Origin: Iocasia fonsfrigidae
GTDB taxonomy: Bacteria; Bacillota; Halanaerobiia; Halanaerobiales; DTU029
Direction of reading: 5' to 3'
NCBI RefSeq assembly: GCF_017751145.1
Contig: NZ_CP046640.1
Location: forward strand, 62,001 to 126,000
DNA length: 64,000 bases
Part shown: piece by piece, positions 1 through 64,000 of the stretch
How positions within the stretch are numbered: position 1 is the first letter of the stretch
Layout: every line of letters starts with the position of its first letter
Notes under the pieces: model-generated
Database searches by the model: none
Told to the model about the DNA's origin: nothing
What the model saw: only the letters and a program-made list of their open reading frames with translations
Translations under genes and position numbers: made by a program

Positions 1-338
1 AAAATTAACTGATTTGACAGAAGTACCGAAATTAATAAAAAAATTTTAATGAAAAATTAACTGCTCTAAAAATGTAAGAATTACTTATCAATGAAGCATC
101 TTCGGCTTTCTGGACATTGTTTTATGAGCATATCTAGGAATTATATAGTTTTCTAGATTGCAGGTCTTTTTGCTATAATGCTGCAAGCTGTAGTTATTCA
201 TCCAAAACTGAGACAAAAAGGATGAGGAAACTTATATTACTGTTAAAATTTAAGATTCTAGCATTTGATACGAAAAATAGTTTAAGAAAGTTAAAATTAG
301 GCAAATTTTAAAGAAAAAATAATCTTTTGTTAACATTA
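1..338. other. Upstream non-coding stretch, no gene seen
   Basis: This AT-rich stretch ahead of the first operon has no open frame with a ribosome binding site. A TATAAT-like word lies at 174-179, but no -35 element at proper distance is visible. I see nothing else in it that I can support. Confidence 0.5.
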
Positions 339-389
339 TTGTAATATAACTTAGTTATAATATACTCAAACAAATTGTTTGAGAGGTGG
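339..389 (+). promoter_or_regulatory. Promoter, palindromic operator and RBS of the ABC importer operon
   Basis: A perfect 9-bp inverted repeat (CTCAAACAA, one central A, TTGTTTGAG) lies at 365-383, directly before the ribosome binding site GAGAGGTGG (381-389). A possible promoter is TTGTAA (339-344), 16-bp spacer, TATACT (361-366), which would put the palindrome over the start region. The position and symmetry suit a repressor operator, for example of a LacI-type sugar regulator. That is inference, since no regulator gene is next to the operon in this window. The palindrome is seen directly; the promoter assignment is weaker. Confidence 0.55.
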
Positions 390-399
390 CTAAATTATT

Positions 400-1719
400 A
401 TGAGAAAGAGATTTTCATTTGTTTTGTTATTAAGTTGTTTATTTCTAAATATTTTTAGTGGGATAGTATTGGCGGAAAAAATTGAACTTAGTTTCTGGCA
501 TGCTATGGGTGGCGGAACCACAGGTGTTATTCAGAGAATGGTGGAAGATTTTAATTATACTCATCCTGATATTGAAGTGAGTGTACAGTATAAAGGTAGT
601 TACCGAGAAACAGTGAATGCCGCTATTGCAGCTGCTCGTCAGGGTACTCCTCCTAGTGTTATACAGTCTTTCGAGGTTGGTACCAGGCAGAATGTAGATA
701 GTGGTATTTTTGTGCCATTTGAGGATTTATTAGTTGAGGGTGAAGTAAACTGGGATGATTTTCTTGACCCGGTATTAAATTATTATAGAGTAGATGGCAA
801 ATTATATTCTATGCCTTTTAATTCTTCTAATGCGATTCTTTATTATAATAAAGATATGTTTGCTAAAGCTGGTCTTGACCCGGGAAACCCACCGACAACA
901 TTTGAAGGGATAAGGGAAGCATCCCAGCTAATAGTTGATAAGGGTTTAGCTAAAACAGGTACTACCTGGGCACTACATTCCTGGTTTTATGAAGAATGGA
1001 TGGCTAATTTAGGACAAAACCTGGTGAATAAGGAAAATGGTAGGGCTGGTTTTGCTGATAATGCCTATCTCACTAGTGATAAATCTCTGCGGATTATTAA
1101 ATGGTGGAAGGAATTATATGATAATGGTTTATGGGTTAATGCTGGTATTGAAAACTGGTCCCAGGCACGACAAAATTTTGTTTCTAAACAGGCGGCTATG
1201 TTGATTACTTCTACTTCCAGTGTAACCAGTTTAAGTAATGAAGGCCGGGGACAGGGGTTTGAAGTGGGAACAGCACCTATGCCGATACCAGAAGGACAGG
1301 AGAGAAATGGGGCAGTAATTGGTGGTGCTTCTCTCTGGATACTTAAAAATAAAGATGAAACCGTAGAACAGGCTGCTAAAGAATTTGTCAAATGGATGAG
1401 TCTGCCGGAAAATCAGGTAAGATGGCATAAAGCCACTGGATATTTCCCGATTAGGAAGAGTGCTGTTGATTTACTTAAACTTGAAGGATGGTTTGAGGAT
1501 TATCCAAATTATAAAACAGCCTTTGAGCAGTTACAGAGCACTAAGATAGTAAGACCTACTCAGGGTGCCTTAATAGGTAGGTTTGCTGAAGTAAGAACCA
1601 TAATTGAAAAAGCTGTTGAAGCGGTTTTAAATGATAATGGTAGTATTGAAGATATTATGGAACAGGCTAATAAAGATATTAAGAAATCCCTGGAAGAGTA
1701 TAATAGAGTTATTAAATAA
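400..1719 (+). CDS. ABC transporter substrate-binding protein, UgpB-like (family 1)
   Basis: This extracellular solute-binding protein is 439 residues, the usual UgpB length. Residues 1-26 form a classic signal peptide: basic MRKR start, hydrophobic core, cleavage near VLA-E. There is no lipobox cysteine, so it is probably soluble in the periplasm of a diderm cell. The mature N terminus has the FWHAMGG motif typical of glycerol-3-phosphate/sugar binding proteins. The ATG at 400 has a good RBS. It is the first gene of a three-gene operon and would deliver ligand to the two downstream permeases. Glycerol-3-phosphate or a glycerophosphodiester is the likely ligand by family resemblance, but oligosaccharide binding cannot be excluded. 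Confidence 0.85.
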   Translation: MRKRFSFVLLLSCLFLNIFSGIVLAEKIELSFWHAMGGGTTGVIQRMVEDFNYTHPDIEVSVQYKGSYRETVNAAIAAARQGTPPSVIQSFEVGTRQNVDSGIFVPFEDLLVEGEVNWDDFLDPVLNYYRVDGKLYSMPFNSSNAILYYNKDMFAKAGLDPGNPPTTFEGIREASQLIVDKGLAKTGTTWALHSWFYEEWMANLGQNLVNKENGRAGFADNAYLTSDKSLRIIKWWKELYDNGLWVNAGIENWSQARQNFVSKQAAMLITSTSSVTSLSNEGRGQGFEVGTAPMPIPEGQERNGAVIGGASLWILKNKDETVEQAAKEFVKWMSLPENQVRWHKATGYFPIRKSAVDLLKLEGWFEDYPNYKTAFEQLQSTKIVRPTQGALIGRFAEVRTIIEKAVEAVLNDNGSIEDIMEQANKDIKKSLEEYNRVIK

Positions 1720-1760
1720 CTGCTTATAAAGACACTATCCCTAAGTTAATAAAAATAAGG

Positions 1761-1799
1761 GAAGGAAGAATATATTTGAAACAAATATATTCTTCCTTC
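1761..1799 (+). promoter_or_regulatory. Large intergenic hairpin between binding-protein and permease genes
   Basis: A perfect 17-bp inverted repeat (1761-1777 and 1783-1799) encloses the 5-base loop GAAAC. It begins 41 bases after the binding-protein stop and ends just before the permease RBS. No T-run follows, so it is not a standard terminator. Hairpins here are known to stabilise upstream binding-protein mRNA and reduce read-through into permease genes; this role is inferred. A TTG start at 1776 that would extend the permease lies inside the stem and is unlikely. Confidence 0.75.
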
Positions 1800-1820
1800 A
1801 TTAAACAAAGGAGAATTTGG

Positions 1821-2705
1821 ATGAATTCTAAATATAATGGTAAATTCATACCCTATCTATTATTATTACCATCTATACTGATATCATTTATTTTTTTATA
1901 TTATCCAGCTGTTCAATCATTTATTTTAAGCTTATATAAAACAGCTTTTCTGGGTATAAAGAAGATTTATGTGGGCCCTGAAAATTTTTTGGAATTATTA
2001 AGTTCACGGGTGTATCTGGATAGTATTCTGATGAGCATTATTTTTGCTGGTTCAGTGGTTTTAATTGGAATTAGTGTTTCGATGTTTATTGCTATTTTAT
2101 TGAATAGAGATATACCAGGTACTCAAATTTACCGTTTAGGTTTTATCTGGCCGTATGCTTTATCACCAGCGGTTGCTGGAGTAATCTTGTTATTTATGTT
2201 TAATCCTACTGCAGGTATAGTAAATTATATTACTGAAACACTATGGGGAATTAGCCCGGACTGGGTATCAAATAGTAAATTAGCTTTAGTAATGGTTATT
2301 GGGGCAGCTATCTGGAAAAACCTGGGATATAATATTGTTTTCTATCTGGCATCTTTACAAAATATACCGGATGGGGTTATGGAAGCTGCTGCTGTAGATG
2401 GTGCTAATAATGTTCAGAGATTTTTCTATATTACCTTTTCTTTTTTAAAACCAACTACTTTATTTTTAGTAATTACTAATTTGATCTATTCTTTTTTTGA
2501 TACTTTTGGTATTATAGAGACCCTTACTAAAGGTGGGCCAGTTAATGCTACTAATATTATGATTTATAATCTTTATACAGATGCCTTTAAAAATTTCAAA
2601 TCAGGTGTAGCTGCTGCCCAATCTATTATTTTGTTTTTTTTAGTTATGATATTTACAATTGTCCAATTTAAATGGTCTGATAAGAAAATACATTATGGAG
2701 GTTAG
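1821..2705 (+). CDS. ABC transporter permease, UgpA-like
   Basis: This integral membrane permease has 294 residues, the family size, with about six hydrophobic segments starting from the first helix (PYLLLLPSILISFIFLYYP). The cytoplasmic coupling (EAA) loop is visible as EAAAVDGANNVQRFFYI around residues 190-207. I chose ATG 1821, preceded by AAAGGAG, over the TTG at 1776 because the latter sits in the hairpin and adds an unusual tail. Its stop is immediately followed by the next permease gene, so the two are co-translated and probably form the heterodimeric channel. Confidence 0.85.
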   Translation: MNSKYNGKFIPYLLLLPSILISFIFLYYPAVQSFILSLYKTAFLGIKKIYVGPENFLELLSSRVYLDSILMSIIFAGSVVLIGISVSMFIAILLNRDIPGTQIYRLGFIWPYALSPAVAGVILLFMFNPTAGIVNYITETLWGISPDWVSNSKLALVMVIGAAIWKNLGYNIVFYLASLQNIPDGVMEAAAVDGANNVQRFFYITFSFLKPTTLFLVITNLIYSFFDTFGIIETLTKGGPVNATNIMIYNLYTDAFKNFKSGVAAAQSIILFFLVMIFTIVQFKWSDKKIHYGG

Positions 2706-3554
2706 GTGTTTAAAGTGCTTGGATACCATTCCAAAAAACTAGTTAATTATTGTCTACATCATTTAATTTTGTTAATTTTACTATTAATAATTGCTTTTCC
2801 CTTGATATTTGCTTTAATTAAGAGTACCCAGACTATTACTGAGATTTTTACATATCCCCCTAAAATGACAATTGGTAGCGCTTTACTGGAAAATTACTTT
2901 ACTGTGTGGAATGACTATAATTTAAAACAATATATTTTAAATACTGGTTTTATTGCTTTGGTAATAACAGTGGGTAAGATTATTTTATCTATCTTGGCTG
3001 CTTTTGCCTTTGTGTTTTATGATTTTTCTGCTAAAAATTTGATTTTTATCTTTGTTTTAATTACTTTGATGTTACCTATACCTGTTCGAATTGTTCCTCT
3101 TTTTGATCTTATGAAACAATTACACTGGGGGGATACCTTTTATGCCTTGATTGTTCCTTTTTTGGCCAGTGCCACAGGAACATTTTTATTCAGGCAATTT
3201 TTCAAATCATTCCCCAGCAATTTAGTTGATGCGGCAAAGGTTGATGGAGCTGGTCCAATACGATTTTTACTACAAATTTTAATACCAATGTCTCTTAATG
3301 TAATTGGAGCACTGGCTGTCATTGAGATAGTATATGTTTGGAACCAATACCTTTGGCCTTTGATTATTATCAGCACGAATAGTAAGAATGTTATTCAGGT
3401 TGGATTAAATTCCTTAATAGGCACCGCTGACCAGGGTACTGATTGGGGAATAGTTATGGCTGGGGCTGTTTTAGCACTATTGCCTCCCTTGATTTTATTT
3501 ATTATTCTGCAGCAGCAGATAATACAAGGTTTTTCTCTTGGTAATGAGAAATAA
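2706..3554 (+). CDS. ABC transporter permease, UgpE-like
   Basis: The second permease subunit has 282 residues with six predicted membrane segments and the EAA-type loop DAAKVDGAGPIRFLLQI around residues 176-192. The GTG start at 2706 abuts the previous stop and has GGAGG 5 bases upstream. It ends the operon. No ATPase (UgpC/MsmK type) or glycerophosphodiesterase gene follows, because the tRNA-Ser locus begins within 80 bases. The importer therefore presumably uses an ATPase encoded elsewhere, as is known for several Firmicute sugar importers. The substrate is uncertain. Confidence 0.85.
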   Translation: MFKVLGYHSKKLVNYCLHHLILLILLLIIAFPLIFALIKSTQTITEIFTYPPKMTIGSALLENYFTVWNDYNLKQYILNTGFIALVITVGKIILSILAAFAFVFYDFSAKNLIFIFVLITLMLPIPVRIVPLFDLMKQLHWGDTFYALIVPFLASATGTFLFRQFFKSFPSNLVDAAKVDGAGPIRFLLQILIPMSLNVIGALAVIEIVYVWNQYLWPLIIISTNSKNVIQVGLNSLIGTADQGTDWGIVMAGAVLALLPPLILFIILQQQIIQGFSLGNEK

Positions 3555-3583
3555 ATAAATTAATGGTAAACTCTGATTAGCTC

Positions 3584-3612
3584 TTGACAAAGCAGGGTTT
3601 ATATAGTAAAAT
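3584..3612 (+). promoter_or_regulatory. Promoter of tRNA-Ser
   Basis: TTGACA at 3584-3589, a 17-bp spacer and TAAAAT at 3607-3612 form a near-consensus sigma-70 promoter 17 bases before the tRNA. It lies on the host side of the integration point, so the tRNA keeps its own promoter after prophage insertion. Confidence 0.75.
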
Positions 3613-3628
3613 TTATAACGTGCTATAT

Positions 3629-3716
3629 GGAGGGATGTCCGAATTGGCTAAGGAGCCGGACTTGAAATCCGGTGAAGCCGAAAGGTGTCTGGGTTCGAGT
3701 CCCAGTCCCTCCGCCA
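3629..3716 (+). tRNA. tRNA-Ser (anticodon TGA), prophage integration target
   Basis: This is a complete class II tRNA with encoded CCA. The acceptor is GGAGGGA (3629-3635) pairing with TCCCTCC. The anticodon stem CCGGA/TCCGG encloses loop CTTGAAA with anticodon TGA at 3663-3665. A variable arm, then the T arm CTGGG TTCGAGT CCCAG, follow. Bases 3657 onward are duplicated at the far end of the prophage, so the 3' part is supplied by the attachment sequence and the gene remains intact. Confidence 0.97.
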
Positions 3717-3732
3717 TTAATATGACAAGGAT
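3657..3732 (+). repeat. Left attachment site (attL)
   Basis: These 76 bases recur without mismatch at 43192-43267. The copy covers the tRNA-Ser from the anticodon stem to CCA plus 16 downstream bases. Recombination between the copies would release the phage and leave one intact tRNA-Ser. Confidence 0.95.
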
Positions 3733-3733
3733 G

Positions 3734-3764
3734 AGAACCTATCAGTTAGATAGGTTCTTTTTTT
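3734..3764 (+). terminator. Phage-borne terminator behind tRNA-Ser
   Basis: Stem AGAACCTATC / GATAGGTTCT with loop AGTTA is followed by a run of Ts on the plus strand. It lies just inside the phage, so it replaces the host terminator that integration displaced to 43285. The integrase stop codon (3746-3748) falls in its loop. Confidence 0.8.
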
Positions 3765-4936
3765 AATTTTTGAGGGTTTGTCGCCATATTGTCGCCATTT
3801 GAATTTTTTAAGGCTTTTGATATGCTGTCAACTGCTTCTTTTTTCATTTTATCAGTGACGTGCGAATAAGTATTTGCAGTAGTATTATATGTTGCATGGC
3901 CCATTATTTTTTGCAGGGTTTTCATCTTTGTCCCTTCCTGGAGGGAAAGGGTAGCAAAGGTATGTCTTAAGTCATGGAAACGGTAATTCTGGCTTATTTC
4001 AGCCTCTTTTAAGATATTATTAAATTTCTTAGTGATTCCCTGGGGGTTTCGAGGACTGCCATCGCCATAACAAAATACTAGATCATGCTTTTTATATTTT
4101 TTACCCAGCTGTAATTTTATTTCAGCCTGTTTACTTTTTAGTTTTTTTAGTATTTTTAAGACATTGTCTGGAATGCCCATCTCCCTTTTACTTGATTCAG
4201 TCTTTAGCTCTCTTAATTTCACCCCTTTATTTCTTAAATGCTGGGCCTGCTGCCTTACTTTTATTTCTCCTTTATCCCAGTTAATGTCTGACCATCTAAG
4301 TCCTAATAATTCTCCCCGTCTCATACCGGTATAGATTGCTGTTATTAATATTTCAAAGAACCAGGTCCCTTTAGCTATTTCAATTATTTTATTTATTTGT
4401 TCAGGAGAAAAGGTATTGAATTCTGGTTTTTTTACAGAAGGCGCATCAACATACTCACAGGGGTTATTCTCAATTATTTGCCATTTCGCAGCCACTTTAA
4501 GGGCACGCGATAATACTCTGTGGTGATATTGCACTGTACGAGCTGATAACCCACCTTCTCCATTAATACGGCCTTCTTTAAGCTTATAATTTTGATAACC
4601 CATGATATGTTTTGAATTAATTTCATTCATTCTTAGTTTACCTAGGGCTGGGATAAGGTGTTTTTCTACTATCATCTTATAACTAGCATAGGTCCTTGGT
4701 GCAAGGTCTGCACAATCTTCTTTTAGCCATTCTCTAAGGTGCTTCTCAAGAGTAATCTTTGATCCATCAATACTTGTCCCTTTTTTATATTCTTCAATCA
4801 ATTTTGCCTCTAGTATTTTAGCCTCTTTTTTTGTTTCTGCGGTACCGTATTTCCTTTTCCTTTTACCAGTGACAGGGTCATGACCAGCTTCAACCGATAT
4901 CTGCCATTTACCATTTCTTTTAATTATACTCATCAT
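3746..4936 (-). CDS. int: Tyrosine recombinase (phage integrase)
   Basis: This site-specific recombinase has 396 residues and catalyses insertion and excision at the tRNA-Ser repeats. An N-terminal arm-binding region of about 55 residues (KRNGKWQISVEAGHDP) is followed by a SAM-like core-binding domain (about 62-160) and the catalytic domain. The catalytic residues are visible: R206 in TGMRRGE, a Lys near 249, H321 and R324 in HDLRH, H347, and nucleophile Y357 in NTYSHV. The start ATG 4936 has AAAGGGGA upstream. It is transcribed toward attL, the standard arrangement. The 3' coding end contains two copies of TGTCGCCAT, possible arm-type binding sites. Confidence 0.95.
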   Translation of the reverse strand: MMSIIKRNGKWQISVEAGHDPVTGKRKRKYGTAETKKEAKILEAKLIEEYKKGTSIDGSKITLEKHLREWLKEDCADLAPRTYASYKMIVEKHLIPALGKLRMNEINSKHIMGYQNYKLKEGRINGEGGLSARTVQYHHRVLSRALKVAAKWQIIENNPCEYVDAPSVKKPEFNTFSPEQINKIIEIAKGTWFFEILITAIYTGMRRGELLGLRWSDINWDKGEIKVRQQAQHLRNKGVKLRELKTESSKREMGIPDNVLKILKKLKSKQAEIKLQLGKKYKKHDLVFCYGDGSPRNPQGITKKFNNILKEAEISQNYRFHDLRHTFATLSLQEGTKMKTLQKIMGHATYNTTANTYSHVTDKMKKEAVDSISKALKNSNGDNMATNPQKLKKEPI

Positions 4937-5046
4937 AATTCCCCTTTCACAAACATTTATTCACATAATAGACTAAAATTGAGCATAATATATACATTTG
5001 TTCGCTTTGATGTGAAAAAATATACCCCCAGGGAGGGCTATTGTGA

Positions 5047-5223
5047 TTATGCTTCTAAGATACCTAGCATTAAAGCAAACTCATCATTTTCTCTAAGGAT
5101 ATTACGCATCTGCTCAATAATTTCCAGATGTTCATTTTCCTTAATGTATATTCCAAACTTGACTACCCTAAGTTTCTTAGTGATAACACTTCTTTCAGCA
5201 AAAAGTAAAATGTTATTATTCAT
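5047..5223 (-). CDS. Small lysogeny-module protein, 58 aa, unknown
   Basis: This short frame begins at ATG 5223 with a strong GGGAGG four bases upstream and ends at 5047. The product (MNNNILLFAERSVITKKL...) is mixed alpha/beta in character, with a C-terminal amphipathic stretch (EIIEQMRNILRENDEFA). I do not recognise it. It sits between integrase and the large zinc-ribbon gene on the same strand, so it may belong to the lysogenic transcript. It is supported by its RBS and its tight fit, not by homology. Confidence 0.6.
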   Translation of the reverse strand: MNNNILLFAERSVITKKLRVVKFGIYIKENEHLEIIEQMRNILRENDEFALMLGILEA

Positions 5224-5242
5224 GATGCCTCCCGGGAAAAAA

Positions 5243-7411
5243 TTAATTTAATTCAAAATCCATAAACAAATAAAATTCGCTTTCATATTCCCCCGTCTTG
5301 TCAACTTCTAAGCTAATTGAATAATTATCATAATTCTTTTCTGCAACATATCCCCAATTTTCACGCTGGAAATTAAGCTCAGACCTTCCAATAGACCAAC
5401 CATCTTCCTTGAAATCAGATACAAATTTATATAAATCTTCTCTATTATAGTTTCCTTTTCCTAGAATTGATCTCAAAGCAACATCCATAGCTTGTACAGC
5501 CTGTCTTCTTCTGGAAAGAAATTTATTTGTAGAATCTATTTCTGAAAAATCTTCAGTTAAGCCAATTGACAATCGAAATTTATTTAAATCAGGGTTATTA
5601 TTTCCCAACTCATCCATAGGAGGATTATAAATTTTCATATCTACTTTAATGGAATTACCGAAAACAACACGATAAACCCCGCCGCCTGAATTTTTCCAAC
5701 CAGACGCTCTTAATTTTTCTATTTCTGTTTTTTCTAATTTAAGCCACGACCACCATTTTTCATCTATTCTATTGCTGTCTATGCCTTCCGTATCTTTTTG
5801 TATATTCTCTAAGGTGTAATTCCATTTTTCAACAAAAGGATCTCTAAAATCTTCAACACCATGAATTAATTTATATAAAGCAGACGATTCCTTGTTTTGG
5901 TCTACAATGTTATCAATTTCAACCAGGCCTTTATTAGTGTAAAGAGGATTATCTGTATTGTCTTCAACCACTTCCTGTTGTATTTGCTGGTTTGCTACTT
6001 CACTAGTGTTTTTATCATCAGTGTCGACAAACCACATTAATAAAAACACCCCTAACCATATTGAAGCAATAATTTTTCCTGTATTTTTAAATTTATTAGA
6101 CTTAAAAATAAAGAATATGCCTACAGGGGGAAGCATTAAGGTCAATAAAACAATTAATGTTTTTTTAAGATGGCCTCCTTTTTTAGCTCCTATTAAATAT
6201 TCCTCATCATTTGTCTTTTCTACTTGAGTAGTTTTTTCTTTTTTTATGTCTTCCGCCTTTTTATATTGCCAGACTTTATTGCAATCATTGCATTTTAGTG
6301 TAATTGATTTTATAAAGGGCGTAGATATAGTAGTTACTAAGGAAATAAAAGAAAAAACATAGCCTATAGGTCTATAAATAAGAAGAAACAATATAGAAAA
6401 AATCCAAAAGCCTATTATAATATGATGATTAGGTACTTCTTTGACATTATTTGATTGACATTTAGGGCAAGGCTCCCATGTAGTTTTACTCATATTTCCC
6501 TCTTTGTTACTTTTAGCGGTTTTTTCTTTTGTGATGTTATCGGCATATATTTCTTCGTTGATATTAGAATAATTATTATTAATTTCTACATTATCCATAA
6601 AAATAAAATTATCATTTTCTAATTTAGGATATATCCCGGTAGCTACTTCTCTGAATTGTCCATTTACTTCCTTATAATTAGTAATATAGCCCCAATTTTC
6701 ATTTTTAGTAGGGTTTATTTTCTGAGGAAATTTTTTAAATTTTTCTTTCACATTTTCCACATTTAAAGCTGGACAGATTTCATATTCTTTTATATTTTTC
6801 ATTAACTCGTGATAAATTTTGTCTTTATTAAAAACCCACTCGTTTGAATCATTAAATTGTCCATAAGACAACCATCCGCTTTGTGCACTATATCTATTAA
6901 AAGGCATATTTAATTTTTTACAACCCCAAAAATTCATATTATAATCTTCTTCTCCAAAGCAGTATCTTTGTTGATCATATGATTCTACCTTCTCTTTATA
7001 ACAATTTAAAGGCCTATAAATATCACTTTTTGAAACTGCTTTTCCATCTAAATAAAATTCGGCTGTTTTCCAGTTGGATATTAAATCCATCAAATTAAAT
7101 ATATAATTTATTTCTGTAAGTGGTATAGTAACGCTATGCTCTATGTCCTTGTCCTTTCCTTCTGTACTATATGAATCAAAATTACTAGCTATATCAATAG
7201 CGCGTTTATAATTTCTAGAGCTACTGTATCTAAATTTAATTGTAATGCTTTTATTTTCATCATTAGTAGTTTTTTCATTTAGTTTATCTTTAGCTATAAT
7301 TGGTTTACCGCATTTTGAACAAAACTTATCATTTTCATTAACCTCATTACCACACTCTGGACAATAAATAATTATCACTCCTTTTTGTCGTATTTTATCG
7401 AAATGTGTCAA
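5243..7411 (-). CDS. Large zinc-ribbon membrane protein of the lysogeny module
   Basis: This 722-residue protein has unknown function. The N terminus carries a double CxxC zinc ribbon (YCPECG...FCSKCG), followed by a long soluble region. A second CPxC...CNDC ribbon is interrupted by hydrophobic helices (HHIIIGFWIFSILFLLIY and following). Further membrane segments (TLIVLLTLMLPPVGIFFIF; IIASIWLGVFLLMWFV) precede a C-terminal soluble domain of about 240 residues. The TTG at 7411 has no RBS. An AAAGGAG at about 7379-7385 lies just before the zinc ribbon, so translation may start at an AUU codon near 7372 or 7369. Lying between integrase and ImmA, it is probably expressed in the lysogen. An exclusion or defence role is possible but speculative. 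Confidence 0.75.
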   Translation of the reverse strand: MTHFDKIRQKGVIIIYCPECGNEVNENDKFCSKCGKPIIAKDKLNEKTTNDENKSITIKFRYSSSRNYKRAIDIASNFDSYSTEGKDKDIEHSVTIPLTEINYIFNLMDLISNWKTAEFYLDGKAVSKSDIYRPLNCYKEKVESYDQQRYCFGEEDYNMNFWGCKKLNMPFNRYSAQSGWLSYGQFNDSNEWVFNKDKIYHELMKNIKEYEICPALNVENVKEKFKKFPQKINPTKNENWGYITNYKEVNGQFREVATGIYPKLENDNFIFMDNVEINNNYSNINEEIYADNITKEKTAKSNKEGNMSKTTWEPCPKCQSNNVKEVPNHHIIIGFWIFSILFLLIYRPIGYVFSFISLVTTISTPFIKSITLKCNDCNKVWQYKKAEDIKKEKTTQVEKTNDEEYLIGAKKGGHLKKTLIVLLTLMLPPVGIFFIFKSNKFKNTGKIIASIWLGVFLLMWFVDTDDKNTSEVANQQIQQEVVEDNTDNPLYTNKGLVEIDNIVDQNKESSALYKLIHGVEDFRDPFVEKWNYTLENIQKDTEGIDSNRIDEKWWSWLKLEKTEIEKLRASGWKNSGGGVYRVVFGNSIKVDMKIYNPPMDELGNNNPDLNKFRLSIGLTEDFSEIDSTNKFLSRRRQAVQAMDVALRSILGKGNYNREDLYKFVSDFKEDGWSIGRSELNFQRENWGYVAEKNYDNYSISLEVDKTGEYESEFYLFMDFELN

Positions 7412-7431
7412 AACATATGTTCGCTAAATAA

Positions 7432-7773
7432 TCAAAAATAATTAGCAGCTTCCATGACTGCCTTTGCAAAATCGTCTGCCTCATTTTCTATAGTAGAATA
7501 CTGCATGTCCAGTCCTATGAAATAACCAACATCAGGCATGTCATAAAGTATATGCTCTACTTCATGTAAGTACACCTCCTTTTGCATTTCTGTTGAAAGA
7601 TTTTTATTAATAATTATTATGTAAGAATCAAATCTAGATTTATAAACAAAGCCCCAGAGGCCTGATTTAAGAGCGTATAATCTATGAAATATATTATTAG
7701 ACCGTGCTATTTGTTGTAACCCTATATAAGCCCGTTGTAACGATGTACGGATATTTTTAGCATCTTGGTTCAA
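7432..7773 (-). CDS. ImmA/IrrE-type metallopeptidase
   Basis: This protein of 113 residues contains the zinc motif HEVEH (residues 70-74) followed by a probable third ligand E98 in ENEAD, the pattern of ImmA/IrrE (Peptidase_M78) proteins. Known relatives cleave a helix-turn-helix repressor to relieve immunity after DNA damage or a cell-cell signal. It lies two genes downstream of an ImmR-like repressor on the same strand, the expected pairing. The start is TTG 7773 with GGGGAG nine bases upstream. It is shorter at the N terminus than some family members, but the catalytic core is complete. Confidence 0.8.
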   Translation of the reverse strand: MNQDAKNIRTSLQRAYIGLQQIARSNNIFHRLYALKSGLWGFVYKSRFDSYIIIINKNLSTEMQKEVYLHEVEHILYDMPDVGYFIGLDMQYSTIENEADDFAKAVMEAANYF

Positions 7774-7824
7774 TCACATCACTCCCCGGTACATACCCCA
7801 TTAACTAACATTTGCTTTATCTGT

Positions 7825-8085
7825 TTATTTATTAATTACATTTTTAATAACTTCTATATCAATTCTATTTTTAGAGGAAGTTATATTAGCCAGGCTTACA
7901 TCAGAACGTATTTCTTCAATATTATTATTTATATTTTCAAGTTTTCCATTTGCTTCAGTGCGAAATTCTGATAATCCAGCTGTTTGTTCAAAAGTAGCAT
8001 TTACTCTATTTTCTATTCTGTCTAACTTACTATCCATACTTTCAATTTTATTTAATATTTTCTCGAACATTTCTTGGTTATTCAT
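7825..8085 (-). CDS. Coiled-coil protein of the immunity module, 86 aa
   Basis: The product is almost entirely heptad-patterned (EMFEKILNKIESMDSKLDRI, then NINNNIEEIRSDV), so it is predicted to be a coiled coil. I chose ATG 8085 (MNNQEMF) because AAGGAAG precedes it and it lies just after the repressor stop at 8102; a longer frame would overlap the repressor. Small coiled-coil proteins of this type are common beside phage repressors. Function is unknown; a role in repressor oligomerisation or in coupling to ImmA would be a guess. Confidence 0.7.
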   Translation of the reverse strand: MNNQEMFEKILNKIESMDSKLDRIENRVNATFEQTAGLSEFRTEANGKLENINNNIEEIRSDVSLANITSSKNRIDIEVIKNVINK

Positions 8086-8101
8086 TTTACTCGCTTCCTT
8101 T

Positions 8102-8503
8102 CTATCTCCCATTATATCTTTCTTCTTCCTCTTTCTCAAAAGTTTTGATAATCTCTATAATCTGTTTAATAGCAGCTGGGTCTAAATCACGTGTCTGTTT
8201 AAACATCAGCTGCAAATCTTCCCTTTCTTTAAGCTCGTCCCAGAAGGAGAGAAGCTCTGGATCGTCAGAAAGGGCGGCTTTAATTTTATCTGCAGGGGAA
8301 CGTTCGGAAGATTCTCCTAAAAGATAATCTACTGAAACATTAAAAATCTTTGCAAGGCTTATAAGTGTCTTATTATCTATATTTCTTTTGCCTTGTTCAT
8401 ATAAGCCAACTGCAGCTCTAGTTATTCCTAGTTTATCTGCTACCTCTTTTTGAGTCATATTATTTTCTTCTCTTAGTTGTCTTAGTCTATTAGAAGTATC
8501 CAT
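8102..8503 (-). CDS. XRE-family lysogeny repressor, ImmR/cI-like
   Basis: The 133-residue protein begins with a helix-turn-helix domain (residues 5-62; MTQKEVADKLGITRAAVGLYEQG, ending SVDYLLGES). It continues with a short acidic helical tail and has no LexA-type autocleavage domain. That fits an ImmR-type repressor inactivated by a separate ImmA protease, which is encoded just downstream. ATG 8503 has AGGAGG six bases away. It is divergent from the Cro-like gene at 8654, and the three operators lie between them, so it probably represses the lytic promoter and regulates itself. Confidence 0.88.
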   Translation of the reverse strand: MDTSNRLRQLREENNMTQKEVADKLGITRAAVGLYEQGKRNIDNKTLISLAKIFNVSVDYLLGESSERSPADKIKAALSDDPELLSFWDELKEREDLQLMFKQTRDLDPAAIKQIIEIIKTFEKEEEERYNGR

Positions 8504-8563
8504 GGCAACCTCCTGTTTCTAATAATTAAATTATACTACAATATGTATCGTTTTTAAACTGAA

Positions 8564-8642
8564 GATACGAAAAGTTGCAAAAAAGTCTTGACAGATACAA
8601 ATCGTTGCATTATAATATATTTAAAGAGATACGAATTGTTGC
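8564..8642. promoter_or_regulatory. Lysogeny switch: lytic promoter with three repressor operators
   Basis: Three near-identical 15-mers (consensus GATACRAAnnGTTGC) lie at 8564-8578, 8594-8608 and 8628-8642. A perfect-consensus promoter, TTGACA (8588-8593), 17-bp spacer, TATAAT (8611-8616), drives the rightward genes. The middle operator lies inside the spacer, the first sits just upstream of -35 and the third just after -10. A bound repressor would exclude RNA polymerase. The sites are quasi-palindromic. Confidence 0.88.
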
Positions 8643-8653
8643 GAAAGGAGGGA

Positions 8654-8890
8654 ATGAATTTGAGAAAAAAATTAATAAACAAAAGAAATAAAATGAAATT
8701 AACACAAGCTGAGGTGGCTAAAAAATTAGATATAACTAGAGCTTTTTATGGCCATATAGAGACCGGAAAGAGAAATCCAACTCTTAAATTAGCAAAAAAA
8801 ATTGCAGATTTTTATGGAGAAAATGTTGATACACTTTTTTTTAATAAAAAGGGCAACGAATCGTATCCGGATGATCAAAACTGTGCTTAG
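8654..8890 (+). CDS. Cro-like XRE helix-turn-helix protein
   Basis: This small 78-residue helix-turn-helix protein (LTQAEVAKKLDITRAFYGHIETGKR) is the first gene on the lytic transcript, the classical Cro position. AAAGGAGGG precedes ATG 8654 closely; TTG 8660, two codons later, has better spacing and may be the true start. Upstream in-frame TTG codons fall in the -35 box and cannot be starts. It probably binds the same operators and turns down the repressor promoter. Confidence 0.82.
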   Translation: MNLRKKLINKRNKMKLTQAEVAKKLDITRAFYGHIETGKRNPTLKLAKKIADFYGENVDTLFFNKKGNESYPDDQNCA

Positions 8891-8893
8891 GAG

Positions 8894-9187
8894 GTGAGAA
8901 AGATAGAGATAGATGGAAAGCATTACGAACAGATTATAATTACTAAAGCTAAAGCAGATCCAGAGGCAAGATTAGTTACAGCTGATGATAGGAAGGAAGT
9001 CTTAGCAATAATTTCTGATAATGAGATTGTTGAGAAGGATGGTTACGAGGTGAAGCTGGTAGCTGGTACAAAGTCTGCCGAACTGGACGGACAAGGTCCA
9101 GCACGGCAATATTATGGAGATAGTGATCATGGAAAGTACAGTAATAAAAGCTTAAAAAAATTGGTTGATGTAACCTTTCATCAATAG
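8894..9187 (+). CDS. Small early protein, unknown (possible AUA start)
   Basis: This frame encodes a basic, strand-rich protein of about 97 residues (IDGKHYEQIIITKAKADPEA). I do not recognise it. The only conventional start, GTG 8894, overlaps its own Shine-Dalgarno AGGAGG (8889-8894). An ATA at 8903 lies eight bases after that motif and would start the protein as MEIDGKHYEQ. It follows the Cro-like gene by three bases and so is part of the early operon. Confidence 0.65.
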   Translation: MRKIEIDGKHYEQIIITKAKADPEARLVTADDRKEVLAIISDNEIVEKDGYEVKLVAGTKSAELDGQGPARQYYGDSDHGKYSNKSLKKLVDVTFHQ

Positions 9188-9251
9188 CACCTCCTTCCTG
9201 TTACATATTTCTACAGAAAGGAAGAAAATACCTTTAGAAAGGAGGAGATAA

Positions 9252-10019
9252 ATGAAAAATATTGTAAAAATAAACAATCATCAATTAAGGGTTAAAAAGT
9301 TTGAAAATCAGAGAGTAGTCACCTTTAAAGATATTGATAGATTACATGAAAGACCAGAAGGTACTGCTGGTAGAAATTTTAGAGATAATCGCAAACATTT
9401 CTTTGAAGGTGAAGATTATTTTGAATTACAAGGTACAGAGGCTTATAACTTTGCGACGACGTTTAGCGTCGGTACAAATCCATCTAAGGTAAGAAATTTA
9501 ATATTGATTACTGAATCAGGTTATCTACTATTGGTTAAGACTCTTCAGGATAATTTGGCCTGGCAAGTACAAAGAGAATTAGTTAATAATTATTTCCGGG
9601 TTAAAGAAATTGTACAGCCTAAAACTGAATTACAAGTTCTCCGTATGGCTATTGACCAGATAGAAGTAGCCCAGAAAACTGCCAGAGAAGCTAAACAAAT
9701 AGCCCAGGATATTAGAAATACTATTTTACACCCTGATGAAGATTGGAGAAATTGGGTAAATGACCAGTTTGGCAAGATAGGTTTTATTAATGGCAACTAT
9801 AGAAAGCTCAGGAAACAAAGCTATGACATATTAGAAAATAGGGCTCATTGCCGGTTAAATGTTAGATTAAGTAACCTCAGAGATAGATTGAAAGAGACTG
9901 GTGCCACTAAAACAAAGATTAGCCAGACAAATTATCTTGATGTTATTGAAGAGGATCCACGATTAAAAGAAATATATACATCTGTTGTAAAAAAGATTGT
10001 CATTAAATATTCAGCATAG
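9252..10019 (+). CDS. Phage antirepressor, ORF6N/ORF6C domains
   Basis: This antirepressor-type protein has 255 residues. Residues 15-110 match the ORF6N (KilA-N-related) pattern, with FKDIDRLHERPEGTAGRNFR and a GEDYFEL turn. Residues 160-250 match an ORF6C-like C-terminal domain (WVNDQFGKIGFINGNYRKLR). A short helical linker with repeated AxxAxE heptads joins them. Family members counteract repressors or modulate lytic gene expression. ATG 9252 has AAGGAGGAG. It lies downstream of the lytic promoter and is probably part of the induction circuit. Confidence 0.82.
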   Translation: MKNIVKINNHQLRVKKFENQRVVTFKDIDRLHERPEGTAGRNFRDNRKHFFEGEDYFELQGTEAYNFATTFSVGTNPSKVRNLILITESGYLLLVKTLQDNLAWQVQRELVNNYFRVKEIVQPKTELQVLRMAIDQIEVAQKTAREAKQIAQDIRNTILHPDEDWRNWVNDQFGKIGFINGNYRKLRKQSYDILENRAHCRLNVRLSNLRDRLKETGATKTKISQTNYLDVIEEDPRLKEIYTSVVKKIVIKYSA

Positions 10020-10092
10020 AAAGGGGTGTATAAATCATACAGTCTCTATAGCTGGCGGCAATTCAGTTACTTAAGAAAGGAGGGAGTGCTAA

Positions 10093-10359
10093 TTGAGTAA
10101 AGACTCTAAAGATTGGATAGATATAAGCTATTACCTTTATAGCGGAATCAATCAAGAAATTGACTTTCACAAAAGAAATCCAACAACTATTTCAGAGGCA
10201 GGGATAGAAAATTTGAAAAAGGCAGTGGCTATTTATTTGGAACATTGTACTCTTAGTGGAAAACACCTTGAGGAAAACTTAGAATCATTAATCGAAAAGG
10301 AGGGTGAAATAGATGGGAGTAATGGAACAGATTTTGCAACAATTGAAGGAAATGACTGA
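10093..10359 (+). CDS. Small early phage protein, 88 aa, unknown
   Basis: A TTG start at 10093 has AAGGAGGGAG upstream. The product is acidic and helical (ISEAGIENLKKAVAIYLEHC). It overlaps the next gene by 47 bases, indicating compact, coupled early expression. No family is recognised. Confidence 0.6.
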   Translation: MSKDSKDWIDISYYLYSGINQEIDFHKRNPTTISEAGIENLKKAVAIYLEHCTLSGKHLEENLESLIEKEGEIDGSNGTDFATIEGND

Positions 10360-10639
10360 GAAGATTGATTCTCTACCAGCAGCAGCTGGGAAAGATGGAG
10401 CAGTGCTGATAGATGGAAAGGCGGCACTCACTACTAATGAGGCGAAGGAACTAACTGGAATCGGAAGGCAAAATCTAATTGATATGGCCAAAATAGGAAA
10501 GGTACCACATTTCATGAATGGTTCAGACTATAGGTTTCCGGTTAGGCCATTACTTAAGTGGATGGAAAGTGAAGCTTATCGAAACATGGAAAAGAAAAAG
10601 ACTGAAAAAGAGTTCGACATAATGCGGCTTACAAGTTGA
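10313..10639 (+). CDS. Excisionase/HTH_17-type DNA-binding protein
   Basis: The product has 108 residues. After a short N-terminal coiled coil it has a MerR/excisionase-like winged helix (residues 38-85; LTTNEAKELTGIGRQNLIDM, then a GSDYRFPVRPLLKWME wing). Such proteins bend DNA and can steer integrase toward excision, so it may be the phage Xis. That is inference, because it is remote from the integrase gene and similar domains occur in regulators. ATG 10313 has AAGGAGGG seven bases upstream. Confidence 0.65.
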   Translation: MGVMEQILQQLKEMTEKIDSLPAAAGKDGAVLIDGKAALTTNEAKELTGIGRQNLIDMAKIGKVPHFMNGSDYRFPVRPLLKWMESEAYRNMEKKKTEKEFDIMRLTS

Positions 10640-10707
10640 TTATATCAGTCTGCAGCTAGCAAAATAATAAAATTTTGAGACAAAAATAAGAAAAGGGGTT
10701 GAGTGTT

Positions 10708-11229
10708 GTGACAAATGTTGGAATGCTGATTAGGCAGGAGAGGGAGAGGCGTGGTTTGAGTCAGGAACAGCTGGCTAGGATATTACATATTGATAGGTCT
10801 ACTATTTCAAGGATTGAAACAAATACACAGGTTGCTACTCATGATTTACTTGAGGAAATTGTAGAGGCTTTGAGGAGCCCAAAATTAAGACTGGAAATAC
10901 TGGGCGGGGCAATACCATGTATGTATCTTAATAACTTAGATTATCATCCGCTAGCAATTCAGCAGACGGCCATTAAAGAGTTAAAAGAGGCTGTTCAAGA
11001 ATTAGAGAGTCTTAACTTGTTGAATAAATTACGACCTGATGATTTGACCGAAAGGGAGAAAGATAAGATGCTAAATGAGACAATGGCTAACCTACAGGAT
11101 GCAAATGCATGTATAGACCTTGTGTTAATGACTCTATCAGAACAGTATGATATTAGCCTTGCTGAACTAGAAAAAATAAGCAAGAAAAGAATGATAGAAA
11201 AAGGCTATATGGTTGAGGCGGCTTCATGA
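10708..11229 (+). CDS. XRE-family regulator with long helical tail
   Basis: The product has 173 residues. It starts with a clear helix-turn-helix (LIRQERERRGLSQEQLARILHIDRSTISRIE in residues 6-36), followed by a C-terminal region with a Lys/Glu-rich coiled coil and a second helical domain. I chose GTG 10708, nine bases after AAGGGG, over TTG 10699, which abuts the RBS. It overlaps the next gene by four bases (ATGA). It is a third XRE-type regulator in this prophage and probably controls early or middle genes; its target is unknown. Confidence 0.75.
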   Translation: MTNVGMLIRQERERRGLSQEQLARILHIDRSTISRIETNTQVATHDLLEEIVEALRSPKLRLEILGGAIPCMYLNNLDYHPLAIQQTAIKELKEAVQELESLNLLNKLRPDDLTEREKDKMLNETMANLQDANACIDLVLMTLSEQYDISLAELEKISKKRMIEKGYMVEAAS

Positions 11230-11396
11230 AAGAAAATAGGAAAAACACTTTCTGTAATGACTGCTGTGAGGACCCGGAGACTTGTGGGAAGGACCCACTG
11301 GATTGCATGAAAGAGAAAGATGCTGAATTGTATTTCAGGCTATATGATGGCGGTGGAATTGGTTCATATGCTAGCACTAAGGGGGTAGTGGCATGA
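11226..11396 (+). CDS. Cysteine-rich small protein, 56 aa
   Basis: ATG 11226 overlaps the previous stop (ATGA). The N-terminal half has five cysteines (FCNDCCEDPETC...DC), so metal binding is likely. The next gene again overlaps by ATGA, showing translational coupling. Function is unknown. Confidence 0.6.
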   Translation: MKENRKNTFCNDCCEDPETCGKDPLDCMKEKDAELYFRLYDGGGIGSYASTKGVVA

Positions 11397-11539
11397 AATA
11401 TCCTAAGTATGTGTATAAGCGAATTAATGGGGAAGAGTCTTACTTTGGACTATGCAGGAAGACAATCGCTGATATGATGGATAGAAATAAAAAAGACTCA
11501 ACTGATGGCACAGCTGAGTCGACTAGAAAAATATCCTAA
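11393..11539 (+). CDS. Basic small protein, 48 aa
   Basis: It is ATGA-coupled to the upstream gene. The product (MKYPKYVYKRINGEESYFG...) is basic and short. No family is recognised. Just after its stop, a 7-bp hairpin (CCAGTAT / ATACTGG, 11542-11558) lies in the gap; it has no T-run, and its role is unknown. Confidence 0.5.
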   Translation: MKYPKYVYKRINGEESYFGLCRKTIADMMDRNKKDSTDGTAESTRKIS

Positions 11540-11585
11540 TCCCAGTATAACATACTGGACCAGAAAATTGAAGGGGGAAGGTTTG

Positions 11586-11723
11586 ATGACTGGCAAAAGG
11601 AAGTGTAAAGATTGCCGCTGGTTTGATAGATGTAAATGGTTAATAGGGGCTAAAGATGATTGGTTAGAATGCGATTGGTACCCTTCTAGATGGAGCCCTA
11701 AGAAGGAGGAAAATGATGTTTGA
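11586..11723 (+). CDS. Small zinc-finger-like protein, 45 aa
   Basis: ATG 11586 has GGGGGAAGG eight bases upstream. The product is Cys/Trp-rich (CKDCRWFDRCKW...WLECDWYP), consistent with one structural zinc site. A longer in-frame start at 11505 is rejected because it overlaps the preceding gene without an RBS. Function is unknown. Confidence 0.6.
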   Translation: MTGKRKCKDCRWFDRCKWLIGAKDDWLECDWYPSRWSPKKEENDV

Positions 11724-11979
11724 TAAATTGAAAAAGATTTTCAGACAGGATTCTATTAAAGAGCAGGTAGAAAAGTTGAAGAAAGCTATAGATAAAAAAT
11801 ATAGTACCAGCACACAAATAGATATCTATATGTTTGGAGATGAAGAGAAAGCCAAGCTTATAGCAGAAGGATTTTCGCGTGATTTTGGTGTTGCAATCAC
11901 TAGTATTAGTAGTAAAAGTGTTGACTGGTACGAAATTGGCCTTGAAGAACAGAGAATTAAGGTTACTGTATTCCACTAA
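11713..11979 (+). CDS. Hypothetical phage protein, 88 aa
   Basis: It starts at ATG 11713 (or 11716) after AAGGAGG. An N-terminal amphipathic helix (IKEQVEKLKKAIDKKY) precedes an alpha/beta domain (IDIYMFGDEEKAKLIAEGFS). It overlaps the upstream gene by 11 bases. Not recognised. Confidence 0.65.
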   Translation: MMFDKLKKIFRQDSIKEQVEKLKKAIDKKYSTSTQIDIYMFGDEEKAKLIAEGFSRDFGVAITSISSKSVDWYEIGLEEQRIKVTVFH

Positions 11980-11991
11980 GGAGGCATAAAA

Positions 11992-12180
11992 ATGGGAACA
12001 TGTAGAGTATGTGGTGTTGAAACCAATGGCACCATCTGCCGTAGGTGTGAGGAGCATAATAGGCAAGAATGGTGTAGAGATTATGAAAGGCGGGCTGTAG
12101 ATTCTCCTCAGAGAAACAGTCTGGCTGGTCAATATAGGAGAGACATTATGAGGAAAGGGGGCCTTAATCGTGGCTGCTAA
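11992..12180 (+). CDS. Zinc-ribbon small protein, 62 aa
   Basis: The sequence shows CRVC...CRRC in the first 28 residues, a single zinc ribbon, followed by a basic tail. Start ATG 11992 has AAGGAGG. Its end overlaps the start of the recombinase gene by 11 bases, so it is probably co-expressed with it; a DNA- or RNA-binding accessory role is only a guess. Confidence 0.65.
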   Translation: MGTCRVCGVETNGTICRRCEEHNRQEWCRDYERRAVDSPQRNSLAGQYRRDIMRKGGLNRGC

Positions 12181-13075
12181 TGAACAGCAATTACAAGCAG
12201 TGCCTAATCAACAGCAGGTATTAAGTTTTAACCAAAAAGAACTAGAAACTATTCGCCGTACTGTGGCCAAAAATGCTACTGATGATGAATTCAGGATGTT
12301 TATGCACCTGGCTCAGACATACCAGTTAGACCCTTTTAATAAAGAAATATGGTTTATCAAGTATGCTAAAAAAGGTCAAAACCCTAAAGATGTTGAGCCT
12401 ACTATTATGACTAGTAGGGATGGTTATTTAAAAATAGCGGATAGACACCCGGAATATGATGGACTATCTTCGGATGTAGTACGGAAAAATGATGTATTTA
12501 AACGGACAATGGACGGAGTAGAGCATGAATATAGTTCAGATAGAGGACAGATTATTGGAGCATATGCTTTGGTATACAGAAAAGATAGAAAATATCCAAT
12601 ATACGTCTTTGCCCCATTTAATGAATACAAAGGTAATGCCAAAATCTGGAATAATTATCCCAGTGCTATGATATTAAAGGTCGCAGAATCAATGGCTTTA
12701 AAAAGGGCTTTTACTGTTTCTGGATTAGTCAGCAAAGAAGAGATGGATGTACAAAGTGAACCTAATGATTCAAATGGTCCTATAGATATAACTCCGGCTG
12801 ACCAAGGAAATGAAAAATTAAGAGAATTAACAGAGAGAGAAAAAGAAATAGCAGAGTTGGTTGCAGGTGATAAAGGGTATAAACAAATAGTAATAGATTG
12901 TTTAGAATACAATTTCCCTGGGATAAATAACACAAATAAGAAAGTATCTATAAACGACTTAGATAAGGCGGCCTATAAACAACTGGTTCAAACACTCCAG
13001 AATGCACATGAGGCAAATGCAGAACCGCCGGATGAAGAAGATGATCCGTTAGTTGAATTTGAAGTGCCGTTTTAA
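12170..13075 (+). CDS. bet: Phage recombination protein Bet (Red-beta type annealase)
   Basis: This single-strand annealing recombinase has 301 residues. The conserved core (about 15-195) includes DEFRMFMHLAQTYQLDPFNKEI, PTIMTSRDGYLKIAD and IWNNYPSAMILKVAESMALK, characteristic of the Bet family. The C-terminal third is acidic and ends DDPLVEFEVPF, which resembles the protein-interaction tip of SSB proteins. The GTG start at 12170 follows AAGGGG. No matching exonuclease is recognisable nearby, although the DUF1064 protein at 17498 has a nuclease-like pattern. It probably serves recombination-dependent replication and repair. Confidence 0.88.
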   Translation: MAANEQQLQAVPNQQQVLSFNQKELETIRRTVAKNATDDEFRMFMHLAQTYQLDPFNKEIWFIKYAKKGQNPKDVEPTIMTSRDGYLKIADRHPEYDGLSSDVVRKNDVFKRTMDGVEHEYSSDRGQIIGAYALVYRKDRKYPIYVFAPFNEYKGNAKIWNNYPSAMILKVAESMALKRAFTVSGLVSKEEMDVQSEPNDSNGPIDITPADQGNEKLRELTEREKEIAELVAGDKGYKQIVIDCLEYNFPGINNTNKKVSINDLDKAAYKQLVQTLQNAHEANAEPPDEEDDPLVEFEVPF

Positions 13076-13083
13076 GTTGACAA

Positions 13084-13115
13084 CCTGCCCTGGAGTCAAG
13101 GAAAACCAGGGTAGG
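13084..13115 (+). other. Hairpin upstream of the tRNA-like RNA
   Basis: CCTGCCCTGG (13084-13093) pairs fully (one G-U) with CCAGGGTAGG (13106-13115) around a 12-base loop. Its 5' arm could also pair with the CCAGGG of the tRNA-like acceptor at 13124-13129, so two mutually exclusive folds are possible. Confidence 0.65.
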
Positions 13116-13121
13116 ATATAT

Positions 13122-13279
13122 GGCCAGGGTGGCGGAATAGGCAGACATGGCTACCTTATTGAGGCTCCATTACGACTTAGTTGAAAAATACTAAGGTTCG
13201 GGGATACATAGTTGACTATAAGATGTCAAAAATAGAGTTACTAGTGCTCTATTGCAGGTTCGAATCCTGCCCCTGGCCA
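13122..13279 (+). ncRNA. Class II tRNA-like RNA with an inserted segment (Leu-like)
   Basis: The ends form a tRNA acceptor (GGCCAGGG 13122-13129 with CCCTGGCC 13271-13278). The T arm is canonical (GCAGG, TTCGAAT, CCTGC; 13254-13270). Before it lie a long variable-arm hairpin (AATAGAG/CTCTATT, 13231-13253) and a 5-bp stem TTGAC/GTCAA around the 8-base loop TATAAGAT (13212-13229), placed like an anticodon arm. The 5' part carries a Leu-like D-arm start (TGGCGGAATAGGCAGAC) with a poorly paired stem. About 60 extra bases with two more hairpins then intervene. No CCA is encoded. It may be an aberrant or repurposed tRNA-Leu, a pseudo-tRNA or a structured leader for the next gene. Anticodon identity is uncertain. 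Confidence 0.55.
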
Positions 13280-13319
13280 CTTAAAAAAGGGATAACACCT
13301 GATATCAGGAGGAATATAG

Positions 13320-14309
13320 ATGCAACTAAGAAATAGATTGGTGAAAGCAGATTTTTGGACAGATACAGAATTGGCTCGAAAACTCCCTGCAATGGGTAGG
13401 ATGATGTACCAGGGATTGTGGCAGCTGGCAGAAGATTCAGGAGTAATAGAGGCAGATCCAGTTGCTTACAAGATGATTCTTTTTCCGCTAGATAACATTG
13501 ATATAGATGAAATAGAAAATTGGACTAATATACTCAAAGAGTTAGGAAAACTTATACCCTATAGTTTTCAAAAAAAAGACTACTATTATATAAAAAACTT
13601 TCATAAGCACCAATCATTAAGAAGTCCAGGAAAACCAGAATTGCCTCTTCCTAAATGGATTGAATATATACCTAATCCAAAACCTTATCAGTCAGGTGGT
13701 TATATTATTAATTATGAAATAATGCCTGGTGAATATGAAGGAATACAAACCGTAGGAAATGTTGATGAAGCCTTATATAAAGGTAACGGTGACCATAAAG
13801 AAGCCCTAGAGGAACCACAAGAAAACCATAAGGATACCGTAAGGAAACCGTACGGGTACCATAGCCCAACCAATAAGAATAAGAAAGAGAATAAGAATAT
13901 AGAATTAGAAAAAGATAATATATATAGTCCTGCAAAAAAAGAGCAGGACAGTGCATCTGAAAAAATACCTTATGCTGAAATAGTGGATTACCTTAATCAG
14001 AAATGCGGAACCCAATACCGGAACAGCACTAAGAAAACTCAGGAATTAATTCGAGCTAGGTGGAATGAAGGGTTCAAACTTGAAGCTTTCAAGACTGTGA
14101 TAGATAAAAAAAGTACAGAATGGCTCAATGATGAAAATGCTAAGTATCTCAGGCCGGTTACACTTTTTGGCACTAAGTTTGAGAGCTATCTAAACCAATT
14201 AACAGCGAAAAACAAATCCAGTCCAGGGAAGACCAACGTTATCAATTTCGACAAAAACATGACTCCTGAAGAGCAGGAGGAGTACTATAGGTCAAAAGGC
14301 TACCGCTGA
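13320..14309 (+). CDS. Phage replication initiator / replisome organiser
   Basis: This protein has 329 residues. The N-terminal winged-helix-like region (RLVKADFWTDTELARKLPAMG) resembles phage replisome organisers. A charged linker (about 165-205) leads to a C-terminal domain (AEIVDYLNQKCGTQYRNSTKK through FGTKFESYLNQ), which matches the conserved phage C-terminal domain Phg_2220_C found in DnaD-like replication proteins. It probably binds the phage origin and loads the host helicase. ATG 13320 has AGGAGG. An origin may lie within or near the gene, but I see no clear iterons. Confidence 0.78.
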   Translation: MQLRNRLVKADFWTDTELARKLPAMGRMMYQGLWQLAEDSGVIEADPVAYKMILFPLDNIDIDEIENWTNILKELGKLIPYSFQKKDYYYIKNFHKHQSLRSPGKPELPLPKWIEYIPNPKPYQSGGYIINYEIMPGEYEGIQTVGNVDEALYKGNGDHKEALEEPQENHKDTVRKPYGYHSPTNKNKKENKNIELEKDNIYSPAKKEQDSASEKIPYAEIVDYLNQKCGTQYRNSTKKTQELIRARWNEGFKLEAFKTVIDKKSTEWLNDENAKYLRPVTLFGTKFESYLNQLTAKNKSSPGKTNVINFDKNMTPEEQEEYYRSKGYR

Positions 14310-14323
14310 CGGAGGTGTGTTAC

Positions 14324-14476
14324 TTGTCTAGAAAGTCAATTGAGGAAAAGAAAAAGCAGGCTCATTACATATGCACAGAGTTACGTGAGCCATTAGCTGA
14401 GCTAATTTTGGATATTAAATCCCATATGATAAAGGGCGGCTATAAACATAGCTCTGAAAAAAGGAAGGGGAAATAA
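14324..14476 (+). CDS. Small basic phage protein, 50 aa
   Basis: TTG 14324 has GGAGGTG upstream. The product (MSRKSIEEKKKQAHYICTEL...) is helical and basic. Its stop overlaps the next start (TAATG). Not recognised. Confidence 0.55.
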   Translation: MSRKSIEEKKKQAHYICTELREPLAELILDIKSHMIKGGYKHSSEKRKGK

Positions 14477-14751
14477 TGAACATACACGACTATGAAAGAT
14501 ATGGTGATGACCTAGTTTACAATCCAATTAATGACATATTTGAAAACGATATGACTCATGAAGAATTTGAGGAATATCAGCAGATTATAGAAAGGAGAAA
14601 AACTATGAAAAAAATCAATAATATCGTGGATAAGCTGGATAGAGATAGCAATTTGCCCAGGCATGAAATAGAACGGATAGTCAAGGAAACTGTGAGGCAG
14701 ATAGAGGAAAGGGATAGAGCAGAGCTGGCTAAGGTAGCTGTTACTGACTAA
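14476..14751 (+). CDS. Hypothetical acidic phage protein, 91 aa
   Basis: ATG 14476 overlaps the upstream stop and has AAGGGG before it. The product is highly charged and helical (EEFEEYQQIIERRKTMKKIN), probably coiled-coil in the centre. No family is recognised; it lies in the replication/middle region. Confidence 0.6.
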   Translation: MNIHDYERYGDDLVYNPINDIFENDMTHEEFEEYQQIIERRKTMKKINNIVDKLDRDSNLPRHEIERIVKETVRQIEERDRAELAKVAVTD

Positions 14752-14771
14752 GAAGATGAAGGAGGAAGATT

Positions 14772-15068
14772 ATGAGAGAAATTAAGTTTCGGGGCAAACA
14801 TAAAGAATTAGGTCATTGGGTATATGGTGATTTGATACATGGCAGAGATGGAAAAGTTTATATCGATACTTCTCAAAACGAAGTTATACCCGAAACAGTA
14901 GGGCAATATACCGGATTAAAAGATGAGAATGGGCAGGAGATATATGAAGGGAATAGGGTTAGAGCAGTATACGATAATCCTTTTGAATACCAATTAGAAC
15001 ACCCAGAAGATGAAGGCGTTGAAATTATTGGCAATATATACGAGAATCCAGAGTTAGTTACTGATTGA
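14772..15068 (+). CDS. YopX-family phage protein
   Basis: The product has 98 residues starting MREIKFRGKHKELGHWVYGDL and containing VGQYTGLKDENGQEIYEG, the signature of the YopX family of small beta-rich phage proteins. It ends in the usual GNIYENPEL. It is slightly shorter than many YopX proteins because the central part is compact. ATG 14772 has AAGGAGGA. The molecular function of the family is unknown. Confidence 0.82.
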   Translation: MREIKFRGKHKELGHWVYGDLIHGRDGKVYIDTSQNEVIPETVGQYTGLKDENGQEIYEGNRVRAVYDNPFEYQLEHPEDEGVEIIGNIYENPELVTD

Positions 15069-15081
15069 AAGGAGGGAGATT

Positions 15082-15243
15082 ATGAGTTGCCCTAATTGTG
15101 GATTACCAAATTATGAGGGATTATGCCCTGTTTGCGAAGCTGACGAACAGGCATATATGGAAGAATTGCACTGGGCTTTTGGCGATTTTTACGAGGGCCA
15201 AACAAGAAACTGTGAAAACGAGGAGGAGAAAAACAATGGATAA
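15082..15243 (+). CDS. Zinc-finger small protein, 53 aa
   Basis: It begins MSCPNCGLPNYEGLCPVCE, a double CxxC zinc ribbon, followed by an acidic tail. ATG 15082 has AAAGGAGGGAG. It overlaps the next gene by eight bases. Function is unknown; several such zinc proteins occur in this prophage. Confidence 0.65.
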   Translation: MSCPNCGLPNYEGLCPVCEADEQAYMEELHWAFGDFYEGQTRNCENEEEKNNG

Positions 15244-15436
15244 CGGGATAGGCACAGGATTATTATTCATTTTGATAGTTGGTGGTTGTGTAGTGCATGG
15301 GCTTGTTACAAAGCAGATATATTGGAGTAAGAAAGAAAAGCAGTTCAAGATGAAAAGCTCTGCTGTCCTACCAGCAGAGCGGTCAACTAAATATTCTACT
15401 AAGATTATAACAGAAAGGAGGATGATAGGCAAATGA
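15236..15436 (+). CDS. Small membrane protein, 66 aa
   Basis: Residues 4-24 form one hydrophobic segment (GIGTGLLFILIVGGCVVHGL), followed by a basic cytoplasmic-type tail. ATG 15236 has AGGAGGAG; an upstream in-frame extension is rejected because it overlaps the zinc-finger gene. Function is unknown. Confidence 0.6.
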   Translation: MDNGIGTGLLFILIVGGCVVHGLVTKQIYWSKKEKQFKMKSSAVLPAERSTKYSTKIITERRMIGK

Positions 15437-15747
15437 AACATACACCGGGGCCATGGATACCGGGAGCCGCTTCAGAAAAAGCAGATATAATTATTGTGGC
15501 TCCTAATTGCACGAATCTGGAAGATAGATATCACCCGATTGCTAAAGTGCATCGTAATCATTCTGATAAGCATGCTAATGCCCAGCTAATATCAGCAGCA
15601 CCTGAATTATTAGAAGCATTGGAAGAATTAGAAAAAGTTTGTATATATTGGCTACCAGATGCAGTTTTATCGAAAGAAGAAAACTTATTTTTGAAAATAG
15701 ATGATATTATCAATAAAGCTGAAGGGAAGGGAATCAATGAAAGATAG
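15433..15747 (+). CDS. Conserved phage protein with AAPELLEAL motif
   Basis: The product has 104 residues. It has the MKHTPGPW start and the NAQLISAAPELLEALEELE segment seen in a widespread family of small phage proteins of unknown function. ATG 15433 overlaps the upstream stop. The C-terminal part is an acidic helix. The family's role is not known to me. Confidence 0.72.
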   Translation: MKHTPGPWIPGAASEKADIIIVAPNCTNLEDRYHPIAKVHRNHSDKHANAQLISAAPELLEALEELEKVCIYWLPDAVLSKEENLFLKIDDIINKAEGKGINER

Positions 15748-15829
15748 AAGTACCAAATTAATCATTGACGATATTAGAGAAGTCCTACAAATGTCTAGTC
15801 CGGATAGTTACCTGGAGGAAATTGGCTGA
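15737..15829 (+). CDS. Short coupled frame, 30 aa, at the ssb deletion junction
   Basis: ATG 15737 follows GAAGGGAAGGG and overlaps the upstream stop. It reads MKDRSTKLIIDDIREVLQMS and ends where the ssb remnant begins in another frame. It is probably the 5' stub of an unrelated gene fused by deletion to the ssb 3' half; it may be translated but is unlikely to be functional. Confidence 0.4.
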   Translation: MKDRSTKLIIDDIREVLQMSSPDSYLEEIG

Positions 15830-16037
15830 GACAGTTTCTCATCATCTGGGCAAGGGTAGACTGGTTGCTGTAGAAGGCTCCTTGCAAATAAGCAAAAGTG
15901 AAAAGGACGGTCGGACATATACAAATCCCCAGGTCATAGCCAATGAAGTACGCTTTCTGGATTGGCCTAAAGACAGCAAGAAAGGCAATGGCCAATCTGC
16001 TGGATATGATGATGATAATTTTGATGTACCGTTTTAG
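15765..16037 (+). pseudogene. ssb: Single-stranded DNA-binding protein, 5' half missing
   Basis: From about 15801 the frame reads RIVTWRKLAETVSHHLGKGR, LVAVEGSLQISKSEKDGRTY and onward to an acidic tail ending DDDNFDVPF, an unmistakable SSB C-terminal two-thirds. The first about 50 residues of a normal SSB (the MLNRVxLIGRL strand and the aromatic DNA-contact region) are absent. No in-frame start with an RBS precedes it. A deletion joining a short unrelated frame to ssb explains this. The host SSB presumably substitutes, and the truncated OB fold is unlikely to bind DNA. Confidence 0.8.
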
Positions 16038-16067
16038 ACTGAACGAAGTTAAAGGGGGTAATGAGTC

Positions 16068-16262
16068 ATGAAACGAAAAGCATTAATTGTAACAGATTGT
16101 AGTTTCAACGGAGAAGGGTGTCAAGTTTTTCTGGATGATTATGAGACAAAAGAGCAGGCTTATGAAGCGTTACACCAGGCAGTTATGGAATATGCTACTT
16201 ATGGTGCAAAAGAAATAGAAATAGACACAGATAAGGAAAAATTCAGGAATGGCCGGAGGTGA
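16068..16262 (+). CDS. Hypothetical phage protein, 64 aa
   Basis: ATG 16068 has AAGGGGG upstream. The product reads as a small alpha/beta domain (ALIVTDCSFNGEGCQVFLDD, then a helix TKEQAYEALHQAVMEY). No family is recognised. Confidence 0.6.
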   Translation: MKRKALIVTDCSFNGEGCQVFLDDYETKEQAYEALHQAVMEYATYGAKEIEIDTDKEKFRNGRR

Positions 16263-16267
16263 AATAA

Positions 16268-16426
16268 ATGCAGTTTCCTTGCCAGATAGATACGACCAGA
16301 ACCCTGAAGAAGGGCATGAAAATTACACTGGAAATAGATGACGAGCACAAAAGGGACGTGCTTAAGCACCTGTATAACTTTGAAAACATGCCTCTGCAGG
16401 TGAGTTTTGAAAGAAATATCATGTGA
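16268..16426 (+). CDS. Hypothetical phage protein, 52 aa
   Basis: ATG 16268 lies six bases after the upstream stop, with GGAGGTG in front. The product (MQFPCQIDTTRTLKKGMKIT...) is short and strand-rich and ends with a helix. Not recognised. Confidence 0.55.
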   Translation: MQFPCQIDTTRTLKKGMKITLEIDDEHKRDVLKHLYNFENMPLQVSFERNIM

Positions 16427-16454
16427 AGCCGGTTATATATAAGGGGGCTTAAGC

Positions 16455-16754
16455 ATGAAAGATGTCTTATTGAGAAAAAAAGACATTGATTCAAAATTGC
16501 CACCAGGTTTTGAATTGGAGAAAGATGTTATAGTGAATTATTGGCCTGGTATTAATCCCAATTCCCTGCAAGCTGTAGCATTCGTGAACAAGGACGGGAA
16601 AAGAAGAATATCAGAAGATGATAGCCGGTTGGTGATTGAGATATTGCAGGATATAACTGGCTATAGATGGCGAAAAGATAATGTCAGTAACTTTGTAATT
16701 TTCTTAGAAGATGAGGAAATTCCTGTAAGAAAAGTACAAATGAAATTATTTTGA
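16455..16754 (+). CDS. Hypothetical phage protein, 99 aa
   Basis: ATG 16455 follows AAGGGGG. The product (MKDVLLRKKDIDSKLPPGFE...) is mixed alpha/beta and ends in basic and hydrophobic residues. It immediately precedes the methyltransferase by nine bases. No family is recognised. Confidence 0.6.
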   Translation: MKDVLLRKKDIDSKLPPGFELEKDVIVNYWPGINPNSLQAVAFVNKDGKRRISEDDSRLVIEILQDITGYRWRKDNVSNFVIFLEDEEIPVRKVQMKLF

Positions 16755-16763
16755 GGTGAAAAT

Positions 16764-17501
16764 ATGGAATTTGGCAGCCTTTTTGCTGGAATTGGAGGAA
16801 TAGATTTAGGGCTTGAACGGGCTGGAATGAAATGTATTTGGCAAATTGAAAAGGATGAGTTTTGTCAGAAGGTACTACAAAAACATTGGCCCGATATACC
16901 AAAATACGGAGATATATACGAAGTGAGAGGTGATGAGCTTGGAGCAGTTGAGCTTATTGCGGGAGGATTCCCGTGTCAGCCATTCAGTCTTGCAGGGAAA
17001 AGAGAAGGCGAAAAAGATGGCCGCTATCTCTGGCCGGAGATGCTTAGAATCATTGAAAATATTAGCCCCGAGTGGGTTATTGCTGAAAATGTTGGGGGAA
17101 TCTTCAGTATTGACGGAGGGAATACAATCAATGCAATCTGTGCCAGTCTGGAAACTATCGGCTACGAAAAACCAGCGATATTTGATTTTGCGGCTGACAC
17201 ATTTGGATTATCAACGATGGAACGGCACATCTGGATTGTTGCAAAGGCCGATGGCAAGCGACGCAAAAGGGGCGAAAAGAAAAAGGACACGGAGGCATGG
17301 CAGAAAAAAGGGGAATTTCAGGGAACACATCAGGGAGAATGTGACAGATCCGATTTATCCAAAACCAGATTTTGTAGAGTATCTGAAAGGGTATCCGACA
17401 GGGTGGACAGAGATAGATTGAAAGCTCTAGGAAATGCTGTTATTCCTCAAATGGCTGAATGGATAGGTAGAAGAATCATGGAATTCGAGGCGATAACATG
17501 A
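16764..17501 (+). CDS. C5-cytosine DNA methyltransferase, shortened and frameshifted in the target-recognition region
   Basis: The open frame (245 residues) has motif I LFAGIGGIDLGLE (6-18), motif IV GGFPCQPFS (68-75, catalytic C71), motif VI ENV (108-110) and the C-terminal motif RLKALGNAVIPQ (about 223-234). Between about residues 160 and 222 the sequence is low-complexity and basic. The +1 frame of the same DNA (17230-17421) instead reads like a true methyltransferase (RPMASDAKG, then KPDFVEYLKGYPTGW). So a deletion with compensating frameshifts has removed or scrambled the recognition domain; homologues are commonly over 300 residues. It would have protected phage DNA or regulated genes; it is probably inactive or altered now. 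Confidence 0.8.
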   Translation: MEFGSLFAGIGGIDLGLERAGMKCIWQIEKDEFCQKVLQKHWPDIPKYGDIYEVRGDELGAVELIAGGFPCQPFSLAGKREGEKDGRYLWPEMLRIIENISPEWVIAENVGGIFSIDGGNTINAICASLETIGYEKPAIFDFAADTFGLSTMERHIWIVAKADGKRRKRGEKKKDTEAWQKKGEFQGTHQGECDRSDLSKTRFCRVSERVSDRVDRDRLKALGNAVIPQMAEWIGRRIMEFEAIT

Positions 17502-17899
17502 CACGGATTAGTATAGCCCAGGCTAAAAAGATGGGAATTGATATACCTGAGGAACTTGAAAGGCAGGCCCGGAAATTCAAGAACATGAAACCTGTAGTTG
17601 ACGGGATTACTTTTGATAGTCAGAAAGAGGCTAACTATTACTGCGAGCTTAAAATACAGAAGAGAGTAGGAGAGATAAAAGATTTTGAGTTGCAACCGGA
17701 ATTCATTCTCCAGGAAGGGTTCCGGGACTCATCTGGGAAATGGCATCACCCGATTAAGTATAGGGCTGATTTTCGAGTTAAATACCCAGACGAGAAAGAA
17801 GAGATAGTTGACACGAAAGGGCATAAGACTAAGGTGTATAGGATTAAAAAGAAGATGTTATTGAAGAAGTATCCGGAGATTAATTTTAAGGAGGAATAA
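17498..17899 (+). CDS. DUF1064-family protein, endonuclease-like
   Basis: The product has 133 residues. The pattern ITFDSQKEANYYCELKIQKR, then FILQEGF, then IKYRADFRV...EEIVDTKGHKT is the DUF1064 signature. It fits a PD-(D/E)xK nuclease fold (acidic residues in RADF, then DTKG). Such genes sit in phage recombination/replication modules. It overlaps the methyltransferase by four bases (ATGA). Nuclease activity is inferred, not shown; Holliday-junction or restriction-like roles are possible. Confidence 0.75.
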   Translation: MTRISIAQAKKMGIDIPEELERQARKFKNMKPVVDGITFDSQKEANYYCELKIQKRVGEIKDFELQPEFILQEGFRDSSGKWHHPIKYRADFRVKYPDEKEEIVDTKGHKTKVYRIKKKMLLKKYPEINFKEE

Positions 17900-18117
17900 T
17901 GGACCATCAATGTAAAACACCAGGATGTACGTTGAATGTCACTGAAGGATATGATTATTGCCTTTGGTGTCGGTCTAATCAGACTCATTGCAAGATAGGA
18001 AAATTCGGATATAAGAAAATGTCAATTTCGGTACCCTGGTGCTATAAATGTAACAGGCGTGTGTTACTGGAAGGCGGGAAATGGCTTTGTGATGATTGTG
18101 AGGAGAGGGAGGGGTAG
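17899..18117 (+). CDS. Small zinc-finger protein, 72 aa
   Basis: The product has two apparent metal sites: CKTPGC...CLWC near the N terminus and CYKC...CDDC at the C terminus. ATG 17899 overlaps the upstream stop and has AAGGAGG. It is the first of three consecutive cysteine-rich genes before the late activator. Function is unknown. Confidence 0.68.
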   Translation: MDHQCKTPGCTLNVTEGYDYCLWCRSNQTHCKIGKFGYKKMSISVPWCYKCNRRVLLEGGKWLCDDCEEREG

Positions 18118-18120
18118 CTT

Positions 18121-18336
18121 ATGAGGAAGCTTGATATTGCAATTCAAAAAATAAAAGAAAGTAGAGAAAAATTTCAAGGTGAAAATTATATGTATTGCGA
18201 AAAATGTCCTGAAGATTATGGTATGACTAATGCTGAAGAATGCGATAATGGTAATCATCAATATTCATGCAAAGATTGTTGGGAGGCAAAAATTAAGGAG
18301 GATGAAAATGGAGGGAATCATGGTGAAATGTCCTAA
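18121..18336 (+). CDS. Small cysteine-rich protein, 71 aa
   Basis: The product has CEKC...C...CKDC in its C-terminal two-thirds, following a basic helix (MRKLDIAIQKIKESREKF). ATG 18121 follows GGGAGGGG. It overlaps the next gene. Function is unknown. Confidence 0.62.
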   Translation: MRKLDIAIQKIKESREKFQGENYMYCEKCPEDYGMTNAEECDNGNHQYSCKDCWEAKIKEDENGGNHGEMS

Positions 18337-18508
18337 GACAAAGAAATGGTTACCATCCGATAATGAAGAATGCCCTATTTGCGAATATTATCAATGCAAT
18401 TATGATGGATTTGTTTTATGCAGTTACTATATAGAAAATCCTAAGCATTATGATAATAGAAAGATGGGGAAACTAGCGATTGATTTTACAAAGGGAAGAG
18501 GAGGGTGA
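18308..18508 (+). CDS. Small cysteine-rich protein, 66 aa
   Basis: The product begins MEGIMVKCPKTKKWLPSDNE and has CPIC...C...C, a probable zinc site. AAGGAGG precedes ATG 18308; ATG 18320 (MVKCPKTKK) also has GGAGGG at good distance and may be the real start. Function is unknown. Confidence 0.6.
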   Translation: MEGIMVKCPKTKKWLPSDNEECPICEYYQCNYDGFVLCSYYIENPKHYDNRKMGKLAIDFTKGRGG

Positions 18509-18690
18509 GGAAGGTGATAATAGCTGAAATAATTAGATATAATCAGCCGGTTATATATGAGACATTGCTGACAATATTTTCTATAGAGGCAGTAATAGGA
18601 GTAGGTTATATTTCTCCTGAGGAGGACGAGCTGCCGGAGTTTCGGGAAATAAAGTGCCTCATGGAAGAAAGGAAGGGTGTAGCATTATGA
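18505..18690 (+). CDS. Hypothetical phage protein, 61 aa
   Basis: GTG 18505 overlaps the previous stop; GTG 18514, with GGAGGG eight bases upstream, is a better-spaced start. The product (VIIAEIIRYNQPVIYETLLT) is hydrophobic in its first half with an acidic tail. It overlaps the late activator gene by four bases. Unknown. Confidence 0.55.
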   Translation: MRKVIIAEIIRYNQPVIYETLLTIFSIEAVIGVGYISPEEDELPEFREIKCLMEERKGVAL

Positions 18691-19118
18691 CTATTAAAGC
18701 AGGATTAGACAATTCAGTATTTCGATTTGTTGAACATGAACTGTATAACTACCAGGAAACCATCAAAGATCTAAAGGAGATTAATCATGATGATATTGAA
18801 ACAAAGTCTTCCGGAAACCTATTGCCTTATGATCGATACAGCTCAAACAGATCCTACCCCTGGGGTTCTTCCACTGAAGATTGCGGCATTGATCTTATCA
18901 CTAATAAGATAGCTTACAGGATGAAAAGAACTATTGAAGCTATTGGCCGGGCAAAGAAAAGATTAGATGATGAGAAGAAGGAGTTATTCCGTTTGAAATA
19001 TCAAAAGGGAATGTCCTGGCAGCAGATTACTATTGAAATAAACATTAGTAGAAGGACCTATTACAGATGGAGAGATGAAATAGTGTATATTACTGCTGAA
19101 GAGATGGGATTGTGTTAA
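18687..19118 (+). CDS. Late transcription activator, RinA/ArpU-type
   Basis: The product has 143 residues. The C-terminal third (LDDEKKELFRLKYQKGMSWQ, then ISRRTYYRWRDEIV) is a sigma-like helix-turn-helix seen in the RinA/ArpU family of phage regulators. Those proteins activate packaging and structural operons, and this gene is the last before the terminase module, the usual place. I chose ATG 18687 with AAGGAAGGG over an upstream extension without RBS. Its likely target is the conserved promoter-leader region at 19142-19264. Confidence 0.8.
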   Translation: MTIKAGLDNSVFRFVEHELYNYQETIKDLKEINHDDIETKSSGNLLPYDRYSSNRSYPWGSSTEDCGIDLITNKIAYRMKRTIEAIGRAKKRLDDEKKELFRLKYQKGMSWQQITIEINISRRTYYRWRDEIVYITAEEMGLC

Positions 19119-19141
19119 AAAATCGCTTATAAATATAAAAA

Positions 19142-19264
19142 TGGCACAAAGTTGGCACAAAATAGGGGTAAATGTGTAGTATACTATCATTAATAGAAGT
19201 AGATGTGAATCCTCCTTTCATACTTACCCGCTTCTGGAATGGAACAGAGGCGGGTATTTTATTT
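19142..19264 (+). promoter_or_regulatory. Late-region promoter, conserved leader and terminator
   Basis: TATACT at 19180-19185 with upstream TTGGCAC repeats (19142-19147, 19153-19158) suggests a promoter needing an activator. From 19172 to 19217 the DNA matches 43961-44006 in a dead prophage at 42 of 46 positions. Forty bases on is a terminator: TACCCGC (19225-19231), 18-base loop, GCGGGTA (19250-19256), then TTTT. The result would be a short leader RNA containing CCTCC, so antitermination or a small RNA is plausible. Confidence 0.6.
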
Positions 19265-19320
19265 GCAGAGAAAATATTTTTGGAGTAAAATTAAAGGTGT
19301 GGAAGGAGATGTATATATTT

Positions 19321-20016
19321 ATGAGTAAATTTAAATACAAAAATATAATTATTCATAATAAATGTAGTTATCCTAAAAAAAAGAATATTAAAGATTTTTT
19401 AGAGTTAGTTGATGAAAGGGTAATAAAGAAAAATAAAAAGATTATTATATATGATACTCCATTAAACCTATTATGGGCGTTTTTTAATCCATTTAATAGG
19501 GTTATTAACAAAAAGAATTATTTATCTTCATTAAAAAATTTAGAAGGTTTTTATTCACAAAAAAATGAATGTATTATTATTCTTGCATATAATATTAGAC
19601 AAAAAACAAATACACAGTATTTATTTATAACATACTTCTTTTCTGTCTTAATACATGAACTGTATCATGGTTTTAATCATTCAAAAGTAAAAAACAAATC
19701 ATATCAGACATATGATGAATATTTTAACTCTGATATAGAACAAGAAACTGCGAGATATGAAATAGACTTTATTAGAAATAATGATAGTAAATTGTGTTAT
19801 TTGTTTAAATTAAAAATAGATGATATAAACTTAGTAATAGAAAATAGAAGTAAGAAAAAAATAAAAGTATATCCCCCTAATTATGATAAGATTTATTATA
19901 GTAGTGAAATACTGAGAAAATTTGATTATTTTATAGCAAATGCTGTTGCTAAAATTATTTATAAATATCTTAAGTATAAAGATAAAAAAAGCCAACCTAA
20001 TGGTTGGCTAATTTAA
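19321..20016 (+). CDS. HExxH zinc-metallopeptidase-like cargo protein
   Basis: The product has 231 residues. It has the zinc motif HELYH (residues 112-116) preceded by a hydrophobic helix, and a downstream EQETARYE that could supply a third ligand. The coding DNA is clearly more AT-rich than the flanking phage genes (many Lys, Asn, Ile, Tyr). It interrupts the space between the late activator and terminase. These are signs of a lysogenic-conversion (moron) gene. GGAAGGAG lies 12 bases before ATG 19321; ATG 19309 abuts it and GTG 19297 is a longer alternative. The last codons overlap the hairpin of the 19989-20124 repeat. Substrate unknown. Confidence 0.65.
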   Translation: MSKFKYKNIIIHNKCSYPKKKNIKDFLELVDERVIKKNKKIIIYDTPLNLLWAFFNPFNRVINKKNYLSSLKNLEGFYSQKNECIIILAYNIRQKTNTQYLFITYFFSVLIHELYHGFNHSKVKNKSYQTYDEYFNSDIEQETARYEIDFIRNNDSKLCYLFKLKIDDINLVIENRSKKKIKVYPPNYDKIYYSSEILRKFDYFIANAVAKIIYKYLKYKDKKSQPNGWLI

Positions 20017-20124
20017 AGGAGGATAATGAAAAATTCTATGTAATCCCTTACCGGGTTACTTATAGTATACAGCACTAAGATTAAATTATGGTTAAAATGA
20101 AATTAGAATTAGATTAAAATTGAG
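19989..20124 (+). repeat. Repeat copy A (reference copy), upstream of terminase
   Basis: It contains, in order: hairpin GCCAACC/GGTTGGC (19991-20008); an RBS-like AAAGGAGG; a five-codon frame MKNSM; a CCCTTACCGGG element; and four AT-rich 11-bp units (GATTAAATTAT, GGTTAAAATGA, AATTAGAATTA, GATTAAAATTG) running up to the terminase RBS. Five further copies lie at 44922, 45121, 46767, 48437 and 49449. A packaging (cos or pac) or regulatory role is inferred from its position. Confidence 0.8.
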
Positions 20125-20133
20125 GTGGTGATG

Positions 20134-21027
20134 GTGCCCAGGTCAAGAAGCCCTAATAGTATAAAAGCTGAAAAAATATACCTTGAAAGCAATGGCAAAG
20201 CCATACTCAAGGATATAGCCGAAAAAATAGGAGTAGCCCCTGGTACGGTTCGGAGTTGGAAATATCGTTATAAATGGGATGATAAACTTAATAATGATGA
20301 TAATGCAACGTTGCAGAAAAAAGAAAACAAGCGCAACGTTGCGAAAAAGAAAAAGGATAAGACTCCTAAGCATGTGAAAATAGCTGAAGAGTCAAATATA
20401 CAAGATGCTAATCTCACTGAGAAACAGCGTCTTTTTTGTTTATACTATGTAAAAATATTCAATGCTACTATGGCAGCAATAAAAGCTGGTTATTCCCCAG
20501 ATACAGCTGGACAGATTGGATATCAACTCCTTCAAAAAACTTCAATTAAGAAAGAAATTCGCAGGCTAAAGAGTAATATGGCTGGCGAGCTCTTCCTGGA
20601 TGCAATGGATGTATTAAGAAAATATGTTGAAATAGCCTTTGCTGACATTACAGACTTTGTTGAGTTTGGACAAAGAAAAACCCAGGTAATAGGGCAGTAT
20701 GGTCCGGTATATGAAGGTAAAGGTGATAACAAGAAACCTGTAATGCAGACACTAAATTATGTTGACTTAAAGCCAAGCGAGAAAATAGATGGTACCATAA
20801 TTAGTCAGGTAAAGCAGGGCAGAGATGGAGTAAGTATTAAACTGGAGGATAAGAAATGGGCTCTTGAGAAGCTTGAAAAGTACTTTGACCTTATACCTGA
20901 TAAATGGAAAAGGAAAATTGAAGAAGAGAAGCTGGCTATAGCTAAATTAAAAGCCGATAAACATGATAAGAAGGATATTAAGGTTACTATTATTGATGAT
21001 ATAGAAGATGATATAGATGAAGACTAG
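20134..21027 (+). CDS. terS: Terminase small subunit
   Basis: The protein begins PRSRSPNSIKAEKIYLESNG with a helix-turn-helix (LKDIAEKIGVAPGTVRSWKY), as in Terminase_2-type small subunits. A Lys-rich linker follows, then the terminase domain (LTEKQRLFCLYYVKIFNATM, AAIKAGYSPDTAGQIGYQLL). The C-terminal region is a coiled coil with an acidic end. It recognises the packaging site and recruits TerL. GTG 20134 has GAGGTGG at the right distance; upstream GTG/ATG codons overlap the RBS. The repeat with 11-bp units immediately before it is a natural candidate for its binding site. Confidence 0.9.
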   Translation: MPRSRSPNSIKAEKIYLESNGKAILKDIAEKIGVAPGTVRSWKYRYKWDDKLNNDDNATLQKKENKRNVAKKKKDKTPKHVKIAEESNIQDANLTEKQRLFCLYYVKIFNATMAAIKAGYSPDTAGQIGYQLLQKTSIKKEIRRLKSNMAGELFLDAMDVLRKYVEIAFADITDFVEFGQRKTQVIGQYGPVYEGKGDNKKPVMQTLNYVDLKPSEKIDGTIISQVKQGRDGVSIKLEDKKWALEKLEKYFDLIPDKWKRKIEEEKLAIAKLKADKHDKKDIKVTIIDDIEDDIDED

Positions 21028-22270
21028 ACTATCAGAATTATTAGCTCCAAGTTTTTATTCGTTACATGTTGATATAAAGAAAAATAGACACAGCGAATAC
21101 TGGCTTAAGGGTGGCCGGGGTAGCACTAAATCATCATTTGCCGCGTTAGAAATAATCCTTGGTATGATGAGGGACGCTGATAATGGTCAGCATACAAATG
21201 CAGTAGCACTCAGGAAGGTAAAAGATACGCTTCATGAATCAGTGTTTGAACAGCTGGCTTGGGCTATAGAAAAGCTTAATGTTTCTCATCTTTGGGATAT
21301 TCCTAAATCAAAACTGGAGTTAACATATGTACCAACCGGCCAAAAGATTTTATTTCGAGGTGCTGATAAGCCAAAGAAAATAAAATCAATCAAAGTTAAA
21401 AAGGGATATATAAAATATGTTTGGTATGAAGAGTTAGATGAATTTTATGGTATGGAAGAATTACGAATTATAAACCAATCTCTTATGCGTGGTGGAGATT
21501 ATTTTGTAGTATTTTATACTTATAATCCTCCAAAGTCCGGAAGGTCCTGGGTTAACCAGGAGGCAAAGGTACCAAAAGATGGCCGGAGAGTACACCATTC
21601 TGATTATAGAAGTGTGCCTAAAGAATGGCTTGGAAAAGTATTCATTGCTGAAGCTGAACACCTTAAGAAAACTAACTTTGATGCTTATAGACATGAATAC
21701 TTGGGAGAAGAAACAGGTACTGGTCTTGAAATCTTTACTAATGTAACATTAAGACCAATAGAAATTGTTGAAATTAAAGCTTTTGATAAAATACATCAAG
21801 GGCTTGATTTTGGTTACGCTGCAGATCCTGTCTGTTTTGAAAAAATACATTATGATAAGACCAGGAAAAAGCTCTATGTTTATTATGAGCACAGTGGTAT
21901 TAATATTTCCAATAGAAAGCTGTTTAATAATGTCAAAGAACATAAGAGCATAATGACTGTTGCTGATAGTGCTGAACCTAAATCTATAGCTGAATTAAAG
22001 AGTTATGGCATGAGGATTAAGGGTGCCAAGAAAGGGCCTGACTCAGTAGATTATGGAATCAAGTATCTATCCAGTGAAGTGGAAGAGATAATTATTGATA
22101 ATGTTAAATGCCCCAGAGCGGCTAAAGAATTTATTAATTATGCTCTGGAAACTGACAAGAATGGGGAAGTTAAGAGTGCATATCCAGATAAAGACAACCA
22201 TTCTATAGACGCTATTAGGTATAGTTTGGAAGATGTTATGAGTCTAAGTGGCGTTTCATTCTTAAAATAG
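21017..22270 (+). CDS. terL: Terminase large subunit (PBSX/Terminase_3 type)
   Basis: The packaging motor has 417 residues. The ATPase domain carries the Walker A-like GGRGSTKS (residues 32-39) and an acidic YVWYEELDEF segment in the Walker B/catalytic-Glu position. The nuclease domain shows GLDFGYAADP, VADSAEPKSI and a final HSIDAIRYSLE. The length is normal for the PBSX family. It overlaps terS by 11 bases. With terS and the portal it forms the DNA-packaging machine. Confidence 0.95.
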   Translation: MKTRLSELLAPSFYSLHVDIKKNRHSEYWLKGGRGSTKSSFAALEIILGMMRDADNGQHTNAVALRKVKDTLHESVFEQLAWAIEKLNVSHLWDIPKSKLELTYVPTGQKILFRGADKPKKIKSIKVKKGYIKYVWYEELDEFYGMEELRIINQSLMRGGDYFVVFYTYNPPKSGRSWVNQEAKVPKDGRRVHHSDYRSVPKEWLGKVFIAEAEHLKKTNFDAYRHEYLGEETGTGLEIFTNVTLRPIEIVEIKAFDKIHQGLDFGYAADPVCFEKIHYDKTRKKLYVYYEHSGINISNRKLFNNVKEHKSIMTVADSAEPKSIAELKSYGMRIKGAKKGPDSVDYGIKYLSSEVEEIIIDNVKCPRAAKEFINYALETDKNGEVKSAYPDKDNHSIDAIRYSLEDVMSLSGVSFLK

Positions 22271-22283
22271 GAGGTGTAAAATT

Positions 22284-23738
22284 ATGCTTTATGAATTAAT
22301 AGATGATTTGCTTAAAATGAAATTAACCCAAAACGATATCACAAATATGCTGATAGAGAACAATGGGACACCAACTATGGCTGAGGTTATAGAAGATTTA
22401 ATAGAAAGTCATGATACAAGCCATATGCAGACTGGTGTTGACTATTACCATAATAGAAATGATATTAGGGATAGGTTAATTAAGTACTGGAAAGATGGAG
22501 AAGAAAAAACAGATGAGACTGCTGCTAACAACCGTTTGCCTCATAACTGGCAGAAGTTACTTGTCGACCAAAAAGCTAATTACCTGGTAGGAAAACCAAT
22601 AACATTCAATGCCTCTGAGAATTCTACAGAGGATGAGGACCCTACCTATGATGAACAATTTGTTGAAAAGGTTAATGGCCTCTTAGCTGAACAATTTGAT
22701 GATGATATCTGGGAGTTAACAAAAAATGCCTCCAACAAAGGTGTTGAATGGCTCCATCCTTATATTAGGACAGAGGGTGATTTTGACTATGTTGTTATAG
22801 ATGCTATGGAGTTTATTCCTATCTGGGAGACCAGTAAGCAAAAAGAGTTATCAGCTGGTTTAAGATACTATATCCTTAATGTCAATGGAGAAGACAGGAT
22901 TAAGGTTGAATACTGGACCCGAGATACTGTTACTTATTATTTAGAGAGTGAAAATGGAGTACTGGAGCAGGATGGAGAGGAAGAACCCCACTTTAAATAC
23001 AATGGAGAGCCTCAGAGCTGGGGCAAGGTTCCGTTTATCCCTTTTAAGAACAATGAGGAAATGATAGGGGACTTATGGCAGTATAAAGAGTTAGTAGACA
23101 GCTATGACAGGAATATGTCTGACTTAGATAATAATTTAGAAGATATTCAGGATGCAGTCTGGGTACTTAAAAATTATGCTGGTCAAAGTCTTCAAGAATT
23201 TAACGATAATTTAAGATATTTTAAAGCTTTAAAAGTGGATGGTGAAGGAGATGCCAAGACCATTACGGTAGATATACCTGTTGAGGCAAAGAAAGAGTTC
23301 TTGAACCGTACAGAAGAGAATATATACACCTTTGGCCAGGGCGTTAATACCAAAACAGACAAGTTTGGAAATAATCCTACCGGTGTGGCCTTAAAATTTA
23401 TGTATGCCCTTCTAGATTTGAAAGCAGATAAGACAGAACGCAAATTCAAGAGAGCCATCCGGAAATTCCTCTGGTTCATAGCTGAATACCTAAGATATGC
23501 TGAGAAGAAAGAATTCGATTATAAGGCAGTTCAAATCACATTCAATAAATCAATGCTCATCAATGAATCTGAAAAAATTGATTCTGTTCAGAAGTCTAAG
23601 GGTATTATTTCTGATGAAACCGCTGTTTCTAATCACCCATGGGTTGATGATCCTGCTGAAGAACTAAACAGGCTTAAAACTCAAAGAGAAGATTATGTTG
23701 ACTTAGATTCCGCAAATAATGAACCGGATGAAGAGTAG
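22284..23738 (+). CDS. Portal protein, SPP1 gp6-like
   Basis: The product has 484 residues, the usual SPP1-type portal size. Recognisable features are the early YYHNRNDIRDR segment, NNRLPHNWQKLLVDQKANYL, the central helical GQSLQEFNDNLRY region and the GVALKFMYALLDLKADKTE stem/clip part. The C terminus is acidic. It forms the dodecameric ring through which DNA enters and leaves the head. AGGAGG precedes ATG 22284. Confidence 0.93.
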   Translation: MLYELIDDLLKMKLTQNDITNMLIENNGTPTMAEVIEDLIESHDTSHMQTGVDYYHNRNDIRDRLIKYWKDGEEKTDETAANNRLPHNWQKLLVDQKANYLVGKPITFNASENSTEDEDPTYDEQFVEKVNGLLAEQFDDDIWELTKNASNKGVEWLHPYIRTEGDFDYVVIDAMEFIPIWETSKQKELSAGLRYYILNVNGEDRIKVEYWTRDTVTYYLESENGVLEQDGEEEPHFKYNGEPQSWGKVPFIPFKNNEEMIGDLWQYKELVDSYDRNMSDLDNNLEDIQDAVWVLKNYAGQSLQEFNDNLRYFKALKVDGEGDAKTITVDIPVEAKKEFLNRTEENIYTFGQGVNTKTDKFGNNPTGVALKFMYALLDLKADKTERKFKRAIRKFLWFIAEYLRYAEKKEFDYKAVQITFNKSMLINESEKIDSVQKSKGIISDETAVSNHPWVDDPAEELNRLKTQREDYVDLDSANNEPDEE

Positions 23739-23747
23739 GTGACCTAA

Positions 23748-25340
23748 ATGGCTAATATAGATTTATCAGATGAATTTGAGAGGTTACAGGCTGAAATTGA
23801 CAAGATTAGCGATACCGGGGCAAGGCGAATAGCCAAGGAATATGCCAATGCTCTGGAAGAATTGAGGACTATAGTTAGAAAAGCATATGACAAACACGGC
23901 ACAGAAGGGGAATTAACTTATGAAGAGATGGTTAAGTATGATAGATTAAAGCAATTCAACAAAGAACTTACTGCTGCGATTAAGGTTATGCACGTACAGA
24001 CTTCAAAGATTACAAGAAAGATATTAAAAGATACATATAAGACTAGCTTTGAATCAGTCAGGGGTGCTGTAGGGCAGGCAGCAGGAAAGACTATTCGAGG
24101 TATAGTCAAGCAGGAAGTAATTAACGAAGCCTTACAGAATCCTGTTAGTGGATTAACTCTTAATGATCGGTTGAAAGTCCGTAGAAGTAGAATTATAACC
24201 GATATACAGGAGACTATAGGGCAGGGCTTATATAAGGGTGAAAGCTATACTGATATGTCTAGGAGGCTGAAAGACAGCTTAGAAGGGGATATAGTTAAAT
24301 CTCATAGGATTGTCAGGACTGAAAGTCACCGTGTAATGGAAAAATCCAAGATGGACAGTTTAGAACATGCAGCTAACCAGGGTGTAAACTTAAGAAAATA
24401 CTGGCTTACCTCTGAGGATGAAAGAGTTAGAAGCTCTCATAATCATATGGGGGAAAAGTATAGCAAGGAAAATGCTATACCTATTGATGAAAATTTTGTT
24501 AATGATAAGACTGGTGGAGAGGGGCCAAGCCCGGGACAATTAGGGACTGCTAAGGATGATATACATTGTAGATGTATTTCGGTAACTATAGTTATTACTG
24601 ATAATGATACTGATGACTTTGAAAATAAAGAAGAAAGTGATATAATTATACCAGAAGCAAAATCTGTAAAAGAAGCAGAAAAATGGGCACAAGATAATTA
24701 TAATTTAAATGTTAGTTATAAAGATATCAGTACAGAAATGGCTAATGCAAATAATAAAGCTATTAAGAAAATGTATGGTAGATTTCCTCAGTTGAATGAT
24801 GTTAATATAAACATTAGAACTATGAAGGCTAAAAGTTATTATGGTAAAACTGTTGTTGGCTGGGATTCTAAAACAGGAAGATTAAAGCAACCTGATTTGA
24901 GAATATCTAAAGTTTACTTTAAGGATTCAGATACTTTTTGGAAACAGTTGCGAAAGGATCTTGATTCCAACTTCCATTATCCAGGTCATAACGAACAATC
25001 GACTATGGTACATGAATTGACTCATATTTTGGAGTATAAAATGCAGTTGAATAAATATGGATATTCTGATATGCAAGTTATATCAAGAGTTGAAGCGCAG
25101 AAATTATTACATGGAATTGGAAATATAGCCAAAAGTATAAAAGAAGAAGTATTAGAAAATATGGGATTGCCTCAATATGGATCAGAAACTGCTAAGAAAT
25201 TAAGAGAACTTGGGGAATATAGTAGAACTTCTGATAGAGAGTTTTTAGCTGAAGCTATAGCTGATGCTGTTGTTTCAGAAAATCCTCTAGATATTTCAAA
25301 AGAAACATTGAAAGTCCTTGAAAGGAGGATGAGAGAATAA
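23748..25340 (+). CDS. MuF/gp7-type minor head protein with C-terminal zinc-peptidase-like domain
   Basis: This 530-residue protein is about twice the size of SPP1 gp7. Residues 1 to about 285 are the minor head (MuF) domain, with RLKDSLEGDIVKSHRIVRTE, WLTSEDERVRSSHN and the closing DDIHCRCIS cysteines (about 273-275). From about 290 a new AT-richer region begins. It carries HELTH (422-426) and an EFLAEAIADA helix with E502, the HExxH plus Glu pattern of gluzincin-like peptidases. MuF proteins elsewhere are known to carry toxin domains delivered with the DNA. The 50-codon gene starting at its last base may be a partner. Catalysis is inferred from motifs. Confidence 0.85.
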   Translation: MANIDLSDEFERLQAEIDKISDTGARRIAKEYANALEELRTIVRKAYDKHGTEGELTYEEMVKYDRLKQFNKELTAAIKVMHVQTSKITRKILKDTYKTSFESVRGAVGQAAGKTIRGIVKQEVINEALQNPVSGLTLNDRLKVRRSRIITDIQETIGQGLYKGESYTDMSRRLKDSLEGDIVKSHRIVRTESHRVMEKSKMDSLEHAANQGVNLRKYWLTSEDERVRSSHNHMGEKYSKENAIPIDENFVNDKTGGEGPSPGQLGTAKDDIHCRCISVTIVITDNDTDDFENKEESDIIIPEAKSVKEAEKWAQDNYNLNVSYKDISTEMANANNKAIKKMYGRFPQLNDVNINIRTMKAKSYYGKTVVGWDSKTGRLKQPDLRISKVYFKDSDTFWKQLRKDLDSNFHYPGHNEQSTMVHELTHILEYKMQLNKYGYSDMQVISRVEAQKLLHGIGNIAKSIKEEVLENMGLPQYGSETAKKLRELGEYSRTSDREFLAEAIADAVVSENPLDISKETLKVLERRMRE

Positions 25341-25492
25341 TGGTTTCCTTAATAAAACCAGACTGGTTTGAAAAATGGGTAATAGTTGATGAAGATGGTT
25401 GGCATTTGAAAAAAGAAGCACCAGAAAAAGTCAAAGAAGAATTTGAAGTTTATATGAAAGAAATAAATGAAGATATGTTGTCTTTTGAGTAG
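25340..25492 (+). CDS. Small acidic protein next to the MuF effector (candidate partner/immunity)
   Basis: ATG 25340 shares the last base of the preceding TAA stop and has AAAGGAGG upstream, so translation is coupled to the MuF-peptidase gene. The 50-residue product (MVSLIKPDWFEKWVIVDEDG...) is acidic with a helical C-terminal half. It has the same AT-rich composition as the peptidase domain, as though both moved in together. A terminator follows. An inhibitor or immunity function is inferred only from position. Confidence 0.6.
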   Translation: MVSLIKPDWFEKWVIVDEDGWHLKKEAPEKVKEEFEVYMKEINEDMLSFE

Positions 25493-25521
25493 ATATAAAG
25501 ATAAATAATGTGATAAATTAT

Positions 25522-25545
25522 AACGTCCTGAAAAGGGCGTTTTTC
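25522..25545 (+). terminator. Terminator-like hairpin after the MuF pair
   Basis: AACGTCC (25522-25528) pairs with GGGCGTT (25535-25541, one G-U) around TGAAAA, then TTTT. It lies between the effector pair and the zinc-ribbon gene and may dampen read-through. Confidence 0.65.
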
Positions 25546-25579
25546 TTATGCCTAAATATATGTATAGGGAGGTGATTGA

Positions 25580-25750
25580 GTGTTATGCGCCGATTGCAAA
25601 AAGGAACCGATAGCAAGAGGAATTAAAAAAATTGTTTGTTTTAAATGTGGAAAAGAAAAATATGTGAATTCTTATTTTAGCAATATCTGTGAAATGTGTT
25701 CTGATAGATTGGGGAAATGTCAAAGATGCGGGAAAAATGTAACGCCTTAA
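25580..25750 (+). CDS. Zinc-ribbon small head-region protein, 56 aa
   Basis: GTG 25580 has GGGAGGTG upstream. The product has three CxxC pairs (CADC, CFKC, CEMC and a final CQRC), giving two zinc sites. Small cysteine-rich genes at this position between minor head and scaffold are common in Firmicute phages. The following 108 bases contain two hairpins (25743-25763 and CGTGG/CCACG at 25811-25827) and no gene. Confidence 0.65.
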   Translation: MLCADCKKEPIARGIKKIVCFKCGKEKYVNSYFSNICEMCSDRLGKCQRCGKNVTP

Positions 25751-25858
25751 TGGGTGTTATTTTTATGTCGCCTTTTCGGTACTGCAGGCGGTAAAGAACA
25801 GGACTGTTATCGTGGACGATACCCACGGAAAAAAGCGTAAACAGAAAGGATGATATAG

Positions 25859-26506
25859 ATGAGTAGATTTGTAGAGTTGTTAGGTGAAGAATTAGGAAAA
25901 CAGGTTCAGGAAAAGTTGGGAGATGGGTTTATTATTGGCAAAGAAGAAAATTATATTGCCAAGCACCGCTTTGATGAAGTCAATGAACAGCTGGGAGAGT
26001 ATAAAAAGATGCTTTCTGATAGAGATAACCAACTGGAAGAGCTCAAAAAGAAAGCTGGGGATAACGAAGAATTAAACCAGCGGATCCAGGAGCTTGAAGA
26101 GCAAAATAAGACCACTGCTGAAGAGTATGAAAGTCAGCTAGCTGCTCAAAAGTTTGATTTTGAACTGGAGAAGGCAATTCGTGAAGCTGGAGCACGTAAT
26201 CCTAAAGCAGTAAAAGCCTTGCTCAATACTGATGAAATTAAGCTGGAAGATGGGAAATTGACTGGTCTAGATGCCCAGTTGGAGAAATTACAAAAAGATG
26301 AGGACTATCTCTTTGGTGAAGTTGGCTTGAAAGGCAAGGATCATGATGAAGGCGACGGGAAACTTGACCAGGACTATAAAGAAAACCCCTGGGAGCCCGG
26401 AAAGGTTAGTCTGACCAAACAGTCAGAAATACTAGATGAAAATCCGGGTAAGGCTAAAAAACTGATTGAAAAAGCAGGCGGTAATCCAAGCGATTATGGT
26501 CTTTAA
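25859..26506 (+). CDS. Capsid scaffolding protein, GP20-like
   Basis: The product has 215 residues and is dominated by a long coiled coil (about 38-100: EVNEQLGEYKKMLSDRDNQL, LNQRIQELEEQNKTTAEEYE). A C-terminal basic/helical part (REAGARNPKAVKALL) is followed by a flexible tail. This is the Phage_GP20 scaffold pattern, placed directly before the major capsid gene as expected. AAAGGATG precedes ATG 25859. Confidence 0.88.
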   Translation: MSRFVELLGEELGKQVQEKLGDGFIIGKEENYIAKHRFDEVNEQLGEYKKMLSDRDNQLEELKKKAGDNEELNQRIQELEEQNKTTAEEYESQLAAQKFDFELEKAIREAGARNPKAVKALLNTDEIKLEDGKLTGLDAQLEKLQKDEDYLFGEVGLKGKDHDEGDGKLDQDYKENPWEPGKVSLTKQSEILDENPGKAKKLIEKAGGNPSDYGL

Positions 26507-26536
26507 TTAATATTTTAAGAAATGGAGATGATTTAA

Positions 26537-27517
26537 GTGGCTGTAACTTTAGTTGGAGATATTATTAAACCCGAGGTGTGGGTACCATATGTAATTAGTG
26601 AAACACCAAAAAAATCTGCATTATTCAAGAGTGGAATAGTTTCACAGGATCCAAGAATCAAAGTTCCAAGTGGTGGGGATACTGCAAATATGCCTTTTTG
26701 GAATGACCTTGATGGTGATGCTCAGGCTATACAGTCTGATACAGCACTGAATATTAACAGGATTGATTCCGGGAAAGATGTTGCTAGAGTATTTGAATTT
26801 GGTAATGCCTGGTCTGCAGAAGATCTTGCTGCAGAGTTAGCCGGTAGTGATCCAATGACTGCTATTGGCGATAGAGTTATTGTTTATTGGGACAGAGAGT
26901 ATCAAAAAATACTGATATTCGAGCTCAATGGTGTATTTGCAGATAATGTTACTAATGATGACAGTGACCTTGTATATGATGTAGCAAAAGATGATATAGA
27001 TGCTAACGGGGCTGTTGATATTGATAGTGCGGTAATACTTGATGGTAAACAGCTATTAGGTGATGCAAAAGGTAAGCTTACTGCCATTGCAATGCATTCT
27101 GCTGTACATACCAATCTACAGAAACAGGACCTTATTGATTACATTCCTGATTCTAAGGCTGATATTGGTTGGGGTACTTATATGGGGCATACTGTAATTG
27201 TTGATGATGATATGCCTGTGGCTGACGCAACAACCTCTGGAAAGAAGTATACATCTTATCTGTTTGGTCAGGGTGCTGTGGGCTATGATGAAGGGAAACC
27301 AAAAACACCTGTAGAAAGTGACAGGAATAGTCTTAAAGGCCAGGATATTTTAATTCACAGAAGGAAGTTTATCCTTCATCCACGCGGATTCAAGTGGACT
27401 GAAGGGGCTGTATCTGGCGAAATGCCTACTTATACAGAGATTCAGAATGCAACCAACTGGGACCGTATCTATGATAAGAAAAAAACCCGCGTTGTTAAGC
27501 TGGTTACCAACGGGTAA
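26537..27517 (+). CDS. Major capsid protein
   Basis: The product has 326 residues and lies between scaffold and connector genes. It has the profile of the coat protein family with an HK97-type fold: an N-terminal arm (AVTLVGDIIKPEVW), PFWNDLDGDAQ, a helix-rich spine, and a C-terminal domain with GYDEGKPKTPVESDRNS and HPRGFKW. GTG 26537 is preceded by GGAGATGATT. A hairpin follows the gene. It is the most abundant virion protein. Confidence 0.88.
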   Translation: MAVTLVGDIIKPEVWVPYVISETPKKSALFKSGIVSQDPRIKVPSGGDTANMPFWNDLDGDAQAIQSDTALNINRIDSGKDVARVFEFGNAWSAEDLAAELAGSDPMTAIGDRVIVYWDREYQKILIFELNGVFADNVTNDDSDLVYDVAKDDIDANGAVDIDSAVILDGKQLLGDAKGKLTAIAMHSAVHTNLQKQDLIDYIPDSKADIGWGTYMGHTVIVDDDMPVADATTSGKKYTSYLFGQGAVGYDEGKPKTPVESDRNSLKGQDILIHRRKFILHPRGFKWTEGAVSGEMPTYTEIQNATNWDRIYDKKKTRVVKLVTNG

Positions 27518-27541
27518 TATATACTATCTAAAAATAATATG

Positions 27542-27570
27542 AGGCCGGGGTTCTTTCTCTGGCCTTGTCT
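27542..27570 (+). terminator. Hairpin after the capsid gene (weak terminator/attenuator)
   Basis: AGGCC (27542-27546) pairs with GGCCT (27561-27565) around a 14-base loop and is followed by TGTCT rather than a T-run. It may partly terminate or stabilise the capsid mRNA. Confidence 0.45.
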
Positions 27571-27589
27571 ATTAATTGGAGGTGATTTA

Positions 27590-27850
27590 ATGGGGGCTAC
27601 TACTTTCTATCTCCTGGAGCAGGAGCGGAAAAAGAAAGCTGTAAGCAGAAAAGGCGGTCAGGAGGCCAGGGCTGAGGTTGAAAAGAAAACTATTGATGTA
27701 GAGGAAGAGGCAGAAACAGAAGAAGAAAAAAGTATTACGGCAGCATTAGGATTATATCATACTGGTGGTGGCTGGTATCAGCTACCCGGTCAAGATAAAG
27801 CAGTCCGCAAAGATGAGGCAATAAAAATATTGAAAGAAAGTGATAGCTAA
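27590..27850 (+). CDS. Small head protein, 86 aa (decoration/connector region)
   Basis: ATG 27590 has GGAGGTG; a longer frame from 27539 is rejected because it includes the hairpin. The product has an acidic coiled-coil centre (ARAEVEKKTIDVEEEAETEE) and a C-terminal LGLYHTGGGWYQLPGQDKAV, a small strand-helix domain often found at the end of phage head-region proteins. Exact role unknown. Confidence 0.62.
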   Translation: MGATTFYLLEQERKKKAVSRKGGQEARAEVEKKTIDVEEEAETEEEKSITAALGLYHTGGGWYQLPGQDKAVRKDEAIKILKESDS

Positions 27851-28098
27851 TGGTCTTGACTGATGAAGAAAAAAGAGAGGGTATGGTAGAGCTCCTGGAG
27901 GAAAAGCTAGGCTATGATCTAGATCCAAAGAATTTAAGACCTGCTGAAAAACTTATAGTGGAAAAAATGCTTGACGTATATGAAAATGATGCAGGTGTTC
28001 AATCAGAAAGCATTGATGATTTATCTGTAAGCTATTTTGCTGAACAGGACCCAGTCATCAAAGATATGCTTCACTCTCTAAGAAAGTTGAATTGGTAA
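27850..28098 (+). CDS. Putative head-tail connector protein, 82 aa
   Basis: ATG 27850 overlaps the previous stop. The product is short, acidic and helical (MVELLEEKLGYDLDPKNLRP), followed by another helix ending SLRKLNW. By size and place (directly after capsid genes, before gp10-like) it is likely a gp6-like adaptor; sequence evidence alone is modest. Confidence 0.6.
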   Translation: MVLTDEEKREGMVELLEEKLGYDLDPKNLRPAEKLIVEKMLDVYENDAGVQSESIDDLSVSYFAEQDPVIKDMLHSLRKLNW

Positions 28099-28099
28099 T

Positions 28100-28612
28100 A
28101 TGGGTGTAAAGGTTAAGGAAGAATTTAATTATATTCCAGAGATAGCAAAGGCTATTGAATACCTGGGTTCTCATCATCTTGAGATAGGTATATTTGGTGA
28201 GGATGATTCCCATATTCTAATGATAGCCAGAGTTCATGAATTTGGTGTAGAAATTGAGGTTACTGAAAAGATGAGGAACTATCTTCATGCTATTGGATTC
28301 CATCTTAGAAACGATACAGATAAGATTACTATTCCGGAGCGGTCTTTTATGCGTGCTGGTTTTGATACTAAGAAAAAAGACTTTCAAAAAACGGGCGAAG
28401 AGATAGTATATAAGGTAATTGGTCTGAAAATTACCCCTAAAGCTGGTCTGGATATACTAGGCAATTATATTGTTACCCAGCTGCAGGAATATTTAACAAA
28501 AATAAGTAGGCCTCCTAATCATCCATTTACAGCGCAGCAGAAAGGTAGTAGTAATCCTTTGATTGATGAAGGCAGACTCAAGCAGGCTATAACCTATAAA
28601 ATAAGGGGTTGA
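28100..28612 (+). CDS. Tail completion/connector protein, HK97 gp10- or Mu gpG-like
   Basis: The product has 170 residues. The pattern HHLEIGIFGEDDSHILMIARVHEFG followed by IPERSFMRAGFD and a helix, then a C-terminal RPPNHPFTAQQKGSSNPLIDEGRLKQAI, is typical of virion morphogenesis proteins that complete the tail or connector. It begins one base after the previous stop. It probably acts at the head-tail junction. Confidence 0.8.
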   Translation: MGVKVKEEFNYIPEIAKAIEYLGSHHLEIGIFGEDDSHILMIARVHEFGVEIEVTEKMRNYLHAIGFHLRNDTDKITIPERSFMRAGFDTKKKDFQKTGEEIVYKVIGLKITPKAGLDILGNYIVTQLQEYLTKISRPPNHPFTAQQKGSSNPLIDEGRLKQAITYKIRG

Positions 28613-28616
28613 TCCC

Positions 28617-29000
28617 ATGAAATTTGAACGATTAATAAAAAAATACAGCAAAAAATATACCATCAAGCATAAAACAGAAGGTCACTGGGATGGCCCTAAT
28701 TGGATAGAAGGATCTGAGGTTAACTATCAAATTGAGGCAGCTATATTCCCTATTTCTGCTGAGCAAGTACAGAGATATGAGGGGCTAGGATACACCACTC
28801 AGGACATTAAGGTGTTTATAACGGTACCAATTGAGGCTTTAAACCTGGATACAGAAGAAATTGAAACTATAGAGCTCAAGAAAGATGATGAAATAAGCTA
28901 TCTAGATAATAAATATGTTTTTGATACTGTTAATGACCGCACCACTCATGCCGATTTTGTGAAATGGATTGCTGTAAGAAAGCAGGATGATAGCTCATGA
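28617..29000 (+). CDS. Head-closure/adaptor-type protein, 127 aa
   Basis: The strand-rich product (IKHKTEGHWDGPNWIEGSEV, IEAAIFPISAEQVQRYEGLG, ISYLDNKYVFDTVNDRTTHA) looks like the small beta-barrel adaptors of the gp16/gp9 type between connector and tail. ATG 28617 follows the previous stop by four bases. The assignment rests largely on position and beta content. Confidence 0.6.
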   Translation: MKFERLIKKYSKKYTIKHKTEGHWDGPNWIEGSEVNYQIEAAIFPISAEQVQRYEGLGYTTQDIKVFITVPIEALNLDTEEIETIELKKDDEISYLDNKYVFDTVNDRTTHADFVKWIAVRKQDDSS

Positions 29001-29545
29001 TTAATATAGACAACTTCATGAATGAAATATATTATCCTCTTGTTGACCATTCAGGAGTAGACCAACTGGTGAAAGCTAATCAAAAGGTACCCCCTGGGCA
29101 GTTGAAAAATAACCGTATAGTATATAACATGATACTGTTTGCTAATACTGGGGCAAGACATACGATAATTCAAAGTACAAAGGTTATTGAGAGTGAGGAT
29201 CCAGAGTTTGAAAATGACATTGAAATAGAGAATATCTTTTTCCCGGAGGCGACACTATCGTTTACTGGGTTTAATAATATTATGATCCCGATTAATAGAG
29301 TTCGTGAATGGTTCTATGTTCATGGGCTGGGAGACTGGTGGTTAAGGGATAATGGTTATGACTGTGTTATTCGTGAAGTTATGGAGATAGAAGACAGGAC
29401 TGTATATTTAGAGTCTGATTATGAAAAAAGGTATGGCTTTGATGTGATTCTAGAATTCAAAGATGCTGTGAAGGTAACTTATGAGACTATAGAAACTATA
29501 GAAGCTACCGGAACAGATGGAGAGACTCAGGAAATTAATTTATAA
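28997..29545 (+). CDS. Tail-terminator/neck protein, LIC_12616-like
   Basis: The product has 182 residues. The order (connector, then this gene, then sheath) and the sequence (IENIFFPEATLSFTGFNN, DWWLRDNGYDCVIREVMEIE, RYGFDVILEFKD) fit the neck/tail-terminator proteins of contractile phages. ATG 28997 overlaps the upstream stop by four bases. Moderate confidence on family, high on being a structural gene. Confidence 0.65.
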   Translation: MINIDNFMNEIYYPLVDHSGVDQLVKANQKVPPGQLKNNRIVYNMILFANTGARHTIIQSTKVIESEDPEFENDIEIENIFFPEATLSFTGFNNIMIPINRVREWFYVHGLGDWWLRDNGYDCVIREVMEIEDRTVYLESDYEKRYGFDVILEFKDAVKVTYETIETIEATGTDGETQEINL

Positions 29546-29558
29546 GGAAGGTGAAAAA

Positions 29559-30587
29559 ATGTCTAGATTTATAACGATTAATATTACTGACAAGACTACA
29601 CCGATATCTCAGGCAGGTTTTGGCCTGGGGTTCATTCTTGACCCTGTGGCTGATGCAGGTAGCGAATATGACTATGTAGAGATTAGAAGCATTGATGATA
29701 TACCTGCAAATGCTACACAACTGGCTCAGGATATGGCTAATGCATACTTATCACAACAGCCGAATGCTGGGGTTTTGACAATGCAGGGTATATATATCAA
29801 TGAAACAGATGGTACGGCTACAGATATTGAAGAGGCTCTTAATCAGGTAATAGAGGTTAATGATGATTGGTATGGTCTATTGCTTGCCTCCAGGGAACAG
29901 GCTGATATTGAGGCAGCAGATGGCTGGATACCAGCTAATAAGCTGTTCATTACTTCGCCTGTTGAAGCAGATTGGACAACACTTAGTGCTTACAGCTTGC
30001 TTTCTGATAAGACAGGGGTTTTTCCTTCTACCACAGAACAGTATATTGATGCAGCTATTATGAGTCGTATGTTTGCTACAGACCCAGGAAGTGCTACTTG
30101 GAAGTGGAAGCAGCTTAGTGGAGTTGAAAACTCTGGCTATACTAATGCTGATGTAAGTTCTATGCTTAGTCCTGGCGAAGGGGAGCCCAATATGAACCCG
30201 GTGATTCATGAAATGGGCGCAGATTACACTGCAGAAGGAAAAACAGTAACAGGGGAATATCTGGATATACAGAGAGCTATCGACTGGATGGATGCCAGGT
30301 TGACAGAAAATATATTTCAGCTGTTAATCAATGAAGATAAGATATCCTATACAAATGCTGGAATTAGCCAGATAACTTCCGCCATGAAAGAAATATTCAG
30401 GGTAGGTGTTAACCGGGGAGTAATTGCTGAAGAAGATGGGGAGCCACTCTGGAATATTGATGCGCCCCGGAGGCAGGATATACCTCAAAATGCTAGAGCT
30501 AATAGGAACCTGCCTGATGTTAATTTTGACTTCACAGCTGCCGGCGCTATACATAGTCTTACTGTTTCCGGAGTTGTTCAGGTATAA
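29559..30587 (+). CDS. Tail sheath protein (DUF3383-like)
   Basis: The product has 342 residues. The N terminus (ITINITDKTTPISQAGFGLG) and the C-terminal block (YLDIQRAIDWMDARLTENIF, SYTNAGISQI...) match short-type contractile sheath proteins. It is followed by a DUF3277-type tube gene, the expected pair, and so shows that this phage is a myovirus. ATG 29559 has AAGGAAGGTG. The sheath contracts to drive the tube through the envelope, which here must include an outer membrane. Confidence 0.85.
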   Translation: MSRFITINITDKTTPISQAGFGLGFILDPVADAGSEYDYVEIRSIDDIPANATQLAQDMANAYLSQQPNAGVLTMQGIYINETDGTATDIEEALNQVIEVNDDWYGLLLASREQADIEAADGWIPANKLFITSPVEADWTTLSAYSLLSDKTGVFPSTTEQYIDAAIMSRMFATDPGSATWKWKQLSGVENSGYTNADVSSMLSPGEGEPNMNPVIHEMGADYTAEGKTVTGEYLDIQRAIDWMDARLTENIFQLLINEDKISYTNAGISQITSAMKEIFRVGVNRGVIAEEDGEPLWNIDAPRRQDIPQNARANRNLPDVNFDFTAAGAIHSLTVSGVVQV

Positions 30588-30610
30588 ATAATTTTTTGGA
30601 GGTGTAATAA

Positions 30611-31024
30611 ATGGCTGATCAGTATGACTCTACTGAAATATATGTAGTTGTTGATGGTCATGTTGTGACTGGCTTTGCTGAAGATAGCATGATTTCAGCT
30701 GAAAGGTCAGAGGATAAGGTAGAAACTCATGTAGGGGCTCAGGGAGAAGTTACATTTGTAAAAAGTGCTAATGATGTAGCTTCTATGACAATTACTCTTA
30801 AGCATAATTCCCCTTCTATTCAGAAATTGCAGGAACTCTACAAGGCTGGTAATAAGTTTGCTGTTAATGTAGAGGACCAGAATTTTGATGGTGATGTTTC
30901 TGCTGGCGGAAGCGAAGCTATGATAAGTAATCCTGGTTCTTTTGAACGCGGAGGTAGTGTTTCTGACAAGGAATTTACTTTGCTTATTGCTGATTATGAA
31001 GAAACATTCTCTGGAGTATCTTAA
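30611..31024 (+). CDS. Tail tube protein (DUF3277-like)
   Basis: The product has 137 residues, is strand-rich and ends LLIADYEETFSGVS. It contains MISAERSEDKVETHVGAQGE and ASMTITLKHNSPSIQKLQEL, typical of DUF3277 tube proteins. It directly follows the sheath gene with GGAGGTG before ATG 30611. It forms the inner tube of the contractile tail. Confidence 0.87.
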   Translation: MADQYDSTEIYVVVDGHVVTGFAEDSMISAERSEDKVETHVGAQGEVTFVKSANDVASMTITLKHNSPSIQKLQELYKAGNKFAVNVEDQNFDGDVSAGGSEAMISNPGSFERGGSVSDKEFTLLIADYEETFSGVS

Positions 31025-31054
31025 ATAAAACAAATAACTAATGGAGGGATATAA

Positions 31055-31315
31055 ATGCCAGAAAATAAAAATAAGAAAATTGTTGTTGGTTCAGGAGAGA
31101 ATGAAAAGGAATTTATTTTGCAACATCCAGGAATTAAATGGTGTATGGATCATGACTATAATTGCCGGGATAGGAATGGAAATATTAAATCTTCTGATTT
31201 TGTACAGGGTATTTTAGATCATGTTGTAATCAAGCCAAAAGGCTTCAAAATAAACGACTTTGAAAGTATGGAAGAAGTAAATCAATTTCAGGAAGAGGTA
31301 CAGAAGTTTCTTTAA
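31055..31315 (+). CDS. Tail assembly chaperone, short (G-type) product
   Basis: The product has 86 residues and sits between the tube and tape-measure genes, the fixed place for tail chaperones. It ends ...EEVQKFL with codons TTT CTT TAA. CTT followed by a stop is the slippery arrangement of the bacterial RF2 frameshift. The +1 frame continues open to 31538, so a G-T fusion of 160 residues is predicted. ATG 31055 has GGAGGG. Confidence 0.82.
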   Translation: MPENKNKKIVVGSGENEKEFILQHPGIKWCMDHDYNCRDRNGNIKSSDFVQGILDHVVIKPKGFKINDFESMEEVNQFQEEVQKFL

Positions 31316-31538
31316 TCCTAGATTATCTGAAACTGATGCAGAAGGCAATATAAAGCCCAATTTTGGAGCATACAGACGTTTAATCAAAGGGCAAAGGAAA
31401 ATGTACTGGCAGTTAATTTTAATAGGTGGAATCATGAAAATGGAAGCAGACAAATTAGACACAGAGGAATTCTATGAGGCTTATGCAGCATTAGCTGAGT
31501 TAAACAAAGAGATGAAACCGAAGAAAGGGGGGCTCTAA
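31314..31538 (+). CDS. Tail assembly chaperone T extension, made by +1 frameshift
   Basis: This open segment of 74 codons (NPRLSETDAEGNIKPNFGAY ... YEAYAALAELNKEMKPKKGG) has no own start or RBS and lies in the +1 frame of the upstream gene. Its start coincides with the G stop codon and its stop abuts the tape-measure ATG. This is the classic T segment. Slippage at CTT-TAA (31310-31315) by +1 would join them; a -2 shift on TTTCTTT would have the same result. Confidence 0.8.
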   Translation, partial: NPRLSETDAEGNIKPNFGAYRRLIKGQRKMYWQLILIGGIMKMEADKLDTEEFYEAYAALAELNKEMKPKKGGL

Positions 31539-33353
31539 ATGGATGGGTTAGTAAGAAAAATGGGAATAGGAATAGGGTGGGATTTAGATAATTCTGGTCT
31601 TATTAAGGCTAATAATCAAACTGATGGGCTTGTAGATAGTGCAAATGATGGCTCTAATTCATTTAGAGCTTTAGGAGCTGCTGGTAGTAATGCCGGGAAC
31701 ACTATCCAGAGAGCTTTTGATTTTGCATCTAATTCTATAAAAAAAGGAATAGGGTTTTTAACAGAAATGCGGTATAAACTTGCTGGGGTTGCTGCTGGTG
31801 GTGGGGCTGCAATTCTAGGATTAGTTAACCAGGCTGGTAAAGCAGAAGAAACTATGAGTAAGTTTCAGGTTGTTTTCGGAGACTATGCTAATGAGACTCT
31901 GGATTGGGCTGGAGATTTTAGTAGAAGCCTAGGCCAATCTGAATTAGATACAGCTAGATGGCTTTCTGGATTTCAAGATCTGCTAGTCCCTATGGGTTTT
32001 GCTAGAGGTGAAGCAACAGAATTATCAAAAGAATTTACTCAAATGGGTGTAGATTTAGGGGCTTTTACAGATGAGACTATTTCAACTGAAGATGCTATGA
32101 GAAAGATGCAGGCTGGTATTACCGGGGAAAGAGAAGGCTTGAAACAACTTGGTATAGTGTTAGATGAGACCGAAATTAAAAATATAGCATATCGAGAAGG
32201 CCTGGCAGAGCAAGGAGCAGAGCTTACAAAACAACAGAAAGCCATTGCTACATATATGGGTATTGTTGAACAGTCCCAGGATGCAATTGGACAGGCGCAA
32301 GAAACACAGGATCAATGGGCAAGACAAACTGAGGGTTTTAGAGGAATTTTGAAAGACTTATCTGGGGATATGGGTTCAATGTTTATGCCGGTTCTTTCTA
32401 GAGGATTGGGATTGGTTAATGATTTCTTGTATTCCTTAAGGGAGAACAGGACACTTAAAGTTGCTGCTGGCTTCCTGGGTATTGTTACTGCTGTTACTGG
32501 GCTTGGCGCATCTATTGGTTTTATCGTAAAAGGAGCAGCTGCTATAAAAGGATTAATTGCTGCAGCATCAGGATTATTAGGAATATCTGCTGGAGCACTG
32601 TTAGGATGGCTTGCTGTCATACCCCTAATTATTCTAGCTGTAGAGGACCTCTGGGTTGGATTTAAAGGTGGAGAATCAACAATATTTAAGGTAATTGATT
32701 GGTTTCTTGACCTTTTAGGAGTTGGCTATGATATGGTTGATTTAGTACCTTATATTACTGCAGGCTGGAGTAGAGGATGGACTAGTATTAAAGATATGGT
32801 CGCAGGAGCGTTGGGGATAATATACAATTTAGTAGGCCTTGTAACTGGAGGATTGGTTTCATTATTAACGTTGGATTTTAGTTTTTTCATGAAACACTGG
32901 AATGGATTAATTGAAAGTGTGCAGAGGTTTACTGATGGATTCTTTGAACTTTTTGGAACCAGTACAGAAGAGGTAACCAATTTCTTCAACGGAATATTAG
33001 ATACCATAATTGGCTGGTGGGATAGTATAAAAAATTGGTTTGCAGATAACTTTGACTTTGGGGGCTTAATAAGATCGGGGTTAGAAGCCGCTATTAATAT
33101 ATTGCCAGGGTTCTTACAGGATAAAGCGAGAGGATTTTTAGGCTTTGATAATAATGCAGCAGAGGACGAGATAGAAAAAGAAGCCCAAAAGACTCAAAGA
33201 CAGATACAGAATAACAACCGAAGTGTAAATAATAATGTTAGCGTAGGAGAAATAAAAGTAGAAGCTGCTGACAACCCAGAAGAAACAGGTAGAGCTGTCA
33301 GGAAAGAGCTAGAAACCTTTCTAGGCATGGAAGCAGCAGAGGTAGGTGTATAA
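31539..33353 (+). CDS. Tail tape-measure protein
   Basis: The product has 604 residues. Ala/Gly-rich helices in the first half include LSKEFTQMGVDLGAFTDETI and MRKMQAGITGEREGLKQLGI, motifs of tape-measure proteins. Hydrophobic segments lie in the middle (ASIGFIVKGAAAIKGLIAAA and following), then a C-terminal soluble part. The length predicts a comparatively short tail, consistent with the compact myovirus module. It sets tail length and may form the channel in the inner membrane at injection. Confidence 0.93.
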   Translation: MDGLVRKMGIGIGWDLDNSGLIKANNQTDGLVDSANDGSNSFRALGAAGSNAGNTIQRAFDFASNSIKKGIGFLTEMRYKLAGVAAGGGAAILGLVNQAGKAEETMSKFQVVFGDYANETLDWAGDFSRSLGQSELDTARWLSGFQDLLVPMGFARGEATELSKEFTQMGVDLGAFTDETISTEDAMRKMQAGITGEREGLKQLGIVLDETEIKNIAYREGLAEQGAELTKQQKAIATYMGIVEQSQDAIGQAQETQDQWARQTEGFRGILKDLSGDMGSMFMPVLSRGLGLVNDFLYSLRENRTLKVAAGFLGIVTAVTGLGASIGFIVKGAAAIKGLIAAASGLLGISAGALLGWLAVIPLIILAVEDLWVGFKGGESTIFKVIDWFLDLLGVGYDMVDLVPYITAGWSRGWTSIKDMVAGALGIIYNLVGLVTGGLVSLLTLDFSFFMKHWNGLIESVQRFTDGFFELFGTSTEEVTNFFNGILDTIIGWWDSIKNWFADNFDFGGLIRSGLEAAINILPGFLQDKARGFLGFDNNAAEDEIEKEAQKTQRQIQNNNRSVNNNVSVGEIKVEAADNPEETGRAVRKELETFLGMEAAEVGV

Positions 33354-33354
33354 A

Positions 33355-33903
33355 ATGCCATGGACATATATTGATGATGTGCTGGTTGATGCAACTACAT
33401 CAGAGAGCCCCACTTTTTCCAATCGTGTAACTGATAAGCCAGTTGAAGAGGGCGGGAGTATAGCTGACCATGTAGAGAATCAGCCTACAACACTGCCCTT
33501 GGAATGCACAATAACCGGTGAAGAAGGGGCAACTGCTGATGAAAAATATGATAGACTACTGGAAATCACTCAGCAGAAAGAAGTTATTGAAGTTGTAGGA
33601 GCCTTGCAGGTATATGAGAATATGGTCATTGAAGAGTTCAATCCTGTTAAGGATTCTGCTATAGAAAATGGCTTTCGTTGTAGTATTACATTGAAGCAAA
33701 TCAGAGTTGTCGAACAGGAAACTATACAGGTAGAGTTAGGAGTAGACCCAGTAACTGGCACTCAGGCCCAGGGAGATAATTCAAAAACAGATATAAGGGA
33801 TCCAGGAGATGATGATGTGGACGAAGATACATTGTCATCTATTCTATCAGAAATAATTGGGGCAGCATCAGGGGATAATGATTCAGGAGATGATGAAGAA
33901 TGA
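33355..33903 (+). CDS. Baseplate protein, initiator/hub-ring type
   Basis: The product has 182 residues (PWTYIDDVLVDATTSESPTF ... SITLKQIRVVEQETI) with a long acidic Gly/Asp tail. By order (after tape measure, before plug and hub) it corresponds to the DUF6046/Dit-like baseplate ring protein of small contractile tails. ATG 33355 has GAGGTAGGTG; the GTG at 33346 is part of that RBS region. Moderate family confidence. Confidence 0.68.
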   Translation: MPWTYIDDVLVDATTSESPTFSNRVTDKPVEEGGSIADHVENQPTTLPLECTITGEEGATADEKYDRLLEITQQKEVIEVVGALQVYENMVIEEFNPVKDSAIENGFRCSITLKQIRVVEQETIQVELGVDPVTGTQAQGDNSKTDIRDPGDDDVDEDTLSSILSEIIGAASGDNDSGDDEE

Positions 33904-34235
33904 AATATCTACCGATTAGCATAGAAGATATAGAACATAGGCCTGATCAGTTTGCTATAACATTAGGTAATGTCCAGCTTATTTTTCGCGTCTCCTGGAA
34001 TCCCATAGACGAGGCCTTTTTCTTTGATTTGTTTGACAACGAAGGGGCATATATCATAGCTGGACGTAGGATTGTCTATGCTAATGATATGCTTGCCGGC
34101 ATTACTGATGATAGACTGCCAGAAGGTGTGAGTATATATCCTGCTGACCCATCAGGAGAAGCTGATGAGATAGGTATTACTTTTGATAATTTTATGAATA
34201 GTGTTAAACCCTGGATTATAGAGGTAGGTGAGTAA
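33900..34235 (+). CDS. Baseplate plug-type protein
   Basis: The product has 111 residues, starts MKYLPISIEDIEHRPDQFAI and is strand-rich (IFRVSWNPIDEAFFFDLFDN), like the small plug proteins that close the hub of simple contractile baseplates. It overlaps both neighbours (ATGA upstream, 8 bases downstream), so stoichiometric co-translation is likely. Confidence 0.72.
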   Translation: MKYLPISIEDIEHRPDQFAITLGNVQLIFRVSWNPIDEAFFFDLFDNEGAYIIAGRRIVYANDMLAGITDDRLPEGVSIYPADPSGEADEIGITFDNFMNSVKPWIIEVGE

Positions 34236-35031
34236 TGTGCCTGCCTTTCTTAGACAAGCGGAATTAATAATTGATGATAAAGCTTTGAGATACCCTGATT
34301 TGGACATGGAATTTGAAATAGGGTTCAATGACGATTCTGAGGGGAATACTGGTTATTGCAGGATATATAATCTTTCTCAGAACACTATTAATATGTTTGA
34401 AAAGGATAAAAACGTGAGATTAAAAGCTGGCTATGATGGCGATATAGGAGTGTTATTGCCTGGTGTAATTGTCAGCTATAGTACTAGGTATACTGATATT
34501 GACCGGGAGACTGAATTAATCCTGGGGGACAACACAGATGCCTGGTTAAATGCTGTCGTTAATAAAACATGGTCCTCAGGACAAAGGGCACAAAGTATAG
34601 CTTCTGATATTATAAACTTGCTTCCTTTTGGCCTTGGGGGATTTGAAGTGTCAAAAAATGTTAGATATGAAAAAGGTAAGACTTTTTCAACTACTTGTAA
34701 GGCAGCACTGGAAGAGTTAGCAGCAGACCTTAATGCTAAGATTCACGTATCAAGAGGGAGTATATATTTTCGTGACCCAGAAAGAGGCACACAACAAATA
34801 GTGAATCTGAATAGCAATACTGGCCTTATATCATCCCCTGAGAAAGGTACAAAAGATGGCAAGACTATATATGATGTCAGGAGCCTACTTAATTACCGTA
34901 TCTGGGCTGATAGCATTGTTAGGATAGAGAGCAAGACTATTAACGGTCTATATCGTGTTATAGATGGCCAGCACGTTCTTTCAGGTGATGATTTTTTGAC
35001 TGAGATGGAGGTAGAGGAATATGGAGCTTAA
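34228..35031 (+). CDS. Baseplate hub protein (gpD/gp27-like)
   Basis: The product has 267 residues. The sequence RYPDLDMEFEIGFNDDSEGN, CRIYNLSQNTINMF and LILGDNTDAWLNAVVNKTWS, followed by an ALEELAADLNAKIHVSRGSI module, fits the hub that anchors the central spike. GTG 34228 has GAGGTAG. It overlaps the spike gene by 11 bases. Confidence 0.78.
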   Translation: MSNVPAFLRQAELIIDDKALRYPDLDMEFEIGFNDDSEGNTGYCRIYNLSQNTINMFEKDKNVRLKAGYDGDIGVLLPGVIVSYSTRYTDIDRETELILGDNTDAWLNAVVNKTWSSGQRAQSIASDIINLLPFGLGGFEVSKNVRYEKGKTFSTTCKAALEELAADLNAKIHVSRGSIYFRDPERGTQQIVNLNSNTGLISSPEKGTKDGKTIYDVRSLLNYRIWADSIVRIESKTINGLYRVIDGQHVLSGDDFLTEMEVEEYGA

Positions 35032-35653
35032 TAAGATAATAAGAAAGGTTATTGATGATAAATTAGACAAGTTAAATGTTGCTCTACCGGCTAGGATACT
35101 TAAGTATGATTCTAGTAAATTAAGGGGTAATATAGAATTGCTTGCTAAAAAAGAATTAAATGGAGAACAAGTTACATATCCTCCCATATTAGAAGTTCCA
35201 GTTAGCAGCATAAGAGCTGGAACTTTTGTTATTATACCACCATATCAAAAGGGTGACGTGGTCCAAGTGCTATTCAACCAGAAAGCACTTGACAAACTCC
35301 TTATTACCGGGGAGCCGGAGGAAGTCCAGTATAAGAGGTCATTCAGTCTTGATGATGCGGTAATAATCGGAGGTCTCCAGGTAGAACAGGCTGATGACCT
35401 TCCGAATGTTGGGGAGAATCTCTATATTGGCAGCCAGGATGGTGAGACGAATATTGAGATTACTCCTGGTGGTGAAATTAATATTAATTGCAGCACGGCC
35501 AATATAAATGCAGATGAGGTTAATCTGGCTGGTGGCGGTGCTGGTATTGCACGTCAGGGGGACAGTGTTCAGGTTGAAGTTACAGGTGGTAGTTCAGCAG
35601 GGGTCTACACTGGAAGTATAACTTCTGGCAGCAATAAAGTAAGTTCAGGGTAG
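35021..35653 (+). CDS. Baseplate central spike protein (Gp138/gpV-like)
   Basis: The product has 210 residues. The N-terminal OB-like part (VALPARILKYDSSKLRGNIE, PPYQKGDVVQVLFNQKALDK) matches the Gp138 N-terminal domain. The C-terminal part is a beta-prism repeat (TNIEITPGGEININCSTANI, NADEVNLAGGGAGIARQGDS), the usual membrane-piercing needle. It sits at the tip of the tube. Confidence 0.82.
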   Translation: MELNKIIRKVIDDKLDKLNVALPARILKYDSSKLRGNIELLAKKELNGEQVTYPPILEVPVSSIRAGTFVIIPPYQKGDVVQVLFNQKALDKLLITGEPEEVQYKRSFSLDDAVIIGGLQVEQADDLPNVGENLYIGSQDGETNIEITPGGEININCSTANINADEVNLAGGGAGIARQGDSVQVEVTGGSSAGVYTGSITSGSNKVSSG

Positions 35654-35661
35654 GTGATAGT

Positions 35662-36021
35662 GTGAAAGATTTGAGATTAGATGCACAGGGTGACCTGGTA
35701 ATTGAAGAAAATGACCTGGCGCTAGTCAACGACATAGAAGAATTGAAACAGCGACTCAAAATTGCTCTAAGCATTCACAAAAACGAGTGGTTTCTTGATG
35801 TTGATGCTGGTATTAATTATATTGATATCCTGGGGAAGAAAAACAGCGAACCAGAATTAAAGAAAGAAATGTTGAAAATAATTAACTCCTTTGATGAGAT
35901 AGACGAGGTCACATCTTTGGAATCGGCTTATAACGGGACTGATAGAAAATTAATAATTAATTTCAAGGCAAAAACTGTTGATGGAGAGATTCTGAACATG
36001 CAAGTTGGGGAGGTGATCTAA
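35662..36021 (+). CDS. Baseplate wedge protein, gp25/DUF2634-like
   Basis: The product has 119 residues. KDLRLDAQGDLVIEENDLAL is followed by LKQRLKIALSIHKNEWFLDV, the EWFLD core motif of gp25-type wedge proteins. GTG 35662 lies nine bases after the spike stop. It polymerises with the sheath's first ring and precedes the J-type wedge gene as expected. Confidence 0.87.
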   Translation: MKDLRLDAQGDLVIEENDLALVNDIEELKQRLKIALSIHKNEWFLDVDAGINYIDILGKKNSEPELKKEMLKIINSFDEIDEVTSLESAYNGTDRKLIINFKAKTVDGEILNMQVGEVI

Positions 36022-37200
36022 ATTTCTGAACAATATGGAGTAACAGATACAGGGTTCAGGAGAAAACCTAGGCAGGCAATAGAGGACGATATGATGACCA
36101 AAGCAAGAACATTGTTTGGGAGTAATATTAGCCCGGGTAGGTTTTCAGTGTTGGGTATATTAATAAGACTCATTTCTTTTCCACTTGCTCTAATATGGTC
36201 CGCTCTGGAAGGGGTATATAACTCCCATTTCATAGATACAGCTATAGGTCACGCATTATTTTCAATCGGGCAATATATTGGAATATCAAGATTGACCGGA
36301 ACCCGGGCAGTTGGGGAAGTAACTTTTTCTGGAGACCAGGGGACTATAATTGAACCTGGTTTCCTTGTTGAGACTGATGACCCTGATCCAATTCGTTTTG
36401 AGACTAGAAACGAAATTATAGAGCAAATAGGAGAAAGCGGAGAATTAATATTGCCTATTAGAGCAGTTGAAATAGGAGACACTGGAAATGTAGGACCTAA
36501 TAGAATTACAGTTGTGGTTAATCCCATTTCTGGCCTAGATAGTGTTAATAATGAGGTTGGTACTGCCGGTGGTACTGACTTAGAAACATCAGCAGAGTTT
36601 CGCAGAAGGTATAAGAACTCAACAGACAAATCAGGCGGTTCTACCGGTTCATCAATTCGGGCTACTATTCTAGAAAAAACAGAAGCAAGTGCCTGTATAG
36701 TAATTGAGAACTTCACAGATACAGTAGACGGTAACGGATTGCCCCCAAAATCGTATAATCCTATTGTTCTTGGTGGTGATGATCAGGAAATAGCTGAGGC
36801 AATATTTTCCGTTGGAGCAGCTGGAATTCAGAGTTTCGGAGATATTACACGGACAGTGATTGATGATACAGGATTAGAAAAGCAGAGGTCCTTCTCTAGG
36901 GCTACCAGGGTAGATATATATATTACCATGGAGCTGTCAACTACTATTGAATTCCAGCAGAGTTATATCAACGATATAAAAGATTATATCATGGACTACA
37001 TTAACGGAGAATTATCTATATCAGATGATGTGTCATATTCGAGGGTTATTTCTCTGGCCTATCAAGGTACTGCAGGAATAATTGATGTCACTCTATACTT
37101 AGGAACCAGCGAAAATCCTACAGGTCAGGAAACTATTGAAATAGGGTTTGCAGAAGTAGCCAGAATTGAAGAAGTTAACATTGAGGTGGTTGAGGTATGA
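36022..37200 (+). CDS. Baseplate J-like wedge protein, apparent AUU start
   Basis: The product has 392 residues when read from ATT 36022. That reading gives (M)SEQYGVTDTGFRRKPRQAIEDDM, the typical N terminus of Mu gp47/J-type wedge proteins. GGAGGTG lies seven bases before this ATT, while the first ATG (36091) is internal to the domain. The body has the jellyroll-like VGEVTFSGDQGTIIEPGFLV and ISGLDSVNNEVGTAGGTDLE region. It pairs with gp25 and the tail protein I-like partner to form wedges. The non-AUG start is noteworthy. Confidence 0.88.
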   Translation: MSEQYGVTDTGFRRKPRQAIEDDMMTKARTLFGSNISPGRFSVLGILIRLISFPLALIWSALEGVYNSHFIDTAIGHALFSIGQYIGISRLTGTRAVGEVTFSGDQGTIIEPGFLVETDDPDPIRFETRNEIIEQIGESGELILPIRAVEIGDTGNVGPNRITVVVNPISGLDSVNNEVGTAGGTDLETSAEFRRRYKNSTDKSGGSTGSSIRATILEKTEASACIVIENFTDTVDGNGLPPKSYNPIVLGGDDQEIAEAIFSVGAAGIQSFGDITRTVIDDTGLEKQRSFSRATRVDIYITMELSTTIEFQQSYINDIKDYIMDYINGELSISDDVSYSRVISLAYQGTAGIIDVTLYLGTSENPTGQETIEIGFAEVARIEEVNIEVVEV

Positions 37201-37871
37201 ATAAGTTAGAAGAATATCTTAATAGGCTGCCTGATGTATTTTTGAAGATTACTGATAGCAATCTGGGGAAGTTCTTACAGATTTTCGTTGATGAGATTAG
37301 TCAAATAGAAAAGGCGAAGGATAATGTTGAGGAAATTAGCTCTCTTGAAAATGCTTACGGGAAAAGTCTGGACTTACACGGTGCTAATGTAGGCCAGCTT
37401 AGAGGTCGGGCTCATGATGAATTATATAAGTTGCTTATACGTTCTAAGATACAAAGCAACCTTTCCGGTGGTGATGTAAATAGCATAATAGATTATATTG
37501 TTACACTACTGCAGATAAACCGTGATGATATAGAGATTATAGAGCCAGACTGGTCAGCTATTTCTTATGAGCCGGCTAGTTTTGAGGTCAGGGTTACTGC
37601 AGGAGTATTAAGCAATTTGCTGGTCGCAATAGACCAATTCACTAGCGTTTTGAATAGATTGGCTGCTGCAGGGGTAAGGCCTTACCTGTCTGGAAAAGGC
37701 ACATTTGCGTTGGCAGACGAACCGCAGTTTGATGAACAGGGCAATTATATACCGGTGATTGATGAAGATGACTCAGATGGACTGGGTGGTTTTTCTGACG
37801 AAAATCAGGAAATAGGCGGCACGCTTGGCGCTGTCTATCAGCCTCCAGATGAAGCAGAACCATTAGTATAG
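37197..37871 (+). CDS. Baseplate/tail protein, DUF2612- or YmfQ-like
   Basis: The product has 224 residues. The N terminus (LEEYLNRLPDVFLKITDSNL) and the block LENAYGKSLDLHGANVGQLR (residues 48-67) are those of tail protein I-like wedge partners that attach fibres. The C terminus is Asp/Gly-rich and may contact the fibre encoded next. It overlaps the J gene by four bases (ATGA). Confidence 0.8.
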   Translation: MNKLEEYLNRLPDVFLKITDSNLGKFLQIFVDEISQIEKAKDNVEEISSLENAYGKSLDLHGANVGQLRGRAHDELYKLLIRSKIQSNLSGGDVNSIIDYIVTLLQINRDDIEIIEPDWSAISYEPASFEVRVTAGVLSNLLVAIDQFTSVLNRLAAAGVRPYLSGKGTFALADEPQFDEQGNYIPVIDEDDSDGLGGFSDENQEIGGTLGAVYQPPDEAEPLV

Positions 37872-37886
37872 GAAGGAAGTGATAAT

Positions 37887-38681
37887 ATGGGGAAAATAGT
37901 TGACAAATTACCCCGGTGGGAAGGTGAGATTTTAGAGCCTCCTGAAAGCAAGAAAGATAATGGCTGGCTAGCAGGTGAAAGGCCGCCATTTAACTGGCTA
38001 AACTGGTTATTTAACACAATATATATATCAATTAATACATTGGATGATGATTATGGTACTCATAAGGAAAGCTCTACCGACGTGCACGGTGTAGGAGCTA
38101 GTTCTATAGAAAGTACAGAAGGGAGTCAGCAGAAAGTTGATAATCATGCGGGGGAAATTACTGGTGTGCATGGAGTAGGGGCTAGTTCTGTAGCAAGCGA
38201 AGAGTATGCTGATAGCGTAGCAGCTACTGCAGAACAAAATGCTAAGAGCTATGCTAATACATTAGTAGTACCCCCAGGCGCAGTACTATGGTTCTCTGGC
38301 GATACTCCCCCGGATGGCTATCTGGTGTGTGATGGAACATATCTCAGCAAAACAACTTATTCTGACTTGTTCGCTGTGATTGGAACAACATATGGTGAAA
38401 GTGGAGAAAATTTCAGGTTGCCCGACCTTCGTGGTGAGTTCGTCAGAGGCTGGGATCATGGTCGTGGAGTTGATGCTGGGCGTGTGTTGGGGAGTTGGCA
38501 GGAGGACAAATTCAAAAGTCATAATCATCAATTTTACGTCTATAACGAAAACGCTGAACCAGCAGCAAGACCAGGGAATACTTCAAGGACTGATGAAAAG
38601 CAAAGTGTTGACACAACTTATACAGGCAGTTCCGAAACCCGCCCCCGTAACGTTGCCTTACTACCATGTATCAAATATTAG
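37887..38681 (+). CDS. Tail fibre with collar domain
   Basis: The product has 264 residues. The N-terminal attachment part includes KDNGWLAGERPPFNWLNWLF. Two HGVGASS repeats (about residues 68 and 92) follow, then a phage tail-collar domain starting PPGAVLWFSGDTPPDGYLVC and ending in the usual ALLPCIKY. It is expected to contact the cell surface. AAGGAAGTG precedes ATG 37887. Confidence 0.87.
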   Translation: MGKIVDKLPRWEGEILEPPESKKDNGWLAGERPPFNWLNWLFNTIYISINTLDDDYGTHKESSTDVHGVGASSIESTEGSQQKVDNHAGEITGVHGVGASSVASEEYADSVAATAEQNAKSYANTLVVPPGAVLWFSGDTPPDGYLVCDGTYLSKTTYSDLFAVIGTTYGESGENFRLPDLRGEFVRGWDHGRGVDAGRVLGSWQEDKFKSHNHQFYVYNENAEPAARPGNTSRTDEKQSVDTTYTGSSETRPRNVALLPCIKY

Positions 38682-38693
38682 GAGGTGTATCAA

Positions 38694-39320
38694 GTGAAAA
38701 TATATCATTATTCAAGAAAAACAGGAGAATTGCTAGGAGAAAGTCAAGCAAGAGAAAATCCACTTGAACCGGGGAAACATCTCATCCCTGCTCATGCTAC
38801 AGATGTAGAACCGCCCATACCAGAAGAAAATGAGGCAGCTGTGTTTGATGAAGGCAGTCAGGAATGGACTATAGTAGCTGATTATCGGGGACAAATTTTC
38901 TGGGATAGCGATAGAAATACTCACGAAATTGCAGAGCTAGGAGTGGAGCCGGAAGATGGATGGATGACAGAGGAACCACCGCTTACTGATGCAGAATTGG
39001 CCGAGCAATTTGAGATTAAGAAAGAAAATATGATATTACAGCTGAAAAATAATGCTAATGCTGTTATTACCAGTAGGTTCCCGGAATGCCATCAAATTAA
39101 CTTGTTGGACGGTACCAAAGCTGATATTCCTGACGACTGGGATAGTACAATCAGGGTCAGCGACTATGCTATTGTGAAAGAATTCAAGCAAAATATAATC
39201 GATGCTAATAATAATATTGAAGGCAACATAACAGCATTAAGTTATCCTGGAGATAGTATCGAGGACTTAGAGGTGATTGATATTAGTCAAGAAGTAATCA
39301 AAAGTGAGGCGGGGTATTAA
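38694..39320 (+). CDS. Tail fibre assembly-like / fibre accessory protein
   Basis: The product has 208 residues. The start KIYHYSRKTGELLGESQARE and the P-rich LIPAHATDVEPPIPEENEAA segment resemble tail-fibre assembly or adhesin accessory proteins, and it follows the fibre gene. A charged helical C-terminal half follows. GTG 38694 has AGGAGG eight bases away; GTG 38685 overlaps the RBS. Confidence 0.68.
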   Translation: MKIYHYSRKTGELLGESQARENPLEPGKHLIPAHATDVEPPIPEENEAAVFDEGSQEWTIVADYRGQIFWDSDRNTHEIAELGVEPEDGWMTEEPPLTDAELAEQFEIKKENMILQLKNNANAVITSRFPECHQINLLDGTKADIPDDWDSTIRVSDYAIVKEFKQNIIDANNNIEGNITALSYPGDSIEDLEVIDISQEVIKSEAGY

Positions 39321-39321
39321 T

Positions 39322-39453
39322 ATGGCAAGACAGAAGTGTGAAATATACAGCAGAGTTGTAGGGTTCTTGACCCCAGTTTCACAATGGAATATAGGTAAGA
39401 AAGAGGAATTCAAAGACAGAAGGGAATATGATAAGCAATTACAGGCCCGTTAG
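39322..39453 (+). CDS. Free-standing NrdD-like glycyl-radical loop protein, 43 aa
   Basis: The whole product (MARQKCEIYSRVVGFLTPVS, then QWNIGKKEEFKDRREYD) resembles the extreme C-terminal glycyl-radical segment of anaerobic class III ribonucleotide reductase (RVxGYLxPVxxWNxGKxxEF). G14 is in the radical-Gly position, and one cysteine is present. The catalytic barrel is absent. It could act like the spare-part protein GrcA/YfiD, restoring oxygen-damaged host NrdD, or be a domesticated remnant. GCGGGGTATTAAT precedes ATG 39322; the RBS is weak. A terminator follows. Confidence 0.72.
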   Translation: MARQKCEIYSRVVGFLTPVSQWNIGKKEEFKDRREYDKQLQAR

Positions 39454-39461
39454 GGTCTTTT
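39444..39461 (+). terminator. Terminator after the tail module
   Basis: GGCCC and GGGTC (one G-U) around GTTA form a short stem followed by TTTTTT. It overlaps the end of the NrdD-like gene and separates the tail and lysis genes. Confidence 0.65.
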
Positions 39462-39491
39462 TTCATGCGATAGAAAAAATGAGGTGAGAAA

Positions 39492-39926
39492 ATGAACATT
39501 AACATTAGACATATCTTTGAAAAATTAATTGATAACCCATCACTCAAATTAATTATATCAGCGGCCGGAAGTATAATTACATTTCTAACTGGGGGGTTCG
39601 GGACAATATTAACATCATTTGTAGCATTGCTATTTCTAGACTTGATTACAGGGGTCGCAAAATCATATATGAAACATCAATTGTCAAGTAAGACAGGAAG
39701 GCAAGGTGGCAAGAAAATATTAACCTACATTATAATAATAATATTTGCTAATCTACTTGACCAGGCCGGATTGAAAGGAGTTCGGTCTTTCGCTATATTA
39801 TGGGCTAGTGTTACGGAGGGTATTAGCATTATTGAGAATACCGATGTGTTGGGATTCCCCTGGCCGCCATTTCTCAAAGAAAAGTTATTGCAGACTAAAG
39901 AAAAGAAATTTGGTGGTGCGAGTTGA
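39492..39926 (+). CDS. Holin (phi29/toxin-secretion family)
   Basis: The product has 144 residues. The sequence shows LKLIISAAGSIITFLTGGFG, ALLFLDLITGVAKSYM and GGKKILTYIIIIIFANLLDQ, the signature of the Bacteriophage_holin_4 type, with about three membrane segments and a charged tail. It precedes the amidase and overlaps it by four bases. It permeabilises the inner membrane at the end of infection. Confidence 0.92.
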   Translation: MNINIRHIFEKLIDNPSLKLIISAAGSIITFLTGGFGTILTSFVALLFLDLITGVAKSYMKHQLSSKTGRQGGKKILTYIIIIIFANLLDQAGLKGVRSFAILWASVTEGISIIENTDVLGFPWPPFLKEKLLQTKEKKFGGAS

Positions 39927-40405
39927 AAATAGTTGATATGAGAGGAAAGTTACCCGTCCACCCACAAAAAAGATATCAGGAAAGGCCGCTTAACTCAATA
40001 TATTATATTGCTATACATCATAGCCTAACTGATAATATACCAGGCGGTAGCGATGTTGAGGCGTTTGCTAGGTATCATGTAGAAACAAATGATTGGCCAG
40101 GTATCGGGTATCATTATGTTATCGATGCAGATGGAACCGTATACAAGTGTAATTCTGCAACCACAAAAAGTTATCATGTAGGAAAGCATAACAGGTTTTC
40201 ATTAGGTGTTTGCTTAGTTGGAGATTTTAGTAATTATCCTCCTACAGATATACAATATCAGGCCACAAAAGAGCTGATTCAGCAGCTTATTAATGCATAT
40301 GGTGTAACAGTTGATAATGTACTAGGGCATAGTGAATTTGAGGGGTATAAGTGGAAGAAATGCCCTTGCATAAATATGGATAAGCTAAGGAGGGATTTAA
40401 CTTGA
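39923..40405 (+). CDS. Endolysin, N-acetylmuramoyl-L-alanine amidase (Amidase_2)
   Basis: The product has 160 residues and is T7-lysozyme-like. The motifs are YIAIHHSLTD (H32/H33), WPGIGYHYVIDADGTVY and VLGHSEFEGYKWKKCPC (H136 and a Cys at 147 or 149 as zinc ligands). There is no signal peptide or cell-wall-binding domain, so it relies on the holin. The TTG start at 39923 is translationally coupled to the holin stop. Confidence 0.93.
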   Translation: MKIVDMRGKLPVHPQKRYQERPLNSIYYIAIHHSLTDNIPGGSDVEAFARYHVETNDWPGIGYHYVIDADGTVYKCNSATTKSYHVGKHNRFSLGVCLVGDFSNYPPTDIQYQATKELIQQLINAYGVTVDNVLGHSEFEGYKWKKCPCINMDKLRRDLT

Positions 40406-41019
40406 AGAAAATATATATTTACATTATTATTGCCTTTATTTTATTGGTAGTAGGATATTTTCTGGGGACAAAGTTGGCCGGGGTTGTTGCTGGAATCCTG
40501 GCTATTTTTGGTCTGGGGACTGGGAAAATAAAAAAAGAAAGTCAGGAGATAATGGATCGGGCTGAAGCGGAAAAAGAAAAAACTGCTGAGATTAAAAACA
40601 ATATAAAAAATAGAGAAGAAAAAGACAAAAAATTATCTAAAAGGCTGAATAAATACTTCCATATGTTATTAATTTTCTTGATACTATTCACCTTTTCTGG
40701 GATAGGACTAACAGAGGATAAGCCACCCGATATTGATAATCTCAAAATACCTGACAACTATCAGGATTTGGTAGCAGCTTACAAAGATATGGCTATGATA
40801 GCTATTGAGTATCAGCAGTTGTATCGAGCTGCTGAAGCGGATAATAAGCAACTGGTACAGAGTAATGATAATCTACAGCAGTTGGTTGAGGTTCAAAAAG
40901 ATATAATTGATAAGCTATTGAAGAGCAAAAGTAATGTAGGTGTTATTACTGGGGTTAATGTGGTACCTGGTGATCTAGAGCATAGTGGTTTGATATTAGG
41001 GCTGAATTACAACTTCTAA
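40402..41019 (+). CDS. Spanin-like lysis protein with two membrane segments
   Basis: The product has 205 residues. An N-terminal membrane helix (YIIIAFILLVVGYFLG) is followed by a charged coiled coil (QEIMDRAEAEKEKTAEIKNN), a second hydrophobic segment (MLLIFLILFTFSGIG), another coiled coil (about 130-175) and a C terminus ending SGLILGLNYNF. An aromatic terminal residue on an amphipathic strand is typical of outer-membrane proteins. A diderm host needs a spanin to break the outer membrane, and the gene is the last of the lysis cassette. The function is inferred from architecture; no family is recognised. Confidence 0.6.
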   Translation: MKKIYIYIIIAFILLVVGYFLGTKLAGVVAGILAIFGLGTGKIKKESQEIMDRAEAEKEKTAEIKNNIKNREEKDKKLSKRLNKYFHMLLIFLILFTFSGIGLTEDKPPDIDNLKIPDNYQDLVAAYKDMAMIAIEYQQLYRAAEADNKQLVQSNDNLQQLVEVQKDIIDKLLKSKSNVGVITGVNVVPGDLEHSGLILGLNYNF

Positions 41020-41039
41020 AATTGAATAGGTATTATTTA

Positions 41040-41082
41040 ACCGCACTTGGGGTAGTTTTTGTCCTGGGTGCGGTCTTTTTTT
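41040..41082 (+). terminator. Strong terminator at the end of the late operon
   Basis: ACCGCAC (41040-41046) and GTGCGGT (41068-41074) form a perfect 7-bp stem followed by a T-run. Degenerate versions recur at about 45328-45366 and 49318-49376 in the dead prophages, which marks the right ends of those elements. Confidence 0.9.
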
Positions 41083-41177
41083 ATCTCATAAATAATCATA
41101 TTTTGAGTAAATTTACCTATTTTTTTGCAGGAAATTAATGTTATATCGTGAAATATAAAAGAAAAAGTTTGTTTAAC

Positions 41178-41205
41178 TTGCTTTGCAATTCTTATTAGTT
41201 ATAAT
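41178..41205 (+). promoter_or_regulatory. Promoter of the zinc-finger cargo gene
   Basis: TTGCTT (41178-41183), 16-bp spacer and TATAAT (41200-41205), followed by AGAGGTG before ATG 41246. An independent promoter beyond the late terminator is typical of a lysogenically expressed cargo gene. Confidence 0.7.
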
Positions 41206-41245
41206 AATGTATTTATCAACACAAAAATAAGAGGTGTAAGACTTT

Positions 41246-41737
41246 ATGAAATGTTATAAACACTATAATAGGGACGCTTCTTCACAGTGTTTAGATTGTG
41301 GAAAAGCCTTGTGTCCTGAATGTACAAATAAGTATAATTATCCATTATGTGATACATGCTTTATTAATGAAATTAATTCTGAAAAATTATCTATTTTAAA
41401 AATTTTAGGATTATCGATTTTTATATTTATTGGCACTTTTTATTATAAGTTTATTATTTTAAGAGAATTTGTGGAATTTGATTCTTCTGTAGTTTTATAT
41501 TTTTTATGGGTTTCATATGGTTTTTCTTCGGTGCCTATTGGTTGGGTCACATTAACTAAATTACAGCCTAATTCTTTTATATGGATGCCAATAATAGGAT
41601 GGTTATTTTATTTTATTATTAAACTATATTTATCAGTATTAATTGGTATTTTTATTTTTCCATATAAAATATATAAATTTATAAAAAGACTAATTGAAAT
41701 CAAAAATTTAAAAAAGCGTGTAGTAAGGAAGCTTTAA
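41246..41737 (+). CDS. B-box-type zinc-finger membrane protein (cargo gene)
   Basis: The product has 163 residues. The first 45 residues carry a B-box-like zinc motif (CYKHYNRDASSQCLDCGKAL, CPECTNKYN...LCDTC). Three to four hydrophobic segments then follow, and a basic tail. The gene is much more AT-rich than phage structural genes and has its own promoter after the late terminator, so it is probably expressed in the lysogen. A membrane sensor or superinfection-exclusion function is possible but unproven. The upstream flank is conserved at about 48744-48785, where a different cargo gene follows. Confidence 0.7.
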   Translation: MKCYKHYNRDASSQCLDCGKALCPECTNKYNYPLCDTCFINEINSEKLSILKILGLSIFIFIGTFYYKFIILREFVEFDSSVVLYFLWVSYGFSSVPIGWVTLTKLQPNSFIWMPIIGWLFYFIIKLYLSVLIGIFIFPYKIYKFIKRLIEIKNLKKRVVRKL

Positions 41738-41799
41738 TTTATAAAAAAGGTTATTAAATAACATAAACAGATTATTTTTATCATATTAAAATATTTATC

Positions 41800-42021
41800 T
41801 TAAAACCCATCCATTAAATTATCAATTTTATTTTCAATATTATTATCACTTGGTTCTTGTTTATCAGCTTTTACTATTGGCTCATCATTTTTAACAATAC
41901 TCCCCTTAATATGCCCCTCCAGAATCTCCCTTACCACCCTGGATCTATCCCCCTTAGGAAGACTCTCATACCATTCCCTTAATTCATCATCTCGGCCTTG
42001 GCGAAATCTAACAACTATCAT
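41800..42021 (-). CDS. ParR-like ribbon-helix-helix partition adaptor
   Basis: The product has 73 residues from ATG 42021 (MIVVRFRQGRDDELREWYES, then LPKGDRSRVVREILEGHIKG), a ribbon-helix-helix-type N terminus followed by an acidic disordered tail ending NKIDNLMDGF. A start at 42057 would add 12 residues overlapping parM; ATG 42021 lies one base after the parM stop and is better. ParR proteins bind the centromere and cap ParM filaments through their C-terminal tail, which fits here. Confidence 0.75.
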   Translation of the reverse strand: MIVVRFRQGRDDELREWYESLPKGDRSRVVREILEGHIKGSIVKNDEPIVKADKQEPSDNNIENKIDNLMDGF

Positions 42022-42022
42022 A

Positions 42023-42994
42023 TTACCAGGACCTATTGGCCATCTTAAAATATCCATTGACGTTACTAAACTGGCCAGCCCTAACCAGCATTATATTATC
42101 TAATTGGCTTGAAAGGTAATCATATAATGCTATCCCACCGCCACCGGCAACTAATATAGTTTCTATCTCCCATATATTCCAAAGTGTGCTTACTTCTGAT
42201 ATTATATTTTGAGCAGTTAATCGGAAGGCTTTTTCTTTCAAAGAGGCCAGATCTACTTCTTCACCATTAATTATAATTTGTTTATCACGGATAATCTGAT
42301 CAAGTTGATACAATGGTTTTGTAATTCCATACTCTGCATTTAACTCCCTGGCAATAAGTTTATAAGCCGAGCTGAGGGCTATATTAGATGAAGAACTCAT
42401 TTTATCAACATACTCCAGGTTATCCGCTACAGCAAAATCAGAGGTACGGAAACCTATATCAATAATGCCCAGAGTAATATTAGCATAGTCTGGGTTGAGT
42501 ATCTTTCCCTGGTCATCAAGCAGCTGGTCGAATATAGTCCCGAACGGTTGAGGTATAACCTTGCAATTGCTTACTTTAATGTTATGGTGTGAACCATTGA
42601 GAGAGAACTGATGATAGCCCCTTAATGTTTCAAGTAACTTCTCTTTAAACCTATCCGAATACTCATTCACGGGCAGGCCAGTAACTATATTAACTCCCCC
42701 TAAAGGGTCCAGTAATCCCAGGGCTGTACAAAATAATATTTCATTCTCTATACTATTAACCCTATTCTGGGAGAGAGTAGACATTACAATGTCACTTTGC
42801 CGGTTAGCCAGATTGCCAACAAAATAATTATTTCCTTCTAGCTGCAGCATAAGGTTGTCCATTATACTATTATCATTAATTCCAGTGTTGTACCTGATAT
42901 TTCTGCCTTCACCAACTACAGAGGGGAATATGACTTGTTTCTGTCCGTCAGTTGCTTTCACGAATCCAAAACCTATATCTATGCCAATATTCAT
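42023..42994 (-). CDS. ParM/Alp-like actin-type partition ATPase
   Basis: The product has 323 residues. The actin-fold nucleotide motifs are visible: phosphate 1 IGIDIGFGFVKATDG (residues 3-17), phosphate 2 TLGIIDIGFRTSDFAV (about 178-193) and adenosine motif ILVAGGGGIALYDYL (about 282-296). The length matches StbA/ParM proteins. It is followed by the ParR-like gene and preceded by an iteron cluster, a complete type II partition locus. It would form filaments to segregate an extrachromosomal copy. AAGGAGATG precedes ATG 42994. Confidence 0.85.
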   Translation of the reverse strand: MNIGIDIGFGFVKATDGQKQVIFPSVVGEGRNIRYNTGINDNSIMDNLMLQLEGNNYFVGNLANRQSDIVMSTLSQNRVNSIENEILFCTALGLLDPLGGVNIVTGLPVNEYSDRFKEKLLETLRGYHQFSLNGSHHNIKVSNCKVIPQPFGTIFDQLLDDQGKILNPDYANITLGIIDIGFRTSDFAVADNLEYVDKMSSSSNIALSSAYKLIARELNAEYGITKPLYQLDQIIRDKQIIINGEEVDLASLKEKAFRLTAQNIISEVSTLWNIWEIETILVAGGGGIALYDYLSSQLDNIMLVRAGQFSNVNGYFKMANRSW

Positions 42995-43015
42995 ATATAA
43001 TCATCTCCTTAAGAT

Positions 43016-43046
43016 TTGTTATACAATGTATAACATTGTTATACAA
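43016..43046 (-). promoter_or_regulatory. Iterons/promoter upstream of parMR (candidate parC)
   Basis: Three copies of a 10-bp unit TTGTTATACA in alternating orientation lie at 43016-43025 (+), 43027-43035 (-) and 43036-43045 (+). On the minus strand, TTGTAT, 17 bp, TATAAC forms a promoter within them. ParR binding at such sites gives both the centromere and autoregulation in known systems. Confidence 0.65.
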
Positions 43047-43054
43047 GGGGGTCA

Positions 43055-43083
43055 AAAAATGTCGCCATGAAGTAGACATTTTT
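43055..43083. other. Right-end phage hairpin and possible integrase arm site
   Basis: AAAAATGTC (43055-43063) and GACATTTTT (43075-43083) form a perfect 9-bp stem usable as a two-way terminator. TGTCGCCAT at 43060-43068 also occurs twice near the left end (3779-3787, 3790-3798) and may be an arm-type integrase site. The rest of 43084-43191 shows no gene. Confidence 0.5.
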
Positions 43084-43191
43084 AATATATGCTAATAAAC
43101 TTTTATACATACATATGTTTGTGCCACTCTAATAATGCCTTATATATCAATGATAAAGTGAGTATAGGAATGTTAATATTTCCTGCCTTAT

Positions 43192-43267
43192 CGGACTTGA
43201 AATCCGGTGAAGCCGAAAGGTGTCTGGGTTCGAGTCCCAGTCCCTCCGCCATTAATATGACAAGGAT
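43192..43267 (+). repeat. Right attachment site (attR) with tRNA-Ser 3' fragment
   Basis: This is the perfect 76-bp copy of attL. It holds the tRNA-Ser from the anticodon stem onward but no 5' half or promoter, so it is a pseudo-tRNA and not a functional gene. An open frame running across it is meaningless. Confidence 0.95.
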
Positions 43268-43284
43268 TATAGAGTTTTGATAAA

Positions 43285-43308
43285 CCCGCCGGGAAGGCGG
43301 GATTTTTT
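43285..43308 (+). terminator. Original host terminator of tRNA-Ser
   Basis: CCCGCC (43285-43290), loop GGGAA and GGCGGG (43296-43301) are followed by ATTTTTT. It lies 17 bases after attR, as expected for the terminator that served tRNA-Ser before insertion. Decayed copies occur at 47971-47997 and 49934-49962. Confidence 0.88.
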
Positions 43309-43347
43309 ATATCCCCGGCTTTTCCCCGTTATTTTTTTCAAATTATT

Positions 43348-43709
43348 TTACAGCCCTTTTTTGAAGAATTGGAAAACATGTGAATAAATATCTAGAGTAA
43401 CTTTAATTGATGAATGACCTAAGCGCTTCTGGACTATTTTAGAATGTACTCCAGCCTGGAGGAGAAAAGTAGCATGTGTATTTCTTAGTGATTTTAAATT
43501 GAATTGTGATAAACCAGCCTTTTTAAAGATATTAGTATAGCGATTATATGCTGTCCTGGGTTTTACTTTGCGGCCATCAGGCATACAAAATACCAGGTAT
43601 AGCTATCTCCCATGTCTGATTTTGATTAGCTGCTATGTCTAGAAGATTTCCCCCGGTTGTGTGTTATTTCCCAAGGGCCATTAACTTTAAATGGTCTTGT
43701 ATTTTTCAT
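43348..43709 (-). pseudogene. Integrase remnant of an older element
   Basis: The 3' part (43348-43584) reads FNLKSLRNTHATFLLQAGVH and HSSIKVTLDIYSHVF, a tyrosine-recombinase C terminus with the catalytic R-H and Tyr motifs. It differs from the intact integrase. At 43709 a start ATG after AAGGAA reads MKNTRPFKVNGPWEI, an integrase-like N terminus, and stops after 27 codons. The middle (about 250 residues) has been deleted. It lies just right of a tRNA-Ser end, as expected for a second element integrated in tandem. Confidence 0.8.
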
Positions 43710-43912
43710 GTTATTTCCTTCGAATTGGGTAACTGATCTATTTTTGTCATTAGATTTTGTAGATTAAATCCTAATTTCATTGCTAATAGGTCGTAAGCTT
43801 CCAATCTTTTTTCTGGGTTCTGAATAGATATAATATTTTTTATTTCTTTTAATATATTGTCTTTTGTAAGATTTTTTGCTACATGGTTAATGTTGAAAGA
43901 GGCTAAGCCCAT
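43706..43912 (-). CDS. Small protein upstream of the integrase remnant, 68 aa
   Basis: The helical product (MGLASFNINHVAKNLTKDNI...) overlaps the integrase remnant start by four bases (ATGA), so it was once co-translated with it. The RBS is weak. Unknown; it could be an old directionality factor or simply a remnant. Confidence 0.45.
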   Translation of the reverse strand: MGLASFNINHVAKNLTKDNILKEIKNIISIQNPEKRLEAYDLLAMKLGFNLQNLMTKIDQLPNSKEIT

Positions 43913-43960
43913 AGATTATTCTTTCTTTTCTTTGCGTCAAAAAAGGTCCATATGGCCAAA

Positions 43961-44077
43961 ATGTGTGTTATACTGTCATTAATAGAAGTATATGTGAATC
44001 CTCCTTCAAAATAAATTGCCCCCTGATGGCAACCAGGAGGTAGAATAATAGAGTAGCTATTACAGCTGCTCTTTTTT
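43961..44077 (+). promoter_or_regulatory. Second copy of the promoter-leader-terminator module (remnant prophage)
   Basis: Bases 43961-44006 match 19172-19217 at 42 of 46 positions, including an extended -10 (TGTTATACT). The leader again ends in a terminator (GAGTAGCT 44051-44058, AGCTGCTC 44064-44071, T-run), but with a different hairpin sequence. Conserved leader with replaced terminator suggests function in the leader. It points toward repeat copies B and C. Confidence 0.6.
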
Positions 44078-44079
44078 GA

Positions 44080-44802
44080 TTATTTTTTTAAATTGATATT
44101 AATCTTTAAGCTAAATATAAAACTTGGGTCATTCTGTTTTTCTTCTTTTAATTCTCTGTATAATAATTTAGGATCTAGTGCTTTACCTCGTCCTTGTTTT
44201 CTAATTTCTTCACCTGTATTAAAATTTTTATAGTAGTATTGGTATTTGTAATTGGGGTATTTAACAGATAATTTTTCTATTATATTGGAATCTTTGTAAT
44301 AATAATCATATTTGTTCTTTTTAATTTCAATATTTTCTACAATATGATGTCTCTTATTAATATATTTGTATTCATATTTATTTCCCTTTACCTCAATTTT
44401 TTCTTCTCCATGCTTTGTTTTGTTTCTTTTTTCATACTTTTTAGCAGATATTGGGGGGAAAAGTCTTTTGCGGCTGGGGTGATGTAATTTTATTATCCCA
44501 TCCTCAAACATTATAGGAGGCATACCAAAATAAAGAGAAAGGTATCGTATATTATTCTTGTATTTTTCAATATATTGAAGATCATTTCTTGTCATTGGCC
44601 TATCAGAATTAGAGTAAAGATAAAAAACAAGTCCCAGATCTTCATTGGATAGATCTAGTTTAACAAAATAATCAGCTTCTTTCTGTTCAATATTAAATAT
44701 CTTTAGCAAAAAATTAATTGAATCTTCAGCTTTAGCGTTATGTACCATAAAAATTGTTGCAGTTAATATAATTATTAAAAAAAATACTTTAAATTTATTC
44801 AT
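44080..44802 (-). CDS. Secreted protein with three aromatic-basic repeats (cargo)
   Basis: The product has 240 residues. Residues 1-25 form a signal peptide (FKVFFLIIILTATIFMVHNAKA). The C-terminal half contains three roughly 20-residue repeats with alternating Lys/Tyr strands (KYEYKYINKRHHIVENIEIK, KKNKYDYYYKDSNIIEKLSV, YPNYKYQYYYKNFNTGEEIR). These look like a beta-strand repeat of the kind found in surface MORN/YD-like proteins. It probably acts in the envelope or outside the cell. It sits among prophage debris with very low GC, so it is a likely cargo gene. No family is recognised. Confidence 0.6.
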   Translation of the reverse strand: MNKFKVFFLIIILTATIFMVHNAKAEDSINFLLKIFNIEQKEADYFVKLDLSNEDLGLVFYLYSNSDRPMTRNDLQYIEKYKNNIRYLSLYFGMPPIMFEDGIIKLHHPSRKRLFPPISAKKYEKRNKTKHGEEKIEVKGNKYEYKYINKRHHIVENIEIKKNKYDYYYKDSNIIEKLSVKYPNYKYQYYYKNFNTGEEIRKQGRGKALDPKLLYRELKEEKQNDPSFIFSLKININLKK

Positions 44803-44921
44803 CTGCTGCTCCTTTTATTTTAGTATTTTGTGCTACATTTGTATATCTATTATATGATTTTTTATCATTCTCTGCAAATAGTAACTCAAAATTAATACGA
44901 TTCTGTTATTATACATGATAC

Positions 44922-45060
44922 AAAAAAACCAACCTAACGGCTGTCAAAAAAGGAGGACAAAAATTGAAAAAAAGTATTTAATTTATGTTATCTCTTAGTG
45001 GGTTGTCTATAGTATATAGTATTAAGATTAAGTTAAATTGGTTTTAAAATTAGGTTAAAT
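44922..45060 (+). repeat. Repeat copy B
   Basis: This is a diverged copy of the 19989-20124 repeat. It has the CCAACC hairpin start (partly decayed), AAAGGAGG, and the TATAGTATATAGTATTAAGATTAA core. It lies immediately downstream of the secreted-protein region and 60 bases before copy C. There is no terminase gene after it. Confidence 0.7.
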
Positions 45061-45120
45061 TTTTAAAACACTGAATTAGTATAATCTGGTGTTTTTATTA
45101 TAAAGAAAGGGGAATATGAA

Positions 45121-45272
45121 ATTAGCCAACCAAATGGCTGGCTAATTGCTAATTAAAGGAGGATTAATCTAAATGAAAAATTCTATGTAATTCCTTAATG
45201 GGATACTTATATTATATAGTACTAAGATTAAAATAAAGTTAGAGTGAGATTAGAATTAGATTAAAATCAATG
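45121..45272 (+). repeat. Repeat copy C
   Basis: The hairpin (ATTAGCCAACC / GGCTGGCTAAT), AAAGGAGG, the five-codon frame MKNSM, the TTCCTTAATGGGATACTTAT element and the four 11-bp AT-rich units are all recognisable. The sequence ends ATCAATGAGG, corresponding to the terminase RBS, but no terminase follows. Confidence 0.8.
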
Positions 45273-45792
45273 AGGAATCAAAGTCATGGGAAAAAGTTCC
45301 TTTTATAGCATCTAAAACATATTTAACTGCACTTGGAGCGTTAAGTTGCTCTGGGTGGGGGGGGTTCAAATTGCTTTTGTGAATTCTTGTCGATTTGCAG
45401 GAGTGTTTATTCATGATAGATGAAGATTATGAGAGATGTATTTTTGGCTTAATAGATACATATCGCTTAAAATATATTTTTGTTGCAGCTAAAATAATTA
45501 AGACAGCCATACGTGATTAATTAATACAATTATCCATATAAGGTGGTGTATGAAAAATGTTTACCCTAAGAAGTACAATTGAATATTTGCTGACGGTTCT
45601 GTAGAAGTTTTGAAGAGTCTGCTTAATATGTGAAAATTTATAAATCATAACAAGATCTATGGCAAGGTGGTGGTGAAAATGTTACAATATAGGAGATGTT
45701 ACCTGAATTATTCATAAGTTAAAGTCGAATTGAAGGTAAAATTAATTTGACGTGGGATTTAGGATTAAGTATATTATATGAGGAGGTATATG
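45273..45792. other. Non-coding debris with a decayed phage right end
   Basis: Around 45328-45366 is a degenerate version of the late-operon terminator (ACTGCACTTGG ... GGGTGGGG). A 35-codon frame at 45413-45520 has no RBS. No other gene with an RBS is visible. The stretch looks like deletion-scarred prophage DNA between repeat C and the reductase gene. Confidence 0.55.
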
Positions 45793-46722
45793 ATGAAAAT
45801 AAAGAAAGTATCACTAATAGGACTTGGAGCCATCGGAGCGGCCTATGGCAGTAAACTAAATGAAGTAGAGTCAATATCACTTAAAGTAATAGCAAGTAAA
45901 GATAGAATAGAAAGATATAGTAAACAGGGTTTTGATGTCAATGGTAAAAAATACAATTTTGATTTCATATCACCAGAGGAAGATATTGAGCCAGCTGATC
46001 TCATACTGGTTTCAGTAAAATATCATCATTTAAAGCACACCATAGAAGATATGAGAAAACATGTGGGGCCTAATACCATAATCTTATCTCTATTAAATGG
46101 TATTTCAAGCGAAGAAATACTAGGTAATGAATACGGTATGAGAAAAATGCTCTATGCCATGTGTGTTGCAATAGATGCAGTTAGGGAAGGTACAAATATT
46201 AAATTTTCTAATATTGGGAAAATAGTTTTTGGTGAAAAGGATAATACATATTCAGAAAATGTACTAGCTGTTGAGGAGTTGTTTGATAAGGCTGAAATTC
46301 CATATGAAATACCAGAGAATATAATGCGTTCATTATGGTGGAAATTTATGGTCAATGTTGGTATTAATCAGGTTTCAGCAGTATTGAGAGCCCCCTATGG
46401 GGTTTTTCAAAAATCAAATAAAGCTTTGGGTTTGATTAAAAACTCTATGGAAGAAGTGATAGAAATATCTAAGAAAATAGGAATTAATCTTGAAATTAAA
46501 GATATAGATGAATTTATTAATATAATGATGGAACTATCACCTAATGGGAAAACATCCATGTGTCAAGACATAGAGGGAGGTAGGAAAACAGAAGTGGATA
46601 TGTTTGCTGGGACTATTTATAAGCTTGGATTAGAGCATGGAGTAAATACTCCAGTAAATAAGATGCTTTATGATATGATTAAAGTCTTAGAGCAAATGGA
46701 TGAGATAAAAAAATATACTTAG
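45793..46722 (+). CDS. Ketopantoate reductase-like (ApbA/PanE family) oxidoreductase
   Basis: The product has about 309 residues. An N-terminal Rossmann fold has the NADP motif GLGAIGAAYG (near residues 8-17) and PADLILVSVKYHHL. The C-terminal helical domain includes WWKFMVNVGINQVSAVLRAP (catalytic Lys and Asn pattern) and GRKTEVDMFAGTIYKLG. PanE reduces ketopantoate with NADPH in pantothenate synthesis, but many ApbA-family proteins act on other keto acids. AGGAGG lies before ATG 45793 (ATG 45790 is possible). It lies alone among phage repeats, probably acquired as cargo. Confidence 0.85.
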   Translation: MKIKKVSLIGLGAIGAAYGSKLNEVESISLKVIASKDRIERYSKQGFDVNGKKYNFDFISPEEDIEPADLILVSVKYHHLKHTIEDMRKHVGPNTIILSLLNGISSEEILGNEYGMRKMLYAMCVAIDAVREGTNIKFSNIGKIVFGEKDNTYSENVLAVEELFDKAEIPYEIPENIMRSLWWKFMVNVGINQVSAVLRAPYGVFQKSNKALGLIKNSMEEVIEISKKIGINLEIKDIDEFINIMMELSPNGKTSMCQDIEGGRKTEVDMFAGTIYKLGLEHGVNTPVNKMLYDMIKVLEQMDEIKKYT

Positions 46723-46766
46723 AGTGCAAAAGATTTATTATTATGGAACCTTATATAAAAATAAAG

Positions 46767-46887
46767 AAGCCAACCGAAGGAAACATGAAAAAATAGTCTG
46801 CTAGTTTATGTTTTCTCTTAATGAGTTATTTATAGTATACATTATAAGTATTAATATAGAGTTAAATTAATATTAAAATTGGGTTAA
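46767..46887 (+). repeat. Repeat copy D (decayed)
   Basis: GCCAACCG, the ATAGTATACATTATAAGTATTAA core and AT-rich 11-bp-like units (GAGTTAAATTA, ATATTAAAATT) are visible; the MKNSM frame is lost. It directly follows the reductase gene. Confidence 0.6.
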
Positions 46888-47105
46888 AGTTTGCTTGTAA
46901 ATAATTGTTTATAATTTTTCTTTTTTATATAGGGTGATGTGGTTAAGATTTAGTGATTATTGATTCTATTGATAACGAAGAAGAAGAGTGGTACTGAAAA
47001 AGAATGTTTTCTATGATGAAATTAGCGAAGTGAAGATGATTATGAAAAAAATAAATTAAAATAGAGTTTAATGAAAATATGATAAATATAAAGGTGGGGT
47101 AATTT

Positions 47106-47495
47106 ATGAGATTATATAAGAGGAAAATGCTTTTAATAGTATTAGTCATATTATTTATGACAAATACTGCAATTGTTTTTGCAGTAGAAGATGAGGAAAC
47201 ATGGCAGTATTATTATGATAAAAGTAACATTAAGTACAAACTTCGAGAATACGAAAAAGCCTTATCATTTATAGATTTGGCTTTGGATATAAATAATAAA
47301 ATACCTGCTATCTATAAATTGAAAGGGGAAATATACATTAAGCTACACAAATTTAATGAAGCAATTTTTTGTTATGATGAAGCATTGAAGTTAGGTGAAC
47401 ATGAAGCAACTTTTTACTTAAGTAAGGGGATAGCATATTTATATCTTAAAGAAAATGAAAAAGCAGTTAATTTGTTTAAATGTTTGGAGGGTTAA
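47106..47495 (+). CDS. Exported TPR protein (cargo)
   Basis: The product has 129 residues. A signal peptide or N-terminal anchor (MLLIVLVILFMTNTAIVFAV) is followed by about three tetratricopeptide repeats (REYEKALSFIDLALDINNK, HKFNEAIFCYDEALKLG, KENEKAVNLFK). TPR proteins mediate protein interactions, here outside the cytoplasm. It ends abruptly in the middle of the last repeat, so the gene may be truncated. AAGGTGGGG precedes ATG 47106. Confidence 0.7.
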   Translation: MRLYKRKMLLIVLVILFMTNTAIVFAVEDEETWQYYYDKSNIKYKLREYEKALSFIDLALDINNKIPAIYKLKGEIYIKLHKFNEAIFCYDEALKLGEHEATFYLSKGIAYLYLKENEKAVNLFKCLEG

Positions 47496-47499
47496 TGAT

Positions 47500-47904
47500 A
47501 TGAAAATTGCATATAAAACTAGAAAGGAATTTGCTATTCAACAATTACAGGAATTATTTCTTTCAGTGGAATGGAGTTCAGGTGATTATCCAGATAAGCT
47601 ACAAGCAGCAATGAAAAATTCACATACAGTATTTTCTGCTTGGGATAAAAAGAAATTAGTAGGATTAATAAATTGTCTTTCCGATGGTGTAATGACTGCT
47701 TACATTCATTACTTGTTAGTTAGACCAGAATATCAAGGCAAAGGAATTGGGAAAGAATTAGTTAATTTGATGATAAAAAAATATCAAGATTGTGCATGCA
47801 AAGTTTTAATTGCTTATGATGACGAAATAGGATTTTATAAGAGATGTGGTTTTGAAATAGGTGAAGGTGAAACACCTATGTTTATTACTTATCTTACTAT
47901 TTAA
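47500..47904 (+). CDS. GNAT-family N-acetyltransferase
   Basis: The product has 134 residues. The acetyl-CoA motif is visible as LLVRPEYQGKGIGKELVNLM (about residues 71-90), followed by AYDDEIGFYKRCGFEIGEGE, the final GNAT strand-helix pattern. ATG 47500 has GGAGGG; the longer upstream frame overlaps the TPR gene. Substrate is unknown. It abuts a decayed tRNA end and is probably cargo of a lost element. Confidence 0.85.
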   Translation: MKIAYKTRKEFAIQQLQELFLSVEWSSGDYPDKLQAAMKNSHTVFSAWDKKKLVGLINCLSDGVMTAYIHYLLVRPEYQGKGIGKELVNLMIKKYQDCACKVLIAYDDEIGFYKRCGFEIGEGETPMFITYLTI

Positions 47905-47907
47905 ACA

Positions 47908-47997
47908 AAGGGTGTTTGTTTGAGTCCTAGTCCGTCCGCCATTAATGGACAGGGATTATAAAGTTTTGATAAACTCGTCGCGAGGCGGGATTTTTTA
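47908..47997 (+). pseudogene. Decayed tRNA-Ser 3' end and terminator (old attachment site)
   Basis: The order GTGTTTGTTTGAGTCCTAG, TCCGTCCGCCATTAAT, GGGATTATAAAGTTTTGATAA, then a CTCGTC/GGCGGG hairpin and T-run repeats that of attR and its terminator (43220-43308) with scattered mutations. It marks the right boundary of a second integrated element. Confidence 0.8.
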
Positions 47998-48049
47998 TAT
48001 TCATTATCTTTTTCAAAATTTCCTTCTGAAAGATAATTTTCAAATTCTT

Positions 48050-48131
48050 TTCTAGCCCCTTCTTGAAGAATCGGAATAAAATGTGAATAAATATCTAGAG
48101 TAACTTAATTGATAATGACCTAAGTATTATG
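48050..48131 (-). pseudogene. Second integrase 3'-end remnant
   Basis: This stretch aligns with 43358-43437 (the end of the older integrase) with indels, for example TGTGAATAAATATCTAGAG shared exactly, and it follows a decayed tRNA end by the same distance. The coding frame is destroyed. It shows that a third element with a related integrase once lay here. Confidence 0.75.
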
Positions 48132-48242
48132 GGAACCATATTATAATCATAACGATATAAATTGCAGCAAAAAAAATGGTATATATATTACAGAGAATAA
48201 AAAAATCTCTAACTGAAGATATTATAGTTAGAGGTGATAAAT

Positions 48243-48407
48243 ATAGAAAAGAAAAAAATAATTGCTATGATACAAGATTTACGCAAAGAACTGCATAAAT
48301 TAGTTAAAGAAAAAGGAATGCAAGATGAGAATGTAATAATGAAGAGTCAGGAGTTAGATAAACTATTAAATGAATATGAAAAACTTCTAGATAGAGAAAA
48401 AAATTAA
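48243..48407 (+). CDS. Spo0E-like protein, apparent AUA start
   Basis: The product has about 54 residues: a short two-helix protein with LRKELHKLVKEKGMQDENV and SQELDKLLNEY, the Spo0E-family signature (SQELD). Spo0E-type phosphatases dephosphorylate Spo0A and delay sporulation. GAGGTGAT (48231-48238) is spaced correctly for ATA 48243, which would give MEKKKIIAMIQDL; the first ATG is at 48267 and has no RBS. Either AUA is used or the gene has lost its ATG. It lies within the phage graveyard. Confidence 0.68.
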   Translation: MEKKKIIAMIQDLRKELHKLVKEKGMQDENVIMKSQELDKLLNEYEKLLDREKN

Positions 48408-48436
48408 TAGCTGCTCTTTTTTAATGCATAAAAAAA

Positions 48437-48580
48437 TGGCCAACCAAATGGTTGGCCTACGAAAGAGGTAGTAAATAATGTTGAAAAATCTATGTGATCC
48501 CTTAACGGGTTACTTATATTATATAGCGCTAAGATTAAATTATGGTTAAAATGAAATTAGAATTAGATTAAAAATGAGGT
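48437..48580 (+). repeat. Repeat copy E
   Basis: This is the best-preserved extra copy. It has a perfect hairpin GGCCAACC (48438-48445) / GGTTGGCC (48450-48457), CCCTTAACGGGTTACTTATA and the four 11-bp AT-rich units nearly identical to copy A, then the terminase-type RBS region. In this copy the short frame is shifted, reading on through the core. Confidence 0.85.
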
Positions 48581-48587
48581 AGTGATA

Positions 48588-48665
48588 GTGTCTAAATCCA
48601 AAAGCAAAGTCCATGACGCTGATAAAACAAATAAAAAACAATCTGAAAAAGGTTACCTGATTTAA
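48588..48665 (+). pseudogene. Stub at the terminase-start position after repeat E
   Basis: GTG 48588 lies at the position of the terS start relative to the repeat and reads 25 codons (MSKSKSKVHDADKTNKKQ...) before a stop. It probably marks a deleted terminase small-subunit-like gene. Confidence 0.5.
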
Positions 48666-48816
48666 AAAACATGGGTTTTTTGTTAAAAGAAAGACTGAAG
48701 AAGAAAAGTCTCATTAGGGATGGTTTTTATAAAATAATATTTTGGCTATTTTTACAGGAAAATAATGCTGTATCACGAAATATAATTAAATGCAAAAAAA
48801 TAGGAGAGTGGAAACA

Positions 48817-49245
48817 ATGCCGTATGCAGAAATTTTAGTAACTAAAAATTTTATTACTGATGAGGAAAAGACTGTTCTAGTAAAGAAGATGACTAAAATT
48901 CTATTGGATTCAGAAGGCCTTATAGATAATCCGATATCAAGATCTATTGCTTTACTAGATATCAAAGAATTTGGCTGCCTATATGTTGGTGGAGAAAGGA
49001 GCAAGCAAGATAAAATATTAGTGAAAATATATGCATTTTCAAATGCATTTAATGATAAAAGCAAGAAAAAATTATTTTCAGATATTACTAATGCATTAAT
49101 TTCAATTAATGATAAAATCAAATCTCAGAATGGAAGAAATATATGGTGTATGATAATTCCATTACAAAAAAATAATTTTGGAGTGGGAGGAGCTCCTGTC
49201 ACATTGGAAATGACGAGGAACCTTGTTTCAGCTTATAAGGAATGA
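48817..49245 (+). CDS. Tautomerase-superfamily-like protein (cargo)
   Basis: The product has 142 residues. It begins Met-Pro (MPYAEILVTKNFITDEEK); removal of Met would expose the catalytic Pro-1 typical of 4-oxalocrotonate tautomerase/MIF relatives. Two beta-alpha-beta halves are suggested (the second around VKIYAFSNAFNDKSKKKLFS), and FGVGGAPVTLE follows. ATG 48817 has AGGAGAG. The upstream flank matches the flank of the zinc-finger cargo gene at 41123-41160, so it occupies the same right-end cargo slot of an older prophage. Substrate unknown. Confidence 0.65.
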   Translation: MPYAEILVTKNFITDEEKTVLVKKMTKILLDSEGLIDNPISRSIALLDIKEFGCLYVGGERSKQDKILVKIYAFSNAFNDKSKKKLFSDITNALISINDKIKSQNGRNIWCMIIPLQKNNFGVGGAPVTLEMTRNLVSAYKE

Positions 49246-49317
49246 CAAATAAAATACATAGCTAGGTGAATTAAATTATATTTCAAATTAGTAATTTCTA
49301 AAGTTAATAGGAATCGA

Positions 49318-49376
49318 TTTAACCGCACTTTAGGGTAGTATTTTATTTGCCCTGGGTGCAGTTCTTTTTTTATTTT
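49318..49376 (+). terminator. Decayed late-operon-type terminator
   Basis: TTTAACCGCACTTT ... CCTGGGTGCAGTTC then T-run corresponds to the intact late terminator at 41040-41082. It follows the tautomerase-like gene and precedes repeat F, marking another prophage right end. Confidence 0.65.
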
Positions 49377-49448
49377 ATAGGAAGAGTATTGTAAATATGA
49401 AAAAATAAAAGAATGAATAAGGTTACCATTATATTTTTCGTAAAAAGA

Positions 49449-49573
49449 AAAAGCCAACCAGAAGGTTGGCAAGGAAGGAGAAAATATCTATGTGATCCCT
49501 TAACGGGTTACTTATATTATATCGTGTTAAGATTAAATTGTGGTTAAAATTAAATTAGAATTACATTAAAATT
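49449..49573 (+). repeat. Repeat copy F
   Basis: Hairpin GCCAACC (49453-49459) / GGTTGGC (49464-49470), AAGGAGA, CCCTTAACGGGTTACTTATA and four 11-bp AT-rich units (GATTAAATTGT, GGTTAAAATTA, AATTAGAATTA, CATTAAAATTA) are present. The downstream gene is lost and replaced by a short fragment. Confidence 0.8.
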
Positions 49574-49826
49574 AGATACAGAAGAATTCAAAAAGACCAT
49601 AAAACAAGTAGGTACAGTTGATTTATTTTATAACTATGCGGGAATGGTAACTGATTCTAGAAAACTCTTATCTTATTCTTCCAGAACAGAAGTGTTCAGG
49701 CGGATCCTTGCTAATGTAGTAGGTAATCAGGTTGATAGAGGTCAGTTGCCATATAATGTTGCTTCTGATTTAGTAGCACAGGTAAGTTACTATGGTCCAT
49801 ATAACTTGTTCTTTAATAGGAGATAG
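49574..49826 (+). pseudogene. Gene fragment fused to repeat F
   Basis: An open frame without its own start runs from the repeat through ...VGTVDLFYNYAGMVTDSRK, SYSSRTEVFRRILANVVGNQ and onward to YNLFFNRR. The only ATG (49644) lacks an RBS. The source protein is not recognised; it is evidently the 3' end of a phage or cargo gene joined to the repeat by deletion. Confidence 0.5.
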
Positions 49827-49879
49827 TTTAGCTTGTTTTATTCAAATAGAAAAACGGTAATTATGTTATAAATGCTTAT

Positions 49880-49962
49880 TTGAAATGTGGTGAAGCCAAA
49901 AGGTGTTCTGGATTTGATCGGATTATAGAGTTTAGAAAACCCGCTATGAAGGCGGGTTTTCT
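49880..49962 (+). pseudogene. Third decayed tRNA-Ser end with terminator
   Basis: TGAAATGTGGTGAAGCCAAA then AGGTGTTCTGG and GGATTATAGAGTTT correspond to the tRNA-Ser anticodon stem onward and its 3' flank. The hairpin AGAAAACCCGC (49934-49944) / GCGGGTTTTCT (49952-49962) is a strong terminator at the same place. It is the outermost boundary of the island; host DNA resumes after it. The 49963-50132 gap shows no gene. Confidence 0.75.
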
Positions 49963-50113
49963 AAGGTTCTGGAATATTCTATTCCTATTATTTTTTAATA
50001 TTTTCCTGCGATATAAAACATAGTTCATAATATTTATAATATTATGAATATTATTATTTTATGCAAAAATAAAGGAATTATGACTTTTATGTATAATTAA
50101 TATATATAGAAAT

Positions 50114-50146
50114 TGAAATTATATACATACAATGAAATTAATTTCA
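50114..50146. promoter_or_regulatory. Candidate operator of the sugar-operon regulator
   Basis: A perfect 14-bp palindrome TGAAATTAATTTCA lies at 50133-50146 and a TGAAATT half-site at 50114-50120, just before the regulator RBS (AAGGGGTG). TATAAT at 50092-50097 is a plausible -10. Autoregulation by the SorC-type protein is inferred. Confidence 0.55.
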
Positions 50147-50171
50147 AAATTTGATTAAGGGGTGATCTAAT

Positions 50172-51107
50172 ATGAATAAAAGGAGAATTATTGATATAGC
50201 TAAATTATATTATGAATTAAATAAGTCACAAAAAGAAATTGCGGAAATACTTAATATTTCAAGAGCTACAGTTAGTAGAAAACTCAAAGAGGCAAGAGAA
50301 AAAGATATAGTTAAATTTAGTATTGACTATTCATACCATCCTAATTTTAAAATAGAAAAAGAAATGATGAGAAAATTTAATGCTAAAGAAGTATTTGTAG
50401 CTGATAATTTATATAGTGAAAATGATTTAATCTTTAAGGATATATCTTCACAATTATGTGCCTTTTTAGAAGAGATAATTTTAGATGGAGAAACCATTGG
50501 AGTATCATGGGGTAATACAATGAATAAAATAGCAAATAATTTTTGTAAGTTTAATAAAAAAAATATAAAAGTGGTGGAATTAAATGGAGCAATAGCTCAA
50601 AGTAAGTATTCTACTTCCGCTTATTCAATTTTAGAAACTTTTGCTTCTGCCTTTAATGGAGAACCTTATTATTTACCAAGTCCAGCAATAGTTGATAATA
50701 AAGATATAGCTAAATCATTTTTAAGTGATAGTAATATTAGCAATAATCTAAAAATTGCAGAACAAGCACAAGTTGCAATTTTTGGCATTGGTAAAATTAA
50801 CAAAAATTCAGTTTTGTATAAAGCAGGATATTTTAAACCTGAAAAATATGAAAATTTAATAAATAATGGAGCTGTGGGTGATATATGTGCTAGATATTTT
50901 GATATTAATGGGGTTTTAGTAGATAAAAGTTTAAATGAAAGGACCTTAGGTATCAGTTTAGATAAACTAAAAGAAAAAAAATATTCAATAGGAATAGCAG
51001 TTGGAGAAGAAAAAGCGCAGCCTATTATAGGTGCTTTAAAGAAAAAATATGTAAATGTATTATTTACAGACAAAAAAACAGCTCAGAAAATATTAGAGAT
51101 TAGTTAA
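50172..51107 (+). CDS. SorC/DeoR-type sugar-responsive regulator
   Basis: The product has 311 residues. An N-terminal helix-turn-helix (SQKEIAEILNISRATVSRKL; residues about 18-37) joins a SorC-type sugar-phosphate-binding domain with IGVSWGNTMNKIANNF, VVELNGAIAQSKY, AIFGIGKIN and GDICARYFDINGVLV. Bacillus DeoR, in this family, senses deoxyribose-5-phosphate. The gene heads an operon that includes a DeoC-type aldolase, so a similar effector is plausible. It is the first clear host gene to the right of the phage island. Confidence 0.88.
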   Translation: MNKRRIIDIAKLYYELNKSQKEIAEILNISRATVSRKLKEAREKDIVKFSIDYSYHPNFKIEKEMMRKFNAKEVFVADNLYSENDLIFKDISSQLCAFLEEIILDGETIGVSWGNTMNKIANNFCKFNKKNIKVVELNGAIAQSKYSTSAYSILETFASAFNGEPYYLPSPAIVDNKDIAKSFLSDSNISNNLKIAEQAQVAIFGIGKINKNSVLYKAGYFKPEKYENLINNGAVGDICARYFDINGVLVDKSLNERTLGISLDKLKEKKYSIGIAVGEEKAQPIIGALKKKYVNVLFTDKKTAQKILEIS

Positions 51108-51212
51108 AATTCAATAATTTTATAAAGACTAATGTTTAATAGATTGAAAAATTATATTAAAAAGAAAGGAGAAGTAGTAAAAGTAGTATCTTAAATTTTG
51201 AGGTGAATACAA

Positions 51213-52703
51213 ATGGATGATTTAGTTTTTGAAATGAAAAATATCACCAAGACTTTTCCTAGTGTTAGGGCTTTGGAAGATATTAATTTCTCTGTTTTAA
51301 AAGGTGAAGTTCATTGTTTATTAGGTGCTAATGGAGCCGGAAAGTCTACATTGATAAAGGTATTAATGGGGGTACATAGACCCGATATTGGAGATATAAT
51401 TCTAAAAGGGAAAAAAGTTAATATAAATAGTCCATTAGAAGCAAATAAGTTAGGTATAGCAGCTATCTATCAAGAACTTTCTTTAGTACCCGAATTATCT
51501 GTGTATGAAAACATTTTTCTCGGAAATTATCTTAAAAAAAATAATGGAATTTTAGACTGGAGAAAAATGAAAGAAATATCAAAAGTTATCTTGAGAGAAT
51601 TAGATGTTGAATTAGATATAAATAAAAACATAGCAGAGTTAAGTAGAGCTGATCAACAAATGATTGAGATTGCCAAGGCTCTACAAAAAGAACCTGAAAT
51701 TTTGATTATGGATGAACCATCTGCAACTTTAACTGCAGAAGAATTTAAAACTTTATTAAAAACAATTGAGATTCTCTGTTCGAAAGGAATAACTGTAATT
51801 TATATTTCTCATAAATTAGAAGAAATATTTCAAATAGGAGATAGATTTACTGTCTTGAGAAATGGCAAGAAAATTACTACTTTGCCTGTAAGTGATGACA
51901 TTGGGGAAAATGACATTGCTGAATTAATGATTGGAGATAAGATAGAATCAAAAAAATATTCTATCGAATGCGATTCTAATGAGATAATAATGGAAGTTCG
52001 AGGTGTTTCAAATGGAAATGTAAGTGATATTAATTTTGATTTATATAAAAAAGAAGTTTTAGGTTTTTATGGTTTAGTAGGTTCAGGAAGAACGGAATTA
52101 ATGAAGATTTTATTTGGTATAGATGATTTCGATCAAGGGACTATAGAAATTTATGGTAAAAATTATAAACCATTGGGGCCCAATGGAGCAATTAAATCTG
52201 GTGTAGGATTAGTTCCAGAAAAGAGAAAAGATCAGGCCTTGGTTGTTGATAGAACAGTATGGGAAAATCTTATTTATACTTCTTTTGATAATTTTTTAAG
52301 TAAAGGTATATTAAATTACAAAAATATCAGAGAATCTTCTAAACAAATGGTGGATAATATCAAAATAAAAACACCATCTATTAAACAAATAGTTAAAAAT
52401 TTAAGTGGTGGAAATCAGCAGAAAGTTGCAATTGGCAAATGGGTTATTAATGGTTGTGATATTTTACTATTAGATGAACCTACCCAAGGAATAGATGTTG
52501 GAGCTAAAGAAGAGGTTTATAGATTAATTAGAGAGTTGACCCAAATGGGGAAAAGTATAATCATAGTTTCATCAGAATTAAATGAATTATTGAATATTGC
52601 AGGTAGAATTATAGTAATGAAAGAAGGTAAGTTAGTTAAAAACTTTGATTATCAGGAAATTGACAAACGAGAGATTGAAAAAACAGCTATATTGGGAGGA
52701 TAA
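51213..52703 (+). CDS. Sugar ABC transporter ATPase, RbsA-like
   Basis: The product has 496 residues with two ABC domains in tandem, as in RbsA/XylG/MglA. The first domain has Walker A GANGAGKST (38-46), a degenerate signature ELSRADQQ and Walker B ILIMDEPS. The second has the atypical P-loop GLVGSGRTE, a normal signature LSGGNQQKVAIGKW and Walker B ILLLDEPT. It energises import with the adjacent permease and binding protein. GAGGTGAA precedes ATG 51213. Confidence 0.94.
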   Translation: MDDLVFEMKNITKTFPSVRALEDINFSVLKGEVHCLLGANGAGKSTLIKVLMGVHRPDIGDIILKGKKVNINSPLEANKLGIAAIYQELSLVPELSVYENIFLGNYLKKNNGILDWRKMKEISKVILRELDVELDINKNIAELSRADQQMIEIAKALQKEPEILIMDEPSATLTAEEFKTLLKTIEILCSKGITVIYISHKLEEIFQIGDRFTVLRNGKKITTLPVSDDIGENDIAELMIGDKIESKKYSIECDSNEIIMEVRGVSNGNVSDINFDLYKKEVLGFYGLVGSGRTELMKILFGIDDFDQGTIEIYGKNYKPLGPNGAIKSGVGLVPEKRKDQALVVDRTVWENLIYTSFDNFLSKGILNYKNIRESSKQMVDNIKIKTPSIKQIVKNLSGGNQQKVAIGKWVINGCDILLLDEPTQGIDVGAKEEVYRLIRELTQMGKSIIIVSSELNELLNIAGRIIVMKEGKLVKNFDYQEIDKREIEKTAILGG

Positions 52704-52710
52704 GCTTAAA

Positions 52711-53658
52711 ATGGAAAACACCAAATTTAAACATTTAATTAAAGAACATAGTATATACTTTTTATTGATAGTCTTTATTATCATAGGTATGTTTACTTCA
52801 GAACATTTTTTAACAGTAAATAACTTTATAAATTTACTGCAAAGATCTTCTGTAATTGGATTGATAAGTTTAGGTATGACGTTTGTAATTATTGGAGGGG
52901 GTATTGATTTATCAGTTGGTTCTATAGTTGCCTTTTCCGGTATTGTTGTAGCTACGTTAATGACCAATGGAATGAATTTAGTTGTGTCATTAATATTCAC
53001 AATCTTTCTAACATTGGTATTAGGTTTAATAGTTGGAATTATTACAGTAAAGTTTAATCTCCCTTCTTTTATTGTTTCTTTAGCTATGATGGTTAGTGCA
53101 AGAGGCTTGGCTTTACTAATTAGTAATGGATCTCCAGTTTTTGGTCTTGCTGGTCCTTTTGCTTTTATAGGGGGTGGTTATATAGGGAAGATACCATTTA
53201 GTGTAATTCTTTGGTTTATTATGTCGATAATATCTGCCATTGCTTTAAAATATACTGCTTTTGGGAGAAAACTATATGCCCTTGGTGGCAATGAAGAGGC
53301 AGCATTTTATTCAGGTATCAAAACTAGTTATTATAAAGCTATTTCATTTGGTATTTCCGGTCTTTTATCTGGTATTGCAGGGATTGTTCTGGCATCTTGG
53401 TTAACAGTGGCTCAGCCTTCAGCTGGTGAGGGAATGGAGCTAGATGCAATTGCTTCAGTAGTCTTAGGTGGAACATCTTTATCTGGTGGTAGTGGAACTA
53501 TAGGTGGTACTATTATTGGTGTTTTAATACTGAGTATAATAACAAATATATTCAATTTATTTGGAATCTCTTCTTATTATCAATATATCTTTAAAGGATT
53601 AATAATTGCTGGTGCATTAATCCTGAATAGCATGGTAGTTGTTAGAGAAAAACAGTAA
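52711..53658 (+). CDS. Sugar ABC transporter permease, RbsC-like
   Basis: The product has 315 residues and about ten hydrophobic segments. It has the family motifs LISLGMTFVIIGGGIDLSVG, ALGGNEEAAFYSGI and ASVVLGGTSLSGGSGTIGGT. I chose ATG 52711 over upstream in-frame codons because those overlap the ATPase gene; GGGAGG lies 12 bases upstream. It forms the membrane channel dimer of a ribose-type importer. Confidence 0.93.
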   Translation: MENTKFKHLIKEHSIYFLLIVFIIIGMFTSEHFLTVNNFINLLQRSSVIGLISLGMTFVIIGGGIDLSVGSIVAFSGIVVATLMTNGMNLVVSLIFTIFLTLVLGLIVGIITVKFNLPSFIVSLAMMVSARGLALLISNGSPVFGLAGPFAFIGGGYIGKIPFSVILWFIMSIISAIALKYTAFGRKLYALGGNEEAAFYSGIKTSYYKAISFGISGLLSGIAGIVLASWLTVAQPSAGEGMELDAIASVVLGGTSLSGGSGTIGGTIIGVLILSIITNIFNLFGISSYYQYIFKGLIIAGALILNSMVVVREKQ

Positions 53659-53823
53659 TTTTTATTTCGAAATATGAGCAAAAACAAATTCTAATATTTA
53701 TAAGTCTATAAGTAATTTATGCAGTAAAGGAGTGATTATCATGACTTAATAAGTTTTAAAATTGGTCGAGGTAAATAACAATCTATCAAAATCAGTTAAA
53801 TAATTAAATTGGAGGTTTTAATT

Positions 53824-54795
53824 ATGTTAAAAAAATATTCATTAATTTTGTTAGTTTTCTTGTTGATTTTATCGTTTTCATCAATAGTAGCTGTTGCTGA
53901 TAGTCCTTTTGTAGGTTTTTCTCAAGTTACAATTCAATCTCCATTTTATGTCACTCTAATGGAATCTGCTGAACGAACAGCCAAAGAAATGGGAGTAAAA
54001 TTTGTCTATTTAGATGCTGGAAATAATATTGGGAAACAAAATAATGATGTTATTGATTTAATAACAAGGGGTTTAGATGTACTTCTATTAAATCCAGTTG
54101 ATCCAGAGGGTGTAGCTCCAGCAATGAAAAGAGCAGAAGATAATAATGTGCCTGTTGTGACAGTTGATAGGCCTGTTGAAGGAAAATATAAGGAAGCTGT
54201 TTTTGTTGGGAGAAAAAATTATGAGATGGGTGTCGAAGCAGGCAAGAAAGCTGTAGAATTACTTGGTGGTGAAGGTAATGCTTCAGGTAAAATTATAGAA
54301 ATTCAGGGTGCTGCAGGTGGAGCAGTAATGAGAGATAGAAGAGATGGATTTCATTCTATTGTTGATAAAGAAGAAGGAATTGAGATAATACAAGGCCCAT
54401 ATTGTGAATATGTACGTTCCCAAGCAATTTCTGCATTTCAGGACTTAATTCAGACACACCCAGATGTAGATATGGTATATGCCCATAATGATGATATGGC
54501 TTTGGGAGCAGTTCAAGTTTTAGAACAGCATGGGAAAATTAATGATGTATATGTAATTGGGATTGATGGTCTGATGGAAGCTGTTAAAGCTATCAATGAT
54601 GGTAGAATGGATGCTACAGTATTAAATGACCCTGCTTATCTTGGACAGTTAGCTGTTGAAGTAGCTTTAGGTGTTTTAGAAGGGGAAGAGTATCCTGAAT
54701 TTGTTGATGCTGGAACTGGATTAATTATAAAGGATAATGCAGGAGAGTTTTATGATCCAGCAAAAGACTTTGCAGAGTATATTCCTGAAGATTAA
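53824..54795 (+). CDS. Sugar ABC transporter periplasmic binding protein, RbsB-like
   Basis: The product has 323 residues. The signal peptide (MLKKYSLILLVFLLILSFSS...AVA) is followed by two Rossmann-like lobes: GFSQVTIQSPFYVTLMESAE, DVLLLNPVDPEGVAPAMKRA and VPVVTVDRPVEG, then VYAHNDDMALGAVQVLEQHG and VIGIDGLMEAVKAINDGRMD. No lipobox is present, consistent with a periplasm. A ribose/pentose- or polyol-type ligand is likely. TTGGAGG precedes ATG 53824. The gap 53659-53823 contains no gene. Confidence 0.93.
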   Translation: MLKKYSLILLVFLLILSFSSIVAVADSPFVGFSQVTIQSPFYVTLMESAERTAKEMGVKFVYLDAGNNIGKQNNDVIDLITRGLDVLLLNPVDPEGVAPAMKRAEDNNVPVVTVDRPVEGKYKEAVFVGRKNYEMGVEAGKKAVELLGGEGNASGKIIEIQGAAGGAVMRDRRDGFHSIVDKEEGIEIIQGPYCEYVRSQAISAFQDLIQTHPDVDMVYAHNDDMALGAVQVLEQHGKINDVYVIGIDGLMEAVKAINDGRMDATVLNDPAYLGQLAVEVALGVLEGEEYPEFVDAGTGLIIKDNAGEFYDPAKDFAEYIPED

Positions 54796-54807
54796 TTATC
54801 AATAATT

Positions 54808-54843
54808 ATAACCCCCCCTGTTTTATAAAAAGGGGGGGGTTAT
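54808..54843 (+). promoter_or_regulatory. GC-rich hairpin after the binding-protein gene
   Basis: ATAACCCCCCC (54808-54818) and GGGGGGGGTTAT (54832-54843) form a stable stem around an AT-rich loop, with no T-run. Like the hairpin at 1761, it lies right after a binding-protein gene and probably raises its relative expression. Confidence 0.7.
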
Positions 54844-54910
54844 ATAAAATAGATAAATATTATTTAACAAGAGAAAAAATAACTAATAATAGTTGGGTGA
54901 TAATTATACT

Positions 54911-55459
54911 ATGGATGAAAAAGAAAAGATGCTTAATGGTGAACTATATAATCCTAAAGATGAAGTGCTGTCAAAAGAGAGGAGAAAGGCACAAAAACTA
55001 TGTAAAGAGTTTAATAAAGTAGACCCTTATGATAAAGAAGCTCAAAATAAAATATTAAAAAAATTATTTGATACTGATAAAGAAAGCTCTATTATGCCAA
55101 ACTTTTTTTGTGATTATGGATATAACATAAAATTTGGAGAGAATTTTTATGTTAATCATAACTGTATAATCTTAGATGTAAATGCAGTTAATATAGGTAA
55201 CAATGTTTTACTAGGGCCTAATGTTCAAATTTATACTGCTAATCATCCATTAGATGTTGAAAGCAGAAATGCTGGTAGAGAATATGGTAAGCCAGTTAAT
55301 ATTGGAGATAATGTATGGATTGGGGGCGGGTCTGTTATTTATCCAGGGGTTAATATTGGTAACGATTCTGTTATTGCAGCTGGAAGTGTTGTTATTAAAG
55401 ACGTAGCTAGTAATGTTTTAGTAGGGGGTAATCCCGCTAAAATAATAAAGGAAATTTAA
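54911..55459 (+). CDS. Maltose/galactoside O-acetyltransferase-like
   Basis: The product has 182 residues. The N-terminal helical domain ([20 protein letters not shown]) and the left-handed beta-helix with hexapeptide repeats ([40 protein letters not shown]) are those of Maa/LacA acetyltransferases, with the catalytic His in TANHPLD. It transfers acetyl from acetyl-CoA to a sugar hydroxyl. In this operon it may detoxify non-metabolised sugar. Confidence 0.9.
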
Positions 55460-55490
55460 TAAACTTAGAAGTAAAAGGAGGATATTAAAA

Positions 55491-56546
55491 ATGAAAGCAG
55501 TTAGGCTTTATGCGCCAGGTGACTTAAGAGTTGAAGAAGTGGAATTACCTGAAATAAAAGCAGATGAAGTGTTAGTTAAGGTAATGGTAGTGGGTGTATG
55601 TGGCTCAGATATACCAAGAATAAATGAATATGGTGCTCACAATGCTCCCCTGACAATGGGACATGAGTTTAGTGGTAAAATTCTTAAAATAGGCTTAGAT
55701 GTAGAAGGTTGGAATGAAGGAGATAGAATTACAGCAGGACCTTTAATTCCATGCCATAAATGTGAATGGTGTGAAAAAAGCCGTTATTCTCTTTGTGAAG
55801 ACTATAGCTATTTAGGATCCCGTCAAGATGGTGCTATGGCAGATTATGTTGCTGTACCAGCAAATAACCTTGTTAAAGTTCCAGATAATGTTAGCTATAG
55901 TGCTGCAGCTATGACTGATCCGGCCGCCAATGCTATACATGGTTTATGGAAAGGTGATGTAAAAGGGAAGAAGATTATTATCTTAGGAGTTGGTCCAATA
56001 GGTTTATTTGCAATACAATATGCTAGATATTTAGGAGCAGATACAATTATAGCTATCGATATTTCAGATAAGAAACTTGAGATAGCTTTAGAATTAGGAG
56101 CAACTCATGTTATAAATAACTTAAGGGAAAGTAATTCTGAAGAAAAAATAAAAGAAATCACTAATACAAAGATGGCAGATTTCATCTTAGAAACAGCTGG
56201 TTCCAAAATAACTCAAAATCAAGCCTTACATTTGATTGCTCCCAATGGAAGGGTTGTTTATTTAGGTATTTCTCATGATGAATTAATGCTTGATGAACAG
56301 TCTGTTGAAAATATATTGAGAGGTGAAGTAGAAATAGTAGGTTCCTGGAATTCATTTTCTGATCCTTTTCCTGGTAAAGAGTGGTTTGAGGCAATCAAAT
56401 GTTTTAAAGAAGGAGAATTTATTTCAGATCCATTAATTAGTCAAAAGTTATCTCTTGATAAAGCACCGGAAATTTTCAGCAAAATAAGGAATGATAAAGA
56501 CTTCTTTTATAATAAAATCCTATTTACTCCAGGACTTGAAGAATAA
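55491..56546 (+). CDS. Zinc-dependent polyol dehydrogenase (MDR family, GatD-like)
   Basis: The product has 351 residues. Catalytic zinc ligands are seen in GVCGSD (C37) and GHEFSG (H58, E59). The structural zinc cysteines are 88, 91, 94 and 102. The NAD fold has LGVGPIGLFAIQYARYLGAD. The N terminus MKAVRLYAPGDLRVEEVELP and GSDIPRI resemble galactitol-1-phosphate and sorbitol dehydrogenases. It would oxidise a polyol (or its phosphate) to a ketose for the following kinase or aldolase. AGGAGG precedes ATG 55491. Confidence 0.9.
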   Translation: MKAVRLYAPGDLRVEEVELPEIKADEVLVKVMVVGVCGSDIPRINEYGAHNAPLTMGHEFSGKILKIGLDVEGWNEGDRITAGPLIPCHKCEWCEKSRYSLCEDYSYLGSRQDGAMADYVAVPANNLVKVPDNVSYSAAAMTDPAANAIHGLWKGDVKGKKIIILGVGPIGLFAIQYARYLGADTIIAIDISDKKLEIALELGATHVINNLRESNSEEKIKEITNTKMADFILETAGSKITQNQALHLIAPNGRVVYLGISHDELMLDEQSVENILRGEVEIVGSWNSFSDPFPGKEWFEAIKCFKEGEFISDPLISQKLSLDKAPEIFSKIRNDKDFFYNKILFTPGLEE

Positions 56547-56570
56547 TTAAATATTAGGAGGAGCAAAAAA

Positions 56571-58100
56571 ATGGGGGAAAGTATTTTTATTGGTATAGAT
56601 ATCGGAACCCAAAGTTTGAGAACTGGTTTTTTTGAAGAGAGTGGTAATTGTATAACTTTTGCCTCTCAAGAATATGAATTAGAATCAAAAAATAAGGACT
56701 GGTATAATCAGTCAGCTAAATCTTGGTGGTCTGCATTTAAGAATACCCTCAACGAGTGTTTTGAAAATGCAGGAGATAATTTTGATAGAAATAATATTAA
56801 AGCCCTTGCTTGTTGTGCTACTTCTTCTACAGTGTTACCGGTTGATAAAGATGGAAATTCTTTAGAAGATGCTATTTTATGGATGGACCAGCGTGCTTAT
56901 AAAGAAACTACAGAAATTAATAAAACTGGTCATAAGATTTTAAATTATTGTGGAGGAAAAGTTTCATCTGAATGGATGGTGAGTAAATTACTATGGTATA
57001 AAAAAAATGAGCAAGATATATACGAAAAAGCTGATTATATAGTTGAGCAATTGGATTGGTTTAATTATAAGTTAACAAAAAAGTGGGTTGTTTCTAAATG
57101 TAATGCTACCTGTAAGTGGAATTATCTAGATATAAATACTGGTTGGGATGAAAAGTTTATGTCTGAGATTGGCTTAAGTGATTATAAATCAAAGTGGCCG
57201 AAGAAGGTCGTTTCAGTTGGTAGTTTAATCGGCCTTGTTAATGACGAGGTAGCAGATTCTCTTGGTTTACCAAAAGGTATAGAAGTATATCAAGGTGGGA
57301 TTGATGCCCATATTGCTTTATTAGGTATGGGAGTTACAAATACTGATGAGTTGGGATTGATAATGGGAAGTTCTTTTGTTCACCTGACTTTTTCTGATAA
57401 CCCGATTTTTAATCAGGGAATTTGGGGACCTTATTCTAATGCGATTTTGGATGATCTATGGCTTTTGGAAGGTGGACAGGTTTCTGGTGCCTCAATAAAT
57501 AGATGGTTTAGAGATAATTTTGGCCAAGATTTTGAGGGAAGAACTGATGATTTTTATGAAGTTTTAAGCAAACAAGCTGCTTCTATTCCCCCGGGATCTG
57601 AAGGACTTATTGTTTTAGACTTTTGGGAAGGTAATAGAACTCCATATAAAGACTCTCTGGCAACTGGAAATATTCTAGGACTCAAATTAAAACATAGCAG
57701 GTCACATGTGTATCGTGCTATTCTTGAAGGAATAGCGTATGGGGCCAGAAATGTAATTGAAAATATGGAGAGTGAAAACAAACAGATAGAAAAAATAATT
57801 GTCTGTGGTGGAGGTTCAAAGGATCCATTATGGTTGCAAATTATTGCAGATGTTACAGGAAGAGAAGTAATTACCACTCAATTTGAAGAGGCCGGCATTT
57901 TAGGAGATGCTATTGTAGCTTCAGCAGGCTATAAAAATAAATCGATAAGTGAAATTGCTAGTAAAATGGTTAAAAAAGGTCAACACCTAAAACCTAATAA
58001 AAGGAATTATAATGTCTATAAGACATATTTTGAATTATATAAAAGGACATATAAACAGCTTTCAGGATTAATGAAAATTTTATCTGAACTCAATAAATAA
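56571..58100 (+). CDS. FGGY-family carbohydrate kinase
   Basis: The product has 509 residues, the usual FGGY size. The phosphate motif FIGIDIGTQSLRTGFF is at residues 5-20. WMDQRA is in the substrate region (about 104-109), IDAHIALLGMG carries the likely catalytic Asp, and the C-terminal VCGGGSKDPLWLQIIADVTG is the FGGY_C adenosine motif. It phosphorylates a pentose, ketose or related sugar; xylulose-, ribulose- or deoxyketose-type substrates are possible. AGGAGG precedes ATG 56571. Confidence 0.9.
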   Translation: MGESIFIGIDIGTQSLRTGFFEESGNCITFASQEYELESKNKDWYNQSAKSWWSAFKNTLNECFENAGDNFDRNNIKALACCATSSTVLPVDKDGNSLEDAILWMDQRAYKETTEINKTGHKILNYCGGKVSSEWMVSKLLWYKKNEQDIYEKADYIVEQLDWFNYKLTKKWVVSKCNATCKWNYLDINTGWDEKFMSEIGLSDYKSKWPKKVVSVGSLIGLVNDEVADSLGLPKGIEVYQGGIDAHIALLGMGVTNTDELGLIMGSSFVHLTFSDNPIFNQGIWGPYSNAILDDLWLLEGGQVSGASINRWFRDNFGQDFEGRTDDFYEVLSKQAASIPPGSEGLIVLDFWEGNRTPYKDSLATGNILGLKLKHSRSHVYRAILEGIAYGARNVIENMESENKQIEKIIVCGGGSKDPLWLQIIADVTGREVITTQFEEAGILGDAIVASAGYKNKSISEIASKMVKKGQHLKPNKRNYNVYKTYFELYKRTYKQLSGLMKILSELNK

Positions 58101-58126
58101 AAAAATATTATTAGGGGGAATTAAAA

Positions 58127-58798
58127 ATGGATAAAAAAGAGATAGCCAAAATGATTGATCATACCATTTTAGGGGCTACTGTAACCAGTGATCAAGTAAA
58201 AGAAAAATGTGAGGAAGCTAAAAAATATAATTTTGCTTCAGTATGTGTAAATCCAGAATATGTTAAATTAGTTAGCACAGAATTAGCTGGTACTCCAGTT
58301 AAGGTTTGTACAGTAATTGGTTTTCCATTAGGATTTAACTTAACAGATGTTAAAGTAAAGGAGGTTAAAGAAGCAATAAAACAGGGGGCTGATGAGTTAG
58401 ATATGGTGATTAAGCTTGGAGCTTTAAAAGAGGGTAATATGGATTTAGTTACTAAAGATATTGAGTCAGTTGTTAAAGCCTCAGGTAATAAATTAGTTAA
58501 GGTTATAATTGAGACGTGTTATTTAACTGATGAAGAGAAGATTGAGGCTTGTAAAGTCGCTAAAAAAGCTGGAGCTGATTTTGTAAAAACATCTACAGGG
58601 TTTGGAAGTGGTGGTGCTACAGAAGAAGATATAAAACTAATGAGAGAAACGGTTGGAGAAGAAATGGGAGTAAAGGCTTCAGGTGGTATTCGTAGTTTGT
58701 TTGATGCCAAAAAAATGATTGAAGCTGGGGCTACTAGAATTGGAGCTAGTTCTGGGGTTAAAATTATAGAGGGAAATAGAATAACAAGTAAATATTAA
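58127..58798 (+). CDS. deoC: Deoxyribose-phosphate aldolase
   Basis: The product has 223 residues, the normal DeoC length for Firmicutes. Active-site residues are evident: D92 in ADELDMVI, Schiff-base K154 in FVKTSTGFG and K183 in VKASGGIR. It cleaves 2-deoxyribose-5-phosphate to glyceraldehyde-3-phosphate and acetaldehyde. As the last gene of the operon it suggests that the imported sugar is converted to a deoxy-sugar phosphate or that a related aldol substrate is used. TAGGGGGA precedes ATG 58127. Confidence 0.94.
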
Positions 58799-58872
58799 AA
58801 ATTATAGTATTTAATTAAAAGATTGTAGTTGAATTCAACTATAAATAAGTAAATTACTATATTTATTTTTGG

Positions 58873-58896
58873 CCCCATACTTTTAGTATGGGGTTT
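58873..58896 (+). terminator. Terminator of the sugar operon
   Basis: CCCCATAC (58873-58880) and GTATGGGG (58886-58893) form a perfect 8-bp stem with loop TTTTA, followed by TTT. It closes the operon that starts with the regulator or the ATPase gene. Confidence 0.88.
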
Positions 58897-59063
58897 GGCA
58901 GTTATTTACTATATAAAATATTAATGTTTTTAAAAATATATTAGTTCTACGATTATAGTAATGTTTGAAACCATATCTAATCTGTTAGATAGATGGGAAA
59001 TTGATGGATATTGGATTAGAAACAATAGTGTTTTTTAAATATACTTTCATATAGAAGGAATTA

Positions 59064-59397
59064 TGTTATAATAATAGGGTGATAAATTTAATCCCCCAGA
59101 GAAGGAGACTATTAATGCTGGGCTAAGGGATCAGGTTTTTGTTATGATTAGGGGGCACTGGTGATAGATAACTATGCTGAAAAGATATGATGCTTCTGCC
59201 AAGGAGGGTGCCGTATGACCCTGAAAAATATGCAGAAATTCAATACTAAATACAAAAAGGAGTTGTTAATGTGAACAGGAGAGATAATTAATAAATTTAC
59301 AAAAATATGTAAAACAAATATAGCTTTAAGTATAAAGCTTTTTTTAGTTAAATTCAGTTAAAGAATAAAGATGAGATTCTAATTTTAGAAGGGAATA
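59064..59397 (+). promoter_or_regulatory. Extended -10 promoter and possibly structured 5' region before the Omp85-like gene
   Basis: TGTTATAAT (59064-59072) is an extended -10; the same GAATTATGTTATAAT-like element recurs at 60836-60849. Bases 59095-59220 have no gene but contain complementary blocks (for instance GGCAC/GTGCC around 59154-59212) and two runs of CCCCC/GGGGG. It resembles an untranslated leader or RNA, but I could not match it to a known riboswitch class. Confidence 0.4.
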
Positions 59398-60747
59398 ATG
59401 ATGATAATGTGGATTATTAAAAAGAATATTTTCAAATTAATACTTATTTTTATATTAATGATTTTAGTTTTTACTTCTAATGTTAATGCAGCTAAAAATT
59501 TTATGGGTATTATCCAAGACATTGTTGGTCCGAAAATGAAAGGAAATTCTGGGAAGATTCCATTTGCTGGTTATGTTAGTGAAGGAGGGTTAATGGTAGG
59601 TGAATTTATATATGATTTTGATTTGTTTGATAAGAACACTAAATTTTATTCAGCAAATATAGTATCACTTACAACTGATATTATTGTTTCTTATAATCAA
59701 CTTAGAAATTATCCCCTATCTGATAAATGGAGATTAGGCGGGGATTTAATTTTTGTTAAATATACAGAACTTGAAGCCGGAGGGATTGGTAATGATACTC
59801 CTGATCAAGAAATCCCTGAAGAAGCTGTAGCTGCATTAAGTAAATTTGTAAATTTGGATCAAGAAAGACAGGATGTTATTGTTAGAGTTCTTAAAGGGAA
59901 AGAGTCTAAAAGTCAATTAACTGCTGAAGAGGCTGAAATTGCTGTTGCTTTAGCAGAAAATAAAGATAGATTAAACGGTTATCAAAGTTCTGCGGGCTGG
60001 CAGGGTAAAGCAGCAGTTAATTTAGCCTATCTACTTGATAAACATCATTCAATCATTACTGAATATACATATCAGATCTTAGATAGTGAAATAAGAAGTT
60101 ATGAATATAAAGCTGATGCACTTTCATTAGCCTGGGAAGAGGAATATGTTGATGATACAAATAATCCCCGAGAGGGGCATAAGATTATTACTAAGGTTAA
60201 AAAGAGCTTAAATTTACTAAGTCATGATGCTAATAATAATTGGGATTATACTAAATTAACTTTTGATATTCATAAATATCTACCTGTTTTTACTAATTCT
60301 ACTCTGGCTTTAAGGTTTAGAACGGAAAGTATTTCAGGAGAGGATAGACTTGATAAGGATAGAACTGCTTTGAAAAAACTTTATACTGGTGATCTAGATG
60401 CTGAAGCTTACACCTGTGCCCCTTATTTTGATATGGCTTCATTAGGTGATTTAAATAGTATGAGGGGTTATTATTATAATAGATTTTATGATAAAAATTC
60501 TTCTTTGTACCAGGTAGAACTTAGATTTCCAATGGAATATTTATTATCTAATTTACAGGGGACAGTATTTGCTTCAGCAGGTCGGGTAAGTGATGAGTTT
60601 AATACTGAATTATTTACTGAAGATATGCATTATTGTTATGGATTAGGTCTCAGATATAATTTCCTTGGTGGTGTAATTATTCGCGGCGATATTGGTTTTT
60701 CTAAAGAAGGAAGCCAGGTTAGAATGAATATGGGACATTCTTTTTAA
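59398..60747 (+). CDS. Omp85/BamA-TamA-like outer-membrane protein
   Basis: The product has 449 residues. A signal peptide (KLILIFILMILVFTSNVNAA) is followed by a beta-rich barrel with alternating strands. Near the end is SLGDLNSMRGYYYNRFYD, whose RGY corresponds to the L6 loop motif of Omp85 barrels. The chain ends in GLGLRYNFLGGVIIRGDIGF and finally Phe, the outer-membrane C-terminal signature. No POTRA repeats are obvious, so it is a short member rather than BamA itself. Its presence is the main evidence for an outer membrane. A terminator follows. Confidence 0.82.
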   Translation: MMIMWIIKKNIFKLILIFILMILVFTSNVNAAKNFMGIIQDIVGPKMKGNSGKIPFAGYVSEGGLMVGEFIYDFDLFDKNTKFYSANIVSLTTDIIVSYNQLRNYPLSDKWRLGGDLIFVKYTELEAGGIGNDTPDQEIPEEAVAALSKFVNLDQERQDVIVRVLKGKESKSQLTAEEAEIAVALAENKDRLNGYQSSAGWQGKAAVNLAYLLDKHHSIITEYTYQILDSEIRSYEYKADALSLAWEEEYVDDTNNPREGHKIITKVKKSLNLLSHDANNNWDYTKLTFDIHKYLPVFTNSTLALRFRTESISGEDRLDKDRTALKKLYTGDLDAEAYTCAPYFDMASLGDLNSMRGYYYNRFYDKNSSLYQVELRFPMEYLLSNLQGTVFASAGRVSDEFNTELFTEDMHYCYGLGLRYNFLGGVIIRGDIGFSKEGSQVRMNMGHSF

Positions 60748-60795
60748 GGGGTTTTGGGGATTGATATAATAGAGTAAGTTTTGTTGCTGATTAGG

Positions 60796-60825
60796 GTCTA
60801 TCTAGAAATGATAGACTCTTTTTTA
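60796..60825 (+). terminator. Terminator of the Omp85-like gene
   Basis: GTCTATC (60796-60802) and GATAGAC (60810-60816) form a perfect stem, followed by TCTTTTTTT. Confidence 0.88.
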
Positions 60826-60840
60826 ATGTATAAGAAATTA

Positions 60841-60981
60841 TGTTATAATTATGAAAGAGATTGGTGCAGATGCCTATTCCAAAGATGCTGCTTCCGCTGT
60901 TTAGTAGCTAAAAAAAAGTATCATAAGAGATAATTCAGGTATTTTCATTGATTCTATTTCCTGGGAAGTAGGTTTTTAATA
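60841..60981 (+). promoter_or_regulatory. Extended -10 promoter before the ferredoxin/ASKHA gene
   Basis: TGTTATAAT at 60841-60849 matches the promoter element at 59064. The 130-base leader (60850-60981) has a GATGCTGCTTCCGC segment reminiscent of the 59190 region and no gene; a shared leader feature is possible but weak. The start ATG 60982 has only a weak RBS (GGGAAGTAGG). Confidence 0.5.
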
Positions 60982-62775
60982 ATGAAAAAGAAAGTAACAG
61001 TTCAAACAAGTGCTAAGAAGATTGTTTTAGAGACAGATAAAGGTGTTAATTTACTGCATTTACTTAGGGAAAATAATATTAATATAACCTCACCATGTGG
61101 AGGTAATAGGTCCTGTGGTAAATGCAAGGTGAGGGTTAAAGAGGGAAGAGATAAGCTAACAGGTCCTGAGTTAAAGCTATTAACAGAAGATGAAATAAGG
61201 ATGGGGTATCGACTGGCCTGTGCTCTTACAATAATAGATGATCTGGAAATAGAATTACTAGAAGAGGGTAAGTTAGAGATTGTTACTGAAGGCGTGGAGT
61301 TTAAGATAGACTTTAATCCCCCATTAAAAGTTCATAAACTGTTAGATTATGAGAGTGATGAAGAAAACACTCTCAGTCATCTGGACATACTTTACAGAGA
61401 GACTTCTACTGATAATATCGACCTTGTTCTATTAAAAGAAATACCTGAAATTGCAGAGGAAAAAGAAGTATCACTATTAAAATACCGCAATAAAATCATC
61501 TCACTTAATAAAGGGTCGATTAAAAAAGTCTTTGGATTGGCTGTTGATATTGGGACTACTACTGTAGCCGTCTATTTAATAAATATCTTAACCGGTGAAG
61601 GGCTTGATGTAGCTTCTTTCCATAATCCGCAAAAAAGGTATGGGGCAGATGTAATCTCAAGGATTAATTATGTCCAGAGTGATAACGAAAAGCTTAAAGA
61701 GATGCAGGGTGTTTTAATTACAGGTTTAAATCAGGGTATCAAAGATTTGTGTTCTCGCAATAGACTGGAGAGCAGTGATATATATTTGATGACAGTAGTT
61801 GGTAATACAGTTATGAGTCATTTATTACTGGGGATTAATCCTGCAAGCCTGGCCAGGGCGCCCTACAGGCCTATTTTTACAAATTCATTGGAGATATCCC
61901 CATTTGAAATAGGCTTAGAGATTAATCGCCGGGGAATTATTCAGGTTTTATCTGCTGTATCTTCTTATGTTGGGTCAGATATTATTGCTGACCTGTTGGT
62001 GACAGATTTTAGTAGTGAACAATGGAATTTACTAATTGATATAGGGACAAATGGAGAGATTGTACTCGGCAATAAGCAACAGATCTTAGCCTGCTCAGCT
62101 GCGGCTGGTTCAGCATTTGAGGGTGCCAATATTACCTTTGGTACTGCAGGGGTTCCTGGGGCTATTTTCAGTTTTTCTATCACAGAGGGTGGGGAATTCA
62201 GCTATGAGACTATTGCCACTGAACCACCTGTTGGTATCTGTGGTTCAGGTTTAATTGACCTGGTGGCAGAGATGATAAAAAACGATATTTTGACAGGAAC
62301 AGGTATGTTTAATGAGAACCCTGCTGAGAATATCTTGAATAAAATAAAGACTTACAAAGGAATGAAGGCTCTGGAAATAGTTGAAGTTGATTCAACTGCT
62401 ATCAATAGGCCTATATTGTTGACTCAAAAGGATGTCAGGGAATTACAGCTGGCCAAGGGGGCAATTGCAGCTGGAATTAATATTCTCCTTAAAGAAGCTG
62501 GTATATTATATCAGGATATTGAGAAGATATATCTGGCTGGTGGGTTTGGGAGCTTTATTAAGCCAAGCAGTGCCTGTAAAATAGGCCTTTTACCGAAGGA
62601 CATGGAAGATAAGATTATTAAGATTGGTAATGGTGCTGGATTGGGAGCCAGAAGTTATCTGCTGGATAAAACACAGCGGGAGAAAACGACATCTCTACTG
62701 GCAAGAATAGAGTATCTGGAACTTTCACTTCGTAAGGATTTCCAGGAAGAGTTTATGAAATCAATGGAATTTTAA
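60982..62775 (+). CDS. 2Fe-2S ferredoxin / ASKHA-domain protein (corrinoid activation type)
   Basis: The product has 597 residues. The N-terminal plant-type ferredoxin domain has the cysteine set C39, C45, C48 (SPCGGNRSCGKC) and C80 (YRLACAL). A linker domain (about 95-170) is followed by an ASKHA ATPase-like domain with AVDIGTTTVAVYL, GTNGEIVLGNKQ and AGGFGSFI motifs (DUF4445). Known relatives (RACo and others) reductively reactivate corrinoid methyltransferase proteins using ATP. The substrate protein is not in this window. No methyltransferase gene is adjacent. Confidence 0.9.
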   Translation: MKKKVTVQTSAKKIVLETDKGVNLLHLLRENNINITSPCGGNRSCGKCKVRVKEGRDKLTGPELKLLTEDEIRMGYRLACALTIIDDLEIELLEEGKLEIVTEGVEFKIDFNPPLKVHKLLDYESDEENTLSHLDILYRETSTDNIDLVLLKEIPEIAEEKEVSLLKYRNKIISLNKGSIKKVFGLAVDIGTTTVAVYLINILTGEGLDVASFHNPQKRYGADVISRINYVQSDNEKLKEMQGVLITGLNQGIKDLCSRNRLESSDIYLMTVVGNTVMSHLLLGINPASLARAPYRPIFTNSLEISPFEIGLEINRRGIIQVLSAVSSYVGSDIIADLLVTDFSSEQWNLLIDIGTNGEIVLGNKQQILACSAAAGSAFEGANITFGTAGVPGAIFSFSITEGGEFSYETIATEPPVGICGSGLIDLVAEMIKNDILTGTGMFNENPAENILNKIKTYKGMKALEIVEVDSTAINRPILLTQKDVRELQLAKGAIAAGINILLKEAGILYQDIEKIYLAGGFGSFIKPSSACKIGLLPKDMEDKIIKIGNGAGLGARSYLLDKTQREKTTSLLARIEYLELSLRKDFQEEFMKSMEF

Positions 62776-62787
62776 GGGAGGGAAATA

Positions 62788-62856
62788 ATGTCTGAAATAA
62801 TAAATAATACTCTCTTTACAATAAATATTGGGCAGTTAGAAAAAGAACTTAATTAA
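62788..62856 (+). CDS. Short peptide frame, 22 aa
   Basis: ATG 62788 follows AAGGGAGGG at ideal distance, and the frame reads MSEIINNTLFTINIGQLEKE before a stop. It follows the ASKHA gene by 12 bases. It may be a truncated gene start or a small peptide; there is no further evidence. Confidence 0.35.
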   Translation: MSEIINNTLFTINIGQLEKELN

Positions 62857-62879
62857 TTATATAAGCGTTCTTATATATA

Positions 62880-62908
62880 AATCACTCTCCTCTGGGGGGG
62901 TGATTTTT
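62880..62908 (+). terminator. Terminator after the ASKHA gene
   Basis: AATCACTCTCC and GGGGGGGTGATT (with G-U pairs) form a stem with a T-run after it, ending the transcription unit. Confidence 0.82.
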
Positions 62909-62998
62909 TGATTAATTTGTTCTGTGTGAGATCTATCACTGAATAATCTTGAGTATAATGCTATGATTTATACATAAATATTTGAGGGGTTGATGTAA

Positions 62999-64000
62999 AT
63001 GGAGAATAGATATTTTTCTATAGAGGAATCTCTGGCTGATATTAGCGGAAAATATCCAGAATTGATTGCTCTATTGGTTAATAAAGGGTTTGCACAGTTG
63101 AAGGATGAAAAGAAGAGGAAAGAATTAGGTCGAGGTATTAGTTTAAAACAGGCCGTTGAACTGAAGGGTTTAAACCTGGAGAAGCTTGTTAAACTAATGA
63201 TAAAAGAGATTGAAACTAAAGATGACAGGACTGACATAACAGTAATAGAAAAGAATGGAGCGGGAGATTTGAGGGTAGAGGGTCTTTTGCCCTGTCCTGT
63301 AAGACTACCCCTTCTGGAAAGGCTGGAAACAGCCACAGCAAATATGTCCTCACCTGTATCCCTTGAGCTTAAGGCGGCTTCACAGGGACTCGGCTGGCTG
63401 AAGGATAAGCTATCTGCAGGAATAGAAGCAAAAGACCTGGCTGATATCTTTATTTCTGCTGGGTTTGATCTTTTCTTTGACCGGAACTTGATGGAGGGTT
63501 TTCGCCAGCAGGGGGTATTTAAAGACAGTACAGGTATTAATGAATTAAATAGTGTGTTTAAAGACACTGGGGTTGATCTGCTTGATCCGGTGGGTGATTA
63601 TGCAGTTCTGGCTGTTGTACCGGCGGTGTTTTTGATAAATCGGGCAGAGCTTGCAGGGCGCCGGATACCCCACAGTTGGGAAGATATTTTATCAGGTGAA
63701 TTCAAGGAGAGTGTTAGTCTACCGGTCAGTGATTTTGACCTTTTTAATGCAATTCTGCTTAATATTTACCATCAATACGGCAGGGAAGGGGTTAAGAAGC
63801 TGGCAGTTTCCCTACTGAAGTCACAACACCCGTCACAGATGATCCAGCAGGGGGGGAGGAAACAATCTGGTGAAGCGGCAGTAACGATTATGCCTTATTT
63901 TTTTACTAGAATGGCCGAGAGATTTCCCCACCTGGAATTTATCTGGCCGGAAGATGGAGCAATTATTAGTCCGATTTTTATGTTAATAAAAGAAGATAGT
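62999..64000 (+). CDS. DUF1858 plus substrate-binding-type protein (runs off the window)
   Basis: Open from ATG 62999 (AGGGG upstream) to the end of the window, 334 codons without a stop. Residues 1-60 resemble DUF1858 (YFSIEESLADISGKYPELIA...GF). Then comes a region like bacterial solute-binding proteins (LADIFISAGFDLFFDRNLME, ALLNIYHQYG-type helices, VTIMPYFFTRMAERFP, a PEDGAIISPIFM segment). No signal peptide is visible, so it may be cytoplasmic. DUF1858-linked ligand-binding proteins occur in anaerobic Firmicutes with metal or redox functions. The C terminus is not in the window. Confidence 0.7.
   Translation, partial: MENRYFSIEESLADISGKYPELIALLVNKGFAQLKDEKKRKELGRGISLKQAVELKGLNLEKLVKLMIKEIETKDDRTDITVIEKNGAGDLRVEGLLPCPVRLPLLERLETATANMSSPVSLELKAASQGLGWLKDKLSAGIEAKDLADIFISAGFDLFFDRNLMEGFRQQGVFKDSTGINELNSVFKDTGVDLLDPVGDYAVLAVVPAVFLINRAELAGRRIPHSWEDILSGEFKESVSLPVSDFDLFNAILLNIYHQYGREGVKKLAVSLLKSQHPSQMIQQGGRKQSGEAAVTIMPYFFTRMAERFPHLEFIWPEDGAIISPIFMLIKEDS

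Follow-up and report, generated by a model that had tools for sequence, protein, structure and literature searches.

A prophage of Iocasia fonsfrigidae encodes an RNA (13122-13278, plus strand) that keeps the outer body of a tRNA and carries a structured insert in place of the anticodon. Coordinates refer to the window, that is, the whole stretch of 64,000 nucleotides that was analyzed. Acceptor, D arm, T arm, and the A15-U48 pair, which make up the tRNA core, are all in place, while the middle part does not qualify as an anticodon arm. With about as much confidence as doubt, we read this molecule as a phage RNA on a leucine-type tRNA body, in which a structured, fast-evolving insert replaces the anticodon domain. 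It would be a natural 'tRNA scaffold', processed by the host, stable, and possibly leucylated. The same design was found in well over a hundred further viral contigs, which makes it look like a type of phage RNA that has been overlooked and not like a broken tRNA.

The RNA lies in a prophage of ~39.6 kb, the ends of which are marked by 76-bp direct repeats at tRNA-Ser(UGA) and by an integrase gene (Table 1). It stands between two co-oriented early genes, recT and a gene with the Phg_2220_C terminus. The first-pass annotation, made from the letters of the window, had placed it next to a recombinase gene, now identified as recT. It had also described the acceptor, the T arm, the long variable arm, and the 5-bp anticodon-like stem with its eight-base loop, preceded by two hairpins, and our folds recovered all of these parts.

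Table 1. Features of the tRNA-bodied RNA and of the prophage that carries it.
Feature	Position	Strand	Evidence
Left att repeat, covering the 3' terminus of tRNA-Ser(UGA)	3657..3732	+	76-bp exact repeat
Phage integrase gene	3746..4936	-	Pfam Phage_integrase, 1.3e-31
recT gene	12170..13075	+	Pfam RecT, 6.8e-39
Upstream 10-bp hairpin resembling the acceptor ends	13084..13115	+	joint fold with the window RNA, both stable
tRNA-bodied RNA: 8-bp acceptor, Leu-type D arm, long insert, T arm	13122..13278	+	sequence, folds, class covariance model
Acceptor stem, 5' strand GGCCAGGG	13122..13129	+	pairing with 13271-13278, probability 0.96-1.0
U8 followed by the Leu-type D arm, the stem of which closes with a bulged AUG	13130..13151	+	class-model alignment
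Insert hairpin 1, ATGG..CCAT enclosing CCTT..GAGG	13147..13170	+	fold of the middle
Insert hairpin 2, CTTAGT/ACTAAG	13176..13195	+	folds
Anticodon-like arm TTGAC-TATAAGAT-GTCAA, 5 bp, 8-nt loop UAUAAGAU without U33	13212..13229	+	folds
Long variable-arm-like hairpin, last base U48	13231..13253	+	folds; U48 rule of the RNA set
T arm GCAGGTTCGAATCCTGC, loop TTCGAAT	13254..13270	+	sequence
Acceptor 3' strand CCCTGGCC (13271-13278) and tail ACTT	13271..13282	+	sequence
Downstream gene with conserved phage C-terminus Phg_2220_C	13320..14309	+	Pfam, 2.9e-28
Right att repeat	43192..43267	+	76-bp exact repeat

The D arm of the RNA (TGGCGGAATAGGCAGAC, starting at 13130) is identical to that of the ordinary tRNA-Leu genes of its relatives. 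It has G18G19 and A15-U48, and its stem is imperfect: when aligned to the class model, GCG pairs with C-(AUG bulge)-GC. The acceptor, within the 7-8 bp range, closes directly on a consensus T arm. The D and T arms are separated by ~107 nt, in which several hairpins are found and a normal anticodon arm is absent; ~60 nt lie between the D arm and the anticodon-like arm. No CCA is encoded, and the tail reads A-C-T-T, as compared with mostly A-C-(A/T)-A in the RNA set described below.

Folding of the whole RNA yielded -54.4 kcal/mol (z = -3.1). The middle folded alone was no more stable than its shuffles (z = -1.3), and the excess stability of the whole comes mostly from the tRNA arms. The combination of T arm, 7-bp acceptor, U8, A14, and GG occurs twice in the window, namely in this RNA and in tRNA-Ser. 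A chance product is excluded, because this combination was found in none of 60 resampled 64-kb windows and none of 200 shuffles folded as well as the RNA. ARAGORN called neither this RNA as a tRNA nor any tmRNA in the window, and the Rfam tRNA family (RF00005) gave no match to the RNA at the gathering cut-off. The best weak Rfam match was tRNA-Sec (RF01852), with 27.3 bits against a gathering score of 47, confined to 13195-13278.

For the upstream hairpin, the first-pass annotation had proposed a competition with the acceptor that yields two alternative folds, and it had considered a regulatory RNA for the initiator gene. The 10-bp hairpin was confirmed, but the competition was rejected. In the joint fold, at equilibrium, both structures coexist with probabilities of 0.96-1.0, and the probability of cross-pairing is negligible (~1e-8). 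Neither this fold nor the RecT relatives that lack the RNA support regulation of the gene through competing structures. The arms of the hairpin, CCTGCCCTGG and CCAGGGTAGG, are similar to the RNA's own 3' and 5' ends, as if they came from a lost tandem copy.

Close relatives of the RNA were sought in several ways. ARAGORN and a custom scan detected no tRNA-like element with the RecT relatives in the host's class (L065 apart) or with the relatives of the Phg_2220_C gene (L032, L033). The insert had no DNA relatives in 199 related genomes or in annotated phages. No element with the same acceptor was present in the genome collection, and no viral contig had GACAT following the D arm. Among 59 genomes of the host's class, the Leu-type pattern occurred only in the genome of the window itself. 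Two more tRNA-like elements that lack a normal anticodon arm were observed in other genomes of this class (L003, 1435-1524; L023, 1446-1524).

In viral contigs, the design recurs many times. We carried out two scans. The first required 61-121 nt between a Leu-type D arm and a T arm, and the second required 34-64 nt between a generic D arm and a T arm. Both matched at least 120 contigs, and tandem ordinary tRNAs were removed before counting. This resulted in at least 155 non-redundant viral elements, comprising at least 71 of the Leu type (106-162 nt) and at least 84 of the generic type. A control search, in which a Ser-type D arm took the place of the Leu-type one, returned 2 genuine elements. 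A narrower Leu-type pattern was applied to 84,980 species genomes and gave 27 matches, several of which were tandem tRNAs; it gave none in 398 genomes of the host's own phylum, its gap limit being one base too short for the window RNA itself. A canonical anticodon arm was found next to the D arm in 1 of 84 generic elements and anywhere in 5 of 71 Leu-type elements, among the matches listed. Rfam's tRNA family scores many of the viral members above its cut-off; therefore, parts of the set may be filed in databases as odd tRNAs.

The tRNA core is under selection in many other phages. At positions outside the search pattern, 84 viral and genomic Leu-type elements (among the matches listed) showed U48 in 83, A73 in 66, U-1 in 59, and C74 in 73 cases; the generic elements had C48 in 81 of 84 (also among the matches listed). 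Acceptor pairing, likewise outside the pattern, reached at least 6 of 7 pairs in 79 of the 93 non-tandem Leu-type matches listed. An alignment of 69 elements, pre-filtered for acceptors with at least 6 of 7 pairs, had 99% of its cells paired, with 242 doubly changed stem cells as compared with 56 in shuffles. The generic type was also inspected for the alanine identity pair G3:U70, and this candidate was dropped, the pair being present in just 7 of 84 elements among the matches listed. The acceptor AGTCAGG is common to 27 of the 71 Leu-type viral elements (L211 to L329, among the matches listed) and accompanies very different inserts, as if inserts had been exchanged on a common body. Some phages that carry a Leu-type element also have ARAGORN calls of the type tRNA-???, with two-base anticodons and short anticodon loops (L216:11915-11985, L252:870-939, L299:5541-5612, and L313:4628-4698); such a call lies directly beside the Leu-type element in L216 and L252.

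A class covariance model was built from the 69 elements, with the window RNA left out. It matched 13121-13282 at 56.3 bits (E = 1.6e-13) and the ordinary tRNA-Ser at 35.9 bits, although it also matches ordinary tRNA-Leu and is not specific against it. For this reason, the membership of the window RNA rests on the body together with the long insert, and not on the score alone. The alignment to the model assigned it an 8-bp acceptor, U-1, A73, the trailer C-U-U, and a 3-nt bulge in the D stem.

The inserts diverge fast across the set. Within subfamilies, their helices show compensatory changes: GTCAACT-GGTTGAC in one member of the L326/L327 pair becomes AATAACT-GGTTATT in the other, and further cases are L219/L352, L233/L340, and L264/L304. 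The evidence for selection on the insert thus comes from other members, the window insert being without relatives and having the unremarkable z value given above. A common pseudoknot across the Leu-type inserts was considered and is not claimed, since 15% reached p < 0.05 with modestly raised means, and the window RNA gave p = 0.6. GAGTA..TACTC occurs in the inserts of both L217:7291-7404 and L277:4099-4210, where a second helix is interleaved with it (TTGTAAT/ATTACAG and AGCTTT/AAAGCT, respectively), a possible conserved pseudoknot.

Inspection of the gene neighborhoods revealed Erf, RecT, Bet, exonuclease VIII, DnaC, DnaB, helicases, ParB, and methyltransferases next to the elements, as well as some structural genes. 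Some elements lie inside phage tRNA arrays. In Hafnia phage yong2, an unannotated generic-type element stands just after cI, at the start of an early operon. Among annotated phage records, the L114 element was found only in this phage, and it was not found in E. coli genomes or plasmids. The L235, L144, and L345 elements were not found in annotated phage records. L345 belongs to a Clostridiaceae genome, and its Leu-type element (6065-6187) is flanked by a radical SAM gene on one side and a DUF2828/DUF7788/vWA gene (6230-7723) on the other. The latter matches a PHROGs 'RNA-binding protein' family (1.2e-129), and the two may form an RNA-protein pair.

With these results in hand, we propose that host RNase P and 3' tRNA-processing enzymes would cut the window RNA out of the early transcript. 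CCA would then be added, and the product would gain the stability of a tRNA and might be charged with leucine as a tRNA is. The function would reside in the insert, through binding to a protein or an RNA; it could, for instance, be a decoy for a host defense directed at tRNA. E. coli LeuRS depends on A73, A15-U48, G18G19, and A20a, and it charges tRNA-Leu without the anticodon and variable arms (PMC9976931). The Leu-type set keeps these elements; the search pattern itself had specified A15, G18G19, and A20a, whereas U48 and A73 were outside it. Leucylation of members that have no anticodon is a concrete prediction. The bulged D stem and the 8-bp acceptor, which set the window RNA apart from most of the set, may lower its use by LeuRS.

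The position of the RNA would also fit another role, in which the tRNA body does no more than mark where RNase P and RNase Z cut, so that the recT message is parted from the downstream one, and the insert is filler. The two flanking early genes are co-oriented, neither a promoter nor a terminator was found near the RNA, the Leu-type elements are mostly sense to both neighbors (42 of 65 cases), and U-1 and A73 are common in the set. We nevertheless regard this role as unlikely; the compensatory changes in the inserts of several subfamilies are unexpected for filler, and an ordinary tRNA would cut equally well.

It is also conceivable, if rather improbable, that the RNA as a whole occupies a host enzyme that acts on tRNA, either an anti-phage tRNase or a tRNA-processing enzyme, while offering no cleavable anticodon loop. 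Phage tRNAs counter tRNA-cleaving defenses (PMC11555353), the tRNA-like part of YrlA has been proposed as an inhibitor of an anticodon nuclease (PMC7790460), and the fast divergence of the inserts would agree with such a contest. Cas12a3 holds the T arm, the acceptor, and the tail, and viral countermeasures against it are said to be needed, yet unknown (PMC12851939). However, no defense target is known for the window RNA, and a decoy role alone leaves the preference for the Leu type, as opposed to the 2 elements of the Ser-type control, unexplained.

The first-pass annotation had offered an unusual tRNA-Leu and a tRNA mimic as further readings. The former, a tRNA-Leu that is in decay or bears an intron and that still serves, or used to serve, in translation, now appears very unlikely. 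It could draw on the Leu-type D arm, the 5-bp anticodon-like stem containing UAA, and the long variable arm, as well as on a few relatives that look like a tRNA-Leu split in the anticodon loop. In these (L213:2869-3008 and L293:3272-3404), ~40-50 nt are inserted into the loop while the other arms are normal, and the insertions are possible small introns. The loop of the window RNA, however, has 8 nt and no U33, and the intact acceptor and T stems speak against decay. Excising pieces of at least 25 nt from the middle yielded tRNA calls no more often than in shuffled middles. To our knowledge, the introns of bacterial tRNAs are group I introns, which are much longer than the insert of the window RNA. 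Cases of such introns have been described (PMC8450103). The suggestion of a tRNA mimic, on the other hand, pointed in the right direction, with a real tRNA body and a wider phage RNA set of the same design.

That the RNA resembles Y RNA and partners a Ro60-type protein, a reading to which the gene pair in L345 would be the pointer, is most improbable, as a PF05731 search of the window's own genome found no TROVE gene, phrog_850 matched only 1 of the 69 downstream proteins scanned, and YrlA has a permuted layout in which its 5' and 3' ends make up the Ro-binding stem (PMC8394870), whereas the ends of the window RNA form an acceptor next to the T arm.

The wider conclusion, which we consider evenly balanced between acceptance and rejection, is that of a widespread and undescribed class of phage RNAs. 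Its members would use a leucine-type tRNA body, host-processed and possibly leucylated, as a natural scaffold for diverse structured inserts, and the window RNA would be a member with an 8-bp acceptor, located in an early recombination/replication operon. No earlier description of such a set was found in the literature searched, most subscription journals being outside its reach; there, the use of a tRNA body as an RNA-carrying module is described as an engineering method only. If this is confirmed, phages would employ the tRNA body as a module that delivers other RNAs and keeps them stable, and an abundant group of viral non-coding RNAs would be skipped by tRNA finders or filed as odd tRNAs. 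The corresponding predictions are processed ends, CCA, and leucylation without an anticodon, with a possible link to anti-phage defense directed at tRNA.

Among known systems, the engineered tRNA scaffold (PMC3753655) also keeps the acceptor stem and the D and T arms and has other RNA in the place of the anticodon arm, but it was made for RNA expression in E. coli, whereas the window RNA is natural, of phage origin, and of the Leu type. YrlA and related bacterial Y RNAs, with 90-150 nt, mimic the D, T, and acceptor arms and lack an anticodon arm; unlike the window RNA, they are tied to Ro60 (PMC8394870). tmRNA has tRNA-like ends flanking a long non-anticodon middle, but it contains a tag reading frame, and the genome has its own tmRNA elsewhere (L064:1182-1537). 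The tRNA-Tyr of T5-like phages, which acts against retron-Eco7, is likewise a phage-borne tRNA body with a possible anti-defense role; its anticodon arm is normal, however, and changing the anticodon abolished the effect (PMC11555353). tRNA-Sec shares the 8-bp acceptor and the 5-bp T stem, although the window RNA stays below the gathering score of this family and matches it only over its 3' part.
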